From NCBI GenBank assembly GCA_020628165.1, contig JAHDFM010000024.1, positions 1-53,960 on the forward strand: DNA of 53,960 nucleotides, in the 5' to 3' direction. The notes under the pieces are model-generated. The model was not told where the DNA came from, ran no database searches, and saw only the letters and a program-made list of their open reading frames with translations. The stretch is from Bdellovibrionales bacterium. Its GTDB lineage: Bacteria > Bdellovibrionota > Bdellovibrionia > Bdellovibrionales > UBA1609. Both the position numbers and the translations under genes were made by a program. This document shows, one piece after another, positions 1-53,960 of the stretch; positions within the stretch are counted from its first letter, which is position 1; each line of letters starts with the position of its first letter.

Positions 1-303
1 CTCGCGGTTTTCAGGCTTGAGCAACTTAGCGATAGTCCCTTCTGGGAGCTTTGCAAAAGCCTCATCTGTTGGTGCAAACACTGTGAATGGCCCTTCGCTC
101 TTCAGAGTTTCTACGAGTTCAGTTGTTTGGACTGCAGCAACAAAAGTTGAGAAATTTCCAGCAGATACAGCCGTGTCGACAATATCAAGTTCAGCTTCAG
201 CAGCCGCGCCGTTAGGATTATTTCTTGTGTTTGCGGATGAATCACTGCATGCAACCAAGCTGTAGGTCAGTAAAAGTGTCATCATTAGTACTATGTGTTT
301 CAT
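1..303 (-). CDS. Fasciclin (FAS1) domain lipoprotein, 3' end cut by window edge
   Basis: Read on the minus strand from ATG at 303, the frame stays open to base 1 (101 codons). The first 19 residues form a lipoprotein signal with lipobox LVAC (Cys19). From about residue 40 the sequence matches the start of a FAS1 domain, including the hallmark [17 protein letters not shown]1 domains are small adhesion or cell-surface modules; bacterial ones are usually exported. The start is supported by GGAGGGG 6 bases upstream. The gene is divergent from the LysR-type regulator at 448. The rest of the FAS1 domain lies outside the window, so length and extra domains are unknown. The specific role is not known. 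Confidence 0.85.
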
Positions 304-447
304 TATCACCCCTCCGTTGTGATGGTGGCATCATTGCCTTGAAAACAAATTGTCATTTTTGAAGGGCGATGCATAGTCTGATTGAACGTGACAAGTATAA
401 TATTTTTTTATTATACTAATTTAATAAAAAATAAGAACACTATAGAT

Positions 448-1359
448 ATGACCCTAGAAAATTTAAAAATAAAAGACTTACATCTTCTCTCACAAATGGA
501 GCGCTTTGAATCTATGCGCTCTTACGCAAGACATTTAGATATCGAGCCTCAAAATCTATCTAAAAAAATCAAAGACATTGAAAAAGCGATCCGAACCAAA
601 CTGTTTGAGCGATCCACTCACGGCATTACCCTCACTCCCCATGGGCAAATCGTCATTGAAAAGATTCATCGAATTCTCAATGAGATTTACAACCTTGATC
701 ACTCGCAAAACCAGCCCCATCACTTTTCTAAAGAGATCACTGTTTGCTCGAGAGGTTACTTAGTTGATTTTCTTTGCCCTTATTTGATCAAAGCCTTTAA
801 AACTCAAATCTCAGACACTCGCTTGCAATTTTTAGATCTCAGCCCAGAAACTACAGAGATGGCTGGTCGCAAAAATCAACTCAGCTTAGTTTACTCATAT
901 AACGACATCCAGCTTGGCAAAAACTGGACACACGATAAGCTCGGGAAAGTTCAATTTCACTACGTGGTTAAAAATGACCACCCACTCGAAGGGGCCGTTG
1001 ATATTCGTGACGCCAAAAAGCATAAGTTCATTGGTTTTGTTTATCTCGAAAAAAATAAGCTCATCTCACCGGCTTTAAGCAAAATTAAAGGAGTGGATTT
1101 AATTAAAGGCTTTGATGCTGAAACCAGTGTCTACACCAAGCAGATCGTTTTAAATACACATCAGGTTGGGTTATTGCCTAGCATGACCATTCAAAACGAA
1201 CTCAATATGGGAGACTTAAAAGTTATTACTATTAAGGGGCAAAAGACCTTAACGAGAACCCTTTATATGCATACGCATTTAGACAAAGTTTCCAGCACAG
1301 CTTATAAAGCTATTAAGAAGGCCTCATTGAAAGCAATGAGCCTTCTCGATCAGTATTAA
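448..1359 (+). CDS. LysR-family transcriptional regulator
   Basis: A 303-residue protein of typical LysR length. Residues about 5-65 form the winged helix-turn-helix, with the family pattern of a recognition helix (NLSKKIKDIEKAI) followed by KLFERSTHGITLTPHG. The remainder fits the periplasmic-binding-like effector domain. An upstream in-frame start at 382 would add 22 residues ahead of the conserved helix, so ATG 448 is preferred although its ribosome site is weak. It is divergent from the FAS1 lipoprotein, which could be its target, as is common for LysR regulators. The effector is unknown. The last codons carry a long inverted repeat (1316-1346). Confidence 0.85.
   Translation: MTLENLKIKDLHLLSQMERFESMRSYARHLDIEPQNLSKKIKDIEKAIRTKLFERSTHGITLTPHGQIVIEKIHRILNEIYNLDHSQNQPHHFSKEITVCSRGYLVDFLCPYLIKAFKTQISDTRLQFLDLSPETTEMAGRKNQLSLVYSYNDIQLGKNWTHDKLGKVQFHYVVKNDHPLEGAVDIRDAKKHKFIGFVYLEKNKLISPALSKIKGVDLIKGFDAETSVYTKQIVLNTHQVGLLPSMTIQNELNMGDLKVITIKGQKTLTRTLYMHTHLDKVSSTAYKAIKKASLKAMSLLDQY
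1316..1346. terminator. Hairpin in the 3' end of the LysR gene, possible two-way terminator
   Basis: AGAAGG (1316-1321) and CTCATTG (1323-1329) pair with CAATGAG (1334-1340) and CCTTCT (1341-1346), with a bulged C and a four-base AAAG loop. It lies between the convergent LysR and MltD genes and partly inside LysR coding sequence. There is no proper T run, only a T-rich stretch at 1358-1364, so termination is uncertain. Confidence 0.3.
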
Positions 1360-1370
1360 TTTTTATGGGA

Positions 1371-3146
1371 TCAATTCATTGCCAATGGTATTTTAATAGT
1401 GCTGCCAATGTTGATTCTAGATTTATTCTTGAATTTATTAACGCTCAATAAATTACCTAAAGACACTTGATATTTTTTAGCGATAGCAATCAAACTCTCA
1501 CCTTTTTTAACAACGTGATAGCGCAATTGACCTTTTTGAACCTTTAACTTTTGACCCACGTTCAAACGGCTTGTTCTTAAAGAATTCATACTTTTTATTT
1601 TTTTAACAGTTGTACCGTACTTTCTTGCAATTAAGTTTAAATTCTCACCGTAGCGCACTTTGTGATTAATTACACCACTAGCCACTGAACGCGAAGAGGA
1701 TGTATTCAACTTTAACTTTTGTCCCACACGCAATTTAGCTCGAGTGCTGAGGCCGTTGCGCTTCGCCAATTGACTCACTGTTAAGCCATGACGGGCAGCA
1801 ATCACAGATAAACTTTCTCCCCTACGCACTTTGTGTGTTTTTTTGAGGTTTCTATATTTTGATTTCGCTTTCTGTGAGGTCCTGGCAACATTGGCTCTGC
1901 CCTTTTTTGCTGAGTGAACCTTTAACTTTCGCCCTACATATAGAGTAGACCTTCTACCGAGCCCATTGGCTTTCTTTAGGCTTCTAACCGTTACTCCAAA
2001 ACGACGAGCAATTTTAGTTAAGTTATCACCCTTGCGCACTTTGTAAGTCACTACAGTGAGTGGTTTATAGGTATTCTTAGCAATGTAAGTTTGACTTTTT
2101 AACAATGAGGCTTGAGCTCTTGCTAGCTGACCTCTTGGCACTCGTACTAGAACAGACTTCCCTCTATATATTGGAACGCGAGTTGTCTTATAACGTGGAT
2201 TTAATTTTTTTAATTTTGAGTACGAAGTGCCCATAGTCCTGGCTAACTTTTTTAAGTCAATAGGCTTTTTGACGTAGAGCTTTTGGTAATTTTGCTCCGG
2301 CATGTATTTAATTTGCTTGAAACCAAAACTTTCAGGTGATTTTGCTATGAGGGTTGCTGCGATGTATTTGGGCACATAGTCTCTTGTTTCTTTATAGAGA
2401 CTTTTCTTGTCGATGAGTTCCCAATAGTTGCGAGTTTCCGCTCGCATCAATTGCGACTTCACACGGTTCTCACCAGCGTTGTAAGCAGCTAGTGCTAAGT
2501 ACCAATCGCCAAACACAGTGTAAAGTTTCTTTAAATAGACTGCTGCAGCTTCTGTAGAGCGAATGTAATCGCGGCGCTCATCGACCATGGAGTTCACTTT
2601 TAAACCATACTGCCTCGCTGTTGATGGCATAAACTGCCAGTAACCCATGGCACCTTTATTACTTAATGCCTTTGTCGCAAACCCAGACTCAATCACCGGC
2701 AAGTAAACTAGATCTTCCGGCAAACCCTTATTGGTCAGTACTTTTTTCATAGACTCAACATATTTACCCGATCTTTCTAAGAACTTTTGCATTCCGTAGC
2801 GACCGGAGCCAGTGAAATAATCAATCCACTTGTTGACGTATTTATTGGTAGGAAGTGGGATTGCATTTTTATCCACAACTTGTTTTTGCTCGGAGGCTTC
2901 ATTGCGAATGCGTTCTTCGTCTAAAATTTCCGAAATCTCTAGGGCACTCATCGCTTGTTGAGTGGATGAAACCACTTCAACATTTTTCTGAGAACTTTGT
3001 TGCACAGATGCGCCCGGGTTATAAACATTGTTGTCATTGTAAGTCACTTGCTGTTGAGGTGCCGTTGCGCACGAACATAACAAAAGAGACAAAACGAATA
3101 CTGAGTGGTGTTTTTTTAGCTGAATCATAAATTTTATTCTAGTCAA
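1371..3146 (-). CDS. mltD: MltD-like membrane-bound lytic murein transglycosylase with four LysM repeats
   Basis: 591 residues. An N-terminal lipoprotein-type signal ends at LCSC (Cys26). Residues about 135-235 are a GH23/SLT domain: catalytic Glu153 in VIESGF, AMGYWQFMPSTARQYG at 166-181 and AYNAGENRV around 221-229, the MltD pattern. Four LysM repeats follow at about 366-410, 437-480, 493-536 and 542-587, which bind peptidoglycan glycans. The enzyme cleaves the MurNAc-GlcNAc bond with formation of 1,6-anhydroMurNAc. E. coli MltD has two LysM units, so this one is extended. The start is TTG at 3146, chosen because GGGAG sits 5 bases upstream; an in-frame ATG at 3128 lacks such a site. Convergent with the LysR gene. 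Confidence 0.93.
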   Translation of the reverse strand: MTRIKFMIQLKKHHSVFVLSLLLCSCATAPQQQVTYNDNNVYNPGASVQQSSQKNVEVVSSTQQAMSALEISEILDEERIRNEASEQKQVVDKNAIPLPTNKYVNKWIDYFTGSGRYGMQKFLERSGKYVESMKKVLTNKGLPEDLVYLPVIESGFATKALSNKGAMGYWQFMPSTARQYGLKVNSMVDERRDYIRSTEAAAVYLKKLYTVFGDWYLALAAYNAGENRVKSQLMRAETRNYWELIDKKSLYKETRDYVPKYIAATLIAKSPESFGFKQIKYMPEQNYQKLYVKKPIDLKKLARTMGTSYSKLKKLNPRYKTTRVPIYRGKSVLVRVPRGQLARAQASLLKSQTYIAKNTYKPLTVVTYKVRKGDNLTKIARRFGVTVRSLKKANGLGRRSTLYVGRKLKVHSAKKGRANVARTSQKAKSKYRNLKKTHKVRRGESLSVIAARHGLTVSQLAKRNGLSTRAKLRVGQKLKLNTSSSRSVASGVINHKVRYGENLNLIARKYGTTVKKIKSMNSLRTSRLNVGQKLKVQKGQLRYHVVKKGESLIAIAKKYQVSLGNLLSVNKFKNKSRINIGSTIKIPLAMN

Positions 3147-3208
3147 TTATACTCCCATTAACAATTAGGACTTATTGCTTAGCACTAAAGTCTAGAGCAA
3201 AAAAGACA

Positions 3209-3222
3209 GTCATTTAAATGAC
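3209..3222. promoter_or_regulatory. 14-bp perfect palindrome upstream of mltD, candidate operator
   Basis: GTCATTTAAATGAC reads the same on both strands. It lies 63 bases upstream of the mltD start in the divergent region shared with the gene at 3432. Position and symmetry suit a dimeric regulator, but no regulator is identified. Confidence 0.3.
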
Positions 3223-3431
3223 ATAAACTTTTTTTGTGAAAACCTAAAAATGCACAAATTAAAAACACGGTTAAAGGATTAAGCACAAATTTCCGGCTCA
3301 GTTTATTTAGCACATTCCTGCCTAGACTTTTATCTTAAAGTGTCAATTCCCTGTCAAAATCTCAATACGTCATGAGTCTAAAAACTTCTCTCACCCTTAA
3401 TAGTTAGCAGTGGGTTTCCGATGGCAATAGT

Positions 3432-5084
3432 ATGAAGTTGTTAACTTTCATCACAGCGCTTTTCTTGTCAATACACTTGCTTCTTCCTAAAACAACACGT
3501 GCGAATAGCACACCACCAAATCAAGCCATCTGCTCAACCACTGGGGCCACAAGAACCCTTTGGTACGACATGAACCGAGTAATCATAAAAAAACAAGAAG
3601 AATTTTATTCGTTTTTAGATTACGAAGAGTGTACTGATGATAACGATTACTTTGAGCATGACTTTTTAACCTCACATATGAATCATATGCCCATGTTGAG
3701 TAACAAACTTTCGCCGGTTTGCACTCATGTTAGCTTAAAACACGATGCTCTGGGTAAAACAGGACAATATTTGAAATCATGCAATGACAAACCTGAGTAC
3801 ACAGCTCACAAACCTTGCGTTTCAAAAAATTATCATCGTTTTGTCCACAATCAAATAGTAAGAGCAGCTGAGTGCTTTAAAGTGGACACCAAATCGCTTT
3901 TTTCACTGTTTGCCACTGAAAGTTATTTACAAGTTAACATCAATGCCAGTGGAAAAGACACAGCTCAAGGTATCGGACAACAGCTGAAAGCTTATAAAGA
4001 TGTGAACTCTGACTATGAAGCCTATTTAAATTATTTTCAGAAAAATGCCCCTAACACTTTATGCCTCAATCACATCAGTGAGTTGATGCAAATCCCAAAG
4101 CTTGAAGACCACAACTCTTGCAGCCCAGTCAATATTGATCAACGTGTAAAGCAAGATATCTTTTATACGGTAGCTTACCGACTAAAAAACATCACATTGA
4201 TGATGGAAACACTTATGGATCAAGAAAACATGTTCACTCAACCCGTTGAAAAATTCTCAAAAAAATACCCCAAAGCTAATGGTGATCCTAATGACAAGAG
4301 TCCTAAGGAAATCTTTAATGAATTCTCAACTCTTGCCAAAACGGTTAAAAGCGGACTCGATCAAAGAACAAAAATTGGAGGAAGATCTCCTGAATTTACG
4401 TCTACACTTTATGGAAAATATTTTGGTGAGTTAGATGCTGTAACATGTAATGAAAACAATAAACCTTATTGTCAATTTGACAAACACCCCTTTGTTAAAA
4501 AACATTGCCAAGGTATTATAGAAAGTCCTAAAAAAGCAGACTCAATAGAGAATGAAAGTATTGAACGTTATATAGATAAGATAGATGATTATTCTACTAG
4601 TGTGACAGACTGTCTCAATCAAAAAACAAATGCTTACCTTGATTTATATTTTAGTTTAGATGATGATCGTAAAAAAATCTTTGATGAACTTTCATTTTAT
4701 ACACACAATCGTGGTCCATCAGCTCGTGGGATTTTTTCACAATATGCTAATGGAATTGGCGAAAATCTGACATATGATCGGTTTACGGGAACTCATGAAG
4801 GTAGTTTTAGAAGCTTTATGACTCGCTACGATGCTTATCAGTATAACCAAAAAAATCCAGATAAAAAAGTGAATGCACTAGAGTCTCAAGGTAGCAATTT
4901 CATATTCAATAACCCTGATCAAGACGCGAAAGGAAGTAAATCGTCAACTCAGAATAATATGGGTATCATCAGACGAGGCATTGCTAGTATTGATGAAAAT
5001 GGACTCACAAATGACCGTCAGACTCAATACTTATCAAAGATTAAAACTCCAGAAGGCTTTGCTCACATGTGCAGCCCTTATTAA
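3432..5084 (+). CDS. Exported protein with a divergent lysozyme/SLT-like core
   Basis: 550 residues with a clear signal peptide (about 1-25, cleavage near TRANS). Around residues 155-185 the sequence LFSLFATESYLQ followed by GIGQQ resembles the catalytic-Glu and GxxQ blocks of SLT-type transglycosylases (candidate Glu163). A block near residues 425-435 (HNRGPSARG) recalls the AYNxG motif but is diverged. The N-terminal part is rich in Cys (about eight), suggesting disulphides in the periplasm or outside. No full family match was recognised, so enzymatic activity is inferred only. It is convergent with slt (5088), with only 3 bases between them, and divergent from mltD, so three cell-wall-related genes cluster here. 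Confidence 0.75.
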   Translation: MKLLTFITALFLSIHLLLPKTTRANSTPPNQAICSTTGATRTLWYDMNRVIIKKQEEFYSFLDYEECTDDNDYFEHDFLTSHMNHMPMLSNKLSPVCTHVSLKHDALGKTGQYLKSCNDKPEYTAHKPCVSKNYHRFVHNQIVRAAECFKVDTKSLFSLFATESYLQVNINASGKDTAQGIGQQLKAYKDVNSDYEAYLNYFQKNAPNTLCLNHISELMQIPKLEDHNSCSPVNIDQRVKQDIFYTVAYRLKNITLMMETLMDQENMFTQPVEKFSKKYPKANGDPNDKSPKEIFNEFSTLAKTVKSGLDQRTKIGGRSPEFTSTLYGKYFGELDAVTCNENNKPYCQFDKHPFVKKHCQGIIESPKKADSIENESIERYIDKIDDYSTSVTDCLNQKTNAYLDLYFSLDDDRKKIFDELSFYTHNRGPSARGIFSQYANGIGENLTYDRFTGTHEGSFRSFMTRYDAYQYNQKNPDKKVNALESQGSNFIFNNPDQDAKGSKSSTQNNMGIIRRGIASIDENGLTNDRQTQYLSKIKTPEGFAHMCSPY

Positions 5085-5087
5085 CAT

Positions 5088-7274
5088 TTAAAAAGTGCTG
5101 GCAGTGACTGGTGTGTCTAATTGCCAGACTGGTTTTGGAATGGTTCTTACACCTTCGTAATAGAAACGGTACAAAATTAAATTACGTAAAATAGCCTTCA
5201 CATAAAAGCTTGTTTCTGCCCAAGGAAGTTCATCGATCCAAATCTCATGTTCAATTTGTGAACTTCCCAACTCTTCCAATCCAGATAAATCATTAGGTCT
5301 TTTCTTAATCCAACGCCTGATATTACCAATGCCTGCGTTGTACGCGGCAAGGGCTAAGGGTACGTGCCCCTTAAAGGCGTTGATCATGCGGTTTAAGTAA
5401 CTACTGCCCAACCTAATATTCATATTTGGGTCGTAAATTTGGGATTTGGCATACGAGTTGCTGATCTTCAAATACCTGGCAGAATCTTTGATCGTGATGG
5501 GCACAATCTGCATCAACCCTTTGGCGTTTGAGCTACTCACCGCTCGCAATCGATACGAGCTTTCTTGCTTGATCAAACTACGAATTAAGTTGCGTTCAAT
5601 ACTATACTTGTCTGCAAACTCATTCACCATCGAATCGTACTCAACTGGCAAAGTTAGCTTTGTAGTGTTTTTGGTAAAGTTCACATAAGGATTCTTGTCC
5701 CAAATAATGTTCATGGTTTTGATCGCTGAGTAATGGTCAGCGGCCAGTGACGAAAAATGCGAGAAAAGCACAGCTTCTTGATCGTTTTGCACGTTAAACA
5801 ATGGCTTGAGTTCTTTGCGAGCCAGATCAAAAAAGTTCATTTGCAAAAAGTCATTGAAGTTTTCCCAAGAGAGAATTTGCTCTTTGTCCCAATTCATATT
5901 TTTTTGAAAGACATGAATATTGGTTGGCAGGATGAGTTTTTCGTTGTTCTTTTCATAGTTTGCAAGCAAACCATAGTAAGTGAGTGGGTAAAGCTTAATC
6001 AAACGATTGCGAACCACTTTTGACTTATCATCACCAAGCTTTTGTAAAGAGCGCCATAACCAATACGTTGTTTGTAAATTGAAATCATTGATCTCTTTGT
6101 GAGCTTCAAGATTATCAAGAGTCAGCTTAGCTTGATCATACTTTTTAAGGCGGTAATAAAGCAGTCCTAAACGAAACTTTGCTTCAAAATACACTTTTGT
6201 ATTGGGTTCACTTTTTTCCACAGCCACTTTCAAATGACTTTCTGCCTGTTCATATAGGCCCTGTTGCAAAGTGGACATCCCAGCCACTAACTTTGCTTCA
6301 GCATTTTCTTGTTTTTCATAGGCAAGGCCTGCAATAAAGGCCGACATGGGGTAGCTATGTGCTTGGTAATAGCGTTTTGCGAGTCGGTTGATACAAGCTA
6401 CATGACATTTCTTGATCTCGCGCACCCATTTGTTTTTTGAGCCAGGCTTGATTCTATTTTTAACAATGCGATAGATTCGGCTCACCACTTTGTATTTGCT
6501 CGACTCATACTTATTCAATAACTGAACGCCTTTGCGCAATTTTGAAAAGGACCCTGGAGTGTAATAAAAGGCGTTGTAATTTTCTCTCTCAACTTGCTCT
6601 TTACTTTTACCAAAGTTATCAAAAAAATCTTTATAGGTGCTGACCAATTCGTCTTTTTTATTCAATAAGGTTTTAAGCCGAGTTGCGTACATTGGTTGCT
6701 GATCCATATCAAAAGCTCTAAAGTAATACTCAGCTGCTTTTTGTGGATCATCTGCTTGCTCTGAACGAGCTCCTAAAAAACTATACAGCTTAGCTTTTTC
6801 AACGGGCTTTAACTGAGGTTCTATTTTTTGTAAAAAATCCTTTTCAAAGTCACTAATGATATAACTTTTACTGGAGGCCAAACTCACAAGCAAACGACCA
6901 ATGTCATCGGCCAAATAAGACGTGTCCCCTTGATATTGATTCATTTCTTCAATGTGAGTTTTGATATATTTTCTTAAACCACTTTTAACTTTATAAACTT
7001 TTCTGGCACATTTTAGCACCATATAGGACCACCAAACTCGCATGCGATCTGGTGTCTCCTTAGGAGTTTTTTTGTCATTAATGCACTTGGCGTACTTCTT
7101 GTCTTGAATCATTTTCAGGCGGTCTTGAAACTCTTTTTTGTAACCCTTCAGTTTTAGAGGTTCTCCCTCAAACGGCCTGGTCATATCTATTTTGAGACTG
7201 GTAGTGATCAGCTTCGCGTGTGAAGTAGGAGAGACGAACAATAATAATAAGACAACTTTAATGAACATTCTCAC
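5088..7274 (-). CDS. slt: Slt70-like soluble lytic murein transglycosylase, last gene of the moxR-bat operon
   Basis: 728 residues. A signal peptide (about 1-20, ending SHA) is followed by a long helical region with TPR-like pairs (for example around 155-215 and 330-420), then a C-terminal GH23/SLT domain. Catalytic Glu571 lies in IKQESSYR, followed by NAKGLMQIVP and LALAAYNAGIGNIRRW. This is the Slt70 plan: a helical ring plus a C-terminal catalytic domain cleaving periplasmic peptidoglycan. E. coli Slt is about 645 residues, so this one is longer. Its start overlaps the end of batD by 17 bases (GTG 7274; ATG 7268 is an alternative), indicating co-transcription and probable translational coupling. 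Placing slt in a Bat operon is unusual. Confidence 0.92.
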   Translation of the reverse strand: MRMFIKVVLLLLFVSPTSHAKLITTSLKIDMTRPFEGEPLKLKGYKKEFQDRLKMIQDKKYAKCINDKKTPKETPDRMRVWWSYMVLKCARKVYKVKSGLRKYIKTHIEEMNQYQGDTSYLADDIGRLLVSLASSKSYIISDFEKDFLQKIEPQLKPVEKAKLYSFLGARSEQADDPQKAAEYYFRAFDMDQQPMYATRLKTLLNKKDELVSTYKDFFDNFGKSKEQVERENYNAFYYTPGSFSKLRKGVQLLNKYESSKYKVVSRIYRIVKNRIKPGSKNKWVREIKKCHVACINRLAKRYYQAHSYPMSAFIAGLAYEKQENAEAKLVAGMSTLQQGLYEQAESHLKVAVEKSEPNTKVYFEAKFRLGLLYYRLKKYDQAKLTLDNLEAHKEINDFNLQTTYWLWRSLQKLGDDKSKVVRNRLIKLYPLTYYGLLANYEKNNEKLILPTNIHVFQKNMNWDKEQILSWENFNDFLQMNFFDLARKELKPLFNVQNDQEAVLFSHFSSLAADHYSAIKTMNIIWDKNPYVNFTKNTTKLTLPVEYDSMVNEFADKYSIERNLIRSLIKQESSYRLRAVSSSNAKGLMQIVPITIKDSARYLKISNSYAKSQIYDPNMNIRLGSSYLNRMINAFKGHVPLALAAYNAGIGNIRRWIKKRPNDLSGLEELGSSQIEHEIWIDELPWAETSFYVKAILRNLILYRFYYEGVRTIPKPVWQLDTPVTASTF

Positions 7275-9159
7275 CTATACCCATATCTATTAATTTCGTA
7301 ACCAACTTGTTCACTTGCTTCACTTGCCCTCGGACATCATCTTTTAAATTGCCAACCACAGCATCCGGAGCAAAGGTCAAAGTTTCACAATCTCTCATTC
7401 TTTTTTTCATTTCCTTAGCGAGCTCTCGCTTTACACTTGGTGGAGCTTTGTCGAGCATTTTATCAAACTCTAATCCTGAACCACCCAAGTCTGACACAGC
7501 TCCCAAACTTAAATACATCATATTTGTGAGCTCAGCTCCCACATCTCGCCACTTGTCTTTGTTTTTGCTCAAATCATCTATTTTTTTAAAGCGATTTTGA
7601 ATGAGTTTTTGAATGGTCTTTTTACGTTGAGTTAAGCCCATCTCTCTTAAATACAAATAAACAAAGCCTGCAAAAATAATTATATATATGAAAACCCAAT
7701 ACAATAAAGGAACTTGAATAGAGTTTAACAGAGATGAACCCTGCCATTCTACTTCAAGCTGAGGCTGATACTCTTCTTTGACAGACTCATCTCTGTTTTC
7801 TACATCAACAGATGGTGAGACCACTTTAGTACCAGGCTTTCCTTTTTTAACTGTCAAATTGTACTCATCAGTAACTATATCATAGTACTCATTGGTTTTA
7901 GGGTTAAAGGCACTAAAGGTGAAGGGTGGTATTTTTACCTCCCCTTCTTCTCGAGGGATTAACATAACTTTAAACTGTTTAAAGCTTTTCCCATTCTTAA
8001 AAAATTTAGCTTCTGAATTTTTATCATACATTTCTAAGCCAGCAGGCAACGGTAAAGTTGGCAAGTTGATCAGCTTTGCATTTCCCATGCCTTCAAAACG
8101 TAAAATTAATGTGACAGGTTGGTTAGCCTCTATGACATTCACGTCTAAACTAGACGTCACTCTAAATTGTCCGACCCCTCCAGTAAAATTGTCTGGCTTG
8201 TCAGCTGGAAGCGGGTTGACCTGAATAGTGAGTTCCTGGCTTTGCTTCACAGACTTCACAGTTTTCCCGAATCCTAAAGAGGGCAAAATAATTCCACACC
8301 TTGCTTTGTACTGATCAATGACTGTAGGACCAGGATTGATCGGAAACAAAGCATAACTGGCTAATAATGCCTTGTTATAAGGAACACCGTTAATAATTTC
8401 GCGAGTGAAGTTTAATCGCGTAGCCACTTCTATGTCTTCTTTCCAAAAGCCATTCAAACTTGGGTACTTCAATGTATCTATGTCTCTAACACTTCCGCGT
8501 GTGTAAAGATACCAAGAGGCTTTCACCTGCTCGCCGACATAAGATTCCGCTTTGTCCACTTGCACTTTTATAAAAAAGGCTTCGTCGGGGTCTATGGGTT
8601 CATTGTTGCCAAAATTCCCTCGTCCTCTAAAAGGGTCTGGAAACCCATGTCGCCTTAACAGTTGAGAAAACAAATCATCATCAGCTCCATTTGACCTTTG
8701 ATTTCTTTGTCTCTGTTGGTTTTGCGCGAGGCCTTGCTTAGCTCTTTGATCCGGGGTCATCACCGTCACTGAGATTGGTTTGGTTTTAAATAGTTTACCG
8801 TTAACAGTCACAGTGGTGGCCCCTAAACGAAGGGTCCCTGCTTTTTGTGGAGCTAAAATATAATTAAAATTTTTGGTGTTTTTTACTTGGAAATCTCCGT
8901 TCACAAATGTTGAACGACTCTCGGATCCAACCCATGAGTTAAGTACGTCAAATTGATTTACAATATTTGGAAGTTTTGGCTGTCCCATGGCCATACTCTC
9001 TGACGAAGAAATGGACACAGACACTTTGTAGGTGAATGTGTCACCAACAAACATTTTATTTCTATCAACAGTGGCGACCACCTCCACATTGGCAAATGCC
9101 AGTGTTGGAAATAATAAAATCAATGTTAATAATATTGGCCTCAACACAACTCCCTTCAT
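7258..9159 (-). CDS. batD: BatD family protein
   Basis: 633 residues from ATG 9159. The signal peptide ends FANVEV, a large periplasmic beta-rich region follows, one membrane helix lies at about 483-504, and there is a helical cytoplasmic tail. This is the BatD (oxygen tolerance) layout, and the early block VDRNKMFVGDTFTYKVSV is typical. BatD is thought to act with BatA/BatB and MoxR in an envelope complex; its exact biochemistry is unknown. ATG 9159 is preferred because it starts 4 bases after the batC stop and places the signal peptide at the N terminus; a GTG at 9198 would add 13 basic residues inside batC. Asn/Arg/Gln-rich linker around 145-165. Overlaps slt. Confidence 0.9.
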   Translation of the reverse strand: MKGVVLRPILLTLILLFPTLAFANVEVVATVDRNKMFVGDTFTYKVSVSISSSESMAMGQPKLPNIVNQFDVLNSWVGSESRSTFVNGDFQVKNTKNFNYILAPQKAGTLRLGATTVTVNGKLFKTKPISVTVMTPDQRAKQGLAQNQQRQRNQRSNGADDDLFSQLLRRHGFPDPFRGRGNFGNNEPIDPDEAFFIKVQVDKAESYVGEQVKASWYLYTRGSVRDIDTLKYPSLNGFWKEDIEVATRLNFTREIINGVPYNKALLASYALFPINPGPTVIDQYKARCGIILPSLGFGKTVKSVKQSQELTIQVNPLPADKPDNFTGGVGQFRVTSSLDVNVIEANQPVTLILRFEGMGNAKLINLPTLPLPAGLEMYDKNSEAKFFKNGKSFKQFKVMLIPREEGEVKIPPFTFSAFNPKTNEYYDIVTDEYNLTVKKGKPGTKVVSPSVDVENRDESVKEEYQPQLEVEWQGSSLLNSIQVPLLYWVFIYIIIFAGFVYLYLREMGLTQRKKTIQKLIQNRFKKIDDLSKNKDKWRDVGAELTNMMYLSLGAVSDLGGSGLEFDKMLDKAPPSVKRELAKEMKKRMRDCETLTFAPDAVVGNLKDDVRGQVKQVNKLVTKLIDMGIGENVH

Positions 9160-9163
9160 TCGT

Positions 9164-10093
9164 TTACCAATCTTTATCCTTCGGTTGTTCTTTTTCACCT
9201 TTTTTGTACTCTTTTTCTCTGATGTTTTGCTCTTGATTCTTTAACTCTTCCAAAATCTTTTTAACATCATCTTTTGAAAGATTTTGTGGTTTGTACTCAT
9301 TATTTTTTGGATTTTCCTTAGGTGGTGCATCTGGTGGCGGTTGATCACTTTCCCCTTCACCCTCACCGTCTTTGTCTTGTTGGTCGTCACCGCCTCCGCC
9401 GCCACCACCTTGTTGCTGCCGCAACAACAATTCAATATTAACTTTGACTTCTTTTGATTCCGGCACAATTTCTAAAGCTTGTTGATACTTGGCGAGCGCT
9501 TCAGGAATTTTTTGTTGCATGCCCAACACACGTGCCACATTGTATTTTGCGATGAAAGAAAGCTTTTTATCTTCCCCAGAAAATTTATCAGCCATATTGT
9601 AAGCTTTTTCAGCTTTTTCCAAATCACCACTCATTTCAAAGGCAAGCCCCAGGTTCATTCTCACTTCTGAAAGATTATTATTTTTGATTGTCGCTTCTAG
9701 TGTTTTTTTGTAAGCGTTGTAAACGAGTTCTTGATTCACTTCCACTTGTTTTTTTTGCTCTTCACTCAAGCCATCTGTCATGCCAAATTGATTTTTTTTG
9801 TCTTTATCTTTTTCAACATCCTGCTCTTTACCTTTTTCTGTTTGCCCTTCTTCCGTTTCTTTTTGTTGCTCTTTGGGTTCTTCTCCACCCAAGGTTTTTT
9901 CTAGCAAACTGTCTAGATAGCTTTTTTTATTATCTGAAGGTGCTTTTTGTTCCGCACTTTTTTTCATACTTTCAATGGCATCCACCAAAAGTTGTACAGC
10001 TTCATTGTTGAGTTGAATTCCTTCCAGAGAATTGGCCCAAACAAAACAAGGAGAAATGATAAGAGCTAAAAGTTTAATTTTTATTAACTTCAA
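9164..10093 (-). CDS. batC: BatC-like TPR protein with acidic Gly/Asp/Glu-rich tail
   Basis: About 309 residues. The signal peptide is KLIKIKLLALIISPCFVWA. A Lys/Glu/Gln-rich linker precedes a TPR region (two or three units, with NLGLAFEMSGDLEKAEKAY and KYNVARVLGMQQKIPEALAKY). The tail is strongly hydrophilic, with a Gly tract, Asp/Glu/Gln/Pro runs and a charged C-terminal helix. BatC-type proteins are TPR partners in the Bat cluster. No ATG fits. TTG at 10093 is chosen because GGAGGGGGAG lies just upstream and the signal peptide begins there, giving a 20-base overlap with batB. A further upstream TTG (10147) lacks support. Confidence 0.85.
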   Translation of the reverse strand: MKLIKIKLLALIISPCFVWANSLEGIQLNNEAVQLLVDAIESMKKSAEQKAPSDNKKSYLDSLLEKTLGGEEPKEQQKETEEGQTEKGKEQDVEKDKDKKNQFGMTDGLSEEQKKQVEVNQELVYNAYKKTLEATIKNNNLSEVRMNLGLAFEMSGDLEKAEKAYNMADKFSGEDKKLSFIAKYNVARVLGMQQKIPEALAKYQQALEIVPESKEVKVNIELLLRQQQGGGGGGGDDQQDKDGEGEGESDQPPPDAPPKENPKNNEYKPQNLSKDDVKKILEELKNQEQNIREKEYKKGEKEQPKDKDW

Positions 10094-11138
10094 ATCTCCC
10101 CCTCCACAGTCGACCTTTGTTTTTTTTCTCACCCAAAAGAATTTCAATCATTGCAAACAAGAGCGCAAATAATAAGAAAATCTGAAAGTTCTCATCGTAA
10201 ACTGTTAGGTCGGCCGTCTCAAACTCAGTTTGCTCTAACTTTTTAATATCTTTGACCATCGCTTCAATAGCGCCGTTGCCATAATCGACAGGGTAATAGC
10301 TTCCTTTGCCTTTTTCAGCCAAGTTTTTAAGGACTGTGCCTTTTGTTTTAGTGACCACCGGCTGCCCTGATTTAGTGCGGTAATATGTTTTCGTATTGCC
10401 ATACTTATCTTTGATAGGGATTTTAGCGCCCTCTTCTGTGCCAAACCCTAGGGCAAAAATATGAATGCCACCTGCCACTAACTCTTCGGCCACTTTCAAC
10501 GCGCCTGGTTCGTTATCTTCACCGTCTGAAACGATAATAATGGCCTGAGTGACGACAGACTCATTTTTATCTGCACCACCTCTTTTAAAGGCATCTTTTG
10601 CCGTTAACAAAGCGGACTTAAACTCTGTACCTTGAGTGCTCACCGTATTCACATTCAATGAATCGATGTACATATTAATGGCCGACTTATCTGTTGTCAT
10701 TGGAGACAATAAGATTCCACTACCAGCAAAGGCAATGACACCGACCTTATGTGAACCACTGCTATTAATGAGTTTCATCACTTCTTTTTTGGCCATTTCC
10801 AAGCGAGAGGGGCGTATGTCTTCGGCGAGCATACTTCTTGAAACGTCAAAAAGAATCACTAACTCAATCCCTTCACTGGTGATGTTCGATTTTTTTTCGC
10901 CCGATTGTGGACGAGCAAGGGCAAACACCATGCACACCAAAGTCACAAAACTCAAAGCCCATTTTATTTTCTTTTTATTAAAAGACAGATTCTGAGTTAA
11001 AAAAGCGTATATTTTTTCATTAAATACAGTTTTAAACTTTTTTATTTTATTTTTATACAAAAACAAAACAACCACGAAAAACAGGATCAATACCCAAATG
11101 AGGTTTAACAAATAAGGGTTGGAAAACTTCGTCACCAT
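10074..11138 (-). CDS. batB: BatB, membrane-anchored von Willebrand A protein
   Basis: 354 residues. Membrane helices lie at about 9-28 and 57-75, then a VWA domain with the MIDAS motif DVSRS (Asp98, Ser100, Ser102) and the downstream Ile/Val-rich strand with SDGED. A final helix near the C terminus (about 318-336) is followed by basic residues. This is the standard BatA/BatB topology with the VWA domain between membrane anchors. VWA MIDAS sites bind a divalent metal and mediate protein contacts. The stop of batA and start of batB share one base (TAATG), so the pair is translationally coupled. The end overlaps the batC start. Confidence 0.93.
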   Translation of the reverse strand: MVTKFSNPYLLNLIWVLILFFVVVLFLYKNKIKKFKTVFNEKIYAFLTQNLSFNKKKIKWALSFVTLVCMVFALARPQSGEKKSNITSEGIELVILFDVSRSMLAEDIRPSRLEMAKKEVMKLINSSGSHKVGVIAFAGSGILLSPMTTDKSAINMYIDSLNVNTVSTQGTEFKSALLTAKDAFKRGGADKNESVVTQAIIIVSDGEDNEPGALKVAEELVAGGIHIFALGFGTEEGAKIPIKDKYGNTKTYYRTKSGQPVVTKTKGTVLKNLAEKGKGSYYPVDYGNGAIEAMVKDIKKLEQTEFETADLTVYDENFQIFLLFALLFAMIEILLGEKKNKGRLWRGRFEVNKN

Positions 11139-12142
11139 TAAGGAAACCTCCTTAATAGAATGTAATCAATGGTATTAGCTAGTAGATAAATAAAAAATGC
11201 AATCCATAAAAATTTTGAAAAATGCTCTTTATATTTAGTGAATGAACTCGTTTCTATCTTAGTTTTCTCTAGGTTGTCGATATCGGCAAAGACACTTTCA
11301 AGAGCTTTAGTAGTGGTGGCGCGGTAGAACTTACCTCCAGTCTCTTTGGCCATACGAGTGAGCAGCTCTTCATTCACTTTACTGTGCATCGGGCGGTATC
11401 TTTTAATTTTTCGTCCACCCGGCCCATTAATAAAGTAAGGAAGCTGTGCTTGCCCATCGACACCCATTCCAATGGAGTAGATCTTCACTCCGTACCCCTT
11501 GGCAATATCTAAGGCCGTGATAGGGTCAATAGTACCACTGTTATTTTCACCATCTGTTAAAAAGATAACCACTCGACTTTTCGCCGTTGAGTCTTTGATT
11601 CTTGCCACTGAATTCGCTAAAGCCACACCAATCGCTGTTCCCATCTTAATATTTCGAGTGGTTTTTACTTGCGCCAAGCTTTTTTGTAACAAGGGATAAT
11701 CGAGCGTGAGTGGCACGCGCGTGTAGGACTCACCAGAGAACACGACCAAACCAATTTTATCGGACACACGACCATTGATAAACTTTTTGATGGTCTCCTT
11801 AGATGTCTCTAAACGGTTTAATGGCTTCATATCTTCAATCAGCATACTGTCAGACACATCTAATGCGACGATGATATCTATGCCTTCAACATTTTTCTTT
11901 ACTTTGGTGTCTGACTCTTGAGGTCTGGCTAACGCGAGAACAACGAATAATAAAGCAATAAACTTTAAAAAATTTGGCAAATAAGACAAATAAACTCTCA
12001 CACCTTTGCCCGTTTTTTTAAGACCATCAATATTACTGTAAATCAGAGACGGTTTTTTAGACTTTCTTTGCAAAAAGTAAATGACCGCTACAAATGCAAG
12101 TAGAAGTAAAAAATAAAATGCCCACGGTGAATGCCAACGCAT
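11138..12142 (-). CDS. batA: BatA, membrane-anchored von Willebrand A protein
   Basis: 334 residues with helices at about 7-24 and 56-72, then LARPQ, a motif also present in BatB, leading into the VWA domain. The MIDAS is complete (DVSDS: Asp95, Ser97, Ser99), with FLTDGENNSG as the later metal-site loop. A helix lies near the C terminus. It starts with ATG immediately after the stop of the upstream DUF4381-like gene and ends in a TAATG junction with batB. BatA and BatB are paralogues that often occur side by side downstream of moxR. The membrane complex they form and its substrate are not established. Confidence 0.93.
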   Translation of the reverse strand: MRWHSPWAFYFLLLLAFVAVIYFLQRKSKKPSLIYSNIDGLKKTGKGVRVYLSYLPNFLKFIALLFVVLALARPQESDTKVKKNVEGIDIIVALDVSDSMLIEDMKPLNRLETSKETIKKFINGRVSDKIGLVVFSGESYTRVPLTLDYPLLQKSLAQVKTTRNIKMGTAIGVALANSVARIKDSTAKSRVVIFLTDGENNSGTIDPITALDIAKGYGVKIYSIGMGVDGQAQLPYFINGPGGRKIKRYRPMHSKVNEELLTRMAKETGGKFYRATTTKALESVFADIDNLEKTKIETSSFTKYKEHFSKFLWIAFFIYLLANTIDYILLRRFP

Positions 12143-13105
12143 TTAAACAGGTCTCCTCTCTGTTATTTTTTTGATATTTTCAACATAGTTTTGACTGATC
12201 ACTTCCATTTGTTGAATGTCTTCCACTTGAATGTTTTCTGCCTTGTTGCCTTTTTTAAACTCAGAAAGAATTCTTTTCAGCTGATTGTTCAATTTCAATG
12301 AGCTCTGTGAACCTAAGTTCTTTTTTATTTCAGCCATGACCTTTTGATCACTCCATTTGTTAGCTGGGATCTCAAACTGTCGAATCAAATAAAGCTCAAA
12401 CTTATACTCTAGCGCTTCCCAGTACTCTTTGGTATTTACAGTCTTATCTTCATTATTTAAATAAAGACTTTTAAGTGAGCGGAGGTCTTTATAAAACTGA
12501 TTGATCGGCCCTAGTGCCGTTGCATGAGACTTCACTTCTTTCATCAGTTTTCTATAACGGTTGAGTAGCAACACTTTTCCTATTATGAGCAAGGCCACAA
12601 AGGCGATAGCTCCCGCCATAACCAACCACAACCACCAAGGGTAGGCGAGCTTCAAAGGCGAAGTCGGACCAAAACCATTTTGTGTTTCTTTGGTGATCAC
12701 TGACGTCACTTCCCAGTTCATCGCTTGCACATTCAGTTCAGCATTTTTTTGATCGACAATTTTAATTTTTACATCTTTGTACTGACCTGGCTTGTAAGAT
12801 GTAACGACAAAGTCGGCACTGCTATTGTCGACCTGTTTGGCTTCTAAAATAACTAAAGCGTAGTCAATGTTTGGGTCTTCCATAGGCGGAGCTGTTTTAA
12901 CGCCAGCTGCTTCCTCGGGTTGTTTTTTCTCTGGTGGAATGACTTTTATTTTTAATGGAGCTTCCAGTTTTTCAATATAATCACCTCGACAAGCAAGATT
13001 GTGCTTGTCCCCGACGGTCCAGGACTTCCCCTCTTGTAGGCTTGTGACTTCACACTCCCACTGGACCTCTTCATTTTTAACTGCAGAGTTGTCAGCGTCG
13101 CTCAA
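12143..13105 (-). CDS. Single-span membrane protein of the Bat cluster (DUF4381-like layout)
   Basis: 320 residues. The N-terminal part (1-150) is soluble with two Cys (18 and 39). One membrane helix lies at about 157-180, preceded by YPWWLWL and followed by a basic stretch (NRYRKLMKEVK), so the positive-inside rule predicts N-out, C-in. The C-terminal 130 residues are helical. The WWLW-helix-basic pattern and the position between DUF58 and batA fit DUF4381-type proteins; this assignment is from layout, not full similarity. The start is TTG at 13105 in a TTGA overlap with the DUF58 stop; a stop codon lies six codons upstream in frame. There is no signal peptide although the N-terminal region should be periplasmic. 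Confidence 0.75.
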   Translation of the reverse strand: MSDADNSAVKNEEVQWECEVTSLQEGKSWTVGDKHNLACRGDYIEKLEAPLKIKVIPPEKKQPEEAAGVKTAPPMEDPNIDYALVILEAKQVDNSSADFVVTSYKPGQYKDVKIKIVDQKNAELNVQAMNWEVTSVITKETQNGFGPTSPLKLAYPWWLWLVMAGAIAFVALLIIGKVLLLNRYRKLMKEVKSHATALGPINQFYKDLRSLKSLYLNNEDKTVNTKEYWEALEYKFELYLIRQFEIPANKWSDQKVMAEIKKNLGSQSSLKLNNQLKRILSEFKKGNKAENIQVEDIQQMEVISQNYVENIKKITERRPV

Positions 13106-13980
13106 GCTCTGTTTCTCCGTTTAAAAAAGTTAATCAATGGAGCGGCAATGTCATCGTGGTCAGACACCTCAATGTAATCCACTTGCGCTTTTTTAAGCAT
13201 GGAGCTCACTTGATTTTCATTCTCAACTTTAAACTCTTTGAGTTTCTTTTTAAAAATAGGGGAAGATGTATCTACTAATATAGTCTCACCACTTTCGGCA
13301 TCTTCAAATTCAATCAAACCGAGAGATGGCAGCTTGTTTTCAATAGGGTCTTTGATACAAACAGCAACAGTGTCATGTTTTTTACCAATAAGTCGCATAG
13401 GTTTATCAAAAGACAAATCTCCCATAAAATCACTGAACATAAAAACGTTGGAGCGTTTTTTCAAAACTCCTTGCAAATACTCAACGGCCACAGAAATTTT
13501 AGTTTGTTTTGATTTTGGCTGATAATAATAAAGGTCACGTAAAATTCTCAACACATGCCCTCTGCCTTTTTTAGGAGGAACAAAGTGCTCCACTTGATCA
13601 GAAAAAAGTAACAAACCAACAGGGTCGTTGTTCTTAACTGCACTGAAGCTGATGAGTGCTGCTAAATGAGCAATCACTTCTCCTTTAAAATACTTTTCAG
13701 TGCCAAAATCGGTCGACCCACTGACGTCCACACACAACATCAGCGTGAGTTCGCGCTCCTCATCAAAAACCTTAACATAGGGTTTGCCAGTGCGGGCCGT
13801 AACGGGCCAAGAGATAGTGCGCACATCATCTCCAGGAACATACTCCCTAAATTCAGAAAAGGTCATTCCCTGCCCCTTGAAGGCAGAGTGATACTCACCA
13901 GAAAAGGTGTTGTTAACCAATTTTCTAGTGGCAATTTCTAGTAATTTAACTTTTTTGAGAATCTCAGGAGGTAACGACAA
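13102..13980 (-). CDS. DUF58 domain protein (VWA-like partner of MoxR)
   Basis: 292 residues, soluble. The N-terminal half carries the DUF58 signature: GEYHSAFKGQGMTFSEFREY, then GDDVRTISWPVTARTGKPYVK. A VWA-like domain follows with DVSGST (Asp85, Ser87, Ser89). DUF58 proteins are almost always encoded next to MoxR ATPases and are thought to be their cytoplasmic clients or adaptors. The gene starts two bases after moxR ends and shares four bases with the next gene, so the cluster is translated as a tight unit. Length is normal for the family. Confidence 0.92.
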   Translation of the reverse strand: MSLPPEILKKVKLLEIATRKLVNNTFSGEYHSAFKGQGMTFSEFREYVPGDDVRTISWPVTARTGKPYVKVFDEERELTLMLCVDVSGSTDFGTEKYFKGEVIAHLAALISFSAVKNNDPVGLLLFSDQVEHFVPPKKGRGHVLRILRDLYYYQPKSKQTKISVAVEYLQGVLKKRSNVFMFSDFMGDLSFDKPMRLIGKKHDTVAVCIKDPIENKLPSLGLIEFEDAESGETILVDTSSPIFKKKLKEFKVENENQVSSMLKKAQVDYIEVSDHDDIAAPLINFFKRRNRA

Positions 13981-13982
13981 CT

Positions 13983-14975
13983 TTAAGAAACCTCGATGGC
14001 ATTCAAAATATCTTTGATCAACTCTTCGCTAGTTATATTTTCAGCCTCCGCTTCATAAGTGAGCACAAGTCTGTGTCTTAAAACATGGTAGGCGATGGCT
14101 TTCACATCATCCGCAGTGACATACCCACGACCGCGTAAGAAAGCGTGCGCTTTGGCGGCTTTAGTTAAGTTGATCGTTGCCCTTGGAGAACCACCCACAC
14201 TGAGTAAAGTTTCCAAATTCCCTAGGCCGTAGTCAGTTGGCCTTCGAGTCGCCATGACAATATCAACGATGTAATTTTTAATTTTGTCATCGACATAAAG
14301 AGAATCAACACGTGAGCGAACTTTAAGTAACTCTTCCGTAGAAATCACTCGATCAATTTCAGGTAAGTGGTCCACAGACATTTTATTTAAAATCTCTAAC
14401 TCTTCGTCTTTTTTTGGATAGTTCACCATGATCTTAAACATGAAGCGATCCAACTGAGCCTCTGGAAGTGGGTAAGTTCCCTCTTGTTCAAGGGGGTTCT
14501 GCGTAGCAAGAACCAAGAAAGGCCTTTCTAATTTATAGGTTTCATCGCCGATGGTGACTTGCTTTTCGGCCATGGCCTCTAATAAGGCACTCTGGACTTT
14601 TGCTGGAGCCCTGTTGATCTCATCGGCCAAAACGATGTTGGTAAACACAGGTCCTTTTTTTGGATAAAACTCACCCGTTTTTGGGTTAAAAACCATCGTG
14701 CCTATAAGATCTGTTGGCAGTAAATCCGGAGTGAACTGAATTCTTTGAAAGTTCAAACTGATTGATTTTGAAATGGCAGAGATCGTCAATGTTTTTGCAA
14801 GACCCGGAACCCCTTCTAACAGAACGTGACCACCGGTGAGCAAGCCCATCAATATTCCTTCGAGCATCTCTTGCTGACCAACTATCTGCTTTGAAACTTC
14901 TCTGAGGGTTTTATCTATAAATTGACTTTCAATTTTAACAGCTTCATTCAGCGCCATGAGATCTATATTTGCCAT
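13983..14975 (-). CDS. moxR: MoxR family AAA+ ATPase
   Basis: 330 residues. Walker A GVPGLAKT (55-62), Walker B VLADEINRA (about 115-123), sensor region ATQNPLEQEGTYPLPEAQLDRF and a C-terminal lid with SPRATINL. These are standard for MoxR ATPases, chaperone-like AAA+ proteins that act on VWA-domain partners. It is the first gene of the eight-gene operon running to slt at 5088, with AGGGAGAG directly upstream of the ATG. No promoter could be assigned confidently in the 490-base region upstream. Confidence 0.95.
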   Translation of the reverse strand: MANIDLMALNEAVKIESQFIDKTLREVSKQIVGQQEMLEGILMGLLTGGHVLLEGVPGLAKTLTISAISKSISLNFQRIQFTPDLLPTDLIGTMVFNPKTGEFYPKKGPVFTNIVLADEINRAPAKVQSALLEAMAEKQVTIGDETYKLERPFLVLATQNPLEQEGTYPLPEAQLDRFMFKIMVNYPKKDEELEILNKMSVDHLPEIDRVISTEELLKVRSRVDSLYVDDKIKNYIVDIVMATRRPTDYGLGNLETLLSVGGSPRATINLTKAAKAHAFLRGRGYVTADDVKAIAYHVLRHRLVLTYEAEAENITSEELIKDILNAIEVS

Positions 14976-15466
14976 CTCTCTCCCTATAAAAAAATTCTTA
15001 TCATTAAACTTATGAAAGGTCTCATAATACAGTTGTAGGATTCTTCAATTGGAATTCTACATGTAGACTTCATTCAGACTTCTTATTTTACTAAAATTCA
15101 TATTAGAAACAACCATTTATAACTACTGGTCGAGGTCTTGCTTGAGATGTAAATTCTTTGTCAATTTTAAGTGAAAGATTGATTTGTGTCGCTATAAAAT
15201 AAGTTGCCTACAACTCCTCAATTTATGCAATAGCAGCCTAGTATTGCCTATCAGCCAAATTCTTAAAGCCATATGTAACTAAGTCAATGTCGTAAACTAG
15301 TGCTCAAGCTCTCTTGACCAATCATTGAAGGTCATTGATTTACTCTTAAAGAAAGAAAAAAATAAAAAATGCCTATGCATAAATCATTGATTTGCCATAG
15401 AGTTTAGCTGTAGGCAGAAAATAAGACTTGAGATCACCAAAAGTCTTATGTTACATACGTACCACT
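14976..15466. other. Intergenic region between divergent moxR and the HtpX-like gene
   Basis: About 490 bases, AT-rich, no convincing coding frame. It should contain promoters in both directions. Visible structure: an imperfect 9-base inverted repeat at 15034-15060 (GTAGGATTC / GAATTCTAC), and three copies of a TCATTGA-containing direct repeat at 15321-15328, 15332-15340 and 15383-15392, upstream of the plus-strand gene. Their function is unknown. Confidence 0.5.
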
Positions 15467-16303
15467 ATGAAGATTCTGTTAAACCTCATAATCAAACTGT
15501 TAATTTTAAACGGGATTTTCTCACTCTTTTTTGTTTTTTTTGGCTTTCACATCTCCCTGACTGTCTTCCTAATACTTCTAGTGCTTAACGCTAGAAGTTA
15601 TCTTCTATTCAATCAACAATTGCATAAGCACATAGACCAAAAGAAATTGCCAAAGACGAGACCACTCCCCGTATTTGAAACTCTTCAAAATCAGTTGGGC
15701 ACATCATTTAGTGACATTAATATACACACCTATGGCCAGACTTTCGGACAGTGCTTAATTACCCAACTGCCCTATCAAAAGTTAAATATATTTTTAAACG
15801 AAAATTTGCTTATCAAACTAACTGCCCAAGAATTAAAAACTCTCACAACTTTGATAGCTTGCCAAAAAAAACGAGAGATCCCAATAAGAATGACAGTTGC
15901 TTACATAGCATTGAAACCACTGTTTTCTATAATCACTTCAATAGATTTTGTAATTCGCTTTTTTACTGGAGCAAAACAAGTTCATCGCTCCAAGAGGTCT
16001 TTTCCTTTTACTTATTTTTTGAGCCCTTTACTCAAAGTAATGATTCAACTTTTCGCCTCTCCAAAGCTTTTACTAGAGGCCGACCGAGAAGCATCAAACA
16101 TCATTGGCAATAAGCATACACTCACCCGAACCTTGCAAAAAATATATGATCACCAAAGCCAAGAGGCTAGTGATATCCCTATTCAATATTTTCAATTTTT
16201 CCTAATTGAACCATTGACTAAGATCAGTTTATATAGAAATTTGTATTGGCATGTGAGCTTAAAAGCTCGCACAAAAAAATTAATTGGACATTACCCAGCT
16301 TAA
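15467..16303 (+). CDS. HtpX/M48-like membrane protein lacking the zinc site (pseudo-peptidase)
   Basis: 278 residues with two N-terminal hydrophobic segments (about 3-40) and further hydrophobic helices at 145-165 and 183-198. The order of blocks follows HtpX-type M48 peptidases: FLNENLLIKLTAQELKTL at 109-126 matches the strand and helix before the zinc motif, and ADREA at 205-209 matches the later (R)E-x-EAD block. The HExxH positions, however, read TLIAC (128-132), and the third ligand Glu is replaced by Leu202. It therefore cannot bind zinc in the usual way. ATG 15467 is preferred over TTG 15428. The DUF1844 gene follows after 17 bases. The M48 relation is my alignment by eye, not a search result. 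Confidence 0.65.
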   Translation: MKILLNLIIKLLILNGIFSLFFVFFGFHISLTVFLILLVLNARSYLLFNQQLHKHIDQKKLPKTRPLPVFETLQNQLGTSFSDINIHTYGQTFGQCLITQLPYQKLNIFLNENLLIKLTAQELKTLTTLIACQKKREIPIRMTVAYIALKPLFSIITSIDFVIRFFTGAKQVHRSKRSFPFTYFLSPLLKVMIQLFASPKLLLEADREASNIIGNKHTLTRTLQKIYDHQSQEASDIPIQYFQFFLIEPLTKISLYRNLYWHVSLKARTKKLIGHYPA

Positions 16304-16320
16304 AAAAAGGACCACCTAAA

Positions 16321-16578
16321 ATGAGCAACGAAGACTTCAAAGCCACCTTTTCTACCTTCATTCTATCGATCGGACACTCAGCACAAATTGGTCTTGGCCT
16401 CATGGAAAATCCAGAATCTAAAAAAGTTGAAAAGAACATGAATTTGGCTAAATACAATATCGATCTTCTAGGTTTACTTAAAGACAAAACAAAAAATAAT
16501 CTTACACCTGACGAAGACACACTCCTCAATCAAATACTTTCAGATTTACAAATGAAATTTGTAAACGAAAATAAGTAA
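16321..16578 (+). CDS. DUF1844 family protein
   Basis: 85 residues, all helical by composition. The sequence from FSTFILSIGHSAQIGLG onward, with NMNLAKYNIDLLGLLKDKT and a Leu-rich C-terminal helix, fits DUF1844, small proteins common in deltaproteobacteria-like lineages. The function is unknown. ATG 16321 is chosen because AAAGGA lies about 9 bases upstream and the family starts near the phenylalanine-rich helix; the open frame begins earlier at 16246, inside the upstream gene. It follows the HtpX-like gene by 17 bases, so the two are probably co-transcribed. Confidence 0.8.
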   Translation: MSNEDFKATFSTFILSIGHSAQIGLGLMENPESKKVEKNMNLAKYNIDLLGLLKDKTKNNLTPDEDTLLNQILSDLQMKFVNENK

Positions 16579-16746
16579 CATCATCATCTTAAGCGCAAAC
16601 TTATTATCCTGAACGAAGGTTTGTTTTGTAAAGCGACAGTTTCATTTGTTGAGTGGTAGTGTGTTATGCTGTATAGAAGCCTGTCATCCTGAGCAGAGAG
16701 AAAGACCTATCGCAAAGTTAATGTAAATAAAAGTAAAGCTCCTCCC

Positions 16747-16789
16747 AATCTTTGCTTACAAAGATTTTACAAAAATTTGGGTAAATCTT
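16747..16789 (+). promoter_or_regulatory. Two mutually exclusive hairpins upstream of htrA
   Basis: Segment 1 AATCTTTG (16747-16754) is perfectly complementary to segment 2 CAAAGATT (16759-16766) across a 4-base loop. Segment 2 extended (AAGATTTTAC, 16761-16770) can instead pair with segment 3 GTAAATCTT (16781-16789). The two helices share segment 2 and so exclude each other. They lie 77 bases before the htrA start. This could be a leader switch or overlapping operators; the transcription start is unknown. Confidence 0.35.
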
Positions 16790-16865
16790 CACTCCCCACA
16801 TTGCTTTTGGCACTACAATTAACATGTTAGTAGAAATACAGCACCTCATTAACTAAGGAGTTAAA

Positions 16866-18299
16866 ATGATAAAAATACTCATTGTTTCTATTGCGTTAAC
16901 CTTCTTTTCAGGACTAGCCCATTCTCTAGAAAAACTAGCACCCGGCCAACCCCTCCCCCATGATTTATTTGTTAATCTTGCCAAAAAACTCAACCCGGCA
17001 GTGGTCAATATCTCCACCGCCCAAAAAATCAATCAACGCAGGCAAAGCTACAGCCAAGACCCGTTCTTTGACCTATTTGAAATGTTCATGAATCAAGGTC
17101 GCGGTGGCGGCAGTTTCAATGCTCCTCCAAGACGACGTGGTGGCGGCCTAGGCACAGGCTTTATTATCAGTGCTGATGGTCTCATCATCACCAATAATCA
17201 CGTGATCGACGGCGCAGACATCATTAATGTACAACTTTCAGGCAGTAAGAAAAACTATGAAGCGCGAGTTATCGGTAAAGATAAAAAAACTGATATTGCT
17301 CTTATCAAAATCAAAGCTGACTTTAAGCTGCCCACAGCAACTCTGGGCAACAGTTCTAAACTAGAAGTGGGCGAATGGGTCGCGGCTTTTGGAAACCCTT
17401 TCGGTCATACACACTCTATGAGTAAAGGTACGGTCTCTGCCATTGGGCGAAAGATCGACGAGCTCAATCAGTTTTCTTTCATCCAAACAGATGCTAGCAT
17501 CAACCCAGGTAATTCTGGTGGCCCATTGGTGAACACTTCTGGCGAAGTCATTGGTGTGAACACAGCCATTGATGGTCGCGCCCAAGGAATTGGCTTTGCC
17601 ATCCCGATTGACGACGTCAAGCGCGTGGTGACTCATCTTGAGCAATACGGCGGTGTAAAAAGAGCTTATATGGGCATTCGCCCTGAAGACGTGAGAACTA
17701 GAGACGCTTACTCACTCGGTCTCCCCAACAACCAAGGGGCCCTTGTTTTAAAAGTTTATCCAAGAAGCCCTGCAAGCAAGGCTGGTCTGCAGGATTATGA
17801 CTTCATCACTCATATTAATAATAAAAAAATAAAATCGAGCCGTGAACTCATTTACCTCATCGGTTCGTACACGGCGGGCAAAGAAGTCAAAGTGAAACTC
17901 ATTAGAAATAAAAAGAAAAAAAATATAAAAGTAACACTTGGACTGCATCCAGAGAGCCAAAACTTTCAAAAGAGCAACACCACCAAACAAAGCAGTTATG
18001 AGGGGCAAAAAGCACCCTATGACTTAGGCTTTTATTTTAATGACTACAACAGAAAGCTCATGCAACGTTTTAATTTGGCCCAACTAGAAAAGCGCAGGCC
18101 TGTTATTATTAATGTCAAACCGGGAACTCCTGCCAGTGATGCTGGACTTTATCCAGGCGATATCATCTTAGATGTGAATAAGACGGCCGTTTACAAATCT
18201 AAAGATGTTTTCAGAAAACTGAAAAAAGACCGTATTAACGTATTAAAAATACTTCGACGTAACGAAGTGGCTTTGGTGTATGTGAGCTCTAAAAGCTAA
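16866..18299 (+). CDS. htrA: HtrA/DegP-type periplasmic serine protease with two PDZ domains
   Basis: 477 residues. Signal peptide about 1-20 (GLAHS). A trypsin-like protease domain carries the full triad: His112 in NNHVID, Asp143 in KTDIALIK and Ser217 in NPGNSGGP. A Gly/Arg-rich flexible loop lies at about 78-97, as in DegP/DegQ. PDZ1 covers about 265-360 and PDZ2 about 395-475. HtrA proteases remove or refold damaged envelope proteins. TAAGGAG lies 6 bases before the ATG. Monocistronic by spacing; a 12-bp perfect inverted repeat follows the stop. Hairpins upstream may regulate it. Confidence 0.96.
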   Translation: MIKILIVSIALTFFSGLAHSLEKLAPGQPLPHDLFVNLAKKLNPAVVNISTAQKINQRRQSYSQDPFFDLFEMFMNQGRGGGSFNAPPRRRGGGLGTGFIISADGLIITNNHVIDGADIINVQLSGSKKNYEARVIGKDKKTDIALIKIKADFKLPTATLGNSSKLEVGEWVAAFGNPFGHTHSMSKGTVSAIGRKIDELNQFSFIQTDASINPGNSGGPLVNTSGEVIGVNTAIDGRAQGIGFAIPIDDVKRVVTHLEQYGGVKRAYMGIRPEDVRTRDAYSLGLPNNQGALVLKVYPRSPASKAGLQDYDFITHINNKKIKSSRELIYLIGSYTAGKEVKVKLIRNKKKKNIKVTLGLHPESQNFQKSNTTKQSSYEGQKAPYDLGFYFNDYNRKLMQRFNLAQLEKRRPVIINVKPGTPASDAGLYPGDIILDVNKTAVYKSKDVFRKLKKDRINVLKILRRNEVALVYVSSKS

Positions 18300-18305
18300 A
18301 ACTGC

Positions 18306-18335
18306 TTAAGTGAAAGCATTCGAGCTTTCACTTAA
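18306..18335 (+). terminator. Perfect 12-bp hairpin after htrA
   Basis: TTAAGTGAAAGC (18306-18317) and GCTTTCACTTAA (18324-18335) are perfect complements around a 6-base loop, starting 7 bases after the htrA stop. There is no T run after it, so it is a weak or factor-assisted terminator, or an mRNA-stabilising 3' hairpin. Confidence 0.45.
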
Positions 18336-18472
18336 ACTCTTGCCTACTGAACACAATTTCTTACTTTCAAAGTATCTTAAATAAAAATCTAGTTCTTAAG
18401 CTATAGAGCCGTCGTCTTGAACGATAGCTAAAGCACTTTCGTTACCGCTCAAGACAATGACATTATTTGTCT

Positions 18473-21400
18473 TTACAAGTTAAGTGGTTTTTCACTGCTT
18501 GTGTTTTCACTGACTTCATCAATTTGTACCGACCGCTCAACATTAAAGGTCTTTGGCGTTTCTTTTCTAAGTCCGGCTTTTCTCAATACAAAATGACCAG
18601 CAGTTAAAATATCCTCTCTAATCTCAAGGAGTGATGGCAGTATAAAAAGAGTAAGAACAGTTGAGAAACTCAAGCCCCAAGCCATAGAAAACGCTAAAGG
18701 TTGAGTGAACCCTGATTCACCGCCCACAGAGTATGCCATTGGAAAAACACCCAGCAAAGTTGTTGTCGTTGTCAGTAAAATAGCTCGCAGACGTGATGAG
18801 CTTGCAAGAATAATTAAACTCCTCGAAATCTTCCCTTTTATTTTGGCGAGTTTGTTAATTTGATCCACTAATATAATCGACGCGTTCACGGACACTCCAA
18901 TAGTTCCTACTAGGCCTACAAGCGCCATTAAGCCAAGTGGCTCGTTGTGGAAGTAAAGGGATAGTATTATTCCTACGATGCCAAAAGGAATCGGCAAACA
19001 AACGATCAAAGGTTGAGTTAATGATTTCAAAATCACAGCTAAAATAAAGTAAACACTCATAATACAAATCATAGCCACTTTTAAAGCCCAAGCTTGATTA
19101 CTCTTTTCTTCTTCTGACAAATACTCTAAAGAAAAGTTATGAAGAGGATACTTACTTGAAAGAGGCTCAATAGCCGCTTTGAACTCTTTATGAGCCTCCG
19201 TTCGATTGCTCTTTTCACTGACTTTAAAGTCAAAAGCAAACTCTCGTTGTCCATTCTTATGAGATATTTTTTTTAGAACTTTGCTATTATCCCAAGAACC
19301 GAGATAAGTGATGGGTACAGCCACTTTTTTAGGAGACATTATAGTGATGTTATTTACTTTACTGTAATCTAAATTATTTTGACCTAAAACCTCTGTGAAC
19401 ACCCATATGTTTTCACCCTGTATGCGTGTTTCAATCAAATTATCTGGAGTGAAATAACTGCGCAGTTGTCTCGCTACCTCTGTAGAATTAAGATCATAAA
19501 GTTTTAATTTTTTACTATCAGTTATAAAGGACCAAGACTCTTGAAAAATCTCTTCATCAGGTGAGTACTCGGAGACTGTCTTTAAGTCTTTAGCAACAGT
19601 GAGAAGCTCGCTTTCTAACTCATTGTAAGACACGCCATCATTACCACGAACGTAGACAGTGATAATGTCTTTTTTGTTTTCATCCTGCCCTTGACCAAAC
19701 TTTTTAATTTCAATTTTGTCGAACGCTTCTTTATATTTTGCGATTATTTTTTCAAAATCAGGGCGAATGCGTTCAATTTGTCGATTCGGGTAGCTATCTT
19801 TTTTATTTGGGAAAACTGAAAATTGGAAAAACTTCGGACTATTCTGCATTTTTCCATCAACCCAAATTTTACCTACACGCAATAACACTTGTGAAACTTC
19901 ACCTTTATCATATGCAAGAAGTTCTTTCTCTAAGTCACGCAACTGCCTAACAGTGTCGTCTGCTGACTCTGTCGACTTTAAAGAACCTTGAATAGCTATA
20001 AACTCAGGGCTGATATTCAGTCTAAAGTTCTTTTTGATTTTTTTACTTCCTAGGAAAGCAGCTACGGACACAAATCCTATAAACACAATTAAGGCGACGT
20101 ATCTGAGCTTTAATGTCCAAAATAAAAGCTTCTCATACACGGCACGCAATTTCTTCATGAATTTATTGGCTCTAGGTACACTTGGCTTCTTGGCAAAGTG
20201 AGCTAAGTGATTGGGAAGTATAAAAAAGGACTCTATCCAACTGATCACAAGCGATGAAATCACAATGATCGGCACAGCAAATAAAATAGTGCTCATTTCA
20301 CTTTTAATTAATATCAAAGGTAAGAAGGCCACTAAGGTTGTAAGTACCGTACCTGTGACTGGCACCATCAGTTGTCTGACGGCACTTAAGGCCGCTTCAT
20401 TTGGCTTGAGTCCATTCATTAAATTGTCGTTGTACTTTTCAGCAACAATGATGGCATCATCGACTAAGACTCCAACCACCAGAATCATCCCAATGATCGA
20501 TAACAAATCAATGTTTAAACCCAAGGAATACAACACAGCAAAGGTTCCAAGATAAGCCAGTGGCAGACCGATGGATGTCATCAAAGCGGTTTTAAAGTTT
20601 AGAAATAAAATAAGAATGATAAAGACAAGTATGAATCCAAGAACTCCGTTTTGACTTAATACTTTGATTTGGGTTTTGATAAAGTGAGGACCATCAAGCA
20701 GTGGCCTCACTTTAATATTTAAATCTTTACTTTCGTTCAACTTATTGATTTTTTTGTCAACGGCGTCTTTTAGTTTGATCGCATCTGATGATAGGTTTTT
20801 TCTTACCCCTACAGATATGGCAGGCTTCCCGTTTAAGGTGTAATACTCATCGTTGTTTTCGAGTTTGTATTCGACCTTTGCAATATCTTTTAAACGTATG
20901 GAGTTTCCGTTATAGTTTTGTCTTAGAGTTAAATTGCGAATGTCGTCTAAGCTATTCACAAGCTCATTAAGTTTCACTTCAATTTTATCTGAACCCTTTT
21001 TAAGCACCCCAACAGGAGTGATGCTCATCGCAGCATACACCTGCCTACGAATGTCACTGATGGAAAGCTGAAAATATGCAAGCTTATCTTTATCAAACTG
21101 AACGTAAATATCGCGACTTTTAAGGCCAGAAGAAACCTTAATCACTCCAGGCGTTTTTAACATGGAGTCTTCAAAGCTCTTATAATGGTTGCGATCCTTT
21201 TCATTGTTTTGTTGAAAGTTTTCAACGCCCAACCAATATAAAAAATTATCTCTTTTTTCAGTTCTTTGAACTCTTATGTTACGAATGTTTTCTGGAAGCC
21301 TCACTCGAATGTTATCAATTTGTGATTTGATCTCTTCGGTGGCCTTGTCGATCTCTTCGAAGTCAGACTTAAACAGAACTCGTATGTTGGCAGAACTGTT

Positions 21401-21658
21401 ACTACTTGTAGATGTGATTTTTTTAACACCAACTATATTTTGTAAAGTGTCCTCAATGGGGTACGTCACGAACTTTTCAATCTCAGCAGGAGTTCCACCA
21501 AACAGTGCAACATTCACATTTACCATAGGAAACTGCAGTGGAGGAATGATATCCCGACTCATCAATGACAAGCACAACAAACCCACAATGACCACAAAGC
21601 CCGAAACCAAGTTTACTATAAAACTGTTTTTGATGAAGTACTCTAAAACACTTTTCAT
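18473..21658 (-). CDS. RND family efflux transporter (AcrB/MexB type)
   Basis: 1061 residues. The N-terminal helix is followed by DIIPPLQFPMVNV and GGTPAEIEKFVTYPIED, standard for hydrophobe/amphiphile efflux RND pumps. Two large periplasmic loops alternate with helix bundles. TM4 carries the proton-relay Asp pair in VLVDDAIIVAEKY, and the second half has GTIGVSVNASIILVDQIN, with TTTTLLGVFPMA near the end. Such pumps export substrates with a TolC channel and a membrane fusion protein. ATG 21658 overlaps the TolC-gene stop by four bases (ATGA), so the pair is coupled. No fusion-protein gene is adjacent. The substrate cannot be predicted. Confidence 0.94.
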   Translation of the reverse strand: MKSVLEYFIKNSFIVNLVSGFVVIVGLLCLSLMSRDIIPPLQFPMVNVNVALFGGTPAEIEKFVTYPIEDTLQNIVGVKKITSTSSNSSANIRVLFKSDFEEIDKATEEIKSQIDNIRVRLPENIRNIRVQRTEKRDNFLYWLGVENFQQNNEKDRNHYKSFEDSMLKTPGVIKVSSGLKSRDIYVQFDKDKLAYFQLSISDIRRQVYAAMSITPVGVLKKGSDKIEVKLNELVNSLDDIRNLTLRQNYNGNSIRLKDIAKVEYKLENNDEYYTLNGKPAISVGVRKNLSSDAIKLKDAVDKKINKLNESKDLNIKVRPLLDGPHFIKTQIKVLSQNGVLGFILVFIILILFLNFKTALMTSIGLPLAYLGTFAVLYSLGLNIDLLSIIGMILVVGVLVDDAIIVAEKYNDNLMNGLKPNEAALSAVRQLMVPVTGTVLTTLVAFLPLILIKSEMSTILFAVPIIVISSLVISWIESFFILPNHLAHFAKKPSVPRANKFMKKLRAVYEKLLFWTLKLRYVALIVFIGFVSVAAFLGSKKIKKNFRLNISPEFIAIQGSLKSTESADDTVRQLRDLEKELLAYDKGEVSQVLLRVGKIWVDGKMQNSPKFFQFSVFPNKKDSYPNRQIERIRPDFEKIIAKYKEAFDKIEIKKFGQGQDENKKDIITVYVRGNDGVSYNELESELLTVAKDLKTVSEYSPDEEIFQESWSFITDSKKLKLYDLNSTEVARQLRSYFTPDNLIETRIQGENIWVFTEVLGQNNLDYSKVNNITIMSPKKVAVPITYLGSWDNSKVLKKISHKNGQREFAFDFKVSEKSNRTEAHKEFKAAIEPLSSKYPLHNFSLEYLSEEEKSNQAWALKVAMICIMSVYFILAVILKSLTQPLIVCLPIPFGIVGIILSLYFHNEPLGLMALVGLVGTIGVSVNASIILVDQINKLAKIKGKISRSLIILASSSRLRAILLTTTTTLLGVFPMAYSVGGESGFTQPLAFSMAWGLSFSTVLTLFILPSLLEIREDILTAGHFVLRKAGLRKETPKTFNVERSVQIDEVSENTSSEKPLNL

Positions 21659-23097
21659 AGCTGACCTTCTTTGCAAGGATGTTGTTCAGGAGTTGTCAGC
21701 AAAGTCAATGTGACCTTATTGAGCAAGCTCTCCCTGAGTAACTCAATCTCATTTTGTTCATTTAAAACTTGTTGGTTGCGATAAAAAATATAATCTCTAA
21801 ATTCAATTTGCCCTGACCTCAAAAGGCGCATGGCTTCTTTGCTTTGTTTTTTAAGAGCTTCTTTTTCAAGTTGAAACACTCTAACTTTTTCTGAAGTTAA
21901 TTTACTTTGCTGAATAATATTCTCTAAATCGGTTTGCAGTTTTTTAATATTTTTGATCTTTTCTTGTTTGGATCTCTGCCAGAGATAATAGTTTTCTTTG
22001 GAGGCAAGATTAAGTTTTTTCTGATTGATCGGTAAAACAAAATTCACTCCAACTGTTAAGTTTTCTTCATCCACAGAAAGTGGCGATCGCTCAAACTGAT
22101 TGTTGTTTTTAGACCCTCTGACATAAAGATCGAGCTCTGGGTCCCTGCTATTTTTACCAGCCAAATAGTTAAGCTCGTTCTGCTGAATGGTTTCATCATA
22201 AATTTTTATGTACAAATTGGACAATCTGTAACTTTTTTCCGAGTTTATGCCTGTGATTTTATAGTCTGAACTTAGTTGAACGTTGTCCGCTTTGAATAAT
22301 GGCAAAGAGGCCTTGAGAGTCTGGATATTTTTAACATGTGCGGCTTCTGATAAAATTTTTCTTTGCTTGCTACCCAACTGATCTGTTTTTGCAGCTAGAT
22401 AATCCATTTTATTAGTGAGGCGACGCTGATAAGAGCCTTTGATGGTCGAAAATGTTTTTTCTGCCGTGCTGTCTAAATTTTTAAAGATCACTAGTTCTCG
22501 TTGAGATTTGTAAGCGTCTATGAATGTATTGATGGCTTGTGAGCATTGGTTAGCCATCTCTAGACTGTAATTGAGCCTTGCCAACTGAGCTAAAGTTTTG
22601 GTCCGCAACTTTTCTCGACGTTGATTCACACCTAGAAAATTACGATAAAGGTTTTGTCTGATTTCTACATAGAGTGAGTGATCAATGGTATTAATAAGTG
22701 GGTCGTTCTCTAACCATTTTGTACCACCTATAGATACTCGTGTTCCCGTAGGAAGTTGTGTGGTCAAATCTGCTGCTAAAGTTTTTGTCTTCAGTGAGGT
22801 TATATTAATAAGCTTGTCATTGCTGCGACTCTCTTCTGGGTTGATGGTAAGACTTGAGTTGAAGTTGTCGTCGAGAGCTTCACTTCGCACAGTTTCTAGG
22901 TCTCTGTTGATAGCTGCAGAAATGACATCTGAATTTTGAGTGAAGTATTTTTGTAGGTAATCTTTAAAAGTAAGAGAGGTTTCAGCTTTTATCGATGCAG
23001 ACATAAGAGTTGCTATAAGTAATGCAGTCACTGCTAAAAAAGTGCAAATACGTTCTGATATTGCTTGGCGCTTATGTAATATGCTAAAAAAAATCAC
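21655..23097 (-). CDS. TolC family outer-membrane efflux protein
   Basis: 480 residues. A hydrophobic N-terminal segment (about 20-37, cleavage near IKAET) is followed by a long alpha-helical protein with two internally similar halves, coiled-coil character and hydrophilic loops, the TolC/OEP pattern. In each half, helices rich in Leu, Gln and Lys flank short strands (for example TTQLPTGTRVSIGGT and NLTVGVNFVLPINQKKL, typical OEP strand blocks). It forms the outer-membrane exit duct for the RND pump encoded next. The start is uncertain: GTG 23097 gives a workable signal but has no Shine-Dalgarno. It is the first gene of the two-gene operon. Confidence 0.88.
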   Translation of the reverse strand: MIFFSILHKRQAISERICTFLAVTALLIATLMSASIKAETSLTFKDYLQKYFTQNSDVISAAINRDLETVRSEALDDNFNSSLTINPEESRSNDKLINITSLKTKTLAADLTTQLPTGTRVSIGGTKWLENDPLINTIDHSLYVEIRQNLYRNFLGVNQRREKLRTKTLAQLARLNYSLEMANQCSQAINTFIDAYKSQRELVIFKNLDSTAEKTFSTIKGSYQRRLTNKMDYLAAKTDQLGSKQRKILSEAAHVKNIQTLKASLPLFKADNVQLSSDYKITGINSEKSYRLSNLYIKIYDETIQQNELNYLAGKNSRDPELDLYVRGSKNNNQFERSPLSVDEENLTVGVNFVLPINQKKLNLASKENYYLWQRSKQEKIKNIKKLQTDLENIIQQSKLTSEKVRVFQLEKEALKKQSKEAMRLLRSGQIEFRDYIFYRNQQVLNEQNEIELLRESLLNKVTLTLLTTPEQHPCKEGQL

Positions 23098-23664
23098 ATA
23101 ATTTTAATACTTTAATGATCTTGTCGATTGAATTAAAAACAACTTTTGAAAAAAGTTCATGCGAAAATGCGTGTAAGAAAGCTCTTTTTTAATATAATAA
23201 GTTTTTTTAATTTGGACTTTGAAGAATTCATCTAGCTTTTTTAGTTTAAAGATGGGTTTAGATTCAACTTAAACTAAAAAAGTGATTCGCAGATGTGATT
23301 AAAGTAACTCTATGGGTAAAGCTTTTAAGCACAAAAAAAGTGGACTCATATTTGACTTTAAACTGGTAATGACCCCCCCTCATCCTCGTTCATATAACAA
23401 TTGCAGTATTATTTGATTTTTAAATTCCCTAAGTGCCTATAAAAGAAGAGTGCTTCACAGAAGACTTCTGAAATTGCCTCACTTCAAAGCGCCAAATTAA
23501 CTAAAACTTCGTCAGTATTATCATCATTGCAGGTTTATAGATTTTTTTTATACGAAAGTCTTAAGTCAAAGGTCGCCTCGACCGAAGTAGGTACCAAGAC
23601 AGTAATAATAGCAACATGAGTACAAGAAGGATTCAGCACTCAAAAGGCAACAAGGAGATAAGCT
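23098..23664. other. Intergenic region between divergent tolC-like gene and spoVG
   Basis: 567 bases without a supported gene. The most obvious structure is the 14-bp perfect inverted repeat at 23236-23282, listed separately. A C-rich run lies near 23372-23380. Promoters for both flanking genes are expected here but no clear -35/-10 pair could be assigned. Confidence 0.5.
23236..23282. repeat. Perfect 14-bp inverted repeat
   Basis: CTTTTTTAGTTTAA (23236-23249) and TTAAACTAAAAAAG (23269-23282) are exact reverse complements separated by 19 bases. It sits 139 bases before the TolC-family start and 380 bases before spoVG. It could be a widely spaced operator, a hairpin or a two-way transcription block. 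There is no U-rich tail of the kind a simple terminator needs. Confidence 0.6.
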
Positions 23665-23970
23665 ATGAGAATCACTGAAGTTAGTATCTACCCAGTCAAC
23701 GAAGAGAGGCTTAAAGCCTACGTGACAATCACCATTGAAAATTGTTTTGTCATTCGTGACCTCAAAATCATTCGAGGCAACAACGGCCTATTTGTGGCAA
23801 TGCCAAGTAAAAAACGCAAAGATGGACAATTTAAAGACATCGCTCACCCTCTCAACCAAGAGACGCGAACGGACATTGAAACAGCTATTTTTGATGCCTA
23901 TGAAAATGAAATCAAGTCGATGGGACAAAGTCTTGATGACCTCAAGTTCCAACACGGTGGAGAACAGTAA
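23665..23970 (+). CDS. spoVG: SpoVG, RNA/DNA-binding regulator
   Basis: 101 residues, essentially full-length SpoVG. It begins MRITEVSIYPVNEERLKAYV and contains the conserved VIRDLKIIRGNNGLFVAMPS and the C-terminal DIAHPLNQETR helix region. SpoVG proteins bind nucleic acids and regulate gene expression; outside the Firmicutes they occur in Bdellovibrio-like and other deltaproteobacterial-type genomes and are not tied to sporulation. AAGGAG is 7 bases before the ATG. It is monocistronic, with a clean intrinsic terminator 11 bases downstream. Confidence 0.96.
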   Translation: MRITEVSIYPVNEERLKAYVTITIENCFVIRDLKIIRGNNGLFVAMPSKKRKDGQFKDIAHPLNQETRTDIETAIFDAYENEIKSMGQSLDDLKFQHGGEQ

Positions 23971-23981
23971 TATTTTTGACC

Positions 23982-24010
23982 AAAAAAGCAGCTTCTTAGC
24001 TGCTTTTTTT
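23982..24010 (+). terminator. Intrinsic terminator of spoVG
   Basis: GCAGC (23988-23992), loop TTCTTA, GCTGC (23999-24003), then a run of seven T. The preceding A6 pairs with the T run, so it could act on both strands. Confidence 0.88.
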
Positions 24011-24086
24011 CGCATCGCCCCAGCCAGCAAAATACCTAATTTTTCTTGATTTAAACAATGATCGTAGTTAATTTTGTCTTTCATTC

Positions 24087-24161
24087 TGGGGTGTCGCCAA
24101 GTGGTAAGGCAACGGGTTTTGATCCCGTCATTCGCAGGTTCGATCCCTGCCACCCCATCCA
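24087..24161 (+). tRNA. tRNA-Gln (anticodon UUG)
   Basis: The acceptor stem TGGGGTG (24087-24093) pairs with CACCCCA (24151-24157), with discriminator T and an encoded CCA (24159-24161). The anticodon arm is ACGGG-TTTTGAT-CCCGT, anticodon TTG, reading CAA glutamine. The T arm is GCAGG-TTCGATC-CCTGC. All arms pair. It marks the left border of an AT-rich accessory stretch. Confidence 0.97.
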
Positions 24162-24187
24162 ATGAAAACAGCTTTTGAGAACAAATA

Positions 24188-24546
24188 ATGGCAATAGTTA
24201 CCGATGAATTCAACAAGGCTGTAGACCGCTTAGAAGAAGCTCTTAATCAAAATAAAGATGAATTTATAAGAGACTCGGTAATACAACGCTTTGAGTTTTC
24301 TATAGAGCTTGCATGGAAAACTTGTAAAAAATAATGGGCACCAACACGAACGCACCTAAAGATGTTATTCGCGAAATGGCCCAAAGCTCTTATATCAATA
24401 GCCCAGAAATATGGCTACAAGCTATTGATATGAGAAACTTATCCTCTCATACCTACAAAGAAATATTAGCTGAAAAAGTATATAATTTTGCAAAAGATTT
24501 CTTACCAGAACTCAAAAACCTCATAAAGTTTTTAGATTCTAAATGA
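24188..24546 (+). pseudogene. HEPN-type (HI0074 family) toxin gene, frameshifted in an A6 tract
   Basis: From ATG 24188 the first frame encodes 48 residues ending ELAWKTCKK, then TAA at 24332-24334. A second frame begins with ATG 24334 (TAATG overlap) and runs to 24546, giving MGTNTNAPKDVIREM through the C-terminal helix. Joined, they match nucleotidyltransferase substrate-binding/HEPN proteins such as HI0074: RFEFSIELAWK, then DVIREMAQ, then EIWLQAIDMRNLSSHTY. The HEPN motif R-x4-H is present (RNLSSH). One extra A in the run at 24326-24331, or a -1 slip there, restores a single frame. It may be a true mutation, a sequencing error or a programmed slip. The MNT gene follows in an ATGA overlap. 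Confidence 0.8.
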
Positions 24547-24845
24547 CCTTTGGATTAACTATAGAACAAATTCAGTTTATCTCTAATAAGGTTGTAAAGC
24601 CGTTAAAGCAACACGGTGCAAATATCTATTGCTATGGTTCTCGAGCTACTGGAAGACACCATAAATTCTCTGACTTAGATATAATGGTAGAGTCAACTAT
24701 AGATTTATCTACTGAAATAAATTACATCAAAGAGATATTAACAAACAGTTCATTCCCTTTAAAAGTTGACATTGTCCAGCTCAAGGATTTCTCAAATAGT
24801 TATAAAAAAAGTTATGAGAAAGATAAAGTTCTATGGCCTCTTTAA
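24543..24845 (+). CDS. MNT-type minimal nucleotidyltransferase (antitoxin of HEPN/MNT pair)
   Basis: 100 residues. The nucleotidyltransferase fold shows GSRATGRHHKFSDLDIMV (32-49), with catalytic Asp44 and Asp46, and a third acidic position in KVDIVQL. The family motif is GSRARG; here the second Arg is Thr. In HEPN/MNT toxin-antitoxin modules the MNT protein neutralises the HEPN RNase, in studied cases by adding AMP to it. It overlaps the HEPN frame by four bases (ATGA), the usual order. The nucleotidyltransferase frame is intact while its partner is split. Confidence 0.88.
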   Translation: MTFGLTIEQIQFISNKVVKPLKQHGANIYCYGSRATGRHHKFSDLDIMVESTIDLSTEINYIKEILTNSSFPLKVDIVQLKDFSNSYKKSYEKDKVLWPL

Positions 24846-24978
24846 TGGGTTCCTTTACCCTCTATATAACACCTAGCATTCCACTATCAACACTGAAGAG
24901 CCTTAATTACCTCAATCTTAGTAAACTATATTTGATTAGATTTTTTTAAAAAAACCTCAAAAAAGTATATTTAGATTA

Positions 24979-25620
24979 TCAATAACACTTTTTACACTCT
25001 TTTAAATTAAATTTTGAACACTCATCACAGCCAAGCTTTACATAGGTGTCTGCTTCAAACCGATATCTTCCTTTTCCCCAGTACTGAATTGTATCTTTTA
25101 GACTATATATTCTAGCTGTCATCCACAGAGCGCTCCCTGGGTGGAACGGAAAAACTGCGAACTCTAAAAAACCATCGCCATCCAAATCAGATAAATACTG
25201 TTGTTTTCTGATTCTGACAAAAGGCACTTCACTCCAGTAAGCGTCTTCTTCTTTTCTAAGCTTGATCTTTTCAACAACTTTATTGTTTTTAACTCTAGTT
25301 AATTCTTGATAGCCATATTCATATGGGTCTTCAGACTTTTTATTTTTAATGACAAAACGAATTTCTAACTTTTCGTTTTTACTGATAATGATTTTTTCTT
25401 TCGTACAAGGTAGGTCACCTAACTCATAACTTGTCAGCCTAGAGTCTTTTTCGCACCTTGTTTTAAATATTTTAGGCTTAAATGAGTCTTGATTCTCAAT
25501 CTTATCAATCGTAGTTTGCGAACTCTTGTTCAATGTACAAGACGATAAAAACAAAATATTTAATAAAACTAAAAATGACTTACTTAGAGTTATTATAAAC
25601 CCTAAAGACTTTTTCAGCAT
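24979..25620 (-). CDS. Lipoprotein paired with an SLT-domain protein (possible immunity protein)
   Basis: 213 residues. A lipoprotein signal ends LSSC (Cys28). The mature part has LSDLDGDGFLEFAVFPF at about 145-160, a calcium-loop-like repeat seen in FG-GAP/VCBS-type proteins, and a Cys-rich C terminus (five Cys in the last 22 residues). ATG 25620 is chosen for GGTGGAG 7 bases upstream; a GTG lies at 25632. It overlaps the upstream SLT gene by 41 bases. No known family was recognised. Its export to the envelope, paired with a murein-cleaving protein that has no signal peptide, suggests an immunity role, which is inference. Confidence 0.7.
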   Translation of the reverse strand: MLKKSLGFIITLSKSFLVLLNILFLSSCTLNKSSQTTIDKIENQDSFKPKIFKTRCEKDSRLTSYELGDLPCTKEKIIISKNEKLEIRFVIKNKKSEDPYEYGYQELTRVKNNKVVEKIKLRKEEDAYWSEVPFVRIRKQQYLSDLDGDGFLEFAVFPFHPGSALWMTARIYSLKDTIQYWGKGRYRFEADTYVKLGCDECSKFNLKECKKCY

Positions 25621-26239
25621 ACTTTTCTCCACCTAAGTTCCATGAATGATAATACTTTACCCCACCAAACATTCTTTCTTTTTTGCTCTTTTTATTTCTC
25701 CAAGGTGATGTAGTTATTTTATATATGAGCCACCTTGTTCCTGCAGCAATATTTGTATTTGCTTCCTTTGCTTCATTTTGTGAGATATCAATAATCCCTT
25801 TTCGAATTTCTTTTTCCTTTTTTTGAGACAATATTAGCATCGTTGATACTAGAATTTGCATAAGACCAGTAGCTGAACTATTTGGCATTTTTGTGATTAC
25901 TTTCTCTCTAAAGGTAGATTCTACAGCAATTATAGACTTTACCAAAAGTGGATCAATATTTTCATCAATTAACTTTTTATCTTTCCAGTAATTTAACCAA
26001 AACTGAATTTTAACATCATATTGCCCTTTGTCTTGAGGAAACCCCTTCACTCTATTTAATTTTTTATACTTAAAGTTAGATTTATATTTATCAAAAATAT
26101 AATCTAGGTTGGATTTATATAAAAATTTCGCTTTTGAACTTGGATTACTACGACAATGCTCATCAACTATATGCTTTCGACCATTTTTACTTATTCTTGT
26201 ATGTTTATTAACAAGATGGTAACCGGGTTTACAATTCAC
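25580..26239 (-). CDS. SLT-domain lytic transglycosylase without signal peptide (possible effector)
   Basis: 219 residues. The first 31 residues carry a basic, aromatic His/Arg motif (YHLVNKHTRISKNGRKHIVD) ending EHCR, seen in small secreted-effector-like proteins. A GH23 core follows: Glu107 in IAVESTFREKV, SATGLMQI at 122-129, AAGTRWLIY, and YYHSWNLGGEKYAEKV as the AYNxG-type block. There is no signal peptide, unlike the other transglycosylases here, so it would need another route to reach murein. The start is GTG 26239 with GAGGA about 9 bases upstream. AT content is higher than in the core genes. It may also be a phage-like or competition lysozyme. Confidence 0.78.
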   Translation of the reverse strand: MNCKPGYHLVNKHTRISKNGRKHIVDEHCRSNPSSKAKFLYKSNLDYIFDKYKSNFKYKKLNRVKGFPQDKGQYDVKIQFWLNYWKDKKLIDENIDPLLVKSIIAVESTFREKVITKMPNSSATGLMQILVSTMLILSQKKEKEIRKGIIDISQNEAKEANTNIAAGTRWLIYKITTSPWRNKKSKKERMFGGVKYYHSWNLGGEKYAEKVFRVYNNSK

Positions 26240-26558
26240 TTAACTAGTTCCTCAAAAAAGTTCATTTGACGACGTCTAAGTCTAACAATGATCTAGCGAT
26301 ATGACTTAAAAAATGTATATGTACAACACAAAAAAAACCAAACACACAGATCAAACTGACCTTAAATCAACCTAATATAAATCACCATTAAAACTAGAGA
26401 AATATCGAGCTCAATAACATACAAATATTCAAGTATTCATAAACAACGTTATATAATTAACGCATTATTGCTACCATTAGTAATCAGGTCCCTTTGAGAG
26501 TACTTTTTTGCGCCAACCAAAAATTGACCACATCATCTTATCACGATACATGTAAAAG
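26240..26558. other. Intergenic AT-rich stretch with a decayed gene-end copy
   Basis: 319 bases without a supported gene. The segment from about 26441 to 26510 is a diverged copy of the 3' end of the polysaccharide deacetylase gene (see the repeat entries). The rest is AT-rich and should hold the promoters of the flanking, divergent genes. Confidence 0.5.
26441..26510. repeat. Decayed copy of the deacetylase gene 3' end and flank
   Basis: Direct repeat of 27061-27130 at a spacing of exactly 620 bases. By hand, 55 of 70 positions match over 26441-26510. Read in the deacetylase frame it gives KKVLSKGPDY then a stop, against QKALTKVPESQW in the living gene, so it is an eroded gene end. Similarity continues with a gap to about 26424. 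Confidence 0.7.
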
Positions 26559-26888
26559 ATGTTAAGATTTATTATATACTCACTTATTATTCTGTTTTTT
26601 ATTTTTTATATAAAAGTGACTACCTCTCATATATCAATTAAAAATTTGACTGCTCATAAAATTGAAAATGTAAAAATTAAATTAGAACGTGGTAACCAGT
26701 CTAAAATATTTAAATTAATAGAGCCAAATCAGGAGTTTTCGAAATATTTTTGGACAAATGATAATATTTTGTTACTAGAATTCGATTTTGGAGGCGAGGT
26801 CCATAAACTTGACTGTGGGTATATTTATGAAGGCTCACATAAATATAAAATTATGTTCATTCAAGAAAAATTTGAATGTAAGAAATAA
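26559..26888 (+). CDS. Small membrane-anchored hypothetical protein
   Basis: 109 residues. A hydrophobic N-terminal helix (about 3-20, rich in Ile and Phe) works as an uncleaved anchor or signal, followed by a short polar domain with two Cys (101 side chains from the start of a beta-rich region; last Cys near the C terminus in FECKK). No family was recognised. Codon use is extremely AT-rich compared with flanking core genes, suggesting recent arrival. It is the only gene in the 620-base unit bounded by the two copies of the deacetylase gene end, which makes it a candidate cargo gene. The start has no strong ribosome site. Confidence 0.55.
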   Translation: MLRFIIYSLIILFFIFYIKVTTSHISIKNLTAHKIENVKIKLERGNQSKIFKLIEPNQEFSKYFWTNDNILLLEFDFGGEVHKLDCGYIYEGSHKYKIMFIQEKFECKK

Positions 26889-27060
26889 AAGTGTGATCTC
26901 TAGAGTCCAGATAGATCTCTTCTCATGACTGATGACAATAATTCAGTACTTTAACCCAAGAAAGCTCAAAGGTTAGTTGGAGTTTTCTTTAGTATGATAA
27001 TTCAGCATTTTTATAATTATAATTGTCGGTTTGAATAACTTTTATATTTTCAAGTTTTAT

Positions 27061-27130
27061 AAACCTAGATAAATAAATAACGCGATATTGCTACCATTGG
27101 GATTCAGGTACCTTTGTGAGGGCTTTTTGG
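27061..27130. repeat. Right copy of the 620-bp-spaced direct repeat (in use as gene end)
   Basis: This copy forms the last 13 codons of the polysaccharide deacetylase (stop at 27091-27093) plus its 3' flank. It matches the decayed copy at 26441-26510. Confidence 0.7.
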
Positions 27131-28014
27131 AATTGTTTTTCTAGGTAAGGTTCACTGCAGGACTTGTGCCATAGGCCGGTGGTCATGCCTTTGGTGACGG
27201 CGTATTCTGCTAAGCGGCCGGGGTTGTTGGGCCAAATTTTCTTCGTTTTATAATTTGCTAAGAAATTGTTATCGTAGGCCTGTTCTGGGGTTATGAACCT
27301 CCAGTTGTTTTTTTTTAATTTCTGGAGGAGGTCATCTAAAAAGAGTGCTGCTAAATCATTTTCGTGCAAGAGCAACACGTGTTTGATAGGTCTTTTTGAG
27401 ACTTCCTTTCCCATTTGGTAATAATACTCTATGGCTCCGTAGAGTTCTTCGACATAAAAGTTTCTTAATTTATTTAGATCTACTTGAGATGTTGTTTTTG
27501 CATAGTTTTGAAAAAGAGTCTCCATATACCAATCATAGTTATTAATGGTAATGTAGGCGTTCTTATAGCCGTAAGAACCTAAGTACTGTCTAAAGCCATT
27601 CACCTTTTCTTGAGTGTTACCTTCACGCAAATAAGGAAAGCGGAACCATTTTTTATAATTTATAAAACGATGCAAGCGGTTGTGAGCCTCTCTAAAATCA
27701 TCTTTATAAGTTTTAAGGTCTGTGTTGTTAAAATTAAAGTGTGAGTGGGTGTGATTTGCTAAGATATGACCTGATCGTGCGTAAAAAACAACTCGAGATA
27801 AAGCTTCATCATTGTCCATTTTTGCTGAATTTACGTAAAAGGCGGCTTTGACCCCATGTTTATACAAAGCCTGAGTGATGCCTCTCATTCTCTGCTCTCC
27901 AGTTAAGTGACCATCTGCCACTCTAGGGGCATCATCAAACGAAATCGAAATTTGTTTGGCCAAAGAATTATTACTAAACGCCATAAAAAAAATAAATGTC
28001 ATAAACAGTTTCAA
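27091..28014 (-). CDS. Polysaccharide deacetylase (NodB homology domain)
   Basis: About 307 residues from the preferred start. NodB-type motifs in order: SISFDDAP (metal and catalytic Asp pair), NHTHSHFNF (two His ligands), RFPYLREG (the Arg/Pro block) and HVLLLHEND (late His). These enzymes remove acetyl groups from N-acetylated glycans such as peptidoglycan or chitin. The start is TTG 28014, giving signal peptide KLFMTFIFFMAFSNNSLA, supported by GAGGG about 8 bases upstream. ATG 28146 would add 44 residues, has no ribosome site and would leave only 30 bases to the divergent ppx start. Bdellovibrio-like predators use such deacetylases on prey wall. The C-terminal codons are duplicated 620 bases away. 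Confidence 0.88.
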   Translation of the reverse strand: MKLFMTFIFFMAFSNNSLAKQISISFDDAPRVADGHLTGEQRMRGITQALYKHGVKAAFYVNSAKMDNDEALSRVVFYARSGHILANHTHSHFNFNNTDLKTYKDDFREAHNRLHRFINYKKWFRFPYLREGNTQEKVNGFRQYLGSYGYKNAYITINNYDWYMETLFQNYAKTTSQVDLNKLRNFYVEELYGAIEYYYQMGKEVSKRPIKHVLLLHENDLAALFLDDLLQKLKKNNWRFITPEQAYDNNFLANYKTKKIWPNNPGRLAEYAVTKGMTTGLWHKSCSEPYLEKQFQKALTKVPESQW

Positions 28015-28176
28015 AAGATAAACCCTCAATTTTAAATTTAAATGATCGTGAATGAATTTTATCGCAAAAAAATGAGTTAAAAAAGTAAAAATAAAATACA
28101 CAGGTCTCATTAATCTTTGAATTGTATTGTTATGTCCTATTGACATTTCTAATGAACTTACATGTAATTATAAGTG

Positions 28177-29058
28177 ATGGAAAAGATGGCTGTTATTGAT
28201 ATTGGTTCTAATGCGATTCGCTTATCCATAGGACACAAAGGGCTCATCAATGAAATACACTCTGAAAGATTTCCGTTACGCCTCGGAAAAGATTCATTTT
28301 ACAACGGTCAGCTCAGCCGCTATACCACCAATCGTTTTTTACAGGTTTTAAAAGACATTCAACAAAAAACCAAAACACACCATGTGGAGAAAACTCGCTT
28401 TGTCGCCACCAGCGCACTCCGAGAGGCTAAAAATAAAGATTATATCATCGATAAAATTTATGATCGCCTCGGCATCGAGGTTGAACTGATAAGTGGAGTC
28501 ACCGAAGCTAAGCTACTATTCAATGCCGTTAAAAAATACTACACCCCTCCTCCACTCAAGCAAAGTCTTATTATGGACATTGGCGGCGGAAGTGTTGAGC
28601 TTATTTCTTATAGAAACAAAAAAATCAAAGCTACAAGCCTTAAAATGGGCACTGTGCGCCTTCTCAGCCAGTCAGCCACTCAACATCACCTCTGGTCAAA
28701 AACCATTGAAACGCAAATTTCAACACATATAGACCGCTTAAAAGGTGTAAATAAAAGCAGTTTTTTTATCGGCACGGGTGGAAACGTGAAAAGCCTTGGA
28801 AAGCTTGCCTACTACACCGGCATCTCAAAAAGAACAGACCGCCTCAGTATCAACTCCATAAACACTCTTTTTGTGATTTTAAGTGGACTCACCTATCGAC
28901 AACGCATCACACAACTAGGCCTCAAGCCTGATCGCGCCGACGTGATCTTTCCAGCAGCCTTAATCATTCACCATATAATGACTCGGTTTAACCTTGAATA
29001 CGTCAATATCCCACGTGTGGGCTTACGTAACGGTTTGTTTTTAAGTAAAGACAATTAA
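28177..29058 (+). CDS. ppx: Ppx/GppA family exopolyphosphatase/pppGpp phosphatase
   Basis: 293 residues. An actin-like ATPase fold with phosphate-1 loop AVIDIGSNAIRLSIG, the ATSALREAKN block, Glu in SGVTEAKLLF and phosphate-2 loop MDIGGGSVELI. These are standard for Ppx/GppA, which shorten inorganic polyphosphate from its ends and/or hydrolyse pppGpp. At this length it contains the two N-terminal domains only, without the C-terminal HD region of E. coli Ppx. It is convergent with ppk1, 6 bases apart. ATG 28177 is used; an ATG at 28186 with GGAAAAG upstream is also possible. Confidence 0.92.
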   Translation: MEKMAVIDIGSNAIRLSIGHKGLINEIHSERFPLRLGKDSFYNGQLSRYTTNRFLQVLKDIQQKTKTHHVEKTRFVATSALREAKNKDYIIDKIYDRLGIEVELISGVTEAKLLFNAVKKYYTPPPLKQSLIMDIGGGSVELISYRNKKIKATSLKMGTVRLLSQSATQHHLWSKTIETQISTHIDRLKGVNKSSFFIGTGGNVKSLGKLAYYTGISKRTDRLSINSINTLFVILSGLTYRQRITQLGLKPDRADVIFPAALIIHHIMTRFNLEYVNIPRVGLRNGLFLSKDN

Positions 29059-29064
29059 ACTTTA

Positions 29065-31170
29065 CTAGTACTTCTTTTTATTTTTAACTTTGTAGTAATT
29101 CATAAGGTGGGTTTGAGTGCCTTTGACCTTAGATTTTTCTCTTATGTAAGATCCGTCAGCTCTTAACTTCCAAGTTTGTCGGTCAGACTCTAAATAGCTA
29201 TCAAGTATCATCAAACCTTGCTCAATCAAAGCTGGTTCAATAAGTGGCACCAGCACTTCTACCCGCCGCTCTAGATTTCGGTGCATCAAATCGGCTGAGC
29301 CCAGGTACATGGCGCCCTCTTCCCTATTGTCTTTGCCCTCTCTGAAATAAAAAATACGAGAATGCTCTAAGAAGCGATCGACTATAGAGTAAACTTGAAT
29401 ATTCTGTGTTGCCTTAGTTTCACCCGGCTTAACAATACAAATGGTTCTTATAATCAAATGAATGACCACGCCTGCTTCAGCCGCATTGTACAAAGCCATG
29501 GCGATGTCTTTGTCTTCTAAATTGTTGCACTTAAAAATAATTTCTGCTGGCAAACCTTTTCGAGCGTTCTCAGTTTCTTTCAGAATCATCTTAAGGAATT
29601 TTTGTTTTAAATTCAGTGGAGCCTTCAAGATACTGCGGTAAGAGTCTTTCAAAGAGCGTCCCGTTAAAAAGTGAAACAACTCAACAACATCATCGGTGAT
29701 CTCTTTGCGAGAGGTCAATAAACCCACGTCTGTATATAGTTTTGCAGTGTTGGAGTTGTAGTTCCCCGAGCCTATATGGGAATAGCACTTAATATTGTCA
29801 CCTTCTTTACGAATCACAAGAGCCACCTTACAGTGCGTTTTTAAACCAACAACACCGTAAACAACATGACAGCCTGCACGCTCTAAACGGTTGGCCCATT
29901 CAATGTTTCTCTCTTCATCAAGTCGTGCCTGCAATTCAATAAGACACACCACCTGCTTGCCGTTCTCCGCAGCTTTTATCAAAGCTGGAACAATCGAACT
30001 TTCTTCATTGGTGCGATAAAATGTCATTTTAATAGCGAGCACATCTTTGTCGTTAGCGGCTGTCCAAATAAAATTCTCAACGCTGTTATTAAAACTCTCA
30101 AAAGGATGATGAACTAGAATATCTTTATTTTTAAGAACATTAAAAACATCTGTATCATCAGAAAAATCTTTGACAGGAACTGGAGTCCACACCTTGTACT
30201 TAAGCTCTGGCTTTTGTATCGAACAAATTGTGTGTAAATGAGAAAAATCAATTTCTTCTGACATCTCATAAATATCAAAATCGTGAATTTCTAACTCACT
30301 TTTGAGAAACTGAACGAGCCAATCACTTTTTGGCTTTCTGAGCTCTAATTTAACTACTTCTCCGTAGCGCCGTTCGCGCAGTTCTTTTTCGATCTTATCT
30401 AAAAGTGATGAGTTTTCTTCTTCATCACTTTCAACCTCGATGTTGCGTGTGACTCTGAAAAGCATAGTTTCGACAATTTCCATTTTTGGAAATAAATATT
30501 GAATAAAGTTTTGCACAATGTCTTCCGTGCGCACCCACATACTTTTGTTTTGATCTTGTATGCAGTAATAGGGAGGGAAAATGTCTGGAATCTTAACTCT
30601 TGAAAAAACCCTTTCATCATTGCCTGGGTATTTAAGCGCGACTGCCAAAGACACACTCATTGAAGAAATGTGCGGAAACGGATGCCCCACATCCACGGCC
30701 AGTGGCGTGAGCACAGGGAATATTTTATGAAAAAAGAGAGTCTTTAACTTTTCTATATTTGCAGTGCTTAAATCAGACCAATTGCAAATGTGTATATCAT
30801 GAGTTGCCAATTCTTTTTTAAGTTGCGTGAACGTGTTTTCTGCCGTCGCATAAAGTTTTAAAACATTCTCTCTAACTGCCAGTAGCTTAGAGTCTTTTAA
30901 GCTAGAAGGGTCGTGAATTTGATAGTGACGACTGATCCACATACGTTTGGTAAAAAAATCATCTAAATTAGAGTGAAAAATTGCTAAAAAGCGGAAACGA
31001 TCGAGCAGTGGCACTGTGTTATCAGAGGCTTGAGTTAAAACTCGACTTTGGAAACTTAGTAAAGAAATATCGCGATCTAAAAACTGCGAGCTCTTAGAGT
31101 TCACGGCAAATCGCTTTAACTTGAGTTTGTTCTCTTTACTGACTTTCTTTTTCTTTCTACGTTTAGCCAT
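29065..31170 (-). CDS. ppk1: Polyphosphate kinase 1
   Basis: 701 residues, normal Ppk1 length. N-terminal domain: FLDRDISLLSFQSRVL and NLDDFFTKRM. The catalytic half has MTFYRTNEESSIVPALIKAA, then GLKTHCKVAL with the autophosphorylated His (446), GSGNYNSNTAKLYTDVGL, and the second His region in VDRFLEHSRIFYF; late MHRNLERRVEVLVP. It makes polyphosphate from ATP. A very basic N-terminal extension (AKRRKKKKVSKENK) precedes the domain. ATG 31170 has AGGAG only two bases upstream; a TTG at 31185 has none. It lies tail to tail with ppx and divergent from the CHAD-like gene, forming a polyphosphate cluster. Confidence 0.96.
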   Translation of the reverse strand: MAKRRKKKKVSKENKLKLKRFAVNSKSSQFLDRDISLLSFQSRVLTQASDNTVPLLDRFRFLAIFHSNLDDFFTKRMWISRHYQIHDPSSLKDSKLLAVRENVLKLYATAENTFTQLKKELATHDIHICNWSDLSTANIEKLKTLFFHKIFPVLTPLAVDVGHPFPHISSMSVSLAVALKYPGNDERVFSRVKIPDIFPPYYCIQDQNKSMWVRTEDIVQNFIQYLFPKMEIVETMLFRVTRNIEVESDEEENSSLLDKIEKELRERRYGEVVKLELRKPKSDWLVQFLKSELEIHDFDIYEMSEEIDFSHLHTICSIQKPELKYKVWTPVPVKDFSDDTDVFNVLKNKDILVHHPFESFNNSVENFIWTAANDKDVLAIKMTFYRTNEESSIVPALIKAAENGKQVVCLIELQARLDEERNIEWANRLERAGCHVVYGVVGLKTHCKVALVIRKEGDNIKCYSHIGSGNYNSNTAKLYTDVGLLTSRKEITDDVVELFHFLTGRSLKDSYRSILKAPLNLKQKFLKMILKETENARKGLPAEIIFKCNNLEDKDIAMALYNAAEAGVVIHLIIRTICIVKPGETKATQNIQVYSIVDRFLEHSRIFYFREGKDNREEGAMYLGSADLMHRNLERRVEVLVPLIEPALIEQGLMILDSYLESDRQTWKLRADGSYIREKSKVKGTQTHLMNYYKVKNKKKY

Positions 31171-31305
31171 GGCTCCTGCATACAAAATTACGGTAAATTT
31201 GTCTAAAGATTTGAACTATTTACAGTATTTATCGGAACGACCCATTAATTAGTTGAACAGCTCATTTTAATAAAATAAATGAAATTTCAATGACAAGGGG
31301 GACTT

Positions 31306-32223
31306 ATGTATAAATTCTTAATTTTGCTACTTATAACACACTTAAACTTTGCACAGGCCAATATCAGTTTTAGCGAAGGAGGCAAAAATAGACTCATGGA
31401 ATCTCTCGGTCAAACGTCTAGCCTTATACTTAATATCGAAACAGGTGAAGGCCCCCATGATCCACAGGTAAAAAAATTGCGTAAGCAAATTGGTATGTTT
31501 AGAAATTTCATAGATATTTATATAATTATCTACCCAAAAAAATCTAAAATGCTTCAATTAAGAGAGCTGTTAGATGACGGCTATGAACTCTATGGTGATT
31601 ACAAAGATATTTTTGACAGTGTGAAAGACACGCCTGAATTTGCCCTAGAGTTTCTTAAATTCAAAAAAGAGAAAAAAGCTGTCAAAAAATGGATCAAGCA
31701 ATTTGAAAAAGCTGTCGTAAAAAAAATGAGTAAATGGAAAGAAAGAATAGCTTCACCAAGTAACGGCGTGCAATCTTATAAGTCCAAAGACTTAAGTCCT
31801 TTTTTCTGGGCTAACAACAATCAACTGGATTCCTTAATCCCAGGTCAAGACGAAGAGCTAGTTTTACAAACTCTAAAAAGCAGTCTCGTTGAAAAATCAC
31901 AACCGATTCTCAACAATCTATTTCTTATTGAAACACCTCTGAACTCCTATGATGAAGAGAATACGTTCCATGACTTTAGAAAGTCTCTAAGAGCAATATT
32001 AAAAATAAGTAATTGGTACCCTGAATACTTTATGTCTTTAGATGACAGCTACCTTGATGATGTTGTTGGACAATTTGGCGACTTGAACGATCTTATTGTC
32101 CGCTACCACAAATCGACTAAAGACTCACAACTCAAACAGAAAATTAAAGATGAATGGCAAAGCATATTAGAGAAGCTCGATAAAGAAAGACTGATTGAGC
32201 AATTAAACAGATTAGCTAGTTAA
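31306..32223 (+). CDS. Exported CHAD-like domain protein next to ppk1/ppx
   Basis: 305 residues with a signal peptide (about 1-18, FAQA). The mature protein is alpha-helical in two similar halves. Each carries a His-x-Asp/Arg helix: HDPQVKKLRKQIGMFR from His51, and FHDFRKSLRAILK with His222, Arg225 and Arg229, each followed by a helix like LLDDGYELYGDYKDI or VVGQFGDLNDLIVRY. This is the pattern of the conserved histidine alpha-helical domain (CHAD), which binds polyphosphate. CHAD proteins known to me are cytoplasmic; the signal peptide is unusual. AGGGGG lies 7 bases before the ATG. The family call is by eye; its place next to ppk1 and ppx supports it. Confidence 0.68.
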   Translation: MYKFLILLLITHLNFAQANISFSEGGKNRLMESLGQTSSLILNIETGEGPHDPQVKKLRKQIGMFRNFIDIYIIIYPKKSKMLQLRELLDDGYELYGDYKDIFDSVKDTPEFALEFLKFKKEKKAVKKWIKQFEKAVVKKMSKWKERIASPSNGVQSYKSKDLSPFFWANNNQLDSLIPGQDEELVLQTLKSSLVEKSQPILNNLFLIETPLNSYDEENTFHDFRKSLRAILKISNWYPEYFMSLDDSYLDDVVGQFGDLNDLIVRYHKSTKDSQLKQKIKDEWQSILEKLDKERLIEQLNRLAS

Positions 32224-32359
32224 TAACTTTTTTCAAGTTAACGGCTCGATATCTGCTTTGATCAGATATTTGTTAGTAAACTCTTTCACAACAGAGATCT
32301 AATAAAAATATAATACAAACCTTCCTTGCTACAAATATTTTATTCTGAAAATAAAATTG

Positions 32360-33130
32360 ATGAATTTAATTTGTGACTTTCATATTCATACTCGCTACAG
32401 CGATGGCAAATTAAGTTTAAGTGAAATCATTGATTTGTACGGAAAACATAACTTTGCTGCCATTGCCATCACAGATCACCTTTGTGAAAACAACACTCTC
32501 TTAGGTCGTTCTGCCAAACAGCTTAATAAGACCTTAACCCAAGATAATTTTAGCAATTACCTTAATGACATTGAATTCGAAAAAAAACGAGCCATGAAAC
32601 TCTACAATATGCTTGTCATTCCTGGAGTTGAAATCACCAAAAATAGTTTTTCTCACAAAAATTCCGCCCATATCTTAGGTTTAGGAATCAATGGCTATAT
32701 CAATCCTAATAACTCTATCGAAAACATTTGTGATCAAATTCGCAGACAAGGAGGCCTCACCATCGCGGCTCACCCAGTCGCTACAGGTAAATTTGAGCAC
32801 CAAACTTATTATTTATGGAACCACCGAAAACGATTAGAAAGTCACTTTGATGCTTGGGAGGTCGCCAGCGGCAGCAAGTTGTTTTCTAAAGTTTTAAAAA
32901 GTCACCTGCCCAAGATTGCCAATAGCGATTTACATCATCCAAAGCAAATTTACTCCTGGAAAACCATCGTTAACTGTAGTCGCAATCAAGAGGCTATTTT
33001 TCAAGCCATCAAAAATCAAAACTTATCCTTTAAATATTACCATAAAAACTTAATCCAAAAAGCAAGTGTCAAGGAGGTCATCAATGCTTTTCTTCCAGCC
33101 GCAGTTACCCACCCACAGGCCCATTTCTAA
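32360..33130 (+). CDS. PHP-domain phosphoesterase
   Basis: 256 residues covering a complete PHP metal site: CDFHIHTRYSDG (His8, His10), ITDH, VIPGVEIT (Glu), IAAHPV and IANSDLHH. PHP proteins hydrolyse phosphoester bonds using two or three metal ions; members include histidinol phosphatase and nucleotide or lipid phosphoesterases, and the substrate here cannot be told. ATG 32360 is preferred over the TTG three bases before it, though the ribosome site is weak. It is the first gene of an overlapping four-gene unit with OlsB-like and PlsC-like acyltransferases and arginase, so a role in lipid head-group metabolism is possible but inferred. Confidence 0.85.
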   Translation: MNLICDFHIHTRYSDGKLSLSEIIDLYGKHNFAAIAITDHLCENNTLLGRSAKQLNKTLTQDNFSNYLNDIEFEKKRAMKLYNMLVIPGVEITKNSFSHKNSAHILGLGINGYINPNNSIENICDQIRRQGGLTIAAHPVATGKFEHQTYYLWNHRKRLESHFDAWEVASGSKLFSKVLKSHLPKIANSDLHHPKQIYSWKTIVNCSRNQEAIFQAIKNQNLSFKYYHKNLIQKASVKEVINAFLPAAVTHPQAHF

Positions 33131-33935
33131 ATACAGTCCCAAAAAAATTAAGAAAATAAGGCAACTGAGTAAAATAAGTAAATTTCGCCAAAAAATTAAT
33201 TTCAAAATTAATGTGGGCGATTACGTCGTTAAAACTGCAGAAACTCCCGAAGAATTAACCTCAGCCCTCATGCTCAGACATGACATTTTCATAAAAGAGG
33301 GCCTCGGAGTCCTAAGCCTTCCTGAAAGCTTAGACTTTGACAAATATGATTTACTTGCCGATCACATTCTTCTTATCAAACGAGACAGTCAAAAACTCAT
33401 TGGAACTTACCGAGTTTTGTCGAGCAGTTTTTGTGATAGCTTTTACACTGGCAATGAGTTTTACATTGAAGACTTTTTAAATGAAAAAGGGATTAAGCTT
33501 GAGCTCGGCCGCGCTTGTATTCATCAAGATCACAGAAAAAGCTTTGCCATTCACCTGATCTGGAAGGGCCTAGGACGCTATGCAAGCCTCATTGGTGCCG
33601 CCAAAATGTTTGGTTGCACAAGTGTCAAATCAAATTGCAAACACCGAGCACAGCAGTACATAAATTATCTAAAGCCCAATTTTCATAGCGACCAATACAA
33701 TATAAGAGTTCGCTCAAAGTATTCAAGTTTTCAACAAAAGCAAGACTATAAAATATTACATCTTGATGAGATCAAACACTCCATCCCAGCCCTCATGAAA
33801 TCATATATGAAGGCAGGGGCTAAGTTTCATGGTTTTCCAGCCTACGACTCAAACTTAAAAACAACGGACTTTTTCACTGTCCTAGATTTAAAAAATTTAA
33901 ATGAACACTACAAAAAAAGGTACACCGTTTTATGA
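33084..33935 (+). CDS. olsB: OlsB-like N-acyltransferase (GNAT fold)
   Basis: 283 residues. After a basic N-terminal region the GNAT-type core shows TPEELTSALMLRHDIFIKEG, then LIGTYRVLSS, then the family signature KLELGRACIHQDHR, GRYASLIGAAKMFGCTSV and a C-terminal KAGAKFHGFPAYD. This matches OlsB/hemolysin-type acyltransferases, which transfer a 3-hydroxyacyl chain from ACP to the amino group of ornithine to give lyso-ornithine lipid. AAGGAGG six bases upstream fixes ATG 33084, 47 bases inside the PHP gene. It overlaps the plsC-like gene by four bases. N-acyl amino acid synthases of the FeeM type are the alternative, but the context favours OlsB. Confidence 0.85.
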   Translation: MLFFQPQLPTHRPISKYSPKKIKKIRQLSKISKFRQKINFKINVGDYVVKTAETPEELTSALMLRHDIFIKEGLGVLSLPESLDFDKYDLLADHILLIKRDSQKLIGTYRVLSSSFCDSFYTGNEFYIEDFLNEKGIKLELGRACIHQDHRKSFAIHLIWKGLGRYASLIGAAKMFGCTSVKSNCKHRAQQYINYLKPNFHSDQYNIRVRSKYSSFQQKQDYKILHLDEIKHSIPALMKSYMKAGAKFHGFPAYDSNLKTTDFFTVLDLKNLNEHYKKRYTVL

Positions 33936-34711
33936 AACTCACCCAACAAATCTTTAAGTTTATAATTGTATTCACTCTCATTCTTTTGTTTTGCCTCAGC
34001 TCATTGATGCTTAAGCTCTTTTATTGGAACCGTTGGGTTTTGGCTAAAAAAAGATCTCACCTATTAATGAGATACTGCCGACTTGGGCTAAAAGTCATGG
34101 GTGTTCAACTCACTATGGACAAGCGCATTGATGCCTCTATGGAAAACCGACTGATAGTTTGCAATCACTTATCTTATATGGATATTTTGTTGCTCTCTTC
34201 AGTGGTTCCAACAAGTTTCGTGACCTCAATGGAAATAAAAAATGATCCATTTTTAGGGCGATTGTCAGAACTTGCTAGCTGTCTGTACGTGGAGCGAAGA
34301 AGTCGTAAAAATTTAAGTAATGAGATTTCAGACATCACTAATGCTCTCAAAAATGGGCTGAATGTGACCATTTTCCCCGAGGCCACTAGTACCAACGGAG
34401 AACAAGTTCTTCGTTTTAGACGTCCACTTTACAACTCAGCCTTACATTCACAAAAAAGAACTCTCCCCCTTTGCATCAACTATAGAAAACTCAACGATCA
34501 GTTGATCACCAAACAGAATAGAGACTCTATTTTTTGGTACGATAAAATGGCCTTCTTCCCACATCTATGGAATTTTTTATCTTTGAGCTCTATTGAAGTG
34601 AGCATTTCTGTTCTTGACGAAGTTTCGTACTCACAAGACCTAGATGCTGCAGACATCGCAGAACAAACACACAAAATGGTTTCAGAAAGGTTCATTCCAT
34701 GCACAATATAA
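33932..34711 (+). CDS. olsA: PlsC/OlsA-like O-acyltransferase
   Basis: 259 residues with an N-terminal membrane helix (about 8-30). Acyltransferase motifs: NHLSYMD (His79, Asp84), the substrate block around LYVERRSRKN, and FPEATST. These define the 1-acylglycerol-3-phosphate acyltransferase family. OlsA members instead acylate lyso-ornithine lipid. Placement right after an OlsB-like gene (ATGA overlap) and before arginase argues for OlsA, though a PlsC role cannot be ruled out from sequence. The 3' end overlaps the arginase start by 13 bases. Confidence 0.85.
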   Translation: MKLTQQIFKFIIVFTLILLFCLSSLMLKLFYWNRWVLAKKRSHLLMRYCRLGLKVMGVQLTMDKRIDASMENRLIVCNHLSYMDILLLSSVVPTSFVTSMEIKNDPFLGRLSELASCLYVERRSRKNLSNEISDITNALKNGLNVTIFPEATSTNGEQVLRFRRPLYNSALHSQKRTLPLCINYRKLNDQLITKQNRDSIFWYDKMAFFPHLWNFLSLSSIEVSISVLDEVSYSQDLDAADIAEQTHKMVSERFIPCTI

Positions 34712-35634
34712 ATAAGCAAATTATCAATATCCTCGGGATCAACTTTAGCTTTGGACAGAAAAAAAATGGAGTTCAACTAGCTCCTGAAGTCATCCGAGCC
34801 AATGGTTGCCTAGAAAATTTAGATCAAAAATATGAAGTTTATGACTTTGGAAACATTGATCAAGATTTGAAAAAAGACCCTGGAAGTAACTATAAAAATT
34901 TACATGATCAAGTCAAACGACTGTCTAAATACAGTGGCCAAAAGCTTTTCTTAGGTGGTGACCACGGCATTTCTTTCGCAACCATTTCAGCTCTCCTTAG
35001 CATTTACCCAAATTTAAGAATCATATGGGTCGATGCTCACGCAGACATTAACACCCCGAGCAGCTCCCCTTCAGGCAATCTGCACGGAATGCCCCTTGCC
35101 GCCCTCATGGGATTGATCAAAAAAAATCAAATCAAATCGACAAATTGGTTAAAGCCATGTTTGATAGCTAACCGAGTGGCTTACATCGGTTTGCGCGACA
35201 TTGATCCTCAAGAAAGAAAATTTATTAAAGACTTAAATATAAAATGCTTCACAGCACATCAGGTTAAAATACGAGGTATGAAGAAAGTAATACAAGAAGC
35301 CATTGATGCTATTGATCCATTTCACAACAATCCCCTGCATCTGAGTTTTGATATCGATTCAGTCGACCCCCTCTATGCACCTTCAACAGGGACTTCAGTT
35401 AAAAATGGCTTAACTCAACAAGATGTGAATGTCTTAGCAAAAAATCTCTATGAAACTCAAAGGTTGGTGAGTTGTGAAGTCGTGGAACTCAACCCTTTGA
35501 TTAACACTTGCGACAATAATCTCACAAAAAGCCTATCCGTCATTAAATTATTAATTAATAATTTATTTAACACAGCTGAAATTCAACCTGAGCAAAAAAT
35601 CAATAGTGCCGCTATTCCACAACTGCTTTTGTAA
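34699..35634 (+). CDS. rocF: Arginase (ureohydrolase family)
   Basis: 311 residues. The manganese-binding motifs are complete: GGDHG (His89), WVDAHADINTP (Asp112, His114, Asp116) and SFDIDSVDP (Asp218, Asp220). The block SPSGNLHGMPLAAL is the arginase-specific loop, favouring arginase over agmatinase or formimidoylglutamase. It converts arginine to ornithine and urea. AAAGG eight bases upstream supports ATG 34699, within the end of the OlsA-like gene. As the last gene of an operon with ornithine-acylating enzymes, it likely supplies ornithine for lipid synthesis. Its 3' end overlaps a convergent hydrolase gene by 23 bases. Confidence 0.93.
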   Translation: MHNINKQIINILGINFSFGQKKNGVQLAPEVIRANGCLENLDQKYEVYDFGNIDQDLKKDPGSNYKNLHDQVKRLSKYSGQKLFLGGDHGISFATISALLSIYPNLRIIWVDAHADINTPSSSPSGNLHGMPLAALMGLIKKNQIKSTNWLKPCLIANRVAYIGLRDIDPQERKFIKDLNIKCFTAHQVKIRGMKKVIQEAIDAIDPFHNNPLHLSFDIDSVDPLYAPSTGTSVKNGLTQQDVNVLAKNLYETQRLVSCEVVELNPLINTCDNNLTKSLSVIKLLINNLFNTAEIQPEQKINSAAIPQLLL

Positions 35635-36361
35635 ATTGACCCAATTGATGAATCACCCAATTCTCATCGTCGATCACAATGTCGTGACCAGCATTAGGAT
35701 GAATTGAGATGTTTCCTTTGAAATGCTCAACTAATTTTTTAGAACAGTTTGGAGACACAAGCTTGTCTTGACCTCCCGTTAAAACCAACAAAGGACTGTA
35801 TATTTTTTTAGGAGGTCTGCATATTGCGGCTGCAACAAGCTGGCTCATAACATTGTAGAATCTTGATGGGTTAGAACTTGATACTTTTGCCCAACCCTGA
35901 ATGGCCTCTTCTTTTTCGGCTCCGGTGAAGCTAACAATGCCGAGAATCTTTTCTTCTTGTTCAGCAACAGTCTTTGCCCTTGCAGCCTGTATTAATCTTG
36001 GAATAGCCAATGGTTTTAAGCGCTCATAAGGCATAGAAAACTTGCGAAAGCTTGGGTTCATCAAACAAACTGATTTAAAATCATGGCGAAACTGACTGGC
36101 CCAATTCATTGCTATCATTCCACCCAATGAGTGCCCAAATATAGACCACTGCTCATCATCTTTTATTTTTTCAAAACGATACTTTAAATCTTCAATGATC
36201 CAATCCACCGTTGGCGGACTCACTCGATGAGCCTCGGTACCAAAGCCAGGGAGATCTAAGCAAACCACTCTTTTGATATTTTTATTTTCTTGCAAACGCT
36301 CAGGAAACCCCAACCAATGTTCCTGATTGCGTGCCCAACCTCTCAAAAGCAACCAATTCAT
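35612..36361 (-). CDS. Alpha/beta hydrolase
   Basis: 249 residues with an alpha/beta hydrolase triad: Ser in FGHSLGGMIA, Asp in LTGGQDKLVS and His in NAGHDIVIDD. The opening MNWLLLRGWARNQEHW and size resemble BioH-type carboxylesterases (pimeloyl-ACP methyl ester esterase), but biotin genes are not nearby so the substrate is left open. ATG 36361 overlaps the stop of the M14 peptidase gene by four bases, indicating a two-gene operon. It is convergent with arginase, with 23 bases of antisense overlap. Confidence 0.85.
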   Translation of the reverse strand: MNWLLLRGWARNQEHWLGFPERLQENKNIKRVVCLDLPGFGTEAHRVSPPTVDWIIEDLKYRFEKIKDDEQWSIFGHSLGGMIAMNWASQFRHDFKSVCLMNPSFRKFSMPYERLKPLAIPRLIQAARAKTVAEQEEKILGIVSFTGAEKEEAIQGWAKVSSSNPSRFYNVMSQLVAAAICRPPKKIYSPLLVLTGGQDKLVSPNCSKKLVEHFKGNISIHPNAGHDIVIDDENWVIHQLGQFTKAVVE

Positions 36362-37317
36362 GCAGTACTCCAAGTCTTGTGGTAAATAGTTGACTGTTGC
36401 ATAAAGTCTAATAAGTAGCGATGTCGTCTCATCACTCGCTTAAAGCGATGGGGTTTTATCGGGTTAAAAATTCCATTCAAATTAAAAATTTGCCGTGGGT
36501 TTTTTTTAACCCATATCCAAGAACCAATCTCCATCGTCCATGGAATATAAACTTTTTTATTATTAAACTCGTTGTAATGGTAATCTAGCAAATAATCCCA
36601 AGGATCACCATTGATTGTATAACTATCTGACTGAGCTTCTATTTTATACATATGATAGGGAACACTTTTATCGATCAGCCCTTTCATATTCATGGCTTGA
36701 TAAAAATAAGGAAACTTTTCAGTTGTTTTAGAGTAAGGATACCACAGGCGATCTACCCAACCGAAGCCCGAATGAATGTCGAGAGACTGGCTCACATCAC
36801 AAGAAAACAACTCCTCTTTGACAAATTGAATGAGTGTTTCCGTTTCTAATTCAAGCACCCCCTCATCAAAACCTCGAAACCATGGCAGCCAAGGTCCTTG
36901 TCGGTGGCCTGAGACCAAAATTTTCCCTTTTTCAGTGCCAGCAAGTGTCGGACCATTTCTTATAATATCAACTCCATTGCCATTACTACGTCTCCCTAAA
37001 TACATTCCTACGGGGTTCACAATAGGAATGCAAACTAGGCGGTTCGAATCGTATTGTTCTTTGGTTTTAGGGTTCCAAGTTAGTTGATCCGCTAAGTAAT
37101 CTAAATAATTTATGATCAAACGAGAGCCAATTTTCTCTAAGCCATGCACGCCACCAAACAAACCAAAACTTGGGCATGTTTTCTCTTTTGACCCAATAAC
37201 AATCCCGTAAATTGGAAAAGTCTCTCCCTTGTACTTAACTTCACTAAGGGTTTTAATTTGGGCAAATGGTTTTATTTTCTCGATAACTTGATCAAGTTCC
37301 TGCTGCTCATTAAACAT
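36358..37317 (-). CDS. M14 family zinc carboxypeptidase
   Basis: 319 residues, no signal peptide. Zinc ligands: His58 and Glu61 in GGVHGLEKIG, and His182 in LDIHSGFGW. Substrate and catalytic residues: GRRSNGNGVDIIRN (Arg109/Arg110) and Glu263 in WTMEIGSW. This matches the M14 carboxypeptidase/succinylglutamate desuccinylase superfamily. Bacterial members trim C-terminal residues from peptides, including muropeptides in the MpaA group, and this cytoplasmic enzyme could act on imported wall peptides; that is inferred. It is first in an operon with the hydrolase (ATGA overlap). Confidence 0.85.
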   Translation of the reverse strand: MFNEQQELDQVIEKIKPFAQIKTLSEVKYKGETFPIYGIVIGSKEKTCPSFGLFGGVHGLEKIGSRLIINYLDYLADQLTWNPKTKEQYDSNRLVCIPIVNPVGMYLGRRSNGNGVDIIRNGPTLAGTEKGKILVSGHRQGPWLPWFRGFDEGVLELETETLIQFVKEELFSCDVSQSLDIHSGFGWVDRLWYPYSKTTEKFPYFYQAMNMKGLIDKSVPYHMYKIEAQSDSYTINGDPWDYLLDYHYNEFNNKKVYIPWTMEIGSWIWVKKNPRQIFNLNGIFNPIKPHRFKRVMRRHRYLLDFMQQSTIYHKTWSTA

Positions 37318-37388
37318 AAGATCATAATACTAAATGAAAGTTGAAAACTCATGTTAGGAGATTTTTGTTATACAGAAGTCTAGAGACT

Positions 37389-37412
37389 GGCTTTAGTATG
37401 ATAGCTAAAGCC
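37389..37412. terminator. Perfect 8-bp hairpin after the Ig-like lipoprotein gene
   Basis: GGCTTTAG (37389-37396) and CTAAAGCC (37405-37412) pair around an 8-base loop, 11 bases past the stop of the minus-strand gene at 37424. No T run follows, so it may be a factor-aided terminator or mRNA end hairpin. Confidence 0.35.
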
Positions 37413-37423
37413 AAGTCTAAGAT

Positions 37424-38560
37424 TTACTTTATTTCTAAACTTTTAGGCGCGAGCACACGGTCTAAAGTGCTTGAACCCGACGGGTGTAGACCTTTTATTT
37501 TTATAGTTTTCCCTTTGTAGGCGATCGCTGGTTTTGAACTTGTCCACTGAAAGCCGTGCTTTCCTTCTCCATTGTTCAAACACAACTCAGAAACACTCAC
37601 TTTTATGTTAGTGGTGTGTCCACCCAGCACTTCCATTTCACCGTTACTATCAATAGCTAAGAACTTAACCATGATGGCATTGTTATAGTTTTTAGAGCAA
37701 GCAAACCCTTTTGCGTATATATAACCCTTGTCGTTCAACTCAAGTTTTTCTATCCATCCTGTAACTTCACCCGCTTGTCCTGTACCAGTGGTCCCTGTTC
37801 CAGTAGGTCTTTGTTTAACTTCAAGCTTATAATGTTCACTCTCTACAGGGTCTCCACAACCATTGTCAGCAACTATATAGTAGTAACCTTCACTGTCATA
37901 TAAAACTGGCTTGATATCATAGAGGTTATCAAAGACATCTGTATAGATCCTTGTTGGTGTTGAGTTAGGACTTTTATAAAAATACCATTTGATGTCTGGT
38001 TTAGGGTCACCTGTGACATCATAACCAATCCATTTGTCTTCATCTAAAAATGCAATTAAATGTGAATTAGGTTGTGACATAACTATCTTCGGCGGCTCAC
38101 AGTCTTGAGGTGGATCAACTGGAGGGTCGACAGGAGGGTCAACAGGACAGTACTTCAATGTGAATTTCTTTTCCTCTCTCTTGTAGCTATCATCAACAAT
38201 GACCTCATACAAACCAACTGTGTCTGGGCTAACATCGACACTGTACGCTTCGCCCTCATGCAATATGTCATCGCTACCTTGTTTTTTCCAAACAACTTTG
38301 TGTTCGTAACCACCATCAACAATAACAACCTTTAAGTTTATCTTTTGCCCCTCAATCACACAGATATCTCCTTTTGGATAGTCTGCTAAATTGTAACTTT
38401 GTATGGGCGGTTCGTTAGGTGGATCAGTAGTAGGATCACCTGTGTTTGTTGGCAGACCTGTATTTTTTTTGGAAGAAAACTCATTGCTACTACAGTTCTG
38501 AAATAAACCTGTAAATGCTAAAGAAAAGAGTAATATGGCAGAGATCAGATAATTAAACAT
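37424..38560 (-). CDS. Surface lipoprotein-like protein with Ig-like repeats and Pro/Asp linkers
   Basis: 378 residues. The N-terminal hydrophobic segment ends LFQNCSS; Cys23 could be a lipidation site although FQNC is not a canonical lipobox. A Pro/Thr/Asn-rich linker precedes two Ig-like beta domains (about 65-137 and 157-245, each ending with a YYxxV-type strand and paired Cys), separated by a PVDPP repeat (three units). A Thr/Gly-rich linker leads to a C-terminal beta domain with two Cys. No enzymatic motif. It is probably a cell-surface adhesion or structural protein. AAGGAG eight bases before the ATG. Confidence 0.75.
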   Translation of the reverse strand: MFNYLISAILLFSLAFTGLFQNCSSNEFSSKKNTGLPTNTGDPTTDPPNEPPIQSYNLADYPKGDICVIEGQKINLKVVIVDGGYEHKVVWKKQGSDDILHEGEAYSVDVSPDTVGLYEVIVDDSYKREEKKFTLKYCPVDPPVDPPVDPPQDCEPPKIVMSQPNSHLIAFLDEDKWIGYDVTGDPKPDIKWYFYKSPNSTPTRIYTDVFDNLYDIKPVLYDSEGYYYIVADNGCGDPVESEHYKLEVKQRPTGTGTTGTGQAGEVTGWIEKLELNDKGYIYAKGFACSKNYNNAIMVKFLAIDSNGEMEVLGGHTTNIKVSVSELCLNNGEGKHGFQWTSSKPAIAYKGKTIKIKGLHPSGSSTLDRVLAPKSLEIK

Positions 38561-38738
38561 TGTATAGACTCCTTAAACGTCGTCTATTATTTTAGCCAAT
38601 TCTCTTTAAAGGGTCTAATTAACTTGCGAAATGATAAACTCAACTGGTTAAAAATCCAGCACTAGCCAAGACTTTGGTCGGCTTTCAATTGCCCTAAATT
38701 TAATTTTTTGTCAATGACCCTAATTGCAATGAGTTTGC

Positions 38739-39593
38739 TTACAGTTTGTAGCTGAGGTTAAAGTAACTTGCCATACCTGTCGTATCAAACTTATCGCCAC
38801 CTGGAAAAAAAGACTCCCCGTTTTTAAACTGAGTCATATTTTTATAAAACTTTGCACCATAACCAACAGCATATTTCTTGGTATGAAACCAAAAGCCGAG
38901 ATAGGTTTGAAAGGAATCATCAGAATAAATATTGCTATCGTCATTTAAAGAGCTCATAAACTCATAATCGGCATAACCTTGAAACGCTAAGAAATAATCT
39001 CCCCAAAACTTCAGTGGTTTAAACCAGTTGATATGTAAAACTAATCCATCAAATTCTTCTTCATTATCTGCTCCATAGTTTTCAATAAAATATCTGGTTT
39101 GAAAGTTTAAACCCACTAAACCTAACCATGGAATTTTAGTATCTGTACCAATACCAAGCCAAAAAACACGCAAAGCATTGTTAGGAGAACCAATATTTCT
39201 TTCATTGTCAGAGTTCATAAACTCAGTGGCAATGTACCATTCTTTAACCGGCCCAATTGCAAGATCAGTTTTAAACATACCATCTAAAGAAAAGCGAAGG
39301 TCCACCTTAGCAAAAGAATTGGGGCCTTCGTGCCTGTCGCTACTTGAGTTATTTAAAATATCTAAAAAATCAACATAGCCATAATAATCAACTATTCCAG
39401 AGCGCCCTCCAAACTCTAACTCTAAATAGGTATCTGTAAATTTAAAAGGCCCACCTCTTTGATCGATGCCATGGTATAAATTTAAGTTAAACCATCGCGA
39501 ATCAACACTTGATCGATCGCCACCTTTGTAGTCAACAGCAAGTGCTGAATCTAGAAAAAATAAAGATAACAAAGTAAAAATAATTCTACACAC
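38739..39593 (-). CDS. tsx: Tsx-like nucleoside-specific outer-membrane channel
   Basis: About 284 residues. Signal peptide ending DSALA, then a barrel of alternating strands rich in aromatic residues: SRWFNLNLYHG near the start, then DYYGYVDFLDIL, KPLKFWGDYFLAFQGYADY, FHTKKYAVGYGAKFYKN and a last strand ending in Leu. These match Tsx-type channels (OmpK/Tsx) that admit nucleosides. In a nucleotide-scavenging or predatory bacterium this would be relevant, which is inference. The open frame extends to 39611, but AAGGAGA lies just upstream of two GTG codons (39596 and 39593); 39593 gives the best spacing. Confidence 0.85.
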   Translation of the reverse strand: MCRIIFTLLSLFFLDSALAVDYKGGDRSSVDSRWFNLNLYHGIDQRGGPFKFTDTYLELEFGGRSGIVDYYGYVDFLDILNNSSSDRHEGPNSFAKVDLRFSLDGMFKTDLAIGPVKEWYIATEFMNSDNERNIGSPNNALRVFWLGIGTDTKIPWLGLVGLNFQTRYFIENYGADNEEEFDGLVLHINWFKPLKFWGDYFLAFQGYADYEFMSSLNDDSNIYSDDSFQTYLGFWFHTKKYAVGYGAKFYKNMTQFKNGESFFPGGDKFDTTGMASYFNLSYKL

Positions 39594-39695
39594 CACAGTT
39601 CTCCTTAACAAACAGACGTAAGTCTATAGGCCTTTCATTGGTATTTTTAGGACTGGCCTCTTCGTTATTCCCTAGTTCGGATATGATTAATATTT

Positions 39696-40535
39696 ATGTC
39701 CAAAAGTTTGAAATCTTTATATGTGATATTTCTACTGCAATTGTTAACTCTACATAGCGCAAATGCTATTCTTGGAGGCAGTTACGTAAACAGTGAGACT
39801 ACTAAATATAAAGTTGTCCTATTTGATGTAAGAGTTGGTCATTCAAGCATTGTTTGCACAGGTAGTTTTATAAGCTCTCAAAAATTAATTACTGCTGCAC
39901 ACTGTTTAGAAAATTTAAATAATAAATGCACTCATTGTAAGCCCTATATTCTAATTAATAATATAAAGGTTCAATTCAACGCTAATATACACCCGAATTA
40001 CAAATCTAAGTCCACAACTGATAATTATTCCGACGAAAGCAATTACGACATTGCAATTATTAAGCTATTAAACTTTAAAGCAAAACTACATTTTGATATC
40101 CAAACAGAGTTACAGCAGAAAACTAATTTTAAAAACTTAAATTATTATGGTTATGGAATGAGTCAGTTAAAAAAAGAAAAAAACAAAGATCTAATATTTT
40201 ACCACGAAAGTCGCAGAGGAACTTTAAAAAAAGGACTCATTTTAAATGGTTTAGCTAAAAAGGGACTCATTAAAAAAGAGAACTCACTACTAACAATGAG
40301 CCCAAAAAAACACATTGAATTGGCTAAAGGGTCACAAGTCTTGCGTTCAGACTCTGGAGGCCCGTTAATTCACGACAATCGCATCATTGGGATCATTAGA
40401 AATTATGAAATCATTGATTCTGTAAGTGAGAAACAAGTAAGAAACATATCTAGCTCTCTACCATTAAGGCTGGTGTCAACTTTTACACTTTTTAATGATC
40501 ACAAAACTCTACAGTTTCTAAAGAAACATCTTTAA
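39696..40535 (+). CDS. Trypsin-like (S1) serine protease, secreted
   Basis: 279 residues. Signal peptide 1-24 (LHSANA). The triad is complete: His69 in ITAAHC, Asp118 in YDIAIIKL and Ser220 in RSDSGGPL. The mature protein would begin directly at ILGG (25-28), equivalent to the IVGG that inserts into the activation pocket of trypsin. There is thus no propeptide and the enzyme may be active on export. Cys54 and Cys70 match the conserved disulphide beside the active His. The specificity pocket residue is not certain. Divergent from the Tsx-like gene and followed by a strong terminator. Confidence 0.9.
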   Translation: MSKSLKSLYVIFLLQLLTLHSANAILGGSYVNSETTKYKVVLFDVRVGHSSIVCTGSFISSQKLITAAHCLENLNNKCTHCKPYILINNIKVQFNANIHPNYKSKSTTDNYSDESNYDIAIIKLLNFKAKLHFDIQTELQQKTNFKNLNYYGYGMSQLKKEKNKDLIFYHESRRGTLKKGLILNGLAKKGLIKKENSLLTMSPKKHIELAKGSQVLRSDSGGPLIHDNRIIGIIRNYEIIDSVSEKQVRNISSSLPLRLVSTFTLFNDHKTLQFLKKHL

Positions 40536-40560
40536 GATTATATTGAAGTTATATAAATAA

Positions 40561-40592
40561 AAAAAAGCCAGCTCAGTGCTGGCTTTTTTTTC
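40561..40592. terminator. Bidirectional intrinsic terminator between convergent genes
   Basis: GCCAGC (40567-40572), loop TCAGT, GCTGGC (40578-40583), flanked by A6 and T8. It can end the protease transcript (plus) and the repeat protein transcript (minus). Confidence 0.88.
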
Positions 40593-40610
40593 ACATTAAT
40601 AATATTTCTT

Positions 40611-41540
40611 TTATAAGTTAATAGATAACTTGTTTAAAGTTTCTTCAGTGAGTCCACCAGTAGCTAACCCATTTTTATTTTGATACTTTTGAACAGCTTT
40701 CATAGTTGCAGGACCCAAGTTACCATCAGCTCCACCTTTATAAAGTCCCATAGAAGCGAGTGATTTTTGTAGTTGGCGGATAACGGTCTTGTTTGTGTTT
40801 GTTTGACAAAGAATTGGTTGCCACTGAGTGAACGAGTCTTCAACCAATTTTTTCTTTGTAATTGTTTTGAAAACTGCAGGTGTCGTTTTCTTGACTTCTT
40901 TTGGGGGTGTAACCATTTTTTTTACTTTTACAGTTTTGTATACGGCTGGAACCATTTTCTTTTTAATTTGTTCCGGAGTAGCTTCAACTGTTTTTGTAAC
41001 CCAACCGTATTTTGCAGGTATAACTCGTTCTTGAACAGAAGCTTCTTTCACCAAAACTCTTTCATTAACAGTTTTGTAAACGGCAGGAGTTTTTGTATAA
41101 CAAAGAATTTCACCTGTAGCATTGTCAATTTTTTGAAGAGCACCTTTACCTTTTTTCCACTCATAGCCTTCTGGCTTTACAAGAATTTTTTTCGATACAT
41201 TTTTGTATACAGCAGCTGTTGGAACTAAAACTCTCTTTTCATCTTCTATCATCATTTTTTCTTTAACTGTTTTATAAGTTGCAGGTACGACGAAAGACTT
41301 TTCTGTAGCTTCTTTCACTAATACTTTTTCAGAAACCAATTCGTACTTTGCAGGAACTGTTTTAAAAGCAGTCATTTCTGGTTTAACCATCATTTTTTCT
41401 GTAGTGCTTTTATATTTAGCTGGCACTACGACACGGGCGTAACACTTTCCTGGGTCTGGATTCATTGGCATATCATCAACAAATTCATTGGCAAAAACAA
41501 AGCCTGGTAAAATTAAAGCTAATAAAGATAACTTATTCAT
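40611..41540 (-). CDS. Exported repeat protein with C-terminal peptidoglycan-binding domain
   Basis: 309 residues. Signal peptide about 1-17 (FVFA). Residues about 35-235 hold seven or eight imperfect units built on PAxYKTVxEKxxVKxA, with Lys/Val/Thr alternation typical of beta-strand repeats. The C-terminal 65 residues fit a PG_binding_1 helical domain (TVIRQLQKSLASMGLYKGG, then GNLGPATMKAVQKYQ). Two Cys in the repeat region and one before the PG-binding domain. It probably attaches to peptidoglycan and displays the repeat array in the periplasm or outside; the function of the repeat is unknown. The start is supported by AAGGAG. Confidence 0.85.
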   Translation of the reverse strand: MNKLSLLALILPGFVFANEFVDDMPMNPDPGKCYARVVVPAKYKSTTEKMMVKPEMTAFKTVPAKYELVSEKVLVKEATEKSFVVPATYKTVKEKMMIEDEKRVLVPTAAVYKNVSKKILVKPEGYEWKKGKGALQKIDNATGEILCYTKTPAVYKTVNERVLVKEASVQERVIPAKYGWVTKTVEATPEQIKKKMVPAVYKTVKVKKMVTPPKEVKKTTPAVFKTITKKKLVEDSFTQWQPILCQTNTNKTVIRQLQKSLASMGLYKGGADGNLGPATMKAVQKYQNKNGLATGGLTEETLNKLSINL

Positions 41541-42034
41541 ACTTGCACTCCTTAAATGACCGTGTGACTTTTACATGATTGCTAGGTCCACGTACTATGT
41601 TTAACTCATTTTGTTTTTATTAAATTGTTGATCGTGAAGTCAAAGTTTTTTAGGTACTTAAAATCTTTAATTATTTTGTGACTTTTTAAATTTTATAAAT
41701 AAATTACATTTATATACTCAATGTATTAATTTCATTAGTTTATTCAGAAGTGAACCAAGTTAAAAAAATTAAGTTAAAATGACACTTATTAAAATTTTTA
41801 TAAATTAAAACAATTTATAAAACTGAATTTATTTATAAATTTAGTATGTAAATAGGTATAAATTGTAATCTTTCTTTTGAAATCGAGATTGAACACTAAT
41901 AGGTTTCGACCAATTTTTGAGGAAAGCGTAAATTAATGTAACAAAAACCTGGCAACGGAACGTCCCCTAAAAATGACTTTTCATATTTTAAAATGGAAGA
42001 TAACTTACAAAAAATAAAAAATAGAGGAGTTTTA
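41541..42034. other. AT-rich intergenic region
   Basis: About 490 bases, very AT-rich, with no supported gene. It contains the promoter of the minus-strand repeat protein. At its right edge a strong ribosome site (GAGGAG at 42024-42029) leads into an 10-codon open frame (42035-42067), described as a finding. Confidence 0.5.
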
Positions 42035-42058
42035 ATGAACTCATTTAAAATGGTTTTG

Positions 42059-43417
42059 TTAACCTAAGTAGTCACCAAGACACTCTTTTCTATAAGCAAA
42101 TATTTCATTCACATCAGAAGTCACAAAATTATTAGCGACGACATCACCCAAAAAACCCATAGGCAAGCGATAAATCACCTCGTCATGCATTAATGTACCA
42201 GTTCCTAGCTTTTCAAAACTATGTGTGTGATGCCATTGACTATAAGGACCCGACTCCTGATTATCGACAAACTGATGTGGAGGGTTCCACTCAGTGATCA
42301 AAGTTCTCCAACTTGCCGGCAACCCATGAATTTTAAGTTGATAATCAATAGTAGTTCCTTTTTTTATTTTCTGAGTCGACATTTTTTTTATTTTAAAATT
42401 GAGCATTGGCGGAGTGATTTTTTCTAAATTTTTAGCTTCAGAAAAGAACTGAAACGTAGTTTCTAAATCTTTTTCTACATATTGGCTGGCATAAAAAATC
42501 CTATCGGTCGCTTTTTTTTTCCAACTGTACAAATCATAAAGAGCACTCCCCAGTTGCCCAAATTTAAAGTGATAACCGGCTTCTTGCAAAGCTGCAGGCT
42601 TCGCATTTTGACTCAACAAAGCTAAGTCTGACTTTTCACCCAACAAAATTTTAAGTGCTATCTTAGGAGCTTTAAAAAGGGCTGGCACTTGTAAAGTTTT
42701 AGAAAACAGCTCCGTCCACTCTTGATTAGTCACGGGCTCTGGGGCTGAAAAATTAACTGGGCCAGAGATCTTTGGCTCATCGATTACAAAATTTAGAGCT
42801 GCAATAACATCTTTAATATGAATCCAACTTAAGTATTGTTGGCCATCACCTATAACACCACCAGTCCCTGACCTAAATATCTTTTCAAGCTCTTCCAAGA
42901 ACCCACCACGGTGGTCTAACACAACCCCTAAACGCATCAGTACACGTCGACAGCGTCCCTCTAAGGAGTTAGAAGCTCTTTCCCAATCTTTACAGACATC
43001 CGACAAGAAACCATCACCCTTGGGCGCTGACTCAGTGACTTCCTCCTTGTTGTCTCCGTAGTATCCAATTCCAGATGCAGAAACAAAAACCTTTGGTATG
43101 TTGTTTGATTCAATCAAAAATTTACAAACCTGCTGAGTGGACTCTACACGAGAGTTATATATTCGATTTTTTTTATCTCGAGTCCAGCGCCCTGTAGCAA
43201 TCGACTCTCCAGCCAAATGAATAACCGCATCTATTGGCTGTAACTTTGCAATTTTTAGGTCTATCCAAGAATAGTAATCACAAGGGAAGCTAAATTTCTT
43301 GCGAAACCGTTGTGCCTCAGAGCGCCCAACCACTGTGAGTTTATGCCCTTTTTTTAAGAGATCAATTGTGAGTGTTCTACCGATTAAACCTGTGGCACCC
43401 GTCAAGAGTATGTGCAT
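42059..43417 (-). CDS. TIGR01777-type NAD-dependent epimerase fused to an SRPBCC domain
   Basis: 452 residues. The N-terminal extended short-chain dehydrogenase domain (about 1-300) starts with the nucleotide-binding GATGLIG (7-13), then AVIHLAGESIA and FVSASGIGYYG (the usual YxxxK is not kept, as is typical for this subfamily), and SWIHIKDV. The C-terminal 145 residues fit a START/SRPBCC ligand-binding domain (YASQYVEKDLETTFQFFS onward). Such fusions occur in several phyla, and the family is sometimes misnamed SulA-like cell-division inhibitor. The substrate is unknown. It stands alone, with gaps on both sides. Confidence 0.88.
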   Translation of the reverse strand: MHILLTGATGLIGRTLTIDLLKKGHKLTVVGRSEAQRFRKKFSFPCDYYSWIDLKIAKLQPIDAVIHLAGESIATGRWTRDKKNRIYNSRVESTQQVCKFLIESNNIPKVFVSASGIGYYGDNKEEVTESAPKGDGFLSDVCKDWERASNSLEGRCRRVLMRLGVVLDHRGGFLEELEKIFRSGTGGVIGDGQQYLSWIHIKDVIAALNFVIDEPKISGPVNFSAPEPVTNQEWTELFSKTLQVPALFKAPKIALKILLGEKSDLALLSQNAKPAALQEAGYHFKFGQLGSALYDLYSWKKKATDRIFYASQYVEKDLETTFQFFSEAKNLEKITPPMLNFKIKKMSTQKIKKGTTIDYQLKIHGLPASWRTLITEWNPPHQFVDNQESGPYSQWHHTHSFEKLGTGTLMHDEVIYRLPMGFLGDVVANNFVTSDVNEIFAYRKECLGDYLG

Positions 43418-43563
43418 ATACTGCCTTTTATTAATTATTCAAATGAGGGCCATTCTTTGCCTAAAAACCACATAAAAGGCTTATAAAAGCCACTTAAAAG
43501 GTTTCTCATATATAGTTTTAGACTACTTGAAAAGTTTAAATTGTTCAAGGCCCCTTGAACAAT

Positions 43564-45153
43564 TTAAGTCGTCATTTGTTTTAAAAAATCACCCTCAATA
43601 CAGATGACTGCTGGGTGTGGCAACTTAGACTCTATGTCATGGGGCCACTGACTTGTTAGTGATTCTAGGCTCTTAGACTTCTCACCGGGATGCTGGACGG
43701 ACAGAAATAAGGTTTTATAGTCTTCGCTAAAGCAAGGGCCTGTAAACTCAGCCTCGTTTGGAGCCGACGCAACTTGAATCACTTCTCCAGCATTTTTGCC
43801 CTGGGTAGGTATGCAAAACAAGCCATTATTGCCAAATTTCTTATAGGTGCTGTTACCAATGGACCCACCAGAAATATCACTGGTCATCCACAAATTGCCC
43901 TTTTTGTCGAAGGCCAAGTTGTCTGGGCATGAGAACGTGTCACCACCCCCCATAAAAGTCTCCGCTTTAAAACTCAGTGACAATGGGTCCTTATTATTTT
44001 CACTTATTTTTAAAATGGAACCATGGTGATTGCCCTTTGGTTTATTTTTTGTCAGTGCCACATAAATATCACCAGTGACTGGGTGAATTTCAACATCTTC
44101 GGGTCGATCTAGCGGAGTTGCCCCTACAAGCTTAGCAGCTTGTCTCGTAAAAATTAACATTTGTTGTTGGTCTTGAAAGTGGGACTGAAACGGCTCACCA
44201 ATCTTATAATCAAGAGGTCTCCATTTGCCATTTATTGTGTCCGCAACATATAAGGTTCCACGATCCAACTGCCCAGGAGAGTCAGCGATGAATTTATAAA
44301 TATGCTCGTCAACTTTATCATCCCCCATGTACACGACCGTACGACCGTCTTTTGCAACAACGCAGGTTGCGCATTCATGAGAGAAGCGACCTAAACTTAC
44401 AAGTTTTTTAGATGTTTTTTTGATCGGGTCATACTCAACGACCCAACCGTAGTGCTCTGCAGGTAGCGCTCCATGAGCTTCCCAGCTGAGTTTATTATTT
44501 ATACTTGAGACCCTTTTCAATTTATTCTTAGGTTCTAGGAAAACATCACCAACGACGTTTTGATAATTTTCCTCACAAGTAAGAATAGTATTCCATGAAG
44601 TCTTTCCTCCGGCACAGTTTAAAAATGTACCTACAGCATAAGAGCTACCGTTGATCTTTTGTTTTGGAGAAAAGTCTATTTTTGTATGTCCATTAACAGT
44701 TGCATTGTCTTCGTGCCTCGGATCAACTTTCCACTGACCATTCACTTTTTCAATTTTGAAACAAGTCCCACCTAAGCTTGCCTTCTCAACGTCAATTTGT
44801 TCTTTTGTTTTATTGTGGCCTGTCTTTTCATTATAACCACTCACAAACATAGGCACGACATATTCGTGATTCACCCACATCATTGTTTCATTGTTTTTAT
44901 TTCTAGCAAGCTGAATATAATCGTTATTGTAGCCAAACTTTAAATTCTGAGACTCATTGATGATGTCATTCCATTTAATAAGGCGATAATAAGACAACCC
45001 ATCCATAAGTGTAACTTCATCATTAAAATTTGGTGATACACCAACATTTAATTTAGGCTTAGATGCTAAACTCGTGCAAGCTGAAATTAGCATTGAATTA
45101 TTTATGGAAAACGCACTCACACCTAGGAACTTTAATAGCTTTCTTCGATTCAA
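43564..45153 (-). CDS. phoX: PhoX-family phosphatase (DUF839), Tat-exported
   Basis: 529 residues. A twin-arginine signal starts MNRRKLLKFLG and runs into a hydrophobic segment with SACTS, so it may also be lipidated at Cys26. The mature part has PhoX/DUF839 blocks: MWVNHEYV, GGKTSWNTILTCEENYQN, AEHYGWVVEYDP, GRFSHECATCVVAKDG, YMGDD and the calcium-site-like RPEDVEIHP. PhoX enzymes are calcium/iron-dependent alkaline phosphatases induced under phosphate starvation in many bacteria. Related DUF839 proteins of unknown function exist, so the phosphatase call is by family. Alone in its unit. Confidence 0.85.
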   Translation of the reverse strand: MNRRKLLKFLGVSAFSINNSMLISACTSLASKPKLNVGVSPNFNDEVTLMDGLSYYRLIKWNDIINESQNLKFGYNNDYIQLARNKNNETMMWVNHEYVVPMFVSGYNEKTGHNKTKEQIDVEKASLGGTCFKIEKVNGQWKVDPRHEDNATVNGHTKIDFSPKQKINGSSYAVGTFLNCAGGKTSWNTILTCEENYQNVVGDVFLEPKNKLKRVSSINNKLSWEAHGALPAEHYGWVVEYDPIKKTSKKLVSLGRFSHECATCVVAKDGRTVVYMGDDKVDEHIYKFIADSPGQLDRGTLYVADTINGKWRPLDYKIGEPFQSHFQDQQQMLIFTRQAAKLVGATPLDRPEDVEIHPVTGDIYVALTKNKPKGNHHGSILKISENNKDPLSLSFKAETFMGGGDTFSCPDNLAFDKKGNLWMTSDISGGSIGNSTYKKFGNNGLFCIPTQGKNAGEVIQVASAPNEAEFTGPCFSEDYKTLFLSVQHPGEKSKSLESLTSQWPHDIESKLPHPAVICIEGDFLKQMTT

Positions 45154-45898
45154 AATAACTCCAAGTTTTTAAAAGTGGTTACGTCAATAATTATATATTT
45201 CCAATTAAAATCGAACCTCAATAAAAAAATTTTACTGTTTGCCATAATTAATAACCTTGGCATAAACAGCACACTGCAATACAAATGCAATTAAACATCT
45301 AAAGGTTGAATGGATGCAAAAAAAACTAAAAAGAGATTTTTTTATTTTAGAACTCATTTCTTAAAGTTTTGTTCTCATCATTTTCATATCTAAATAATAT
45401 AAACCGAATCAGTGCATACTAAAGAGTAACAATCTGACCAATGAGTTCGATTAACAAGATCCCATTATAGCCCCAATGTAATTAATATAGATTTCTAAAG
45501 TTTTGTTAGAATTGAGTGAGTTTTGTTTTTTTCTTTTATGAAGATAATTATAGCCTGAGAAAGCAGACTCTCGCTGTGATGATGTTTAAGTATTAGTTGG
45601 CTTATTAAAAAAATTACAATCGTCAAAAGCACAAAGAAGTTTTTAAATTACTTTAAAAACTTCTTAATACTTAAAAAAACTATACTTTTTTAATTTGAAA
45701 AGAGCTTTCTTTCCCCTCCCCCTAGCAATTTAGAAGTCCCCCGACTCATTGCTAAGAGTTGTTTCCTCCCACCCTTTGATCAACTTAATGTAAATAAATT
45801 CAAGCTTTTTATCCAGTTAATAACTAGACAATTATAGAGATTAACGTCAAAAATTGCCCTGATTTTGACAGATATGGCCTCTTTTATAAAATATAATG
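45154..45898. other. Long AT-rich intergenic region
   Basis: 745 bases without a supported gene. It contains the promoter of phoX (minus) near its left edge, two short plus-strand frames behind AAAGG (45301-45305) that look like a decayed gene start, a C-rich tract at about 45714-45724 with an inverted repeat TAGCAAT/ATTGCTA (45723-45729 and 45748-45754), and the TetR-gene promoter at its right edge. Confidence 0.5.
45865..45892 (+). promoter_or_regulatory. Promoter of the TetR gene, predicted leaderless transcript
   Basis: A perfect -35 TTGACA (45865-45870), a 16-base spacer and -10 TAAAAT (45887-45892). A start site 7 bases after the -10 falls at 45899, which is the A of an ATG. No Shine-Dalgarno exists before this ATG. 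Confidence 0.5.
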
Positions 45899-46435
45899 AT
45901 GGATTCAGACAAACCGCAAACTAAAGACCATAATTATTGGATTCTCCTCAACAACGCTATTGAGTTGGATATAAAAAAAGGCCACTTGAAGTGGACCCTC
46001 AGTGATCTGTCACGTAAAAGTGATATCACTCGTTCTTTAATTTATTACTACTTTGGAAAAGACAAACAAATCATTCTCAAGGAAGCGATAAAAATAATTG
46101 GCGAAAAGTTTGTCGGCATTAACCCCGAACGCATGCAAATGTGGAAAGAAGGTCGCTTATCAGAGTCCCTCATGCAGGCCCGCAGCTTTTCTGAAAAAGC
46201 TCCGTACCTACCCATTTTCATCATGGTCAATCGCCACAAAGACAACATGATTGGCGAGGCTATGCGCCAACAAGAGCAAGAGTTTGTAAATAAGCTCAAA
46301 CTGTTTTACCCGCAATGCAAGGATTATCAAATCACTAGCATTTTTGCTATCTACTGGGGGCTCGCGCTCTCCCCACGCATGACCAAAGAAAGCATCGATG
46401 AAATAACTCTGCTTATAAGAAAGCACTTCAGTTAA
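45899..46435 (+). CDS. TetR family transcriptional regulator
   Basis: 178 residues. The N-terminal HTH is recognisable in LKWTLSDLSRKSDITRSLIYYYFGKDKQIILKEAIK (as two adjoining blocks), with the TetR-type Y-Y-F-x-x-K after the recognition helix. The C-terminal helical ligand domain has no known close type. Tandem ATG codons (45896 and 45899) are possible starts; 45899 is used because the predicted transcript begins there. Regulated genes are not obvious: both neighbours are on the other strand and distant. The ligand is unknown. Confidence 0.85.
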   Translation: MDSDKPQTKDHNYWILLNNAIELDIKKGHLKWTLSDLSRKSDITRSLIYYYFGKDKQIILKEAIKIIGEKFVGINPERMQMWKEGRLSESLMQARSFSEKAPYLPIFIMVNRHKDNMIGEAMRQQEQEFVNKLKLFYPQCKDYQITSIFAIYWGLALSPRMTKESIDEITLLIRKHFS

Positions 46436-46629
46436 ATCATCTTTAATTTATATCATTTTAAAATGACTAACTTTTAATTAAAAGAACATGAATTTTTTAA
46501 GAGCTCAAATTCATCTAATTTTATTTAAAGTATCAACACAAAAGTATTTAGACAGAAATAGCATAGTGACGATTACAACTCTTTCACCTATCCAATTTGT
46601 ACACTTAATTATTCTTTTATTTTAAATAA

Positions 46630-46660
46630 AAAGGCCACTTATTAAGTGGCCTTTATCTTT
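46630..46660. terminator. Intrinsic terminator between convergent TetR and subtilisin genes
   Basis: AAAGGCCACTT (46630-46640), loop ATT, AAGTGGCCTTT (46644-46654): an 11-bp perfect stem. On the minus strand it is followed by a T-rich run (TTTTTATTT in the 46620s), so it serves the subtilisin gene best. Confidence 0.85.
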
Positions 46661-46677
46661 CAAATTGTATTATTTTT

Positions 46678-49600
46678 TTAAGGAGTGATCACTAACATTT
46701 GGCTGTCATTCACTGTGTCACTAAAGTTAAACTTATTTTGTGGCATCAGTAACATCAATGGATTTTTAACCTCAGCACCGGAAGATAACAGGCTCAAGAA
46801 TTTTTGACTGGACCTTTCAACTTGCACACTCATTGGCAAATTAGCATATGGCTCAGACTTTGCTCGAATGTTGAGGTAACTCCAACCATCTGTCCCACCA
46901 ATCAATGAATCTGTTTCCTGCACATCACTGCCATAAACATTGGACATAGAGACTCTGATGGCTGTGAGATTTCGCTTTCCAACGAGTCTTGCATCGACCT
47001 CTAACTCGTACACTGTTGAGTGATCAAAAGGCTTAGCTTCTAATCTACTAACAATGGCTTCTGTTAAATTCAGTGGAAAGCCATTTGCACTCTCGTTAGA
47101 TAAATTATCCAATCTATTTTGGCTTACTAAACGTTGACGCTCTTCAGAGTCCAGCAAAATACTTTCATAACTTGTAGCGGGTGACTCCAGTGGCATTCTA
47201 TCAAGTCGTCCCGACATAAGCATATAATCACTGTTACCATCTAAATCGATATCAAACTCAACAGTTGTAAGACATTGGTGCCAGTCAGTGAGTGGATTAT
47301 AAGTTTTCACAGCAAACCTAAGAACATTGATGTTCTTTTTCTTTGGAACTCTTTTGCCATTCACAAGCTCAGCTTCTTCAACCTCTTTTGAGTAGTACTT
47401 ATAGCCAACCGCCTGAATATCACAAATGCTTGACTTCACTTCATTTCTTTTTGGCTTTCGCTCGTCTAGCGCTAACAAGTTGTAAGGCATCACAGCTCCA
47501 TCAAATGGACTTGTGTTCGACAATAACAAATTTAATTCTTGTTGATTGTTAATAACATCCTTCTCATAGTTTCTTGATTCCAAACCAATTTTTGAAGCTT
47601 TGTTAGTGATCGCTAATACTGGTACTTTAGCTAAAGTACTGCCGGCAGACTTAACTAAGACATAACCATTGAGCTCTTGCTTTGAATCTTTGTTTATTTC
47701 CAAAGTAACGGACACGTCCACTTCTTTAGATTCTTTTGACTTGAGCTCTAAAGTGGCCTCACTAAAAGTGACTGACACCTCACCGTCCCCAACATACGCT
47801 AAAGACACTGTCTTTAACTCATTAGTCAGGTTTTTCAAGACGATCTTTTTAGACAAGTTCTTAGATTGAATGATCGAGTGCTCCCCTAAAGAGAGAGCTT
47901 GAGGGTAAGTCACAACTTGGCTCTCAATAGCTTTTAGAACATTCACCATCCCAGCCCCCTGGCGAGACAGTGGGTAAACTTTGCTTTCACCTTCCAAGTC
48001 AAAGCTCATTTCTTCAGCCGAGCTCATCACCATTGATTTGATATCTTGTGCAGTTAGATCCTGGTGTTTTTGCCTCATCAAAGCCATCACACCGGCAATA
48101 TGTGGTGCTGACATAGAGGTTCCATTCAGCCTGACACCTTCGGTTCCTGTGGCAACTGAAGCTGAAATAATCTGCTGACCCGGAGCAGTGATCTCTGGTT
48201 TTAAAACAGAATCAAGGGACCTTGGGCCTTTTGATGAAAAGCTTGTAATCGTACCAATAAGCTCAGGCTCTTCTAAGAGCTCACCACTGGTGAAATCAAC
48301 CATGACATTTTCTAAATCTTTTTTGATCTGATCACCAAGTGATTTTGTGATCATTATGCCTGGAATTTTAAATTCATACTCTTCATCATCACCCCCCATT
48401 GCTATAGGGTCAGATTCGGTATTGTTCACCATCACAACTGCAATAGCTCCAGCATTTTGTGCTCTTTTGAATTTATCGGTAAAAGCAACCGTACCACGGT
48501 CAATCAACGCAATCTTGCCTTTGAGCCTGTCCTTTAAATTTTGGTCTAAGTCTTCTTTGGCTTCTCCAATGTAAACCATTTTTGAATTAATATTTACTCC
48601 TTCATTTATGACCTCAGAAATTTTAACAGTAAAAGTTGCCTCTAAAGCTTTAACCTTAAGACCTTGTAATTCAGAGCTATTGAACACAACAGATTCAAAG
48701 TTCCAATTGTGGAGCATATCATCAATACCAGCAGCAACAGAAAGAGCATCATCTGAGCTTCCTGGCGAACCGGTGATGTAATCAACATCTCCAGAGTTCC
48801 CAGCAGAAGCAACCACAAGCATACCAAAGTCAGTTAAGTTAGAAATCGCATAACTATAGTATTCATGTGGAGTTCCATAACCACTTCCAAGAGACAAATT
48901 CAAGACATCTAAACTATCAGATAACTCAAAGTCTTCGTTGGGATCGACAGCATACTCAAAGGCTGCCAGAACTACTGAATCAGACGTACCACCATCCTCG
49001 TCACCAAATACTTTTAAAGCATAAAGATCAGCTTTCGGTGCAACACCTGAGTAAGTATTTACGTTATCACCAATACCAGCGACCGTACCAGCTACATGGG
49101 TTCCATGCCCGCCAACATCAATCGGGTTGACGTCCGGAGTGGGAATGTACTTATCAAAATAAACAGTGAACGTTGAAAATTCTTTGCCCACAAAGTCTTT
49201 TCCACCTACAACTTTTCTGTTAGGAAACTGACTATTTTCAGTTAAAGGATCAACACTTTCATAATCATCTGGGTTACCACTACCACCAAGCATTTTATGA
49301 GTATAATCAATTCCTGTATCGATGATACCAACTTTTATACCTTGACCCATCACTGGCACTTCAACAGTTTTATCATCTGGGCTCTTCACTGTGATTGTTT
49401 GATGAACTTTGTCAGCACTGATGTAATTGACCGAGTTAATCTCACTGATTTTTTCAGTTAAGTTAACCACTTTTTTCTCACCGGTTGTTTGCGGACTTGC
49501 AAACTGTTGGTCGGCTTCAAAAGATGAGATCGAAGAAAGCCTTGAAATTTGGTTGGAAAATTTCATAGGGGCTACAATAGTAAGGCCATTCATAACTCTT

Positions 49601-49905
49601 TTGTAAGTGTACAAAACTCGAATCTCTGGAGATATGCTTTTTAACTCTTGCACTAAGTTTTTTTGTTCTTGATCGATTTTGGCAAGCAATTCTTTGTTGA
49701 TAACTTTTTTACCGTCAACATCCAGTAGGTCTTCTAAAAGAGCTGGTTGTTTCAATTGAAGTATCGCTATGAACATAGGGTATGGAGTTGAAAACATCAT
49801 TTCTTGATCTAAAAACTGTTGTCCTACAATATTTTTTTCATTTGTTTTGTCGCTTTCAGAACAAGCCACCATAAAAATTAACAATAATGTTAATAACACC
49901 CTCAT
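46678..49905 (-). CDS. Subtilisin-like (S8) protease lipoprotein with PA insert
   Basis: 1075 residues. Lipoprotein signal ending MVAC (Cys15). A propeptide-like region (about 25-175) precedes the S8 domain: Asp196 in IIDTGID, His267 in GGHGTHVAGT and Ser597 in NGTSMSAPHIAG, all intact. A PA (protease-associated) insert lies at about 440-545 (KIALIDRGTVAFTDKFKRAQ). C-terminal to 640 are beta-sandwich modules, with an acidic DIDLDGNSDYM loop near 895. Lipid-anchored subtilases degrade external protein, which fits a predatory or scavenging life style (inferred). The gene is alone, with a strong terminator. Confidence 0.94.
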   Translation of the reverse strand: MRVLLTLLLIFMVACSESDKTNEKNIVGQQFLDQEMMFSTPYPMFIAILQLKQPALLEDLLDVDGKKVINKELLAKIDQEQKNLVQELKSISPEIRVLYTYKRVMNGLTIVAPMKFSNQISRLSSISSFEADQQFASPQTTGEKKVVNLTEKISEINSVNYISADKVHQTITVKSPDDKTVEVPVMGQGIKVGIIDTGIDYTHKMLGGSGNPDDYESVDPLTENSQFPNRKVVGGKDFVGKEFSTFTVYFDKYIPTPDVNPIDVGGHGTHVAGTVAGIGDNVNTYSGVAPKADLYALKVFGDEDGGTSDSVVLAAFEYAVDPNEDFELSDSLDVLNLSLGSGYGTPHEYYSYAISNLTDFGMLVVASAGNSGDVDYITGSPGSSDDALSVAAGIDDMLHNWNFESVVFNSSELQGLKVKALEATFTVKISEVINEGVNINSKMVYIGEAKEDLDQNLKDRLKGKIALIDRGTVAFTDKFKRAQNAGAIAVVMVNNTESDPIAMGGDDEEYEFKIPGIMITKSLGDQIKKDLENVMVDFTSGELLEEPELIGTITSFSSKGPRSLDSVLKPEITAPGQQIISASVATGTEGVRLNGTSMSAPHIAGVMALMRQKHQDLTAQDIKSMVMSSAEEMSFDLEGESKVYPLSRQGAGMVNVLKAIESQVVTYPQALSLGEHSIIQSKNLSKKIVLKNLTNELKTVSLAYVGDGEVSVTFSEATLELKSKESKEVDVSVTLEINKDSKQELNGYVLVKSAGSTLAKVPVLAITNKASKIGLESRNYEKDVINNQQELNLLLSNTSPFDGAVMPYNLLALDERKPKRNEVKSSICDIQAVGYKYYSKEVEEAELVNGKRVPKKKNINVLRFAVKTYNPLTDWHQCLTTVEFDIDLDGNSDYMLMSGRLDRMPLESPATSYESILLDSEERQRLVSQNRLDNLSNESANGFPLNLTEAIVSRLEAKPFDHSTVYELEVDARLVGKRNLTAIRVSMSNVYGSDVQETDSLIGGTDGWSYLNIRAKSEPYANLPMSVQVERSSQKFLSLLSSGAEVKNPLMLLMPQNKFNFSDTVNDSQMLVITP

Positions 49906-50162
49906 AACTATCCCCCTAAGTTTTTAGATGACAATAAAGAGGATCGCTAAATAGGTAAAATTAAAAAGTCTTTATTAATAGTTAAGCTAAACTTAGAGTT
50001 GAAATCGAAAGGAAGCACAGTAGAAAAATTTAAGATGATTTTATTTTCTTAAAATAGAACTAAAGAAGTGTTTTAAAATATGAAATTATCTGAAATTTGT
50101 TAAAGAGAATTTATATTAAGTCACTGGAATAAATAAGGTCTTAGCTTAAATAAACTTAAAAA

Positions 50163-50297
50163 TTACTGACCATGACATGAGAAAGTCTTTTGTCCGTGTT
50201 TTGAACAGGATGTGACTTTATCACTATGACAGCAGCTGCTTATAAGTGCTGTCATAGCTAAAATAATAATTAATTTAAATAAATTATCTGATTGCAA
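50163..50297 (-). CDS. Possible 44-residue Cys-rich lipoprotein overlapping the barrel gene end
   Basis: The frame from TTG 50297 reads a lysine-bearing, strongly hydrophobic lipoprotein signal (LFKLIIILAMTALISSC) followed by a 22-residue mature part with further Cys, His and Lys (CHSDKVTSCSKHGQ then FSCHGQ). Five Cys in 44 residues. The frame overlaps the upstream barrel gene by 14 bases, so coupling is possible. Against it: the start is TTG with no Shine-Dalgarno, and the stretch includes an 11-bp inverted repeat (50224-50234 and 50247-50257), so it may instead be a hairpin 3' region. Treat as a candidate. Confidence 0.35.
   Translation of the reverse strand: MQSDNLFKLIIILAMTALISSCCHSDKVTSCSKHGQKTFSCHGQ
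50224..50257. repeat. Perfect 11-bp inverted repeat after the small barrel gene
   Basis: CTATGACAGCA (50224-50234) and TGCTGTCATAG (50247-50257) are exact complements with a 12-base spacer. It may be a 3' hairpin of the barrel gene transcript; no T run follows on the minus strand. It also lies within the possible small lipoprotein frame. Confidence 0.55.
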
Positions 50298-50871
50298 AAG
50301 GAAGAGGTACTGGCAATTGTAGCGTTAGCATATAAGTCTTGGACTCATTGTCTCCAAAAACATCTGTTCCATCACTGAACTCTTTAATATTTCTTATTTG
50401 ATATTCAACACCAATTTTAATATTAGAAGCTGGCTTTAGCGAAATACCAACATTGAAACCATCTCCTTCAAACTCTGGGTTACTTGTTGAGTTGTCAAAG
50501 TCCACTTCTGATTCATATTTAAAGATATAAGATCCATAAATTCTTACGTATGGAGTGATTCGGTAACCTATAAATGCCCCCATATCTTTTTGTTCATAGT
50601 CACCTTCACTATTGTTATTTTCAGCATCAAAATCACCCGTCAAAGTTTGACCGTAATCAACACCTAAGATAAGACCGTTTTTCATTTCAACACCAAGTCT
50701 GAGGCCGGCATACAAGCTATTTAATTCACCATCAACAATACCATCTCCCTCTCTGTCACCGATGAAGTATCCAGTGTAAGGTTCAACATAGAATGGGCCA
50801 TTGGCCTTAGCGTTCACTGACGCCATGAAAATAAGAAGAGATGCGAGTACTAAGCTTTTTAGATAGAACAT
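50284..50871 (-). CDS. Small outer-membrane beta-barrel protein
   Basis: 195 residues. Signal peptide ending NAKA, then alternating amphipathic strands with a mature start at NGPFYVEPYTGYFIG. Short acidic turns (DREGDGIVDGE, ENNNSEGDYEQ, DNSTSNPEFEGDG) separate strands such as SLYAGLRLGVEM, YVRIYGSYIFKY and NIKIGVEYQIRN. This suits an eight-stranded OmpA/OmpX-like barrel with a porin-family fold. The last residues read PFAIR. Acidic loops could bind calcium. No specific function. AAAGGA lies six bases before the ATG. Confidence 0.85.
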   Translation of the reverse strand: MFYLKSLVLASLLIFMASVNAKANGPFYVEPYTGYFIGDREGDGIVDGELNSLYAGLRLGVEMKNGLILGVDYGQTLTGDFDAENNNSEGDYEQKDMGAFIGYRITPYVRIYGSYIFKYESEVDFDNSTSNPEFEGDGFNVGISLKPASNIKIGVEYQIRNIKEFSDGTDVFGDNESKTYMLTLQLPVPLPFAIR

Positions 50872-51292
50872 AAAAAATCCTTTTTTTATTAAGTATATAA
50901 AATTTATTTAATCATTATTTAAGCATTTTAAAAAGTGTTTTTATACATGATAACTGGACTTAAGTTGAGCTGTATGAAAATCACATAAAACTATCTCAAA
51001 TTAATATAATTAGAACTTAACTTTAATGCTTCAAATACTTTGTAAACACCGAATATATAATACTTAAAATAAAGGATTGTGAAAATTTGAAGGTTAAAAT
51101 AAAAATTCAAAACACAAAATAACTTACTTCTTCAAATAAAACTCATATTAGGTTTTCACTTTGTATATAAACTGGTTTTACAAATGCATTTAAACTGAAG
51201 TTTATATTTTACAAACTTTTAATCAATACATTGAATCTAATTTCTTTAACTAGTCATTTAATACCAAGAAGTCATTAAAGATAAACTTGCAT
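50872..51292. other. AT-rich intergenic region
   Basis: 421 bases, nothing coding supported. It should hold the promoter of the small barrel gene at its left end and the 3' end of the VWA lipoprotein transcript at its right end. No clear hairpin terminator was found. Confidence 0.5.
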
Positions 51293-52447
51293 CTAGTGTA
51301 GGTTTGGACACTCCATTTCAATAGTCACATCTGAACCAGGAGATATATTTGCATCAAGCACAATAGTGTTACTCGAAATATGAAATGGTATTTTATTTTC
51401 AATATTTGAAGTGTAATAAACATCCACATTGATTGGGTTCTTACACCTGAGGCCTACCGTTTTTAAACTTGATTTAACATTGTTAGATATTCCATAAAGG
51501 ATATTTGAATAATCAGTGTCACAAATGCTACCTACAGTTCCTTTAAGAATATTTCCTGAAGCAAGTAAATCTTGGCTAGGTACAGAGGCTTTATAGTATT
51601 CTCTCCCGTAGTAACCTCTAACACGATCACCTTGATTCTTTTGTTCCTCAAAACAGGCAACGTCTTTTTTCTGTTCATAAGTAGCTTGCTGGTAAGGCTC
51701 TAAACTTTCATCACCAGGATTAATTATAATGGAATGAAAGCTCATGGTTTTTGCAGCGTTGAGTGCACCCACTTTTTTAACTAAAGACTCAGCCGTATCC
51801 CAATTATTATCAAGCTCATAATTTCTATAGCTACCACCAAAAACTCTCACATCGGCATCAGTGATAGTAATAACAGCCAGGTGAGCATCTGGCCTAAAAA
51901 ATGATTTGCTCTTAGTGATTGCTAAATTTACGGCATAAATTCCCCTAACATCTCCAGAAGGGCAGTTATTTGCACTGAGCTCACAGCTAAGTGTTTCAGG
52001 TCGCGTGATAGAGTTGGTAAATATAGAGTTCACTTCAGACTGTGAATAGCCTTTAGTGTTTGTGATAGAGTACTGACCATTACTGAGTTTCATAAACTGA
52101 CCAGGGCTTGCGTAAATATCTGTAGTTAAAATTCCGAGTTTAAAATCTAAGTCCCAGATAGAAGATACTAATTTTGGAAATTTCTGAGCTAATTTTTGCT
52201 GATCCACATACATAGATTTAGAATTATCAATGACAAACACGACATCAATCTTACCTGTCTTATAAAAATGCTTATAAATACAGGTGCCATCTTCAGTGAA
52301 CTCACCGGACGTGTTGGGAGAGTTGTTAGCAGCAAAACACTTCTCATTAGGAATGGTCTCAAATTTATTACCATCACAAGCGACGATAAATAAAATAAAG
52401 GCACTCAAAAGTGGTAAAACATACTTTAAATTGGTGTTCAGTCTCAT
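51293..52447 (-). CDS. Lipoprotein with von Willebrand A domain
   Basis: 384 residues. Lipoprotein signal with lipobox IVAC (Cys24). After a short Cys-containing linker the VWA-type fold begins: VVFVIDNSKSMY has Asp74, Ser76 and Ser78 as the MIDAS. Later strands include LGILTTD and AVITITDADV, and the C-terminal 80 residues form a beta-rich end with Cys pairs. It would sit on the outer-membrane surface or periplasmic side and bind proteins through the metal site. Unlike BatA/BatB it has no membrane helices beyond the signal. No partner gene is close. Confidence 0.82.
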   Translation of the reverse strand: MRLNTNLKYVLPLLSAFILFIVACDGNKFETIPNEKCFAANNSPNTSGEFTEDGTCIYKHFYKTGKIDVVFVIDNSKSMYVDQQKLAQKFPKLVSSIWDLDFKLGILTTDIYASPGQFMKLSNGQYSITNTKGYSQSEVNSIFTNSITRPETLSCELSANNCPSGDVRGIYAVNLAITKSKSFFRPDAHLAVITITDADVRVFGGSYRNYELDNNWDTAESLVKKVGALNAAKTMSFHSIIINPGDESLEPYQQATYEQKKDVACFEEQKNQGDRVRGYYGREYYKASVPSQDLLASGNILKGTVGSICDTDYSNILYGISNNVKSSLKTVGLRCKNPINVDVYYTSNIENKIPFHISSNTIVLDANISPGSDVTIEMECPNLH

Positions 52448-52776
52448 AAACTCTCCCTATCATGAGTCTATTCAAAGACCATTCCACCTCAAGATATATG
52501 TTAAGCACTTAATATTACTAAAGAAAACACTTGGAGAAAAAGTTGTTTGATTATCTAATTGAAAAATATATTACACCAATTAGTTACTCTTAAATTAAGC
52601 CAATCATTACAGACACTTACAAAATTAAGATAAAGTCTAACTGGTGACCCTTTTTGCACTCTAAATATTTAGGTTTAAAAATAACTCCATTAAATCAAAG
52701 TCATTTAAAGTTAATGAGTAATCTTAATAATAGAGCTTTATTAATTTATTTGAAGATTAAACCATGAAAGCTAATC
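52448..52776. other. AT-rich intergenic region
   Basis: 329 bases without a supported gene. A 7-bp inverted repeat (TTAATAA near 52725, TTATTAA near 52738) follows the minus-strand gene at 52777 but has a weak stem. Nothing else stands out. Confidence 0.45.
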
Positions 52777-53154
52777 TCAGTTATTACTTAAAATTCTATG
52801 TGGATCTCCATCAAAACACATAACTGTAGTATCACCTAACTGTAAATGCGTAGGAAAACCAGAAGAGCCATCTCCAATAGTTTTAATTTCCACGGAGCTT
52901 AATTCTCCACTATAGGTAATTGATATTTTTTTATCTAATCCAAGGGCACCATTTATTAAATTTAAGCCTATGCTAAAGCCACCTATAAATTGTGACTTAA
53001 ATGATGTAGGGGTCTTATTAGAAGCCACAAACTCTATCTTTTTACCTTTATCAAATGGTCCACCAACACAGACAACAAATTTATCGTCATCATATGCATT
53101 CAAAGTTAAAGTAAATATTGATGCAAGTATAATAAGAAATACATTGTTTTTCAT
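52777..53154 (-). CDS. Small exported hypothetical protein
   Basis: 125 residues. A signal peptide (KNNVFLIILASIFTLTLNA) precedes a beta-rich domain with two Cys, one early in FVVCVGGPF and one near the end in TVMCFDGDP, probably forming a disulphide. No family was recognised. The frame is open to 53196, but ATG 53154 has AGGAG five bases upstream and puts the signal peptide at the N terminus. It is the last gene before the rRNA operon and reads away from it. Confidence 0.7.
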   Translation of the reverse strand: MKNNVFLIILASIFTLTLNAYDDDKFVVCVGGPFDKGKKIEFVASNKTPTSFKSQFIGGFSIGLNLINGALGLDKKISITYSGELSSVEIKTIGDGSSGFPTHLQLGDTTVMCFDGDPHRILSNN

Positions 53155-53433
53155 AAAAACTCCTATTGCTAAAAAATTAGCAAAATTTGTTCTCATAGCT
53201 CAAAGCCACAAATAAATTGTATTCAACAAAGGTGTTACATTAGTGTTCAGGCATTGGTCAGTGGCCGTTAAACGTCATTTTTTTAAAACTAACACATATC
53301 ATGAAAAGGTAAGCATGACTTTACATCAATGCTTAAAGTTCGTTAGTTAGTAAGTAATATACAAGTTACCCGTAGGTCATATTCGTTATGCAATTGTAGT
53401 TAAAATTATAAAAATAAAAGAATAATGAATATG

Positions 53434-53470
53434 ACAAAAAAAAGCCTGAAAGATTTCTCTTCCAGGCTTA
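53434..53470 (-). terminator. Intrinsic terminator of the rRNA operon
   Basis: On the minus strand AAGCCTG, a G-U pair and AAGA form a 12-bp stem with TCTT and CAGGCTT around a GAAA tetraloop (plus-strand 53442-53469), followed by a run of eight T. It lies just after the 5S gene. Confidence 0.9.
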
Positions 53471-53482
53471 TAAAAAATAAGT

Positions 53483-53598
53483 GTTGGCATTGTGCTACTC
53501 TCCCACAGTTTCACAACTGCAATACCATCGCCGCTGACGGACTTAACTTCTGAGTTCGAAATGGAGTCAGGTGTGACCCCGTCGCTAAAAACACCAAC
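53483..53598 (-). rRNA. rrf: 5S ribosomal RNA
   Basis: The reverse complement has the canonical 5S core (CCATTTCGAACTCAGAAGTT and the GGGAGAGTAG end region), and the two ends pair (GTTGGTGT with ATGCCAAC). Length about 116 bases. It lies about 134 bases after the 23S gene. Confidence 0.93.
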
Positions 53599-53732
53599 AA
53601 AAGTTTAAAATATTAGCTAAATGACCTGGCAATTTTAGATGCCAGAAACTTTTTACATGAGTAATACATAGATTTTCGACTTATAAGACAATTAAACTCA
53701 AGTCATTCTTAGCAAAAAATACTAAAGTTTCT

Positions 53733-53960
<228 letters not shown>

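Follow-up and report, generated by a model that had tools for sequence, protein, structure and literature searches.

What does a small, apparently exported helical protein do beside the genes of polyphosphate metabolism? The question is raised by a stretch of 53,960 nucleotides (the window), contig 7 of the 3.19-Mb genome (99% complete) of a Bdellovibrionales bacterium. A ppx/GppA exopolyphosphatase-family gene (28174-29058, forward strand) matches PF02541 with E 5e-43 and scores 198 bits against TIGR03706, under the cut-off of 307; ppk1, encoding polyphosphate kinase 1 (29065-31185, reverse strand), carries four PPK Pfam domains and reaches 812 bits with NCBIfam NF003921 (cut-off 701). A preliminary description of the locus had placed these genes tail to tail, and the open reading frame list and the family scans agree, leaving six bases between them. 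ppk1 is single copy (one match when its own genome was searched), and the ATG at 31170 is its more likely start. Divergent from it, as first described, lies a gene for a helical protein: the forward-strand frame at 31306-32223 encodes 305 amino acids modelled as all-helical, and a strong ribosome site, AAGGGGGA, is found shortly 5' of its ATG at 31306. In the intergenic region between the two genes (31186-31305), promoter and terminator patterns were no better than chance, nor did any shared signal of either type exceed it.

The protein had been thought to resemble CHAD, a polyphosphate-binding domain. Searched alone, it has no CHAD match in Pfam, NCBIfam or PDB sequences; the source genome contains no Pfam CHAD anywhere, and neither the protein nor the genome has a CYTH match. 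The missing Pfam match is an annotation limit rather than a biological feature, as its relatives reveal. Across 59 genomes (its own included) the protein matched only itself, and an order-wide search returned a single relative, in genome G112 (29% identity, E 7e-10). A profile of these two rows, run against 369 genomes of the phylum, Bdellovibrionota, added six further intact members and one broken copy, giving seven intact relatives, mostly from another family of the same phylum; weak profile matches in G001 and G105 were rejected, neither lying inside a CHAD-like frame. Identity among the relatives is 21-33%, and the eight intact proteins, window protein included, form alignment A2. Contig searches gave no match with protein P0001 and only its own contig with P0005, a contig that GTDB data assign to Bacteriovoracaceae and hence to Bdellovibrionota, and viral contigs and plasmids yielded no member of the family.

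PF05235 has a cut-off of 25.6 bits, which three relatives exceed (P0005, 34.1; P0006, 28.4; P0007, 26.2), and two more, P0002 and P0009, match below it. In hhalign, A2 aligns with 30 canonical Bdellovibrionota CHADs over both repeats and in order (score 46.6, E 7.7e-6), compared with at most 18.5 for 30 column-shuffled profiles and 11.6 for a reversed profile. Against all PDB sequences the A2 profile finds CHAD entries only, at a weak E of 0.29; a circular permutation, hinted at by a partial PDB profile match, was rejected, structural and profile matches being collinear. AlphaFold2 supplied with A2 gave a model with pLDDT 78.4 and pTM 0.74 (the single sequence gave pLDDT 39.6 and no usable model), in which two four-helix bundles with pseudo-twofold symmetry span residues 17-305. 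When this model was compared with the PDB by VIA-align, the best five matches were all CHADs: 3e0s and the polyphosphate-bound 6qva (both Z 15.9), 6qv7 (15.1), 6qv5 (14.3) and Streptomyces PptA (6rn5, 10.8); the next chain was a partial four-helix bundle (10.6), and E. coli YgiF (5a60), also a CHAD fold, scored 10.0, values below about 13 being possible coincidence for helical models. Foldseek placed 6qv5 on top (probability 1.00, E only 0.019), and a fold search of BFVD returned nothing convincing. Since a Z of 15.9 across 249-258 residues, combined with homology at the sequence level, goes beyond coincidence, the window protein belongs, with near certainty, to the CHAD family by fold. The suspected resemblance, and the profile and structure check proposed for it, have thus held up, by way of the relatives and with the window protein alone silent in Pfam.

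Export is the second component of the question. Residues 1-18, MYKFLILLLITHLNFAQA (31306-31359, forward strand), consist of a charged start, a hydrophobic core and an A-x-A site, with cleavage predicted between MYKFLILLLITHLNFAQA and NIS, before Asn19. A rule-based signal-peptide test accepted seven of the eight family members and none of the 30 canonical Bdellovibrionota CHADs; in the window it rejected the ppx, ppk1, PHP, OlsB, abhydrolase and M14 products, and two other window products, neither of them necessarily exported, passed as well, namely the membrane-associated OlsA and, though weakly, arginase. Because alignment of the model with CHAD structures starts only at residue 17, the signal segment is an addition to the CHAD fold. 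The signal peptide that the preliminary description had proposed has thereby passed a controlled test and lies outside the fold, and export of the CHAD protein is strongly predicted from the sequence. No lipobox was seen in the protein, so that its mature form is probably soluble.

Would such a protein still bind polyphosphate? In CtCHAD of Chlorobium tepidum, mutation of His253, Arg256, Arg260, Arg296 or Arg418/Tyr419 weakens polyphosphate binding (PMC6537752); these residues align to Lys56, Arg59, Gly63, Lys100 and Leu232-Lys233 here. The repeat-1 basic helix (residues 53-75; 31462-31530, forward strand, like the three motifs that follow) contains Lys56 at the CHAD histidine position, Arg59, Lys60 and Arg66; thus Arg59 is retained, Lys56 replaces the histidine and Gly63 an arginine. 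In the repeat-2 basic helix (residues 215-237; 31948-32016), which contains His222, Arg225, Lys226, Arg229 and Lys233, the H-x2-R-x3-R motif is complete (His222, Arg225, Arg229). Profile alignment places an LGxxRD-type motif after each helix: Gly97-x2-Lys100-Asp101 (31594-31608), equivalent to the motif with CtCHAD Arg296, and Gly258-x2-Asn261-Asp262 (32077-32091) in the second repeat. Nine residues do not vary among the eight proteins (Lys56, Arg59, Lys60, Lys100, His222, Arg225, Lys226, Arg229 and Lys233), and conserved basic residues sit at positions that line the CtCHAD polyphosphate cavity. With these nine invariant residues and the changed CtCHAD equivalents, the basic lining is kept within the family, yet partly rewired relative to CtCHAD. 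Of the two His/Arg helices described at the outset, the second therefore stands, its His222, Arg225 and Arg229 matching the contact motif, whereas His51, named for the first, gives way to the invariant Lys56 in the profile alignment; His51 lies in the loop before helix 53-75, within a two-residue insertion, and is kept in five of eight members. Against polyphosphate binding count the two non-basic contact positions (Arg260 to Gly63, Arg418 to Leu232), the near-neutral mature protein (net charge +2), the family loci without phosphate genes and the ppk1 loci without a CHAD gene.

The CHAD domain itself is already known as an intracellular polyphosphate binder; the novelty lies in a divergent CHAD with an export signal. 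CtCHAD (6qv7, 6qva with polyphosphate, 3e0s) shares with the window protein the two four-helix bundles of the long type (Z 15.1-15.9), the basic helices and the LGxxRD-type motifs, but was solved as a domain without an export signal and has His253/Arg256/Arg260 where the window protein has Lys56/Arg59/Gly63, at an identity of about 12%. PptA is intracellular, and in YgiF a short CHAD is joined to a catalytic CYTH domain. A YgiF-type N-terminal CYTH/TTM domain was not found in the window protein, residues 17-305 being filled by the CHAD fold; in G112, by contrast, an exported CYTH/TTM-like protein is encoded as a separate, divergent neighbour. RcCHAD of Ricinus communis (6qv5) also has the long fold in common (Z 14.3, best Foldseek match), but is nuclear and nucleolar in plant cells (PMC6537752), whereas the window protein is predicted to be exported. 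The literature searched, largely outside subscription journals, contained neither an exported CHAD nor a paper with the phrase periplasmic polyphosphate.

The gene neighbourhoods point in the direction of phosphate. On its other side, the window's CHAD gene is followed by genes for a PHP hydrolase, OlsB-like and OlsA-like acyltransferases of the ornithine-lipid type (both under their NCBIfam cut-offs) and arginase, and a PhoX alkaline phosphatase is encoded at 43564-45153; judged from sequence, these surroundings represent a phosphate-economy neighbourhood. In G261, the CHAD gene is part of an island that also contains a pair of ppk1 genes and genes for a metallophosphoesterase, an exported propeller protein, a Na/Pi cotransporter and a DUF4956-like membrane protein (weak match); G262 has such an island too, with a broken CHAD copy. 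An exported inorganic pyrophosphatase (PF00719, E 4e-21) was seen in the G261 island. The adjacent gene in G112 codes for a phytase-like product, also exported, with a PF13449 match at E 5e-37. The pyrophosphatase, phytase-like, CYTH/TTM-like and Na/Pi transporter neighbours of the relatives incline us to a role in extracytoplasmic phosphorus scavenging. At about half of the eight loci (two in G202; G260, G173, G210), no phosphate genes lie next door. Among 24 ppk1 loci of relatives, which have sixA-like genes and/or ppx, none includes a CHAD gene, and in the sister genome G001 a ppk1 76% identical to that of the window is preceded by a different, putative DUF4332-like gene and the homologue of window 37424-38560, the block from 31.3 to 37.3 kb being missing. 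The ppk1 link is therefore local to the source species and one other lineage. For one of the seven other loci to lie within two genes of ppk1, the probability by chance is about 1%, a figure computed without the window locus because that locus had been picked for its ppk1.

The explanation that we prefer, with moderate confidence, is that the exported CHAD protein acts as a periplasmic or extracellular binder of polyphosphate or of some comparable linear polymer of phosphate; that polyphosphate itself is the ligand outside the cytoplasm appears somewhat favoured on the evidence of the basic lining and of the gene's place beside ppk1/ppx here and beside ppk1 and exported phosphate-releasing enzymes in relatives. 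The export signal on a CHAD protein makes polyphosphate handling in the envelope or extracellular space probable. One rival holds that the fold is exported with a lost or changed ligand, for instance another anionic envelope polymer (extracellular DNA, phosphorylated glycans) or metal ions, or in a structural role. The lysine in place of the repeat-1 histidine, the Gly and Leu at the Arg260 and Arg418 positions and the half of the family without phosphate neighbours would fit it, but the invariance of nine basic or histidine residues in the basic helices and LGxxRD motif at 21-33% identity, and the recurrence of phosphate-gene neighbours, make it rather improbable.

The placement beside ppk1 could also be accidental and the function unrelated to the cell's own polyphosphate. 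The different arrangement at the G001 locus would agree with this, as would the G+C content of 0.34 in the CHAD gene versus 0.39 in ppk1; the independent association in G261/G262, within two genes of ppk1, renders it unlikely. Very unlikely, finally, is an ordinary cytoplasmic phosphate-granule protein (phosin) with a hydrophobic N-terminus that is no export signal. CHADs are often encoded beside polyphosphate enzymes, the studied ones are intracellular (PMC6537752), and the source genome offers no other CHAD for such a role; the controlled signal-peptide test argues against a cytoplasmic location, however, as does an N-terminal segment that lies outside the CHAD fold, recurs in diverged relatives and is absent from the 30 canonical CHADs.

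Exported polyphosphate binding could proceed in the following manner: The signal peptide would be cleaved, and mature residues 19-305, a long CHAD with a central pore, would fold outside the cytoplasm. There the protein may hold polyphosphate chains, whose source could be lysed cells, prey, the environment or the envelope of the same cell, and present them to exported phosphatases; the cell would import the released phosphate, and the neighbouring PPK1 would turn it back into storage polyphosphate. Bdellovibrionota is a phylum known for predatory bacteria. In it, a CHAD branch with predicted export signals recurs in several lineages, tied to phosphate genes, which, if true, would imply extracytoplasmic handling of polyphosphate; whether it stems from envelope or prey becomes directly testable via one small soluble protein, from a part of the CHAD family that escapes Pfam. 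A wider proposal, possible but doubtful, is a periplasmic polyphosphate-scavenging module of Bdellovibrionota, in which the exported binder and exported CYTH/TTM-like, phytase-like and pyrophosphatase cutters, in subsets that vary by species, would feed prey or environmental polyphosphate to the cytoplasmic PPK1. An exported protein encoded at 5448-6302 of locus L056 is a putative, unproven CYTH. The family of the exported protein divergent from CHAD in G112 matches CYTH/TTM in Pfam and in the PDB (BH2851, E 1.3e-5), and it adjoins PF13449 genes in three more genomes.

When the block of the window from the exported CHAD gene to the M14 gene (31.3-37.3 kb) is compared with locus L003 of the sister genome G001, ppk1 of the latter lies next to the homologue of window 37424-38560, with a single small gene intervening; the block was thus either inserted in the window or lost in G001. 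Within the window, consecutive genes for a PHP hydrolase, an OlsB-like protein, an OlsA-like protein and an arginase (32357-35634) possibly form an ornithine-lipid cassette that supplies its own ornithine, and PhoX is encoded at 43564-45153.

A phosphate island is found in two related genomes, G261 (L056, G261:C89:1-12000) and G262 (L057). It comprises two copies of ppk1 and genes for a DUF4956-like protein, a Na/Pi cotransporter, an exported propeller and a predicted exported, possibly CYTH-like protein. The G261 island additionally encodes an exported pyrophosphatase and an exported CHAD protein, the CHAD copy of G262 being broken.

Export signals are also predicted for a CYTH/TTM-like family (L034:193-963; L101-L107, L109, L111 and L113), the profile of which matches CYTH structures in the PDB; its member at L103 exceeds the Pfam cut-off of PF01928. 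In four genomes (G112 and those of L104, L106 and L113), a predicted exported phytase-like gene (PF13449) adjoins the family member. A second predicted exported CYTH protein, of ~300 aa, occurs in genus g61 (L118:925-1827, L120:931-1833, L121:1036-1938), where three species share the same flanking pair of genes, one encoding a membrane protein and the other a protein of 450 aa. At L116:1501-2754, a CYTH domain is joined to a methyltransferase domain in one protein.

CHAD-like proteins outside the main family were found in other groups. Three carry signal peptides: those at L093:267-1403 and L095:2462-3415 match PF05235 below cut-off, and the likeness of the third (L094:1446-2498) to CHAD consists of a shared motif only. 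The protein at L092:6629-7666 passes the PF05235 cut-off and lacks a signal peptide. At L040, an exported CHAD gene lies directly upstream of a gene (655-1398) whose product belongs to the ParB-like nuclease family (match to PF08857 at E 2e-49) and itself begins with a signal-like segment.
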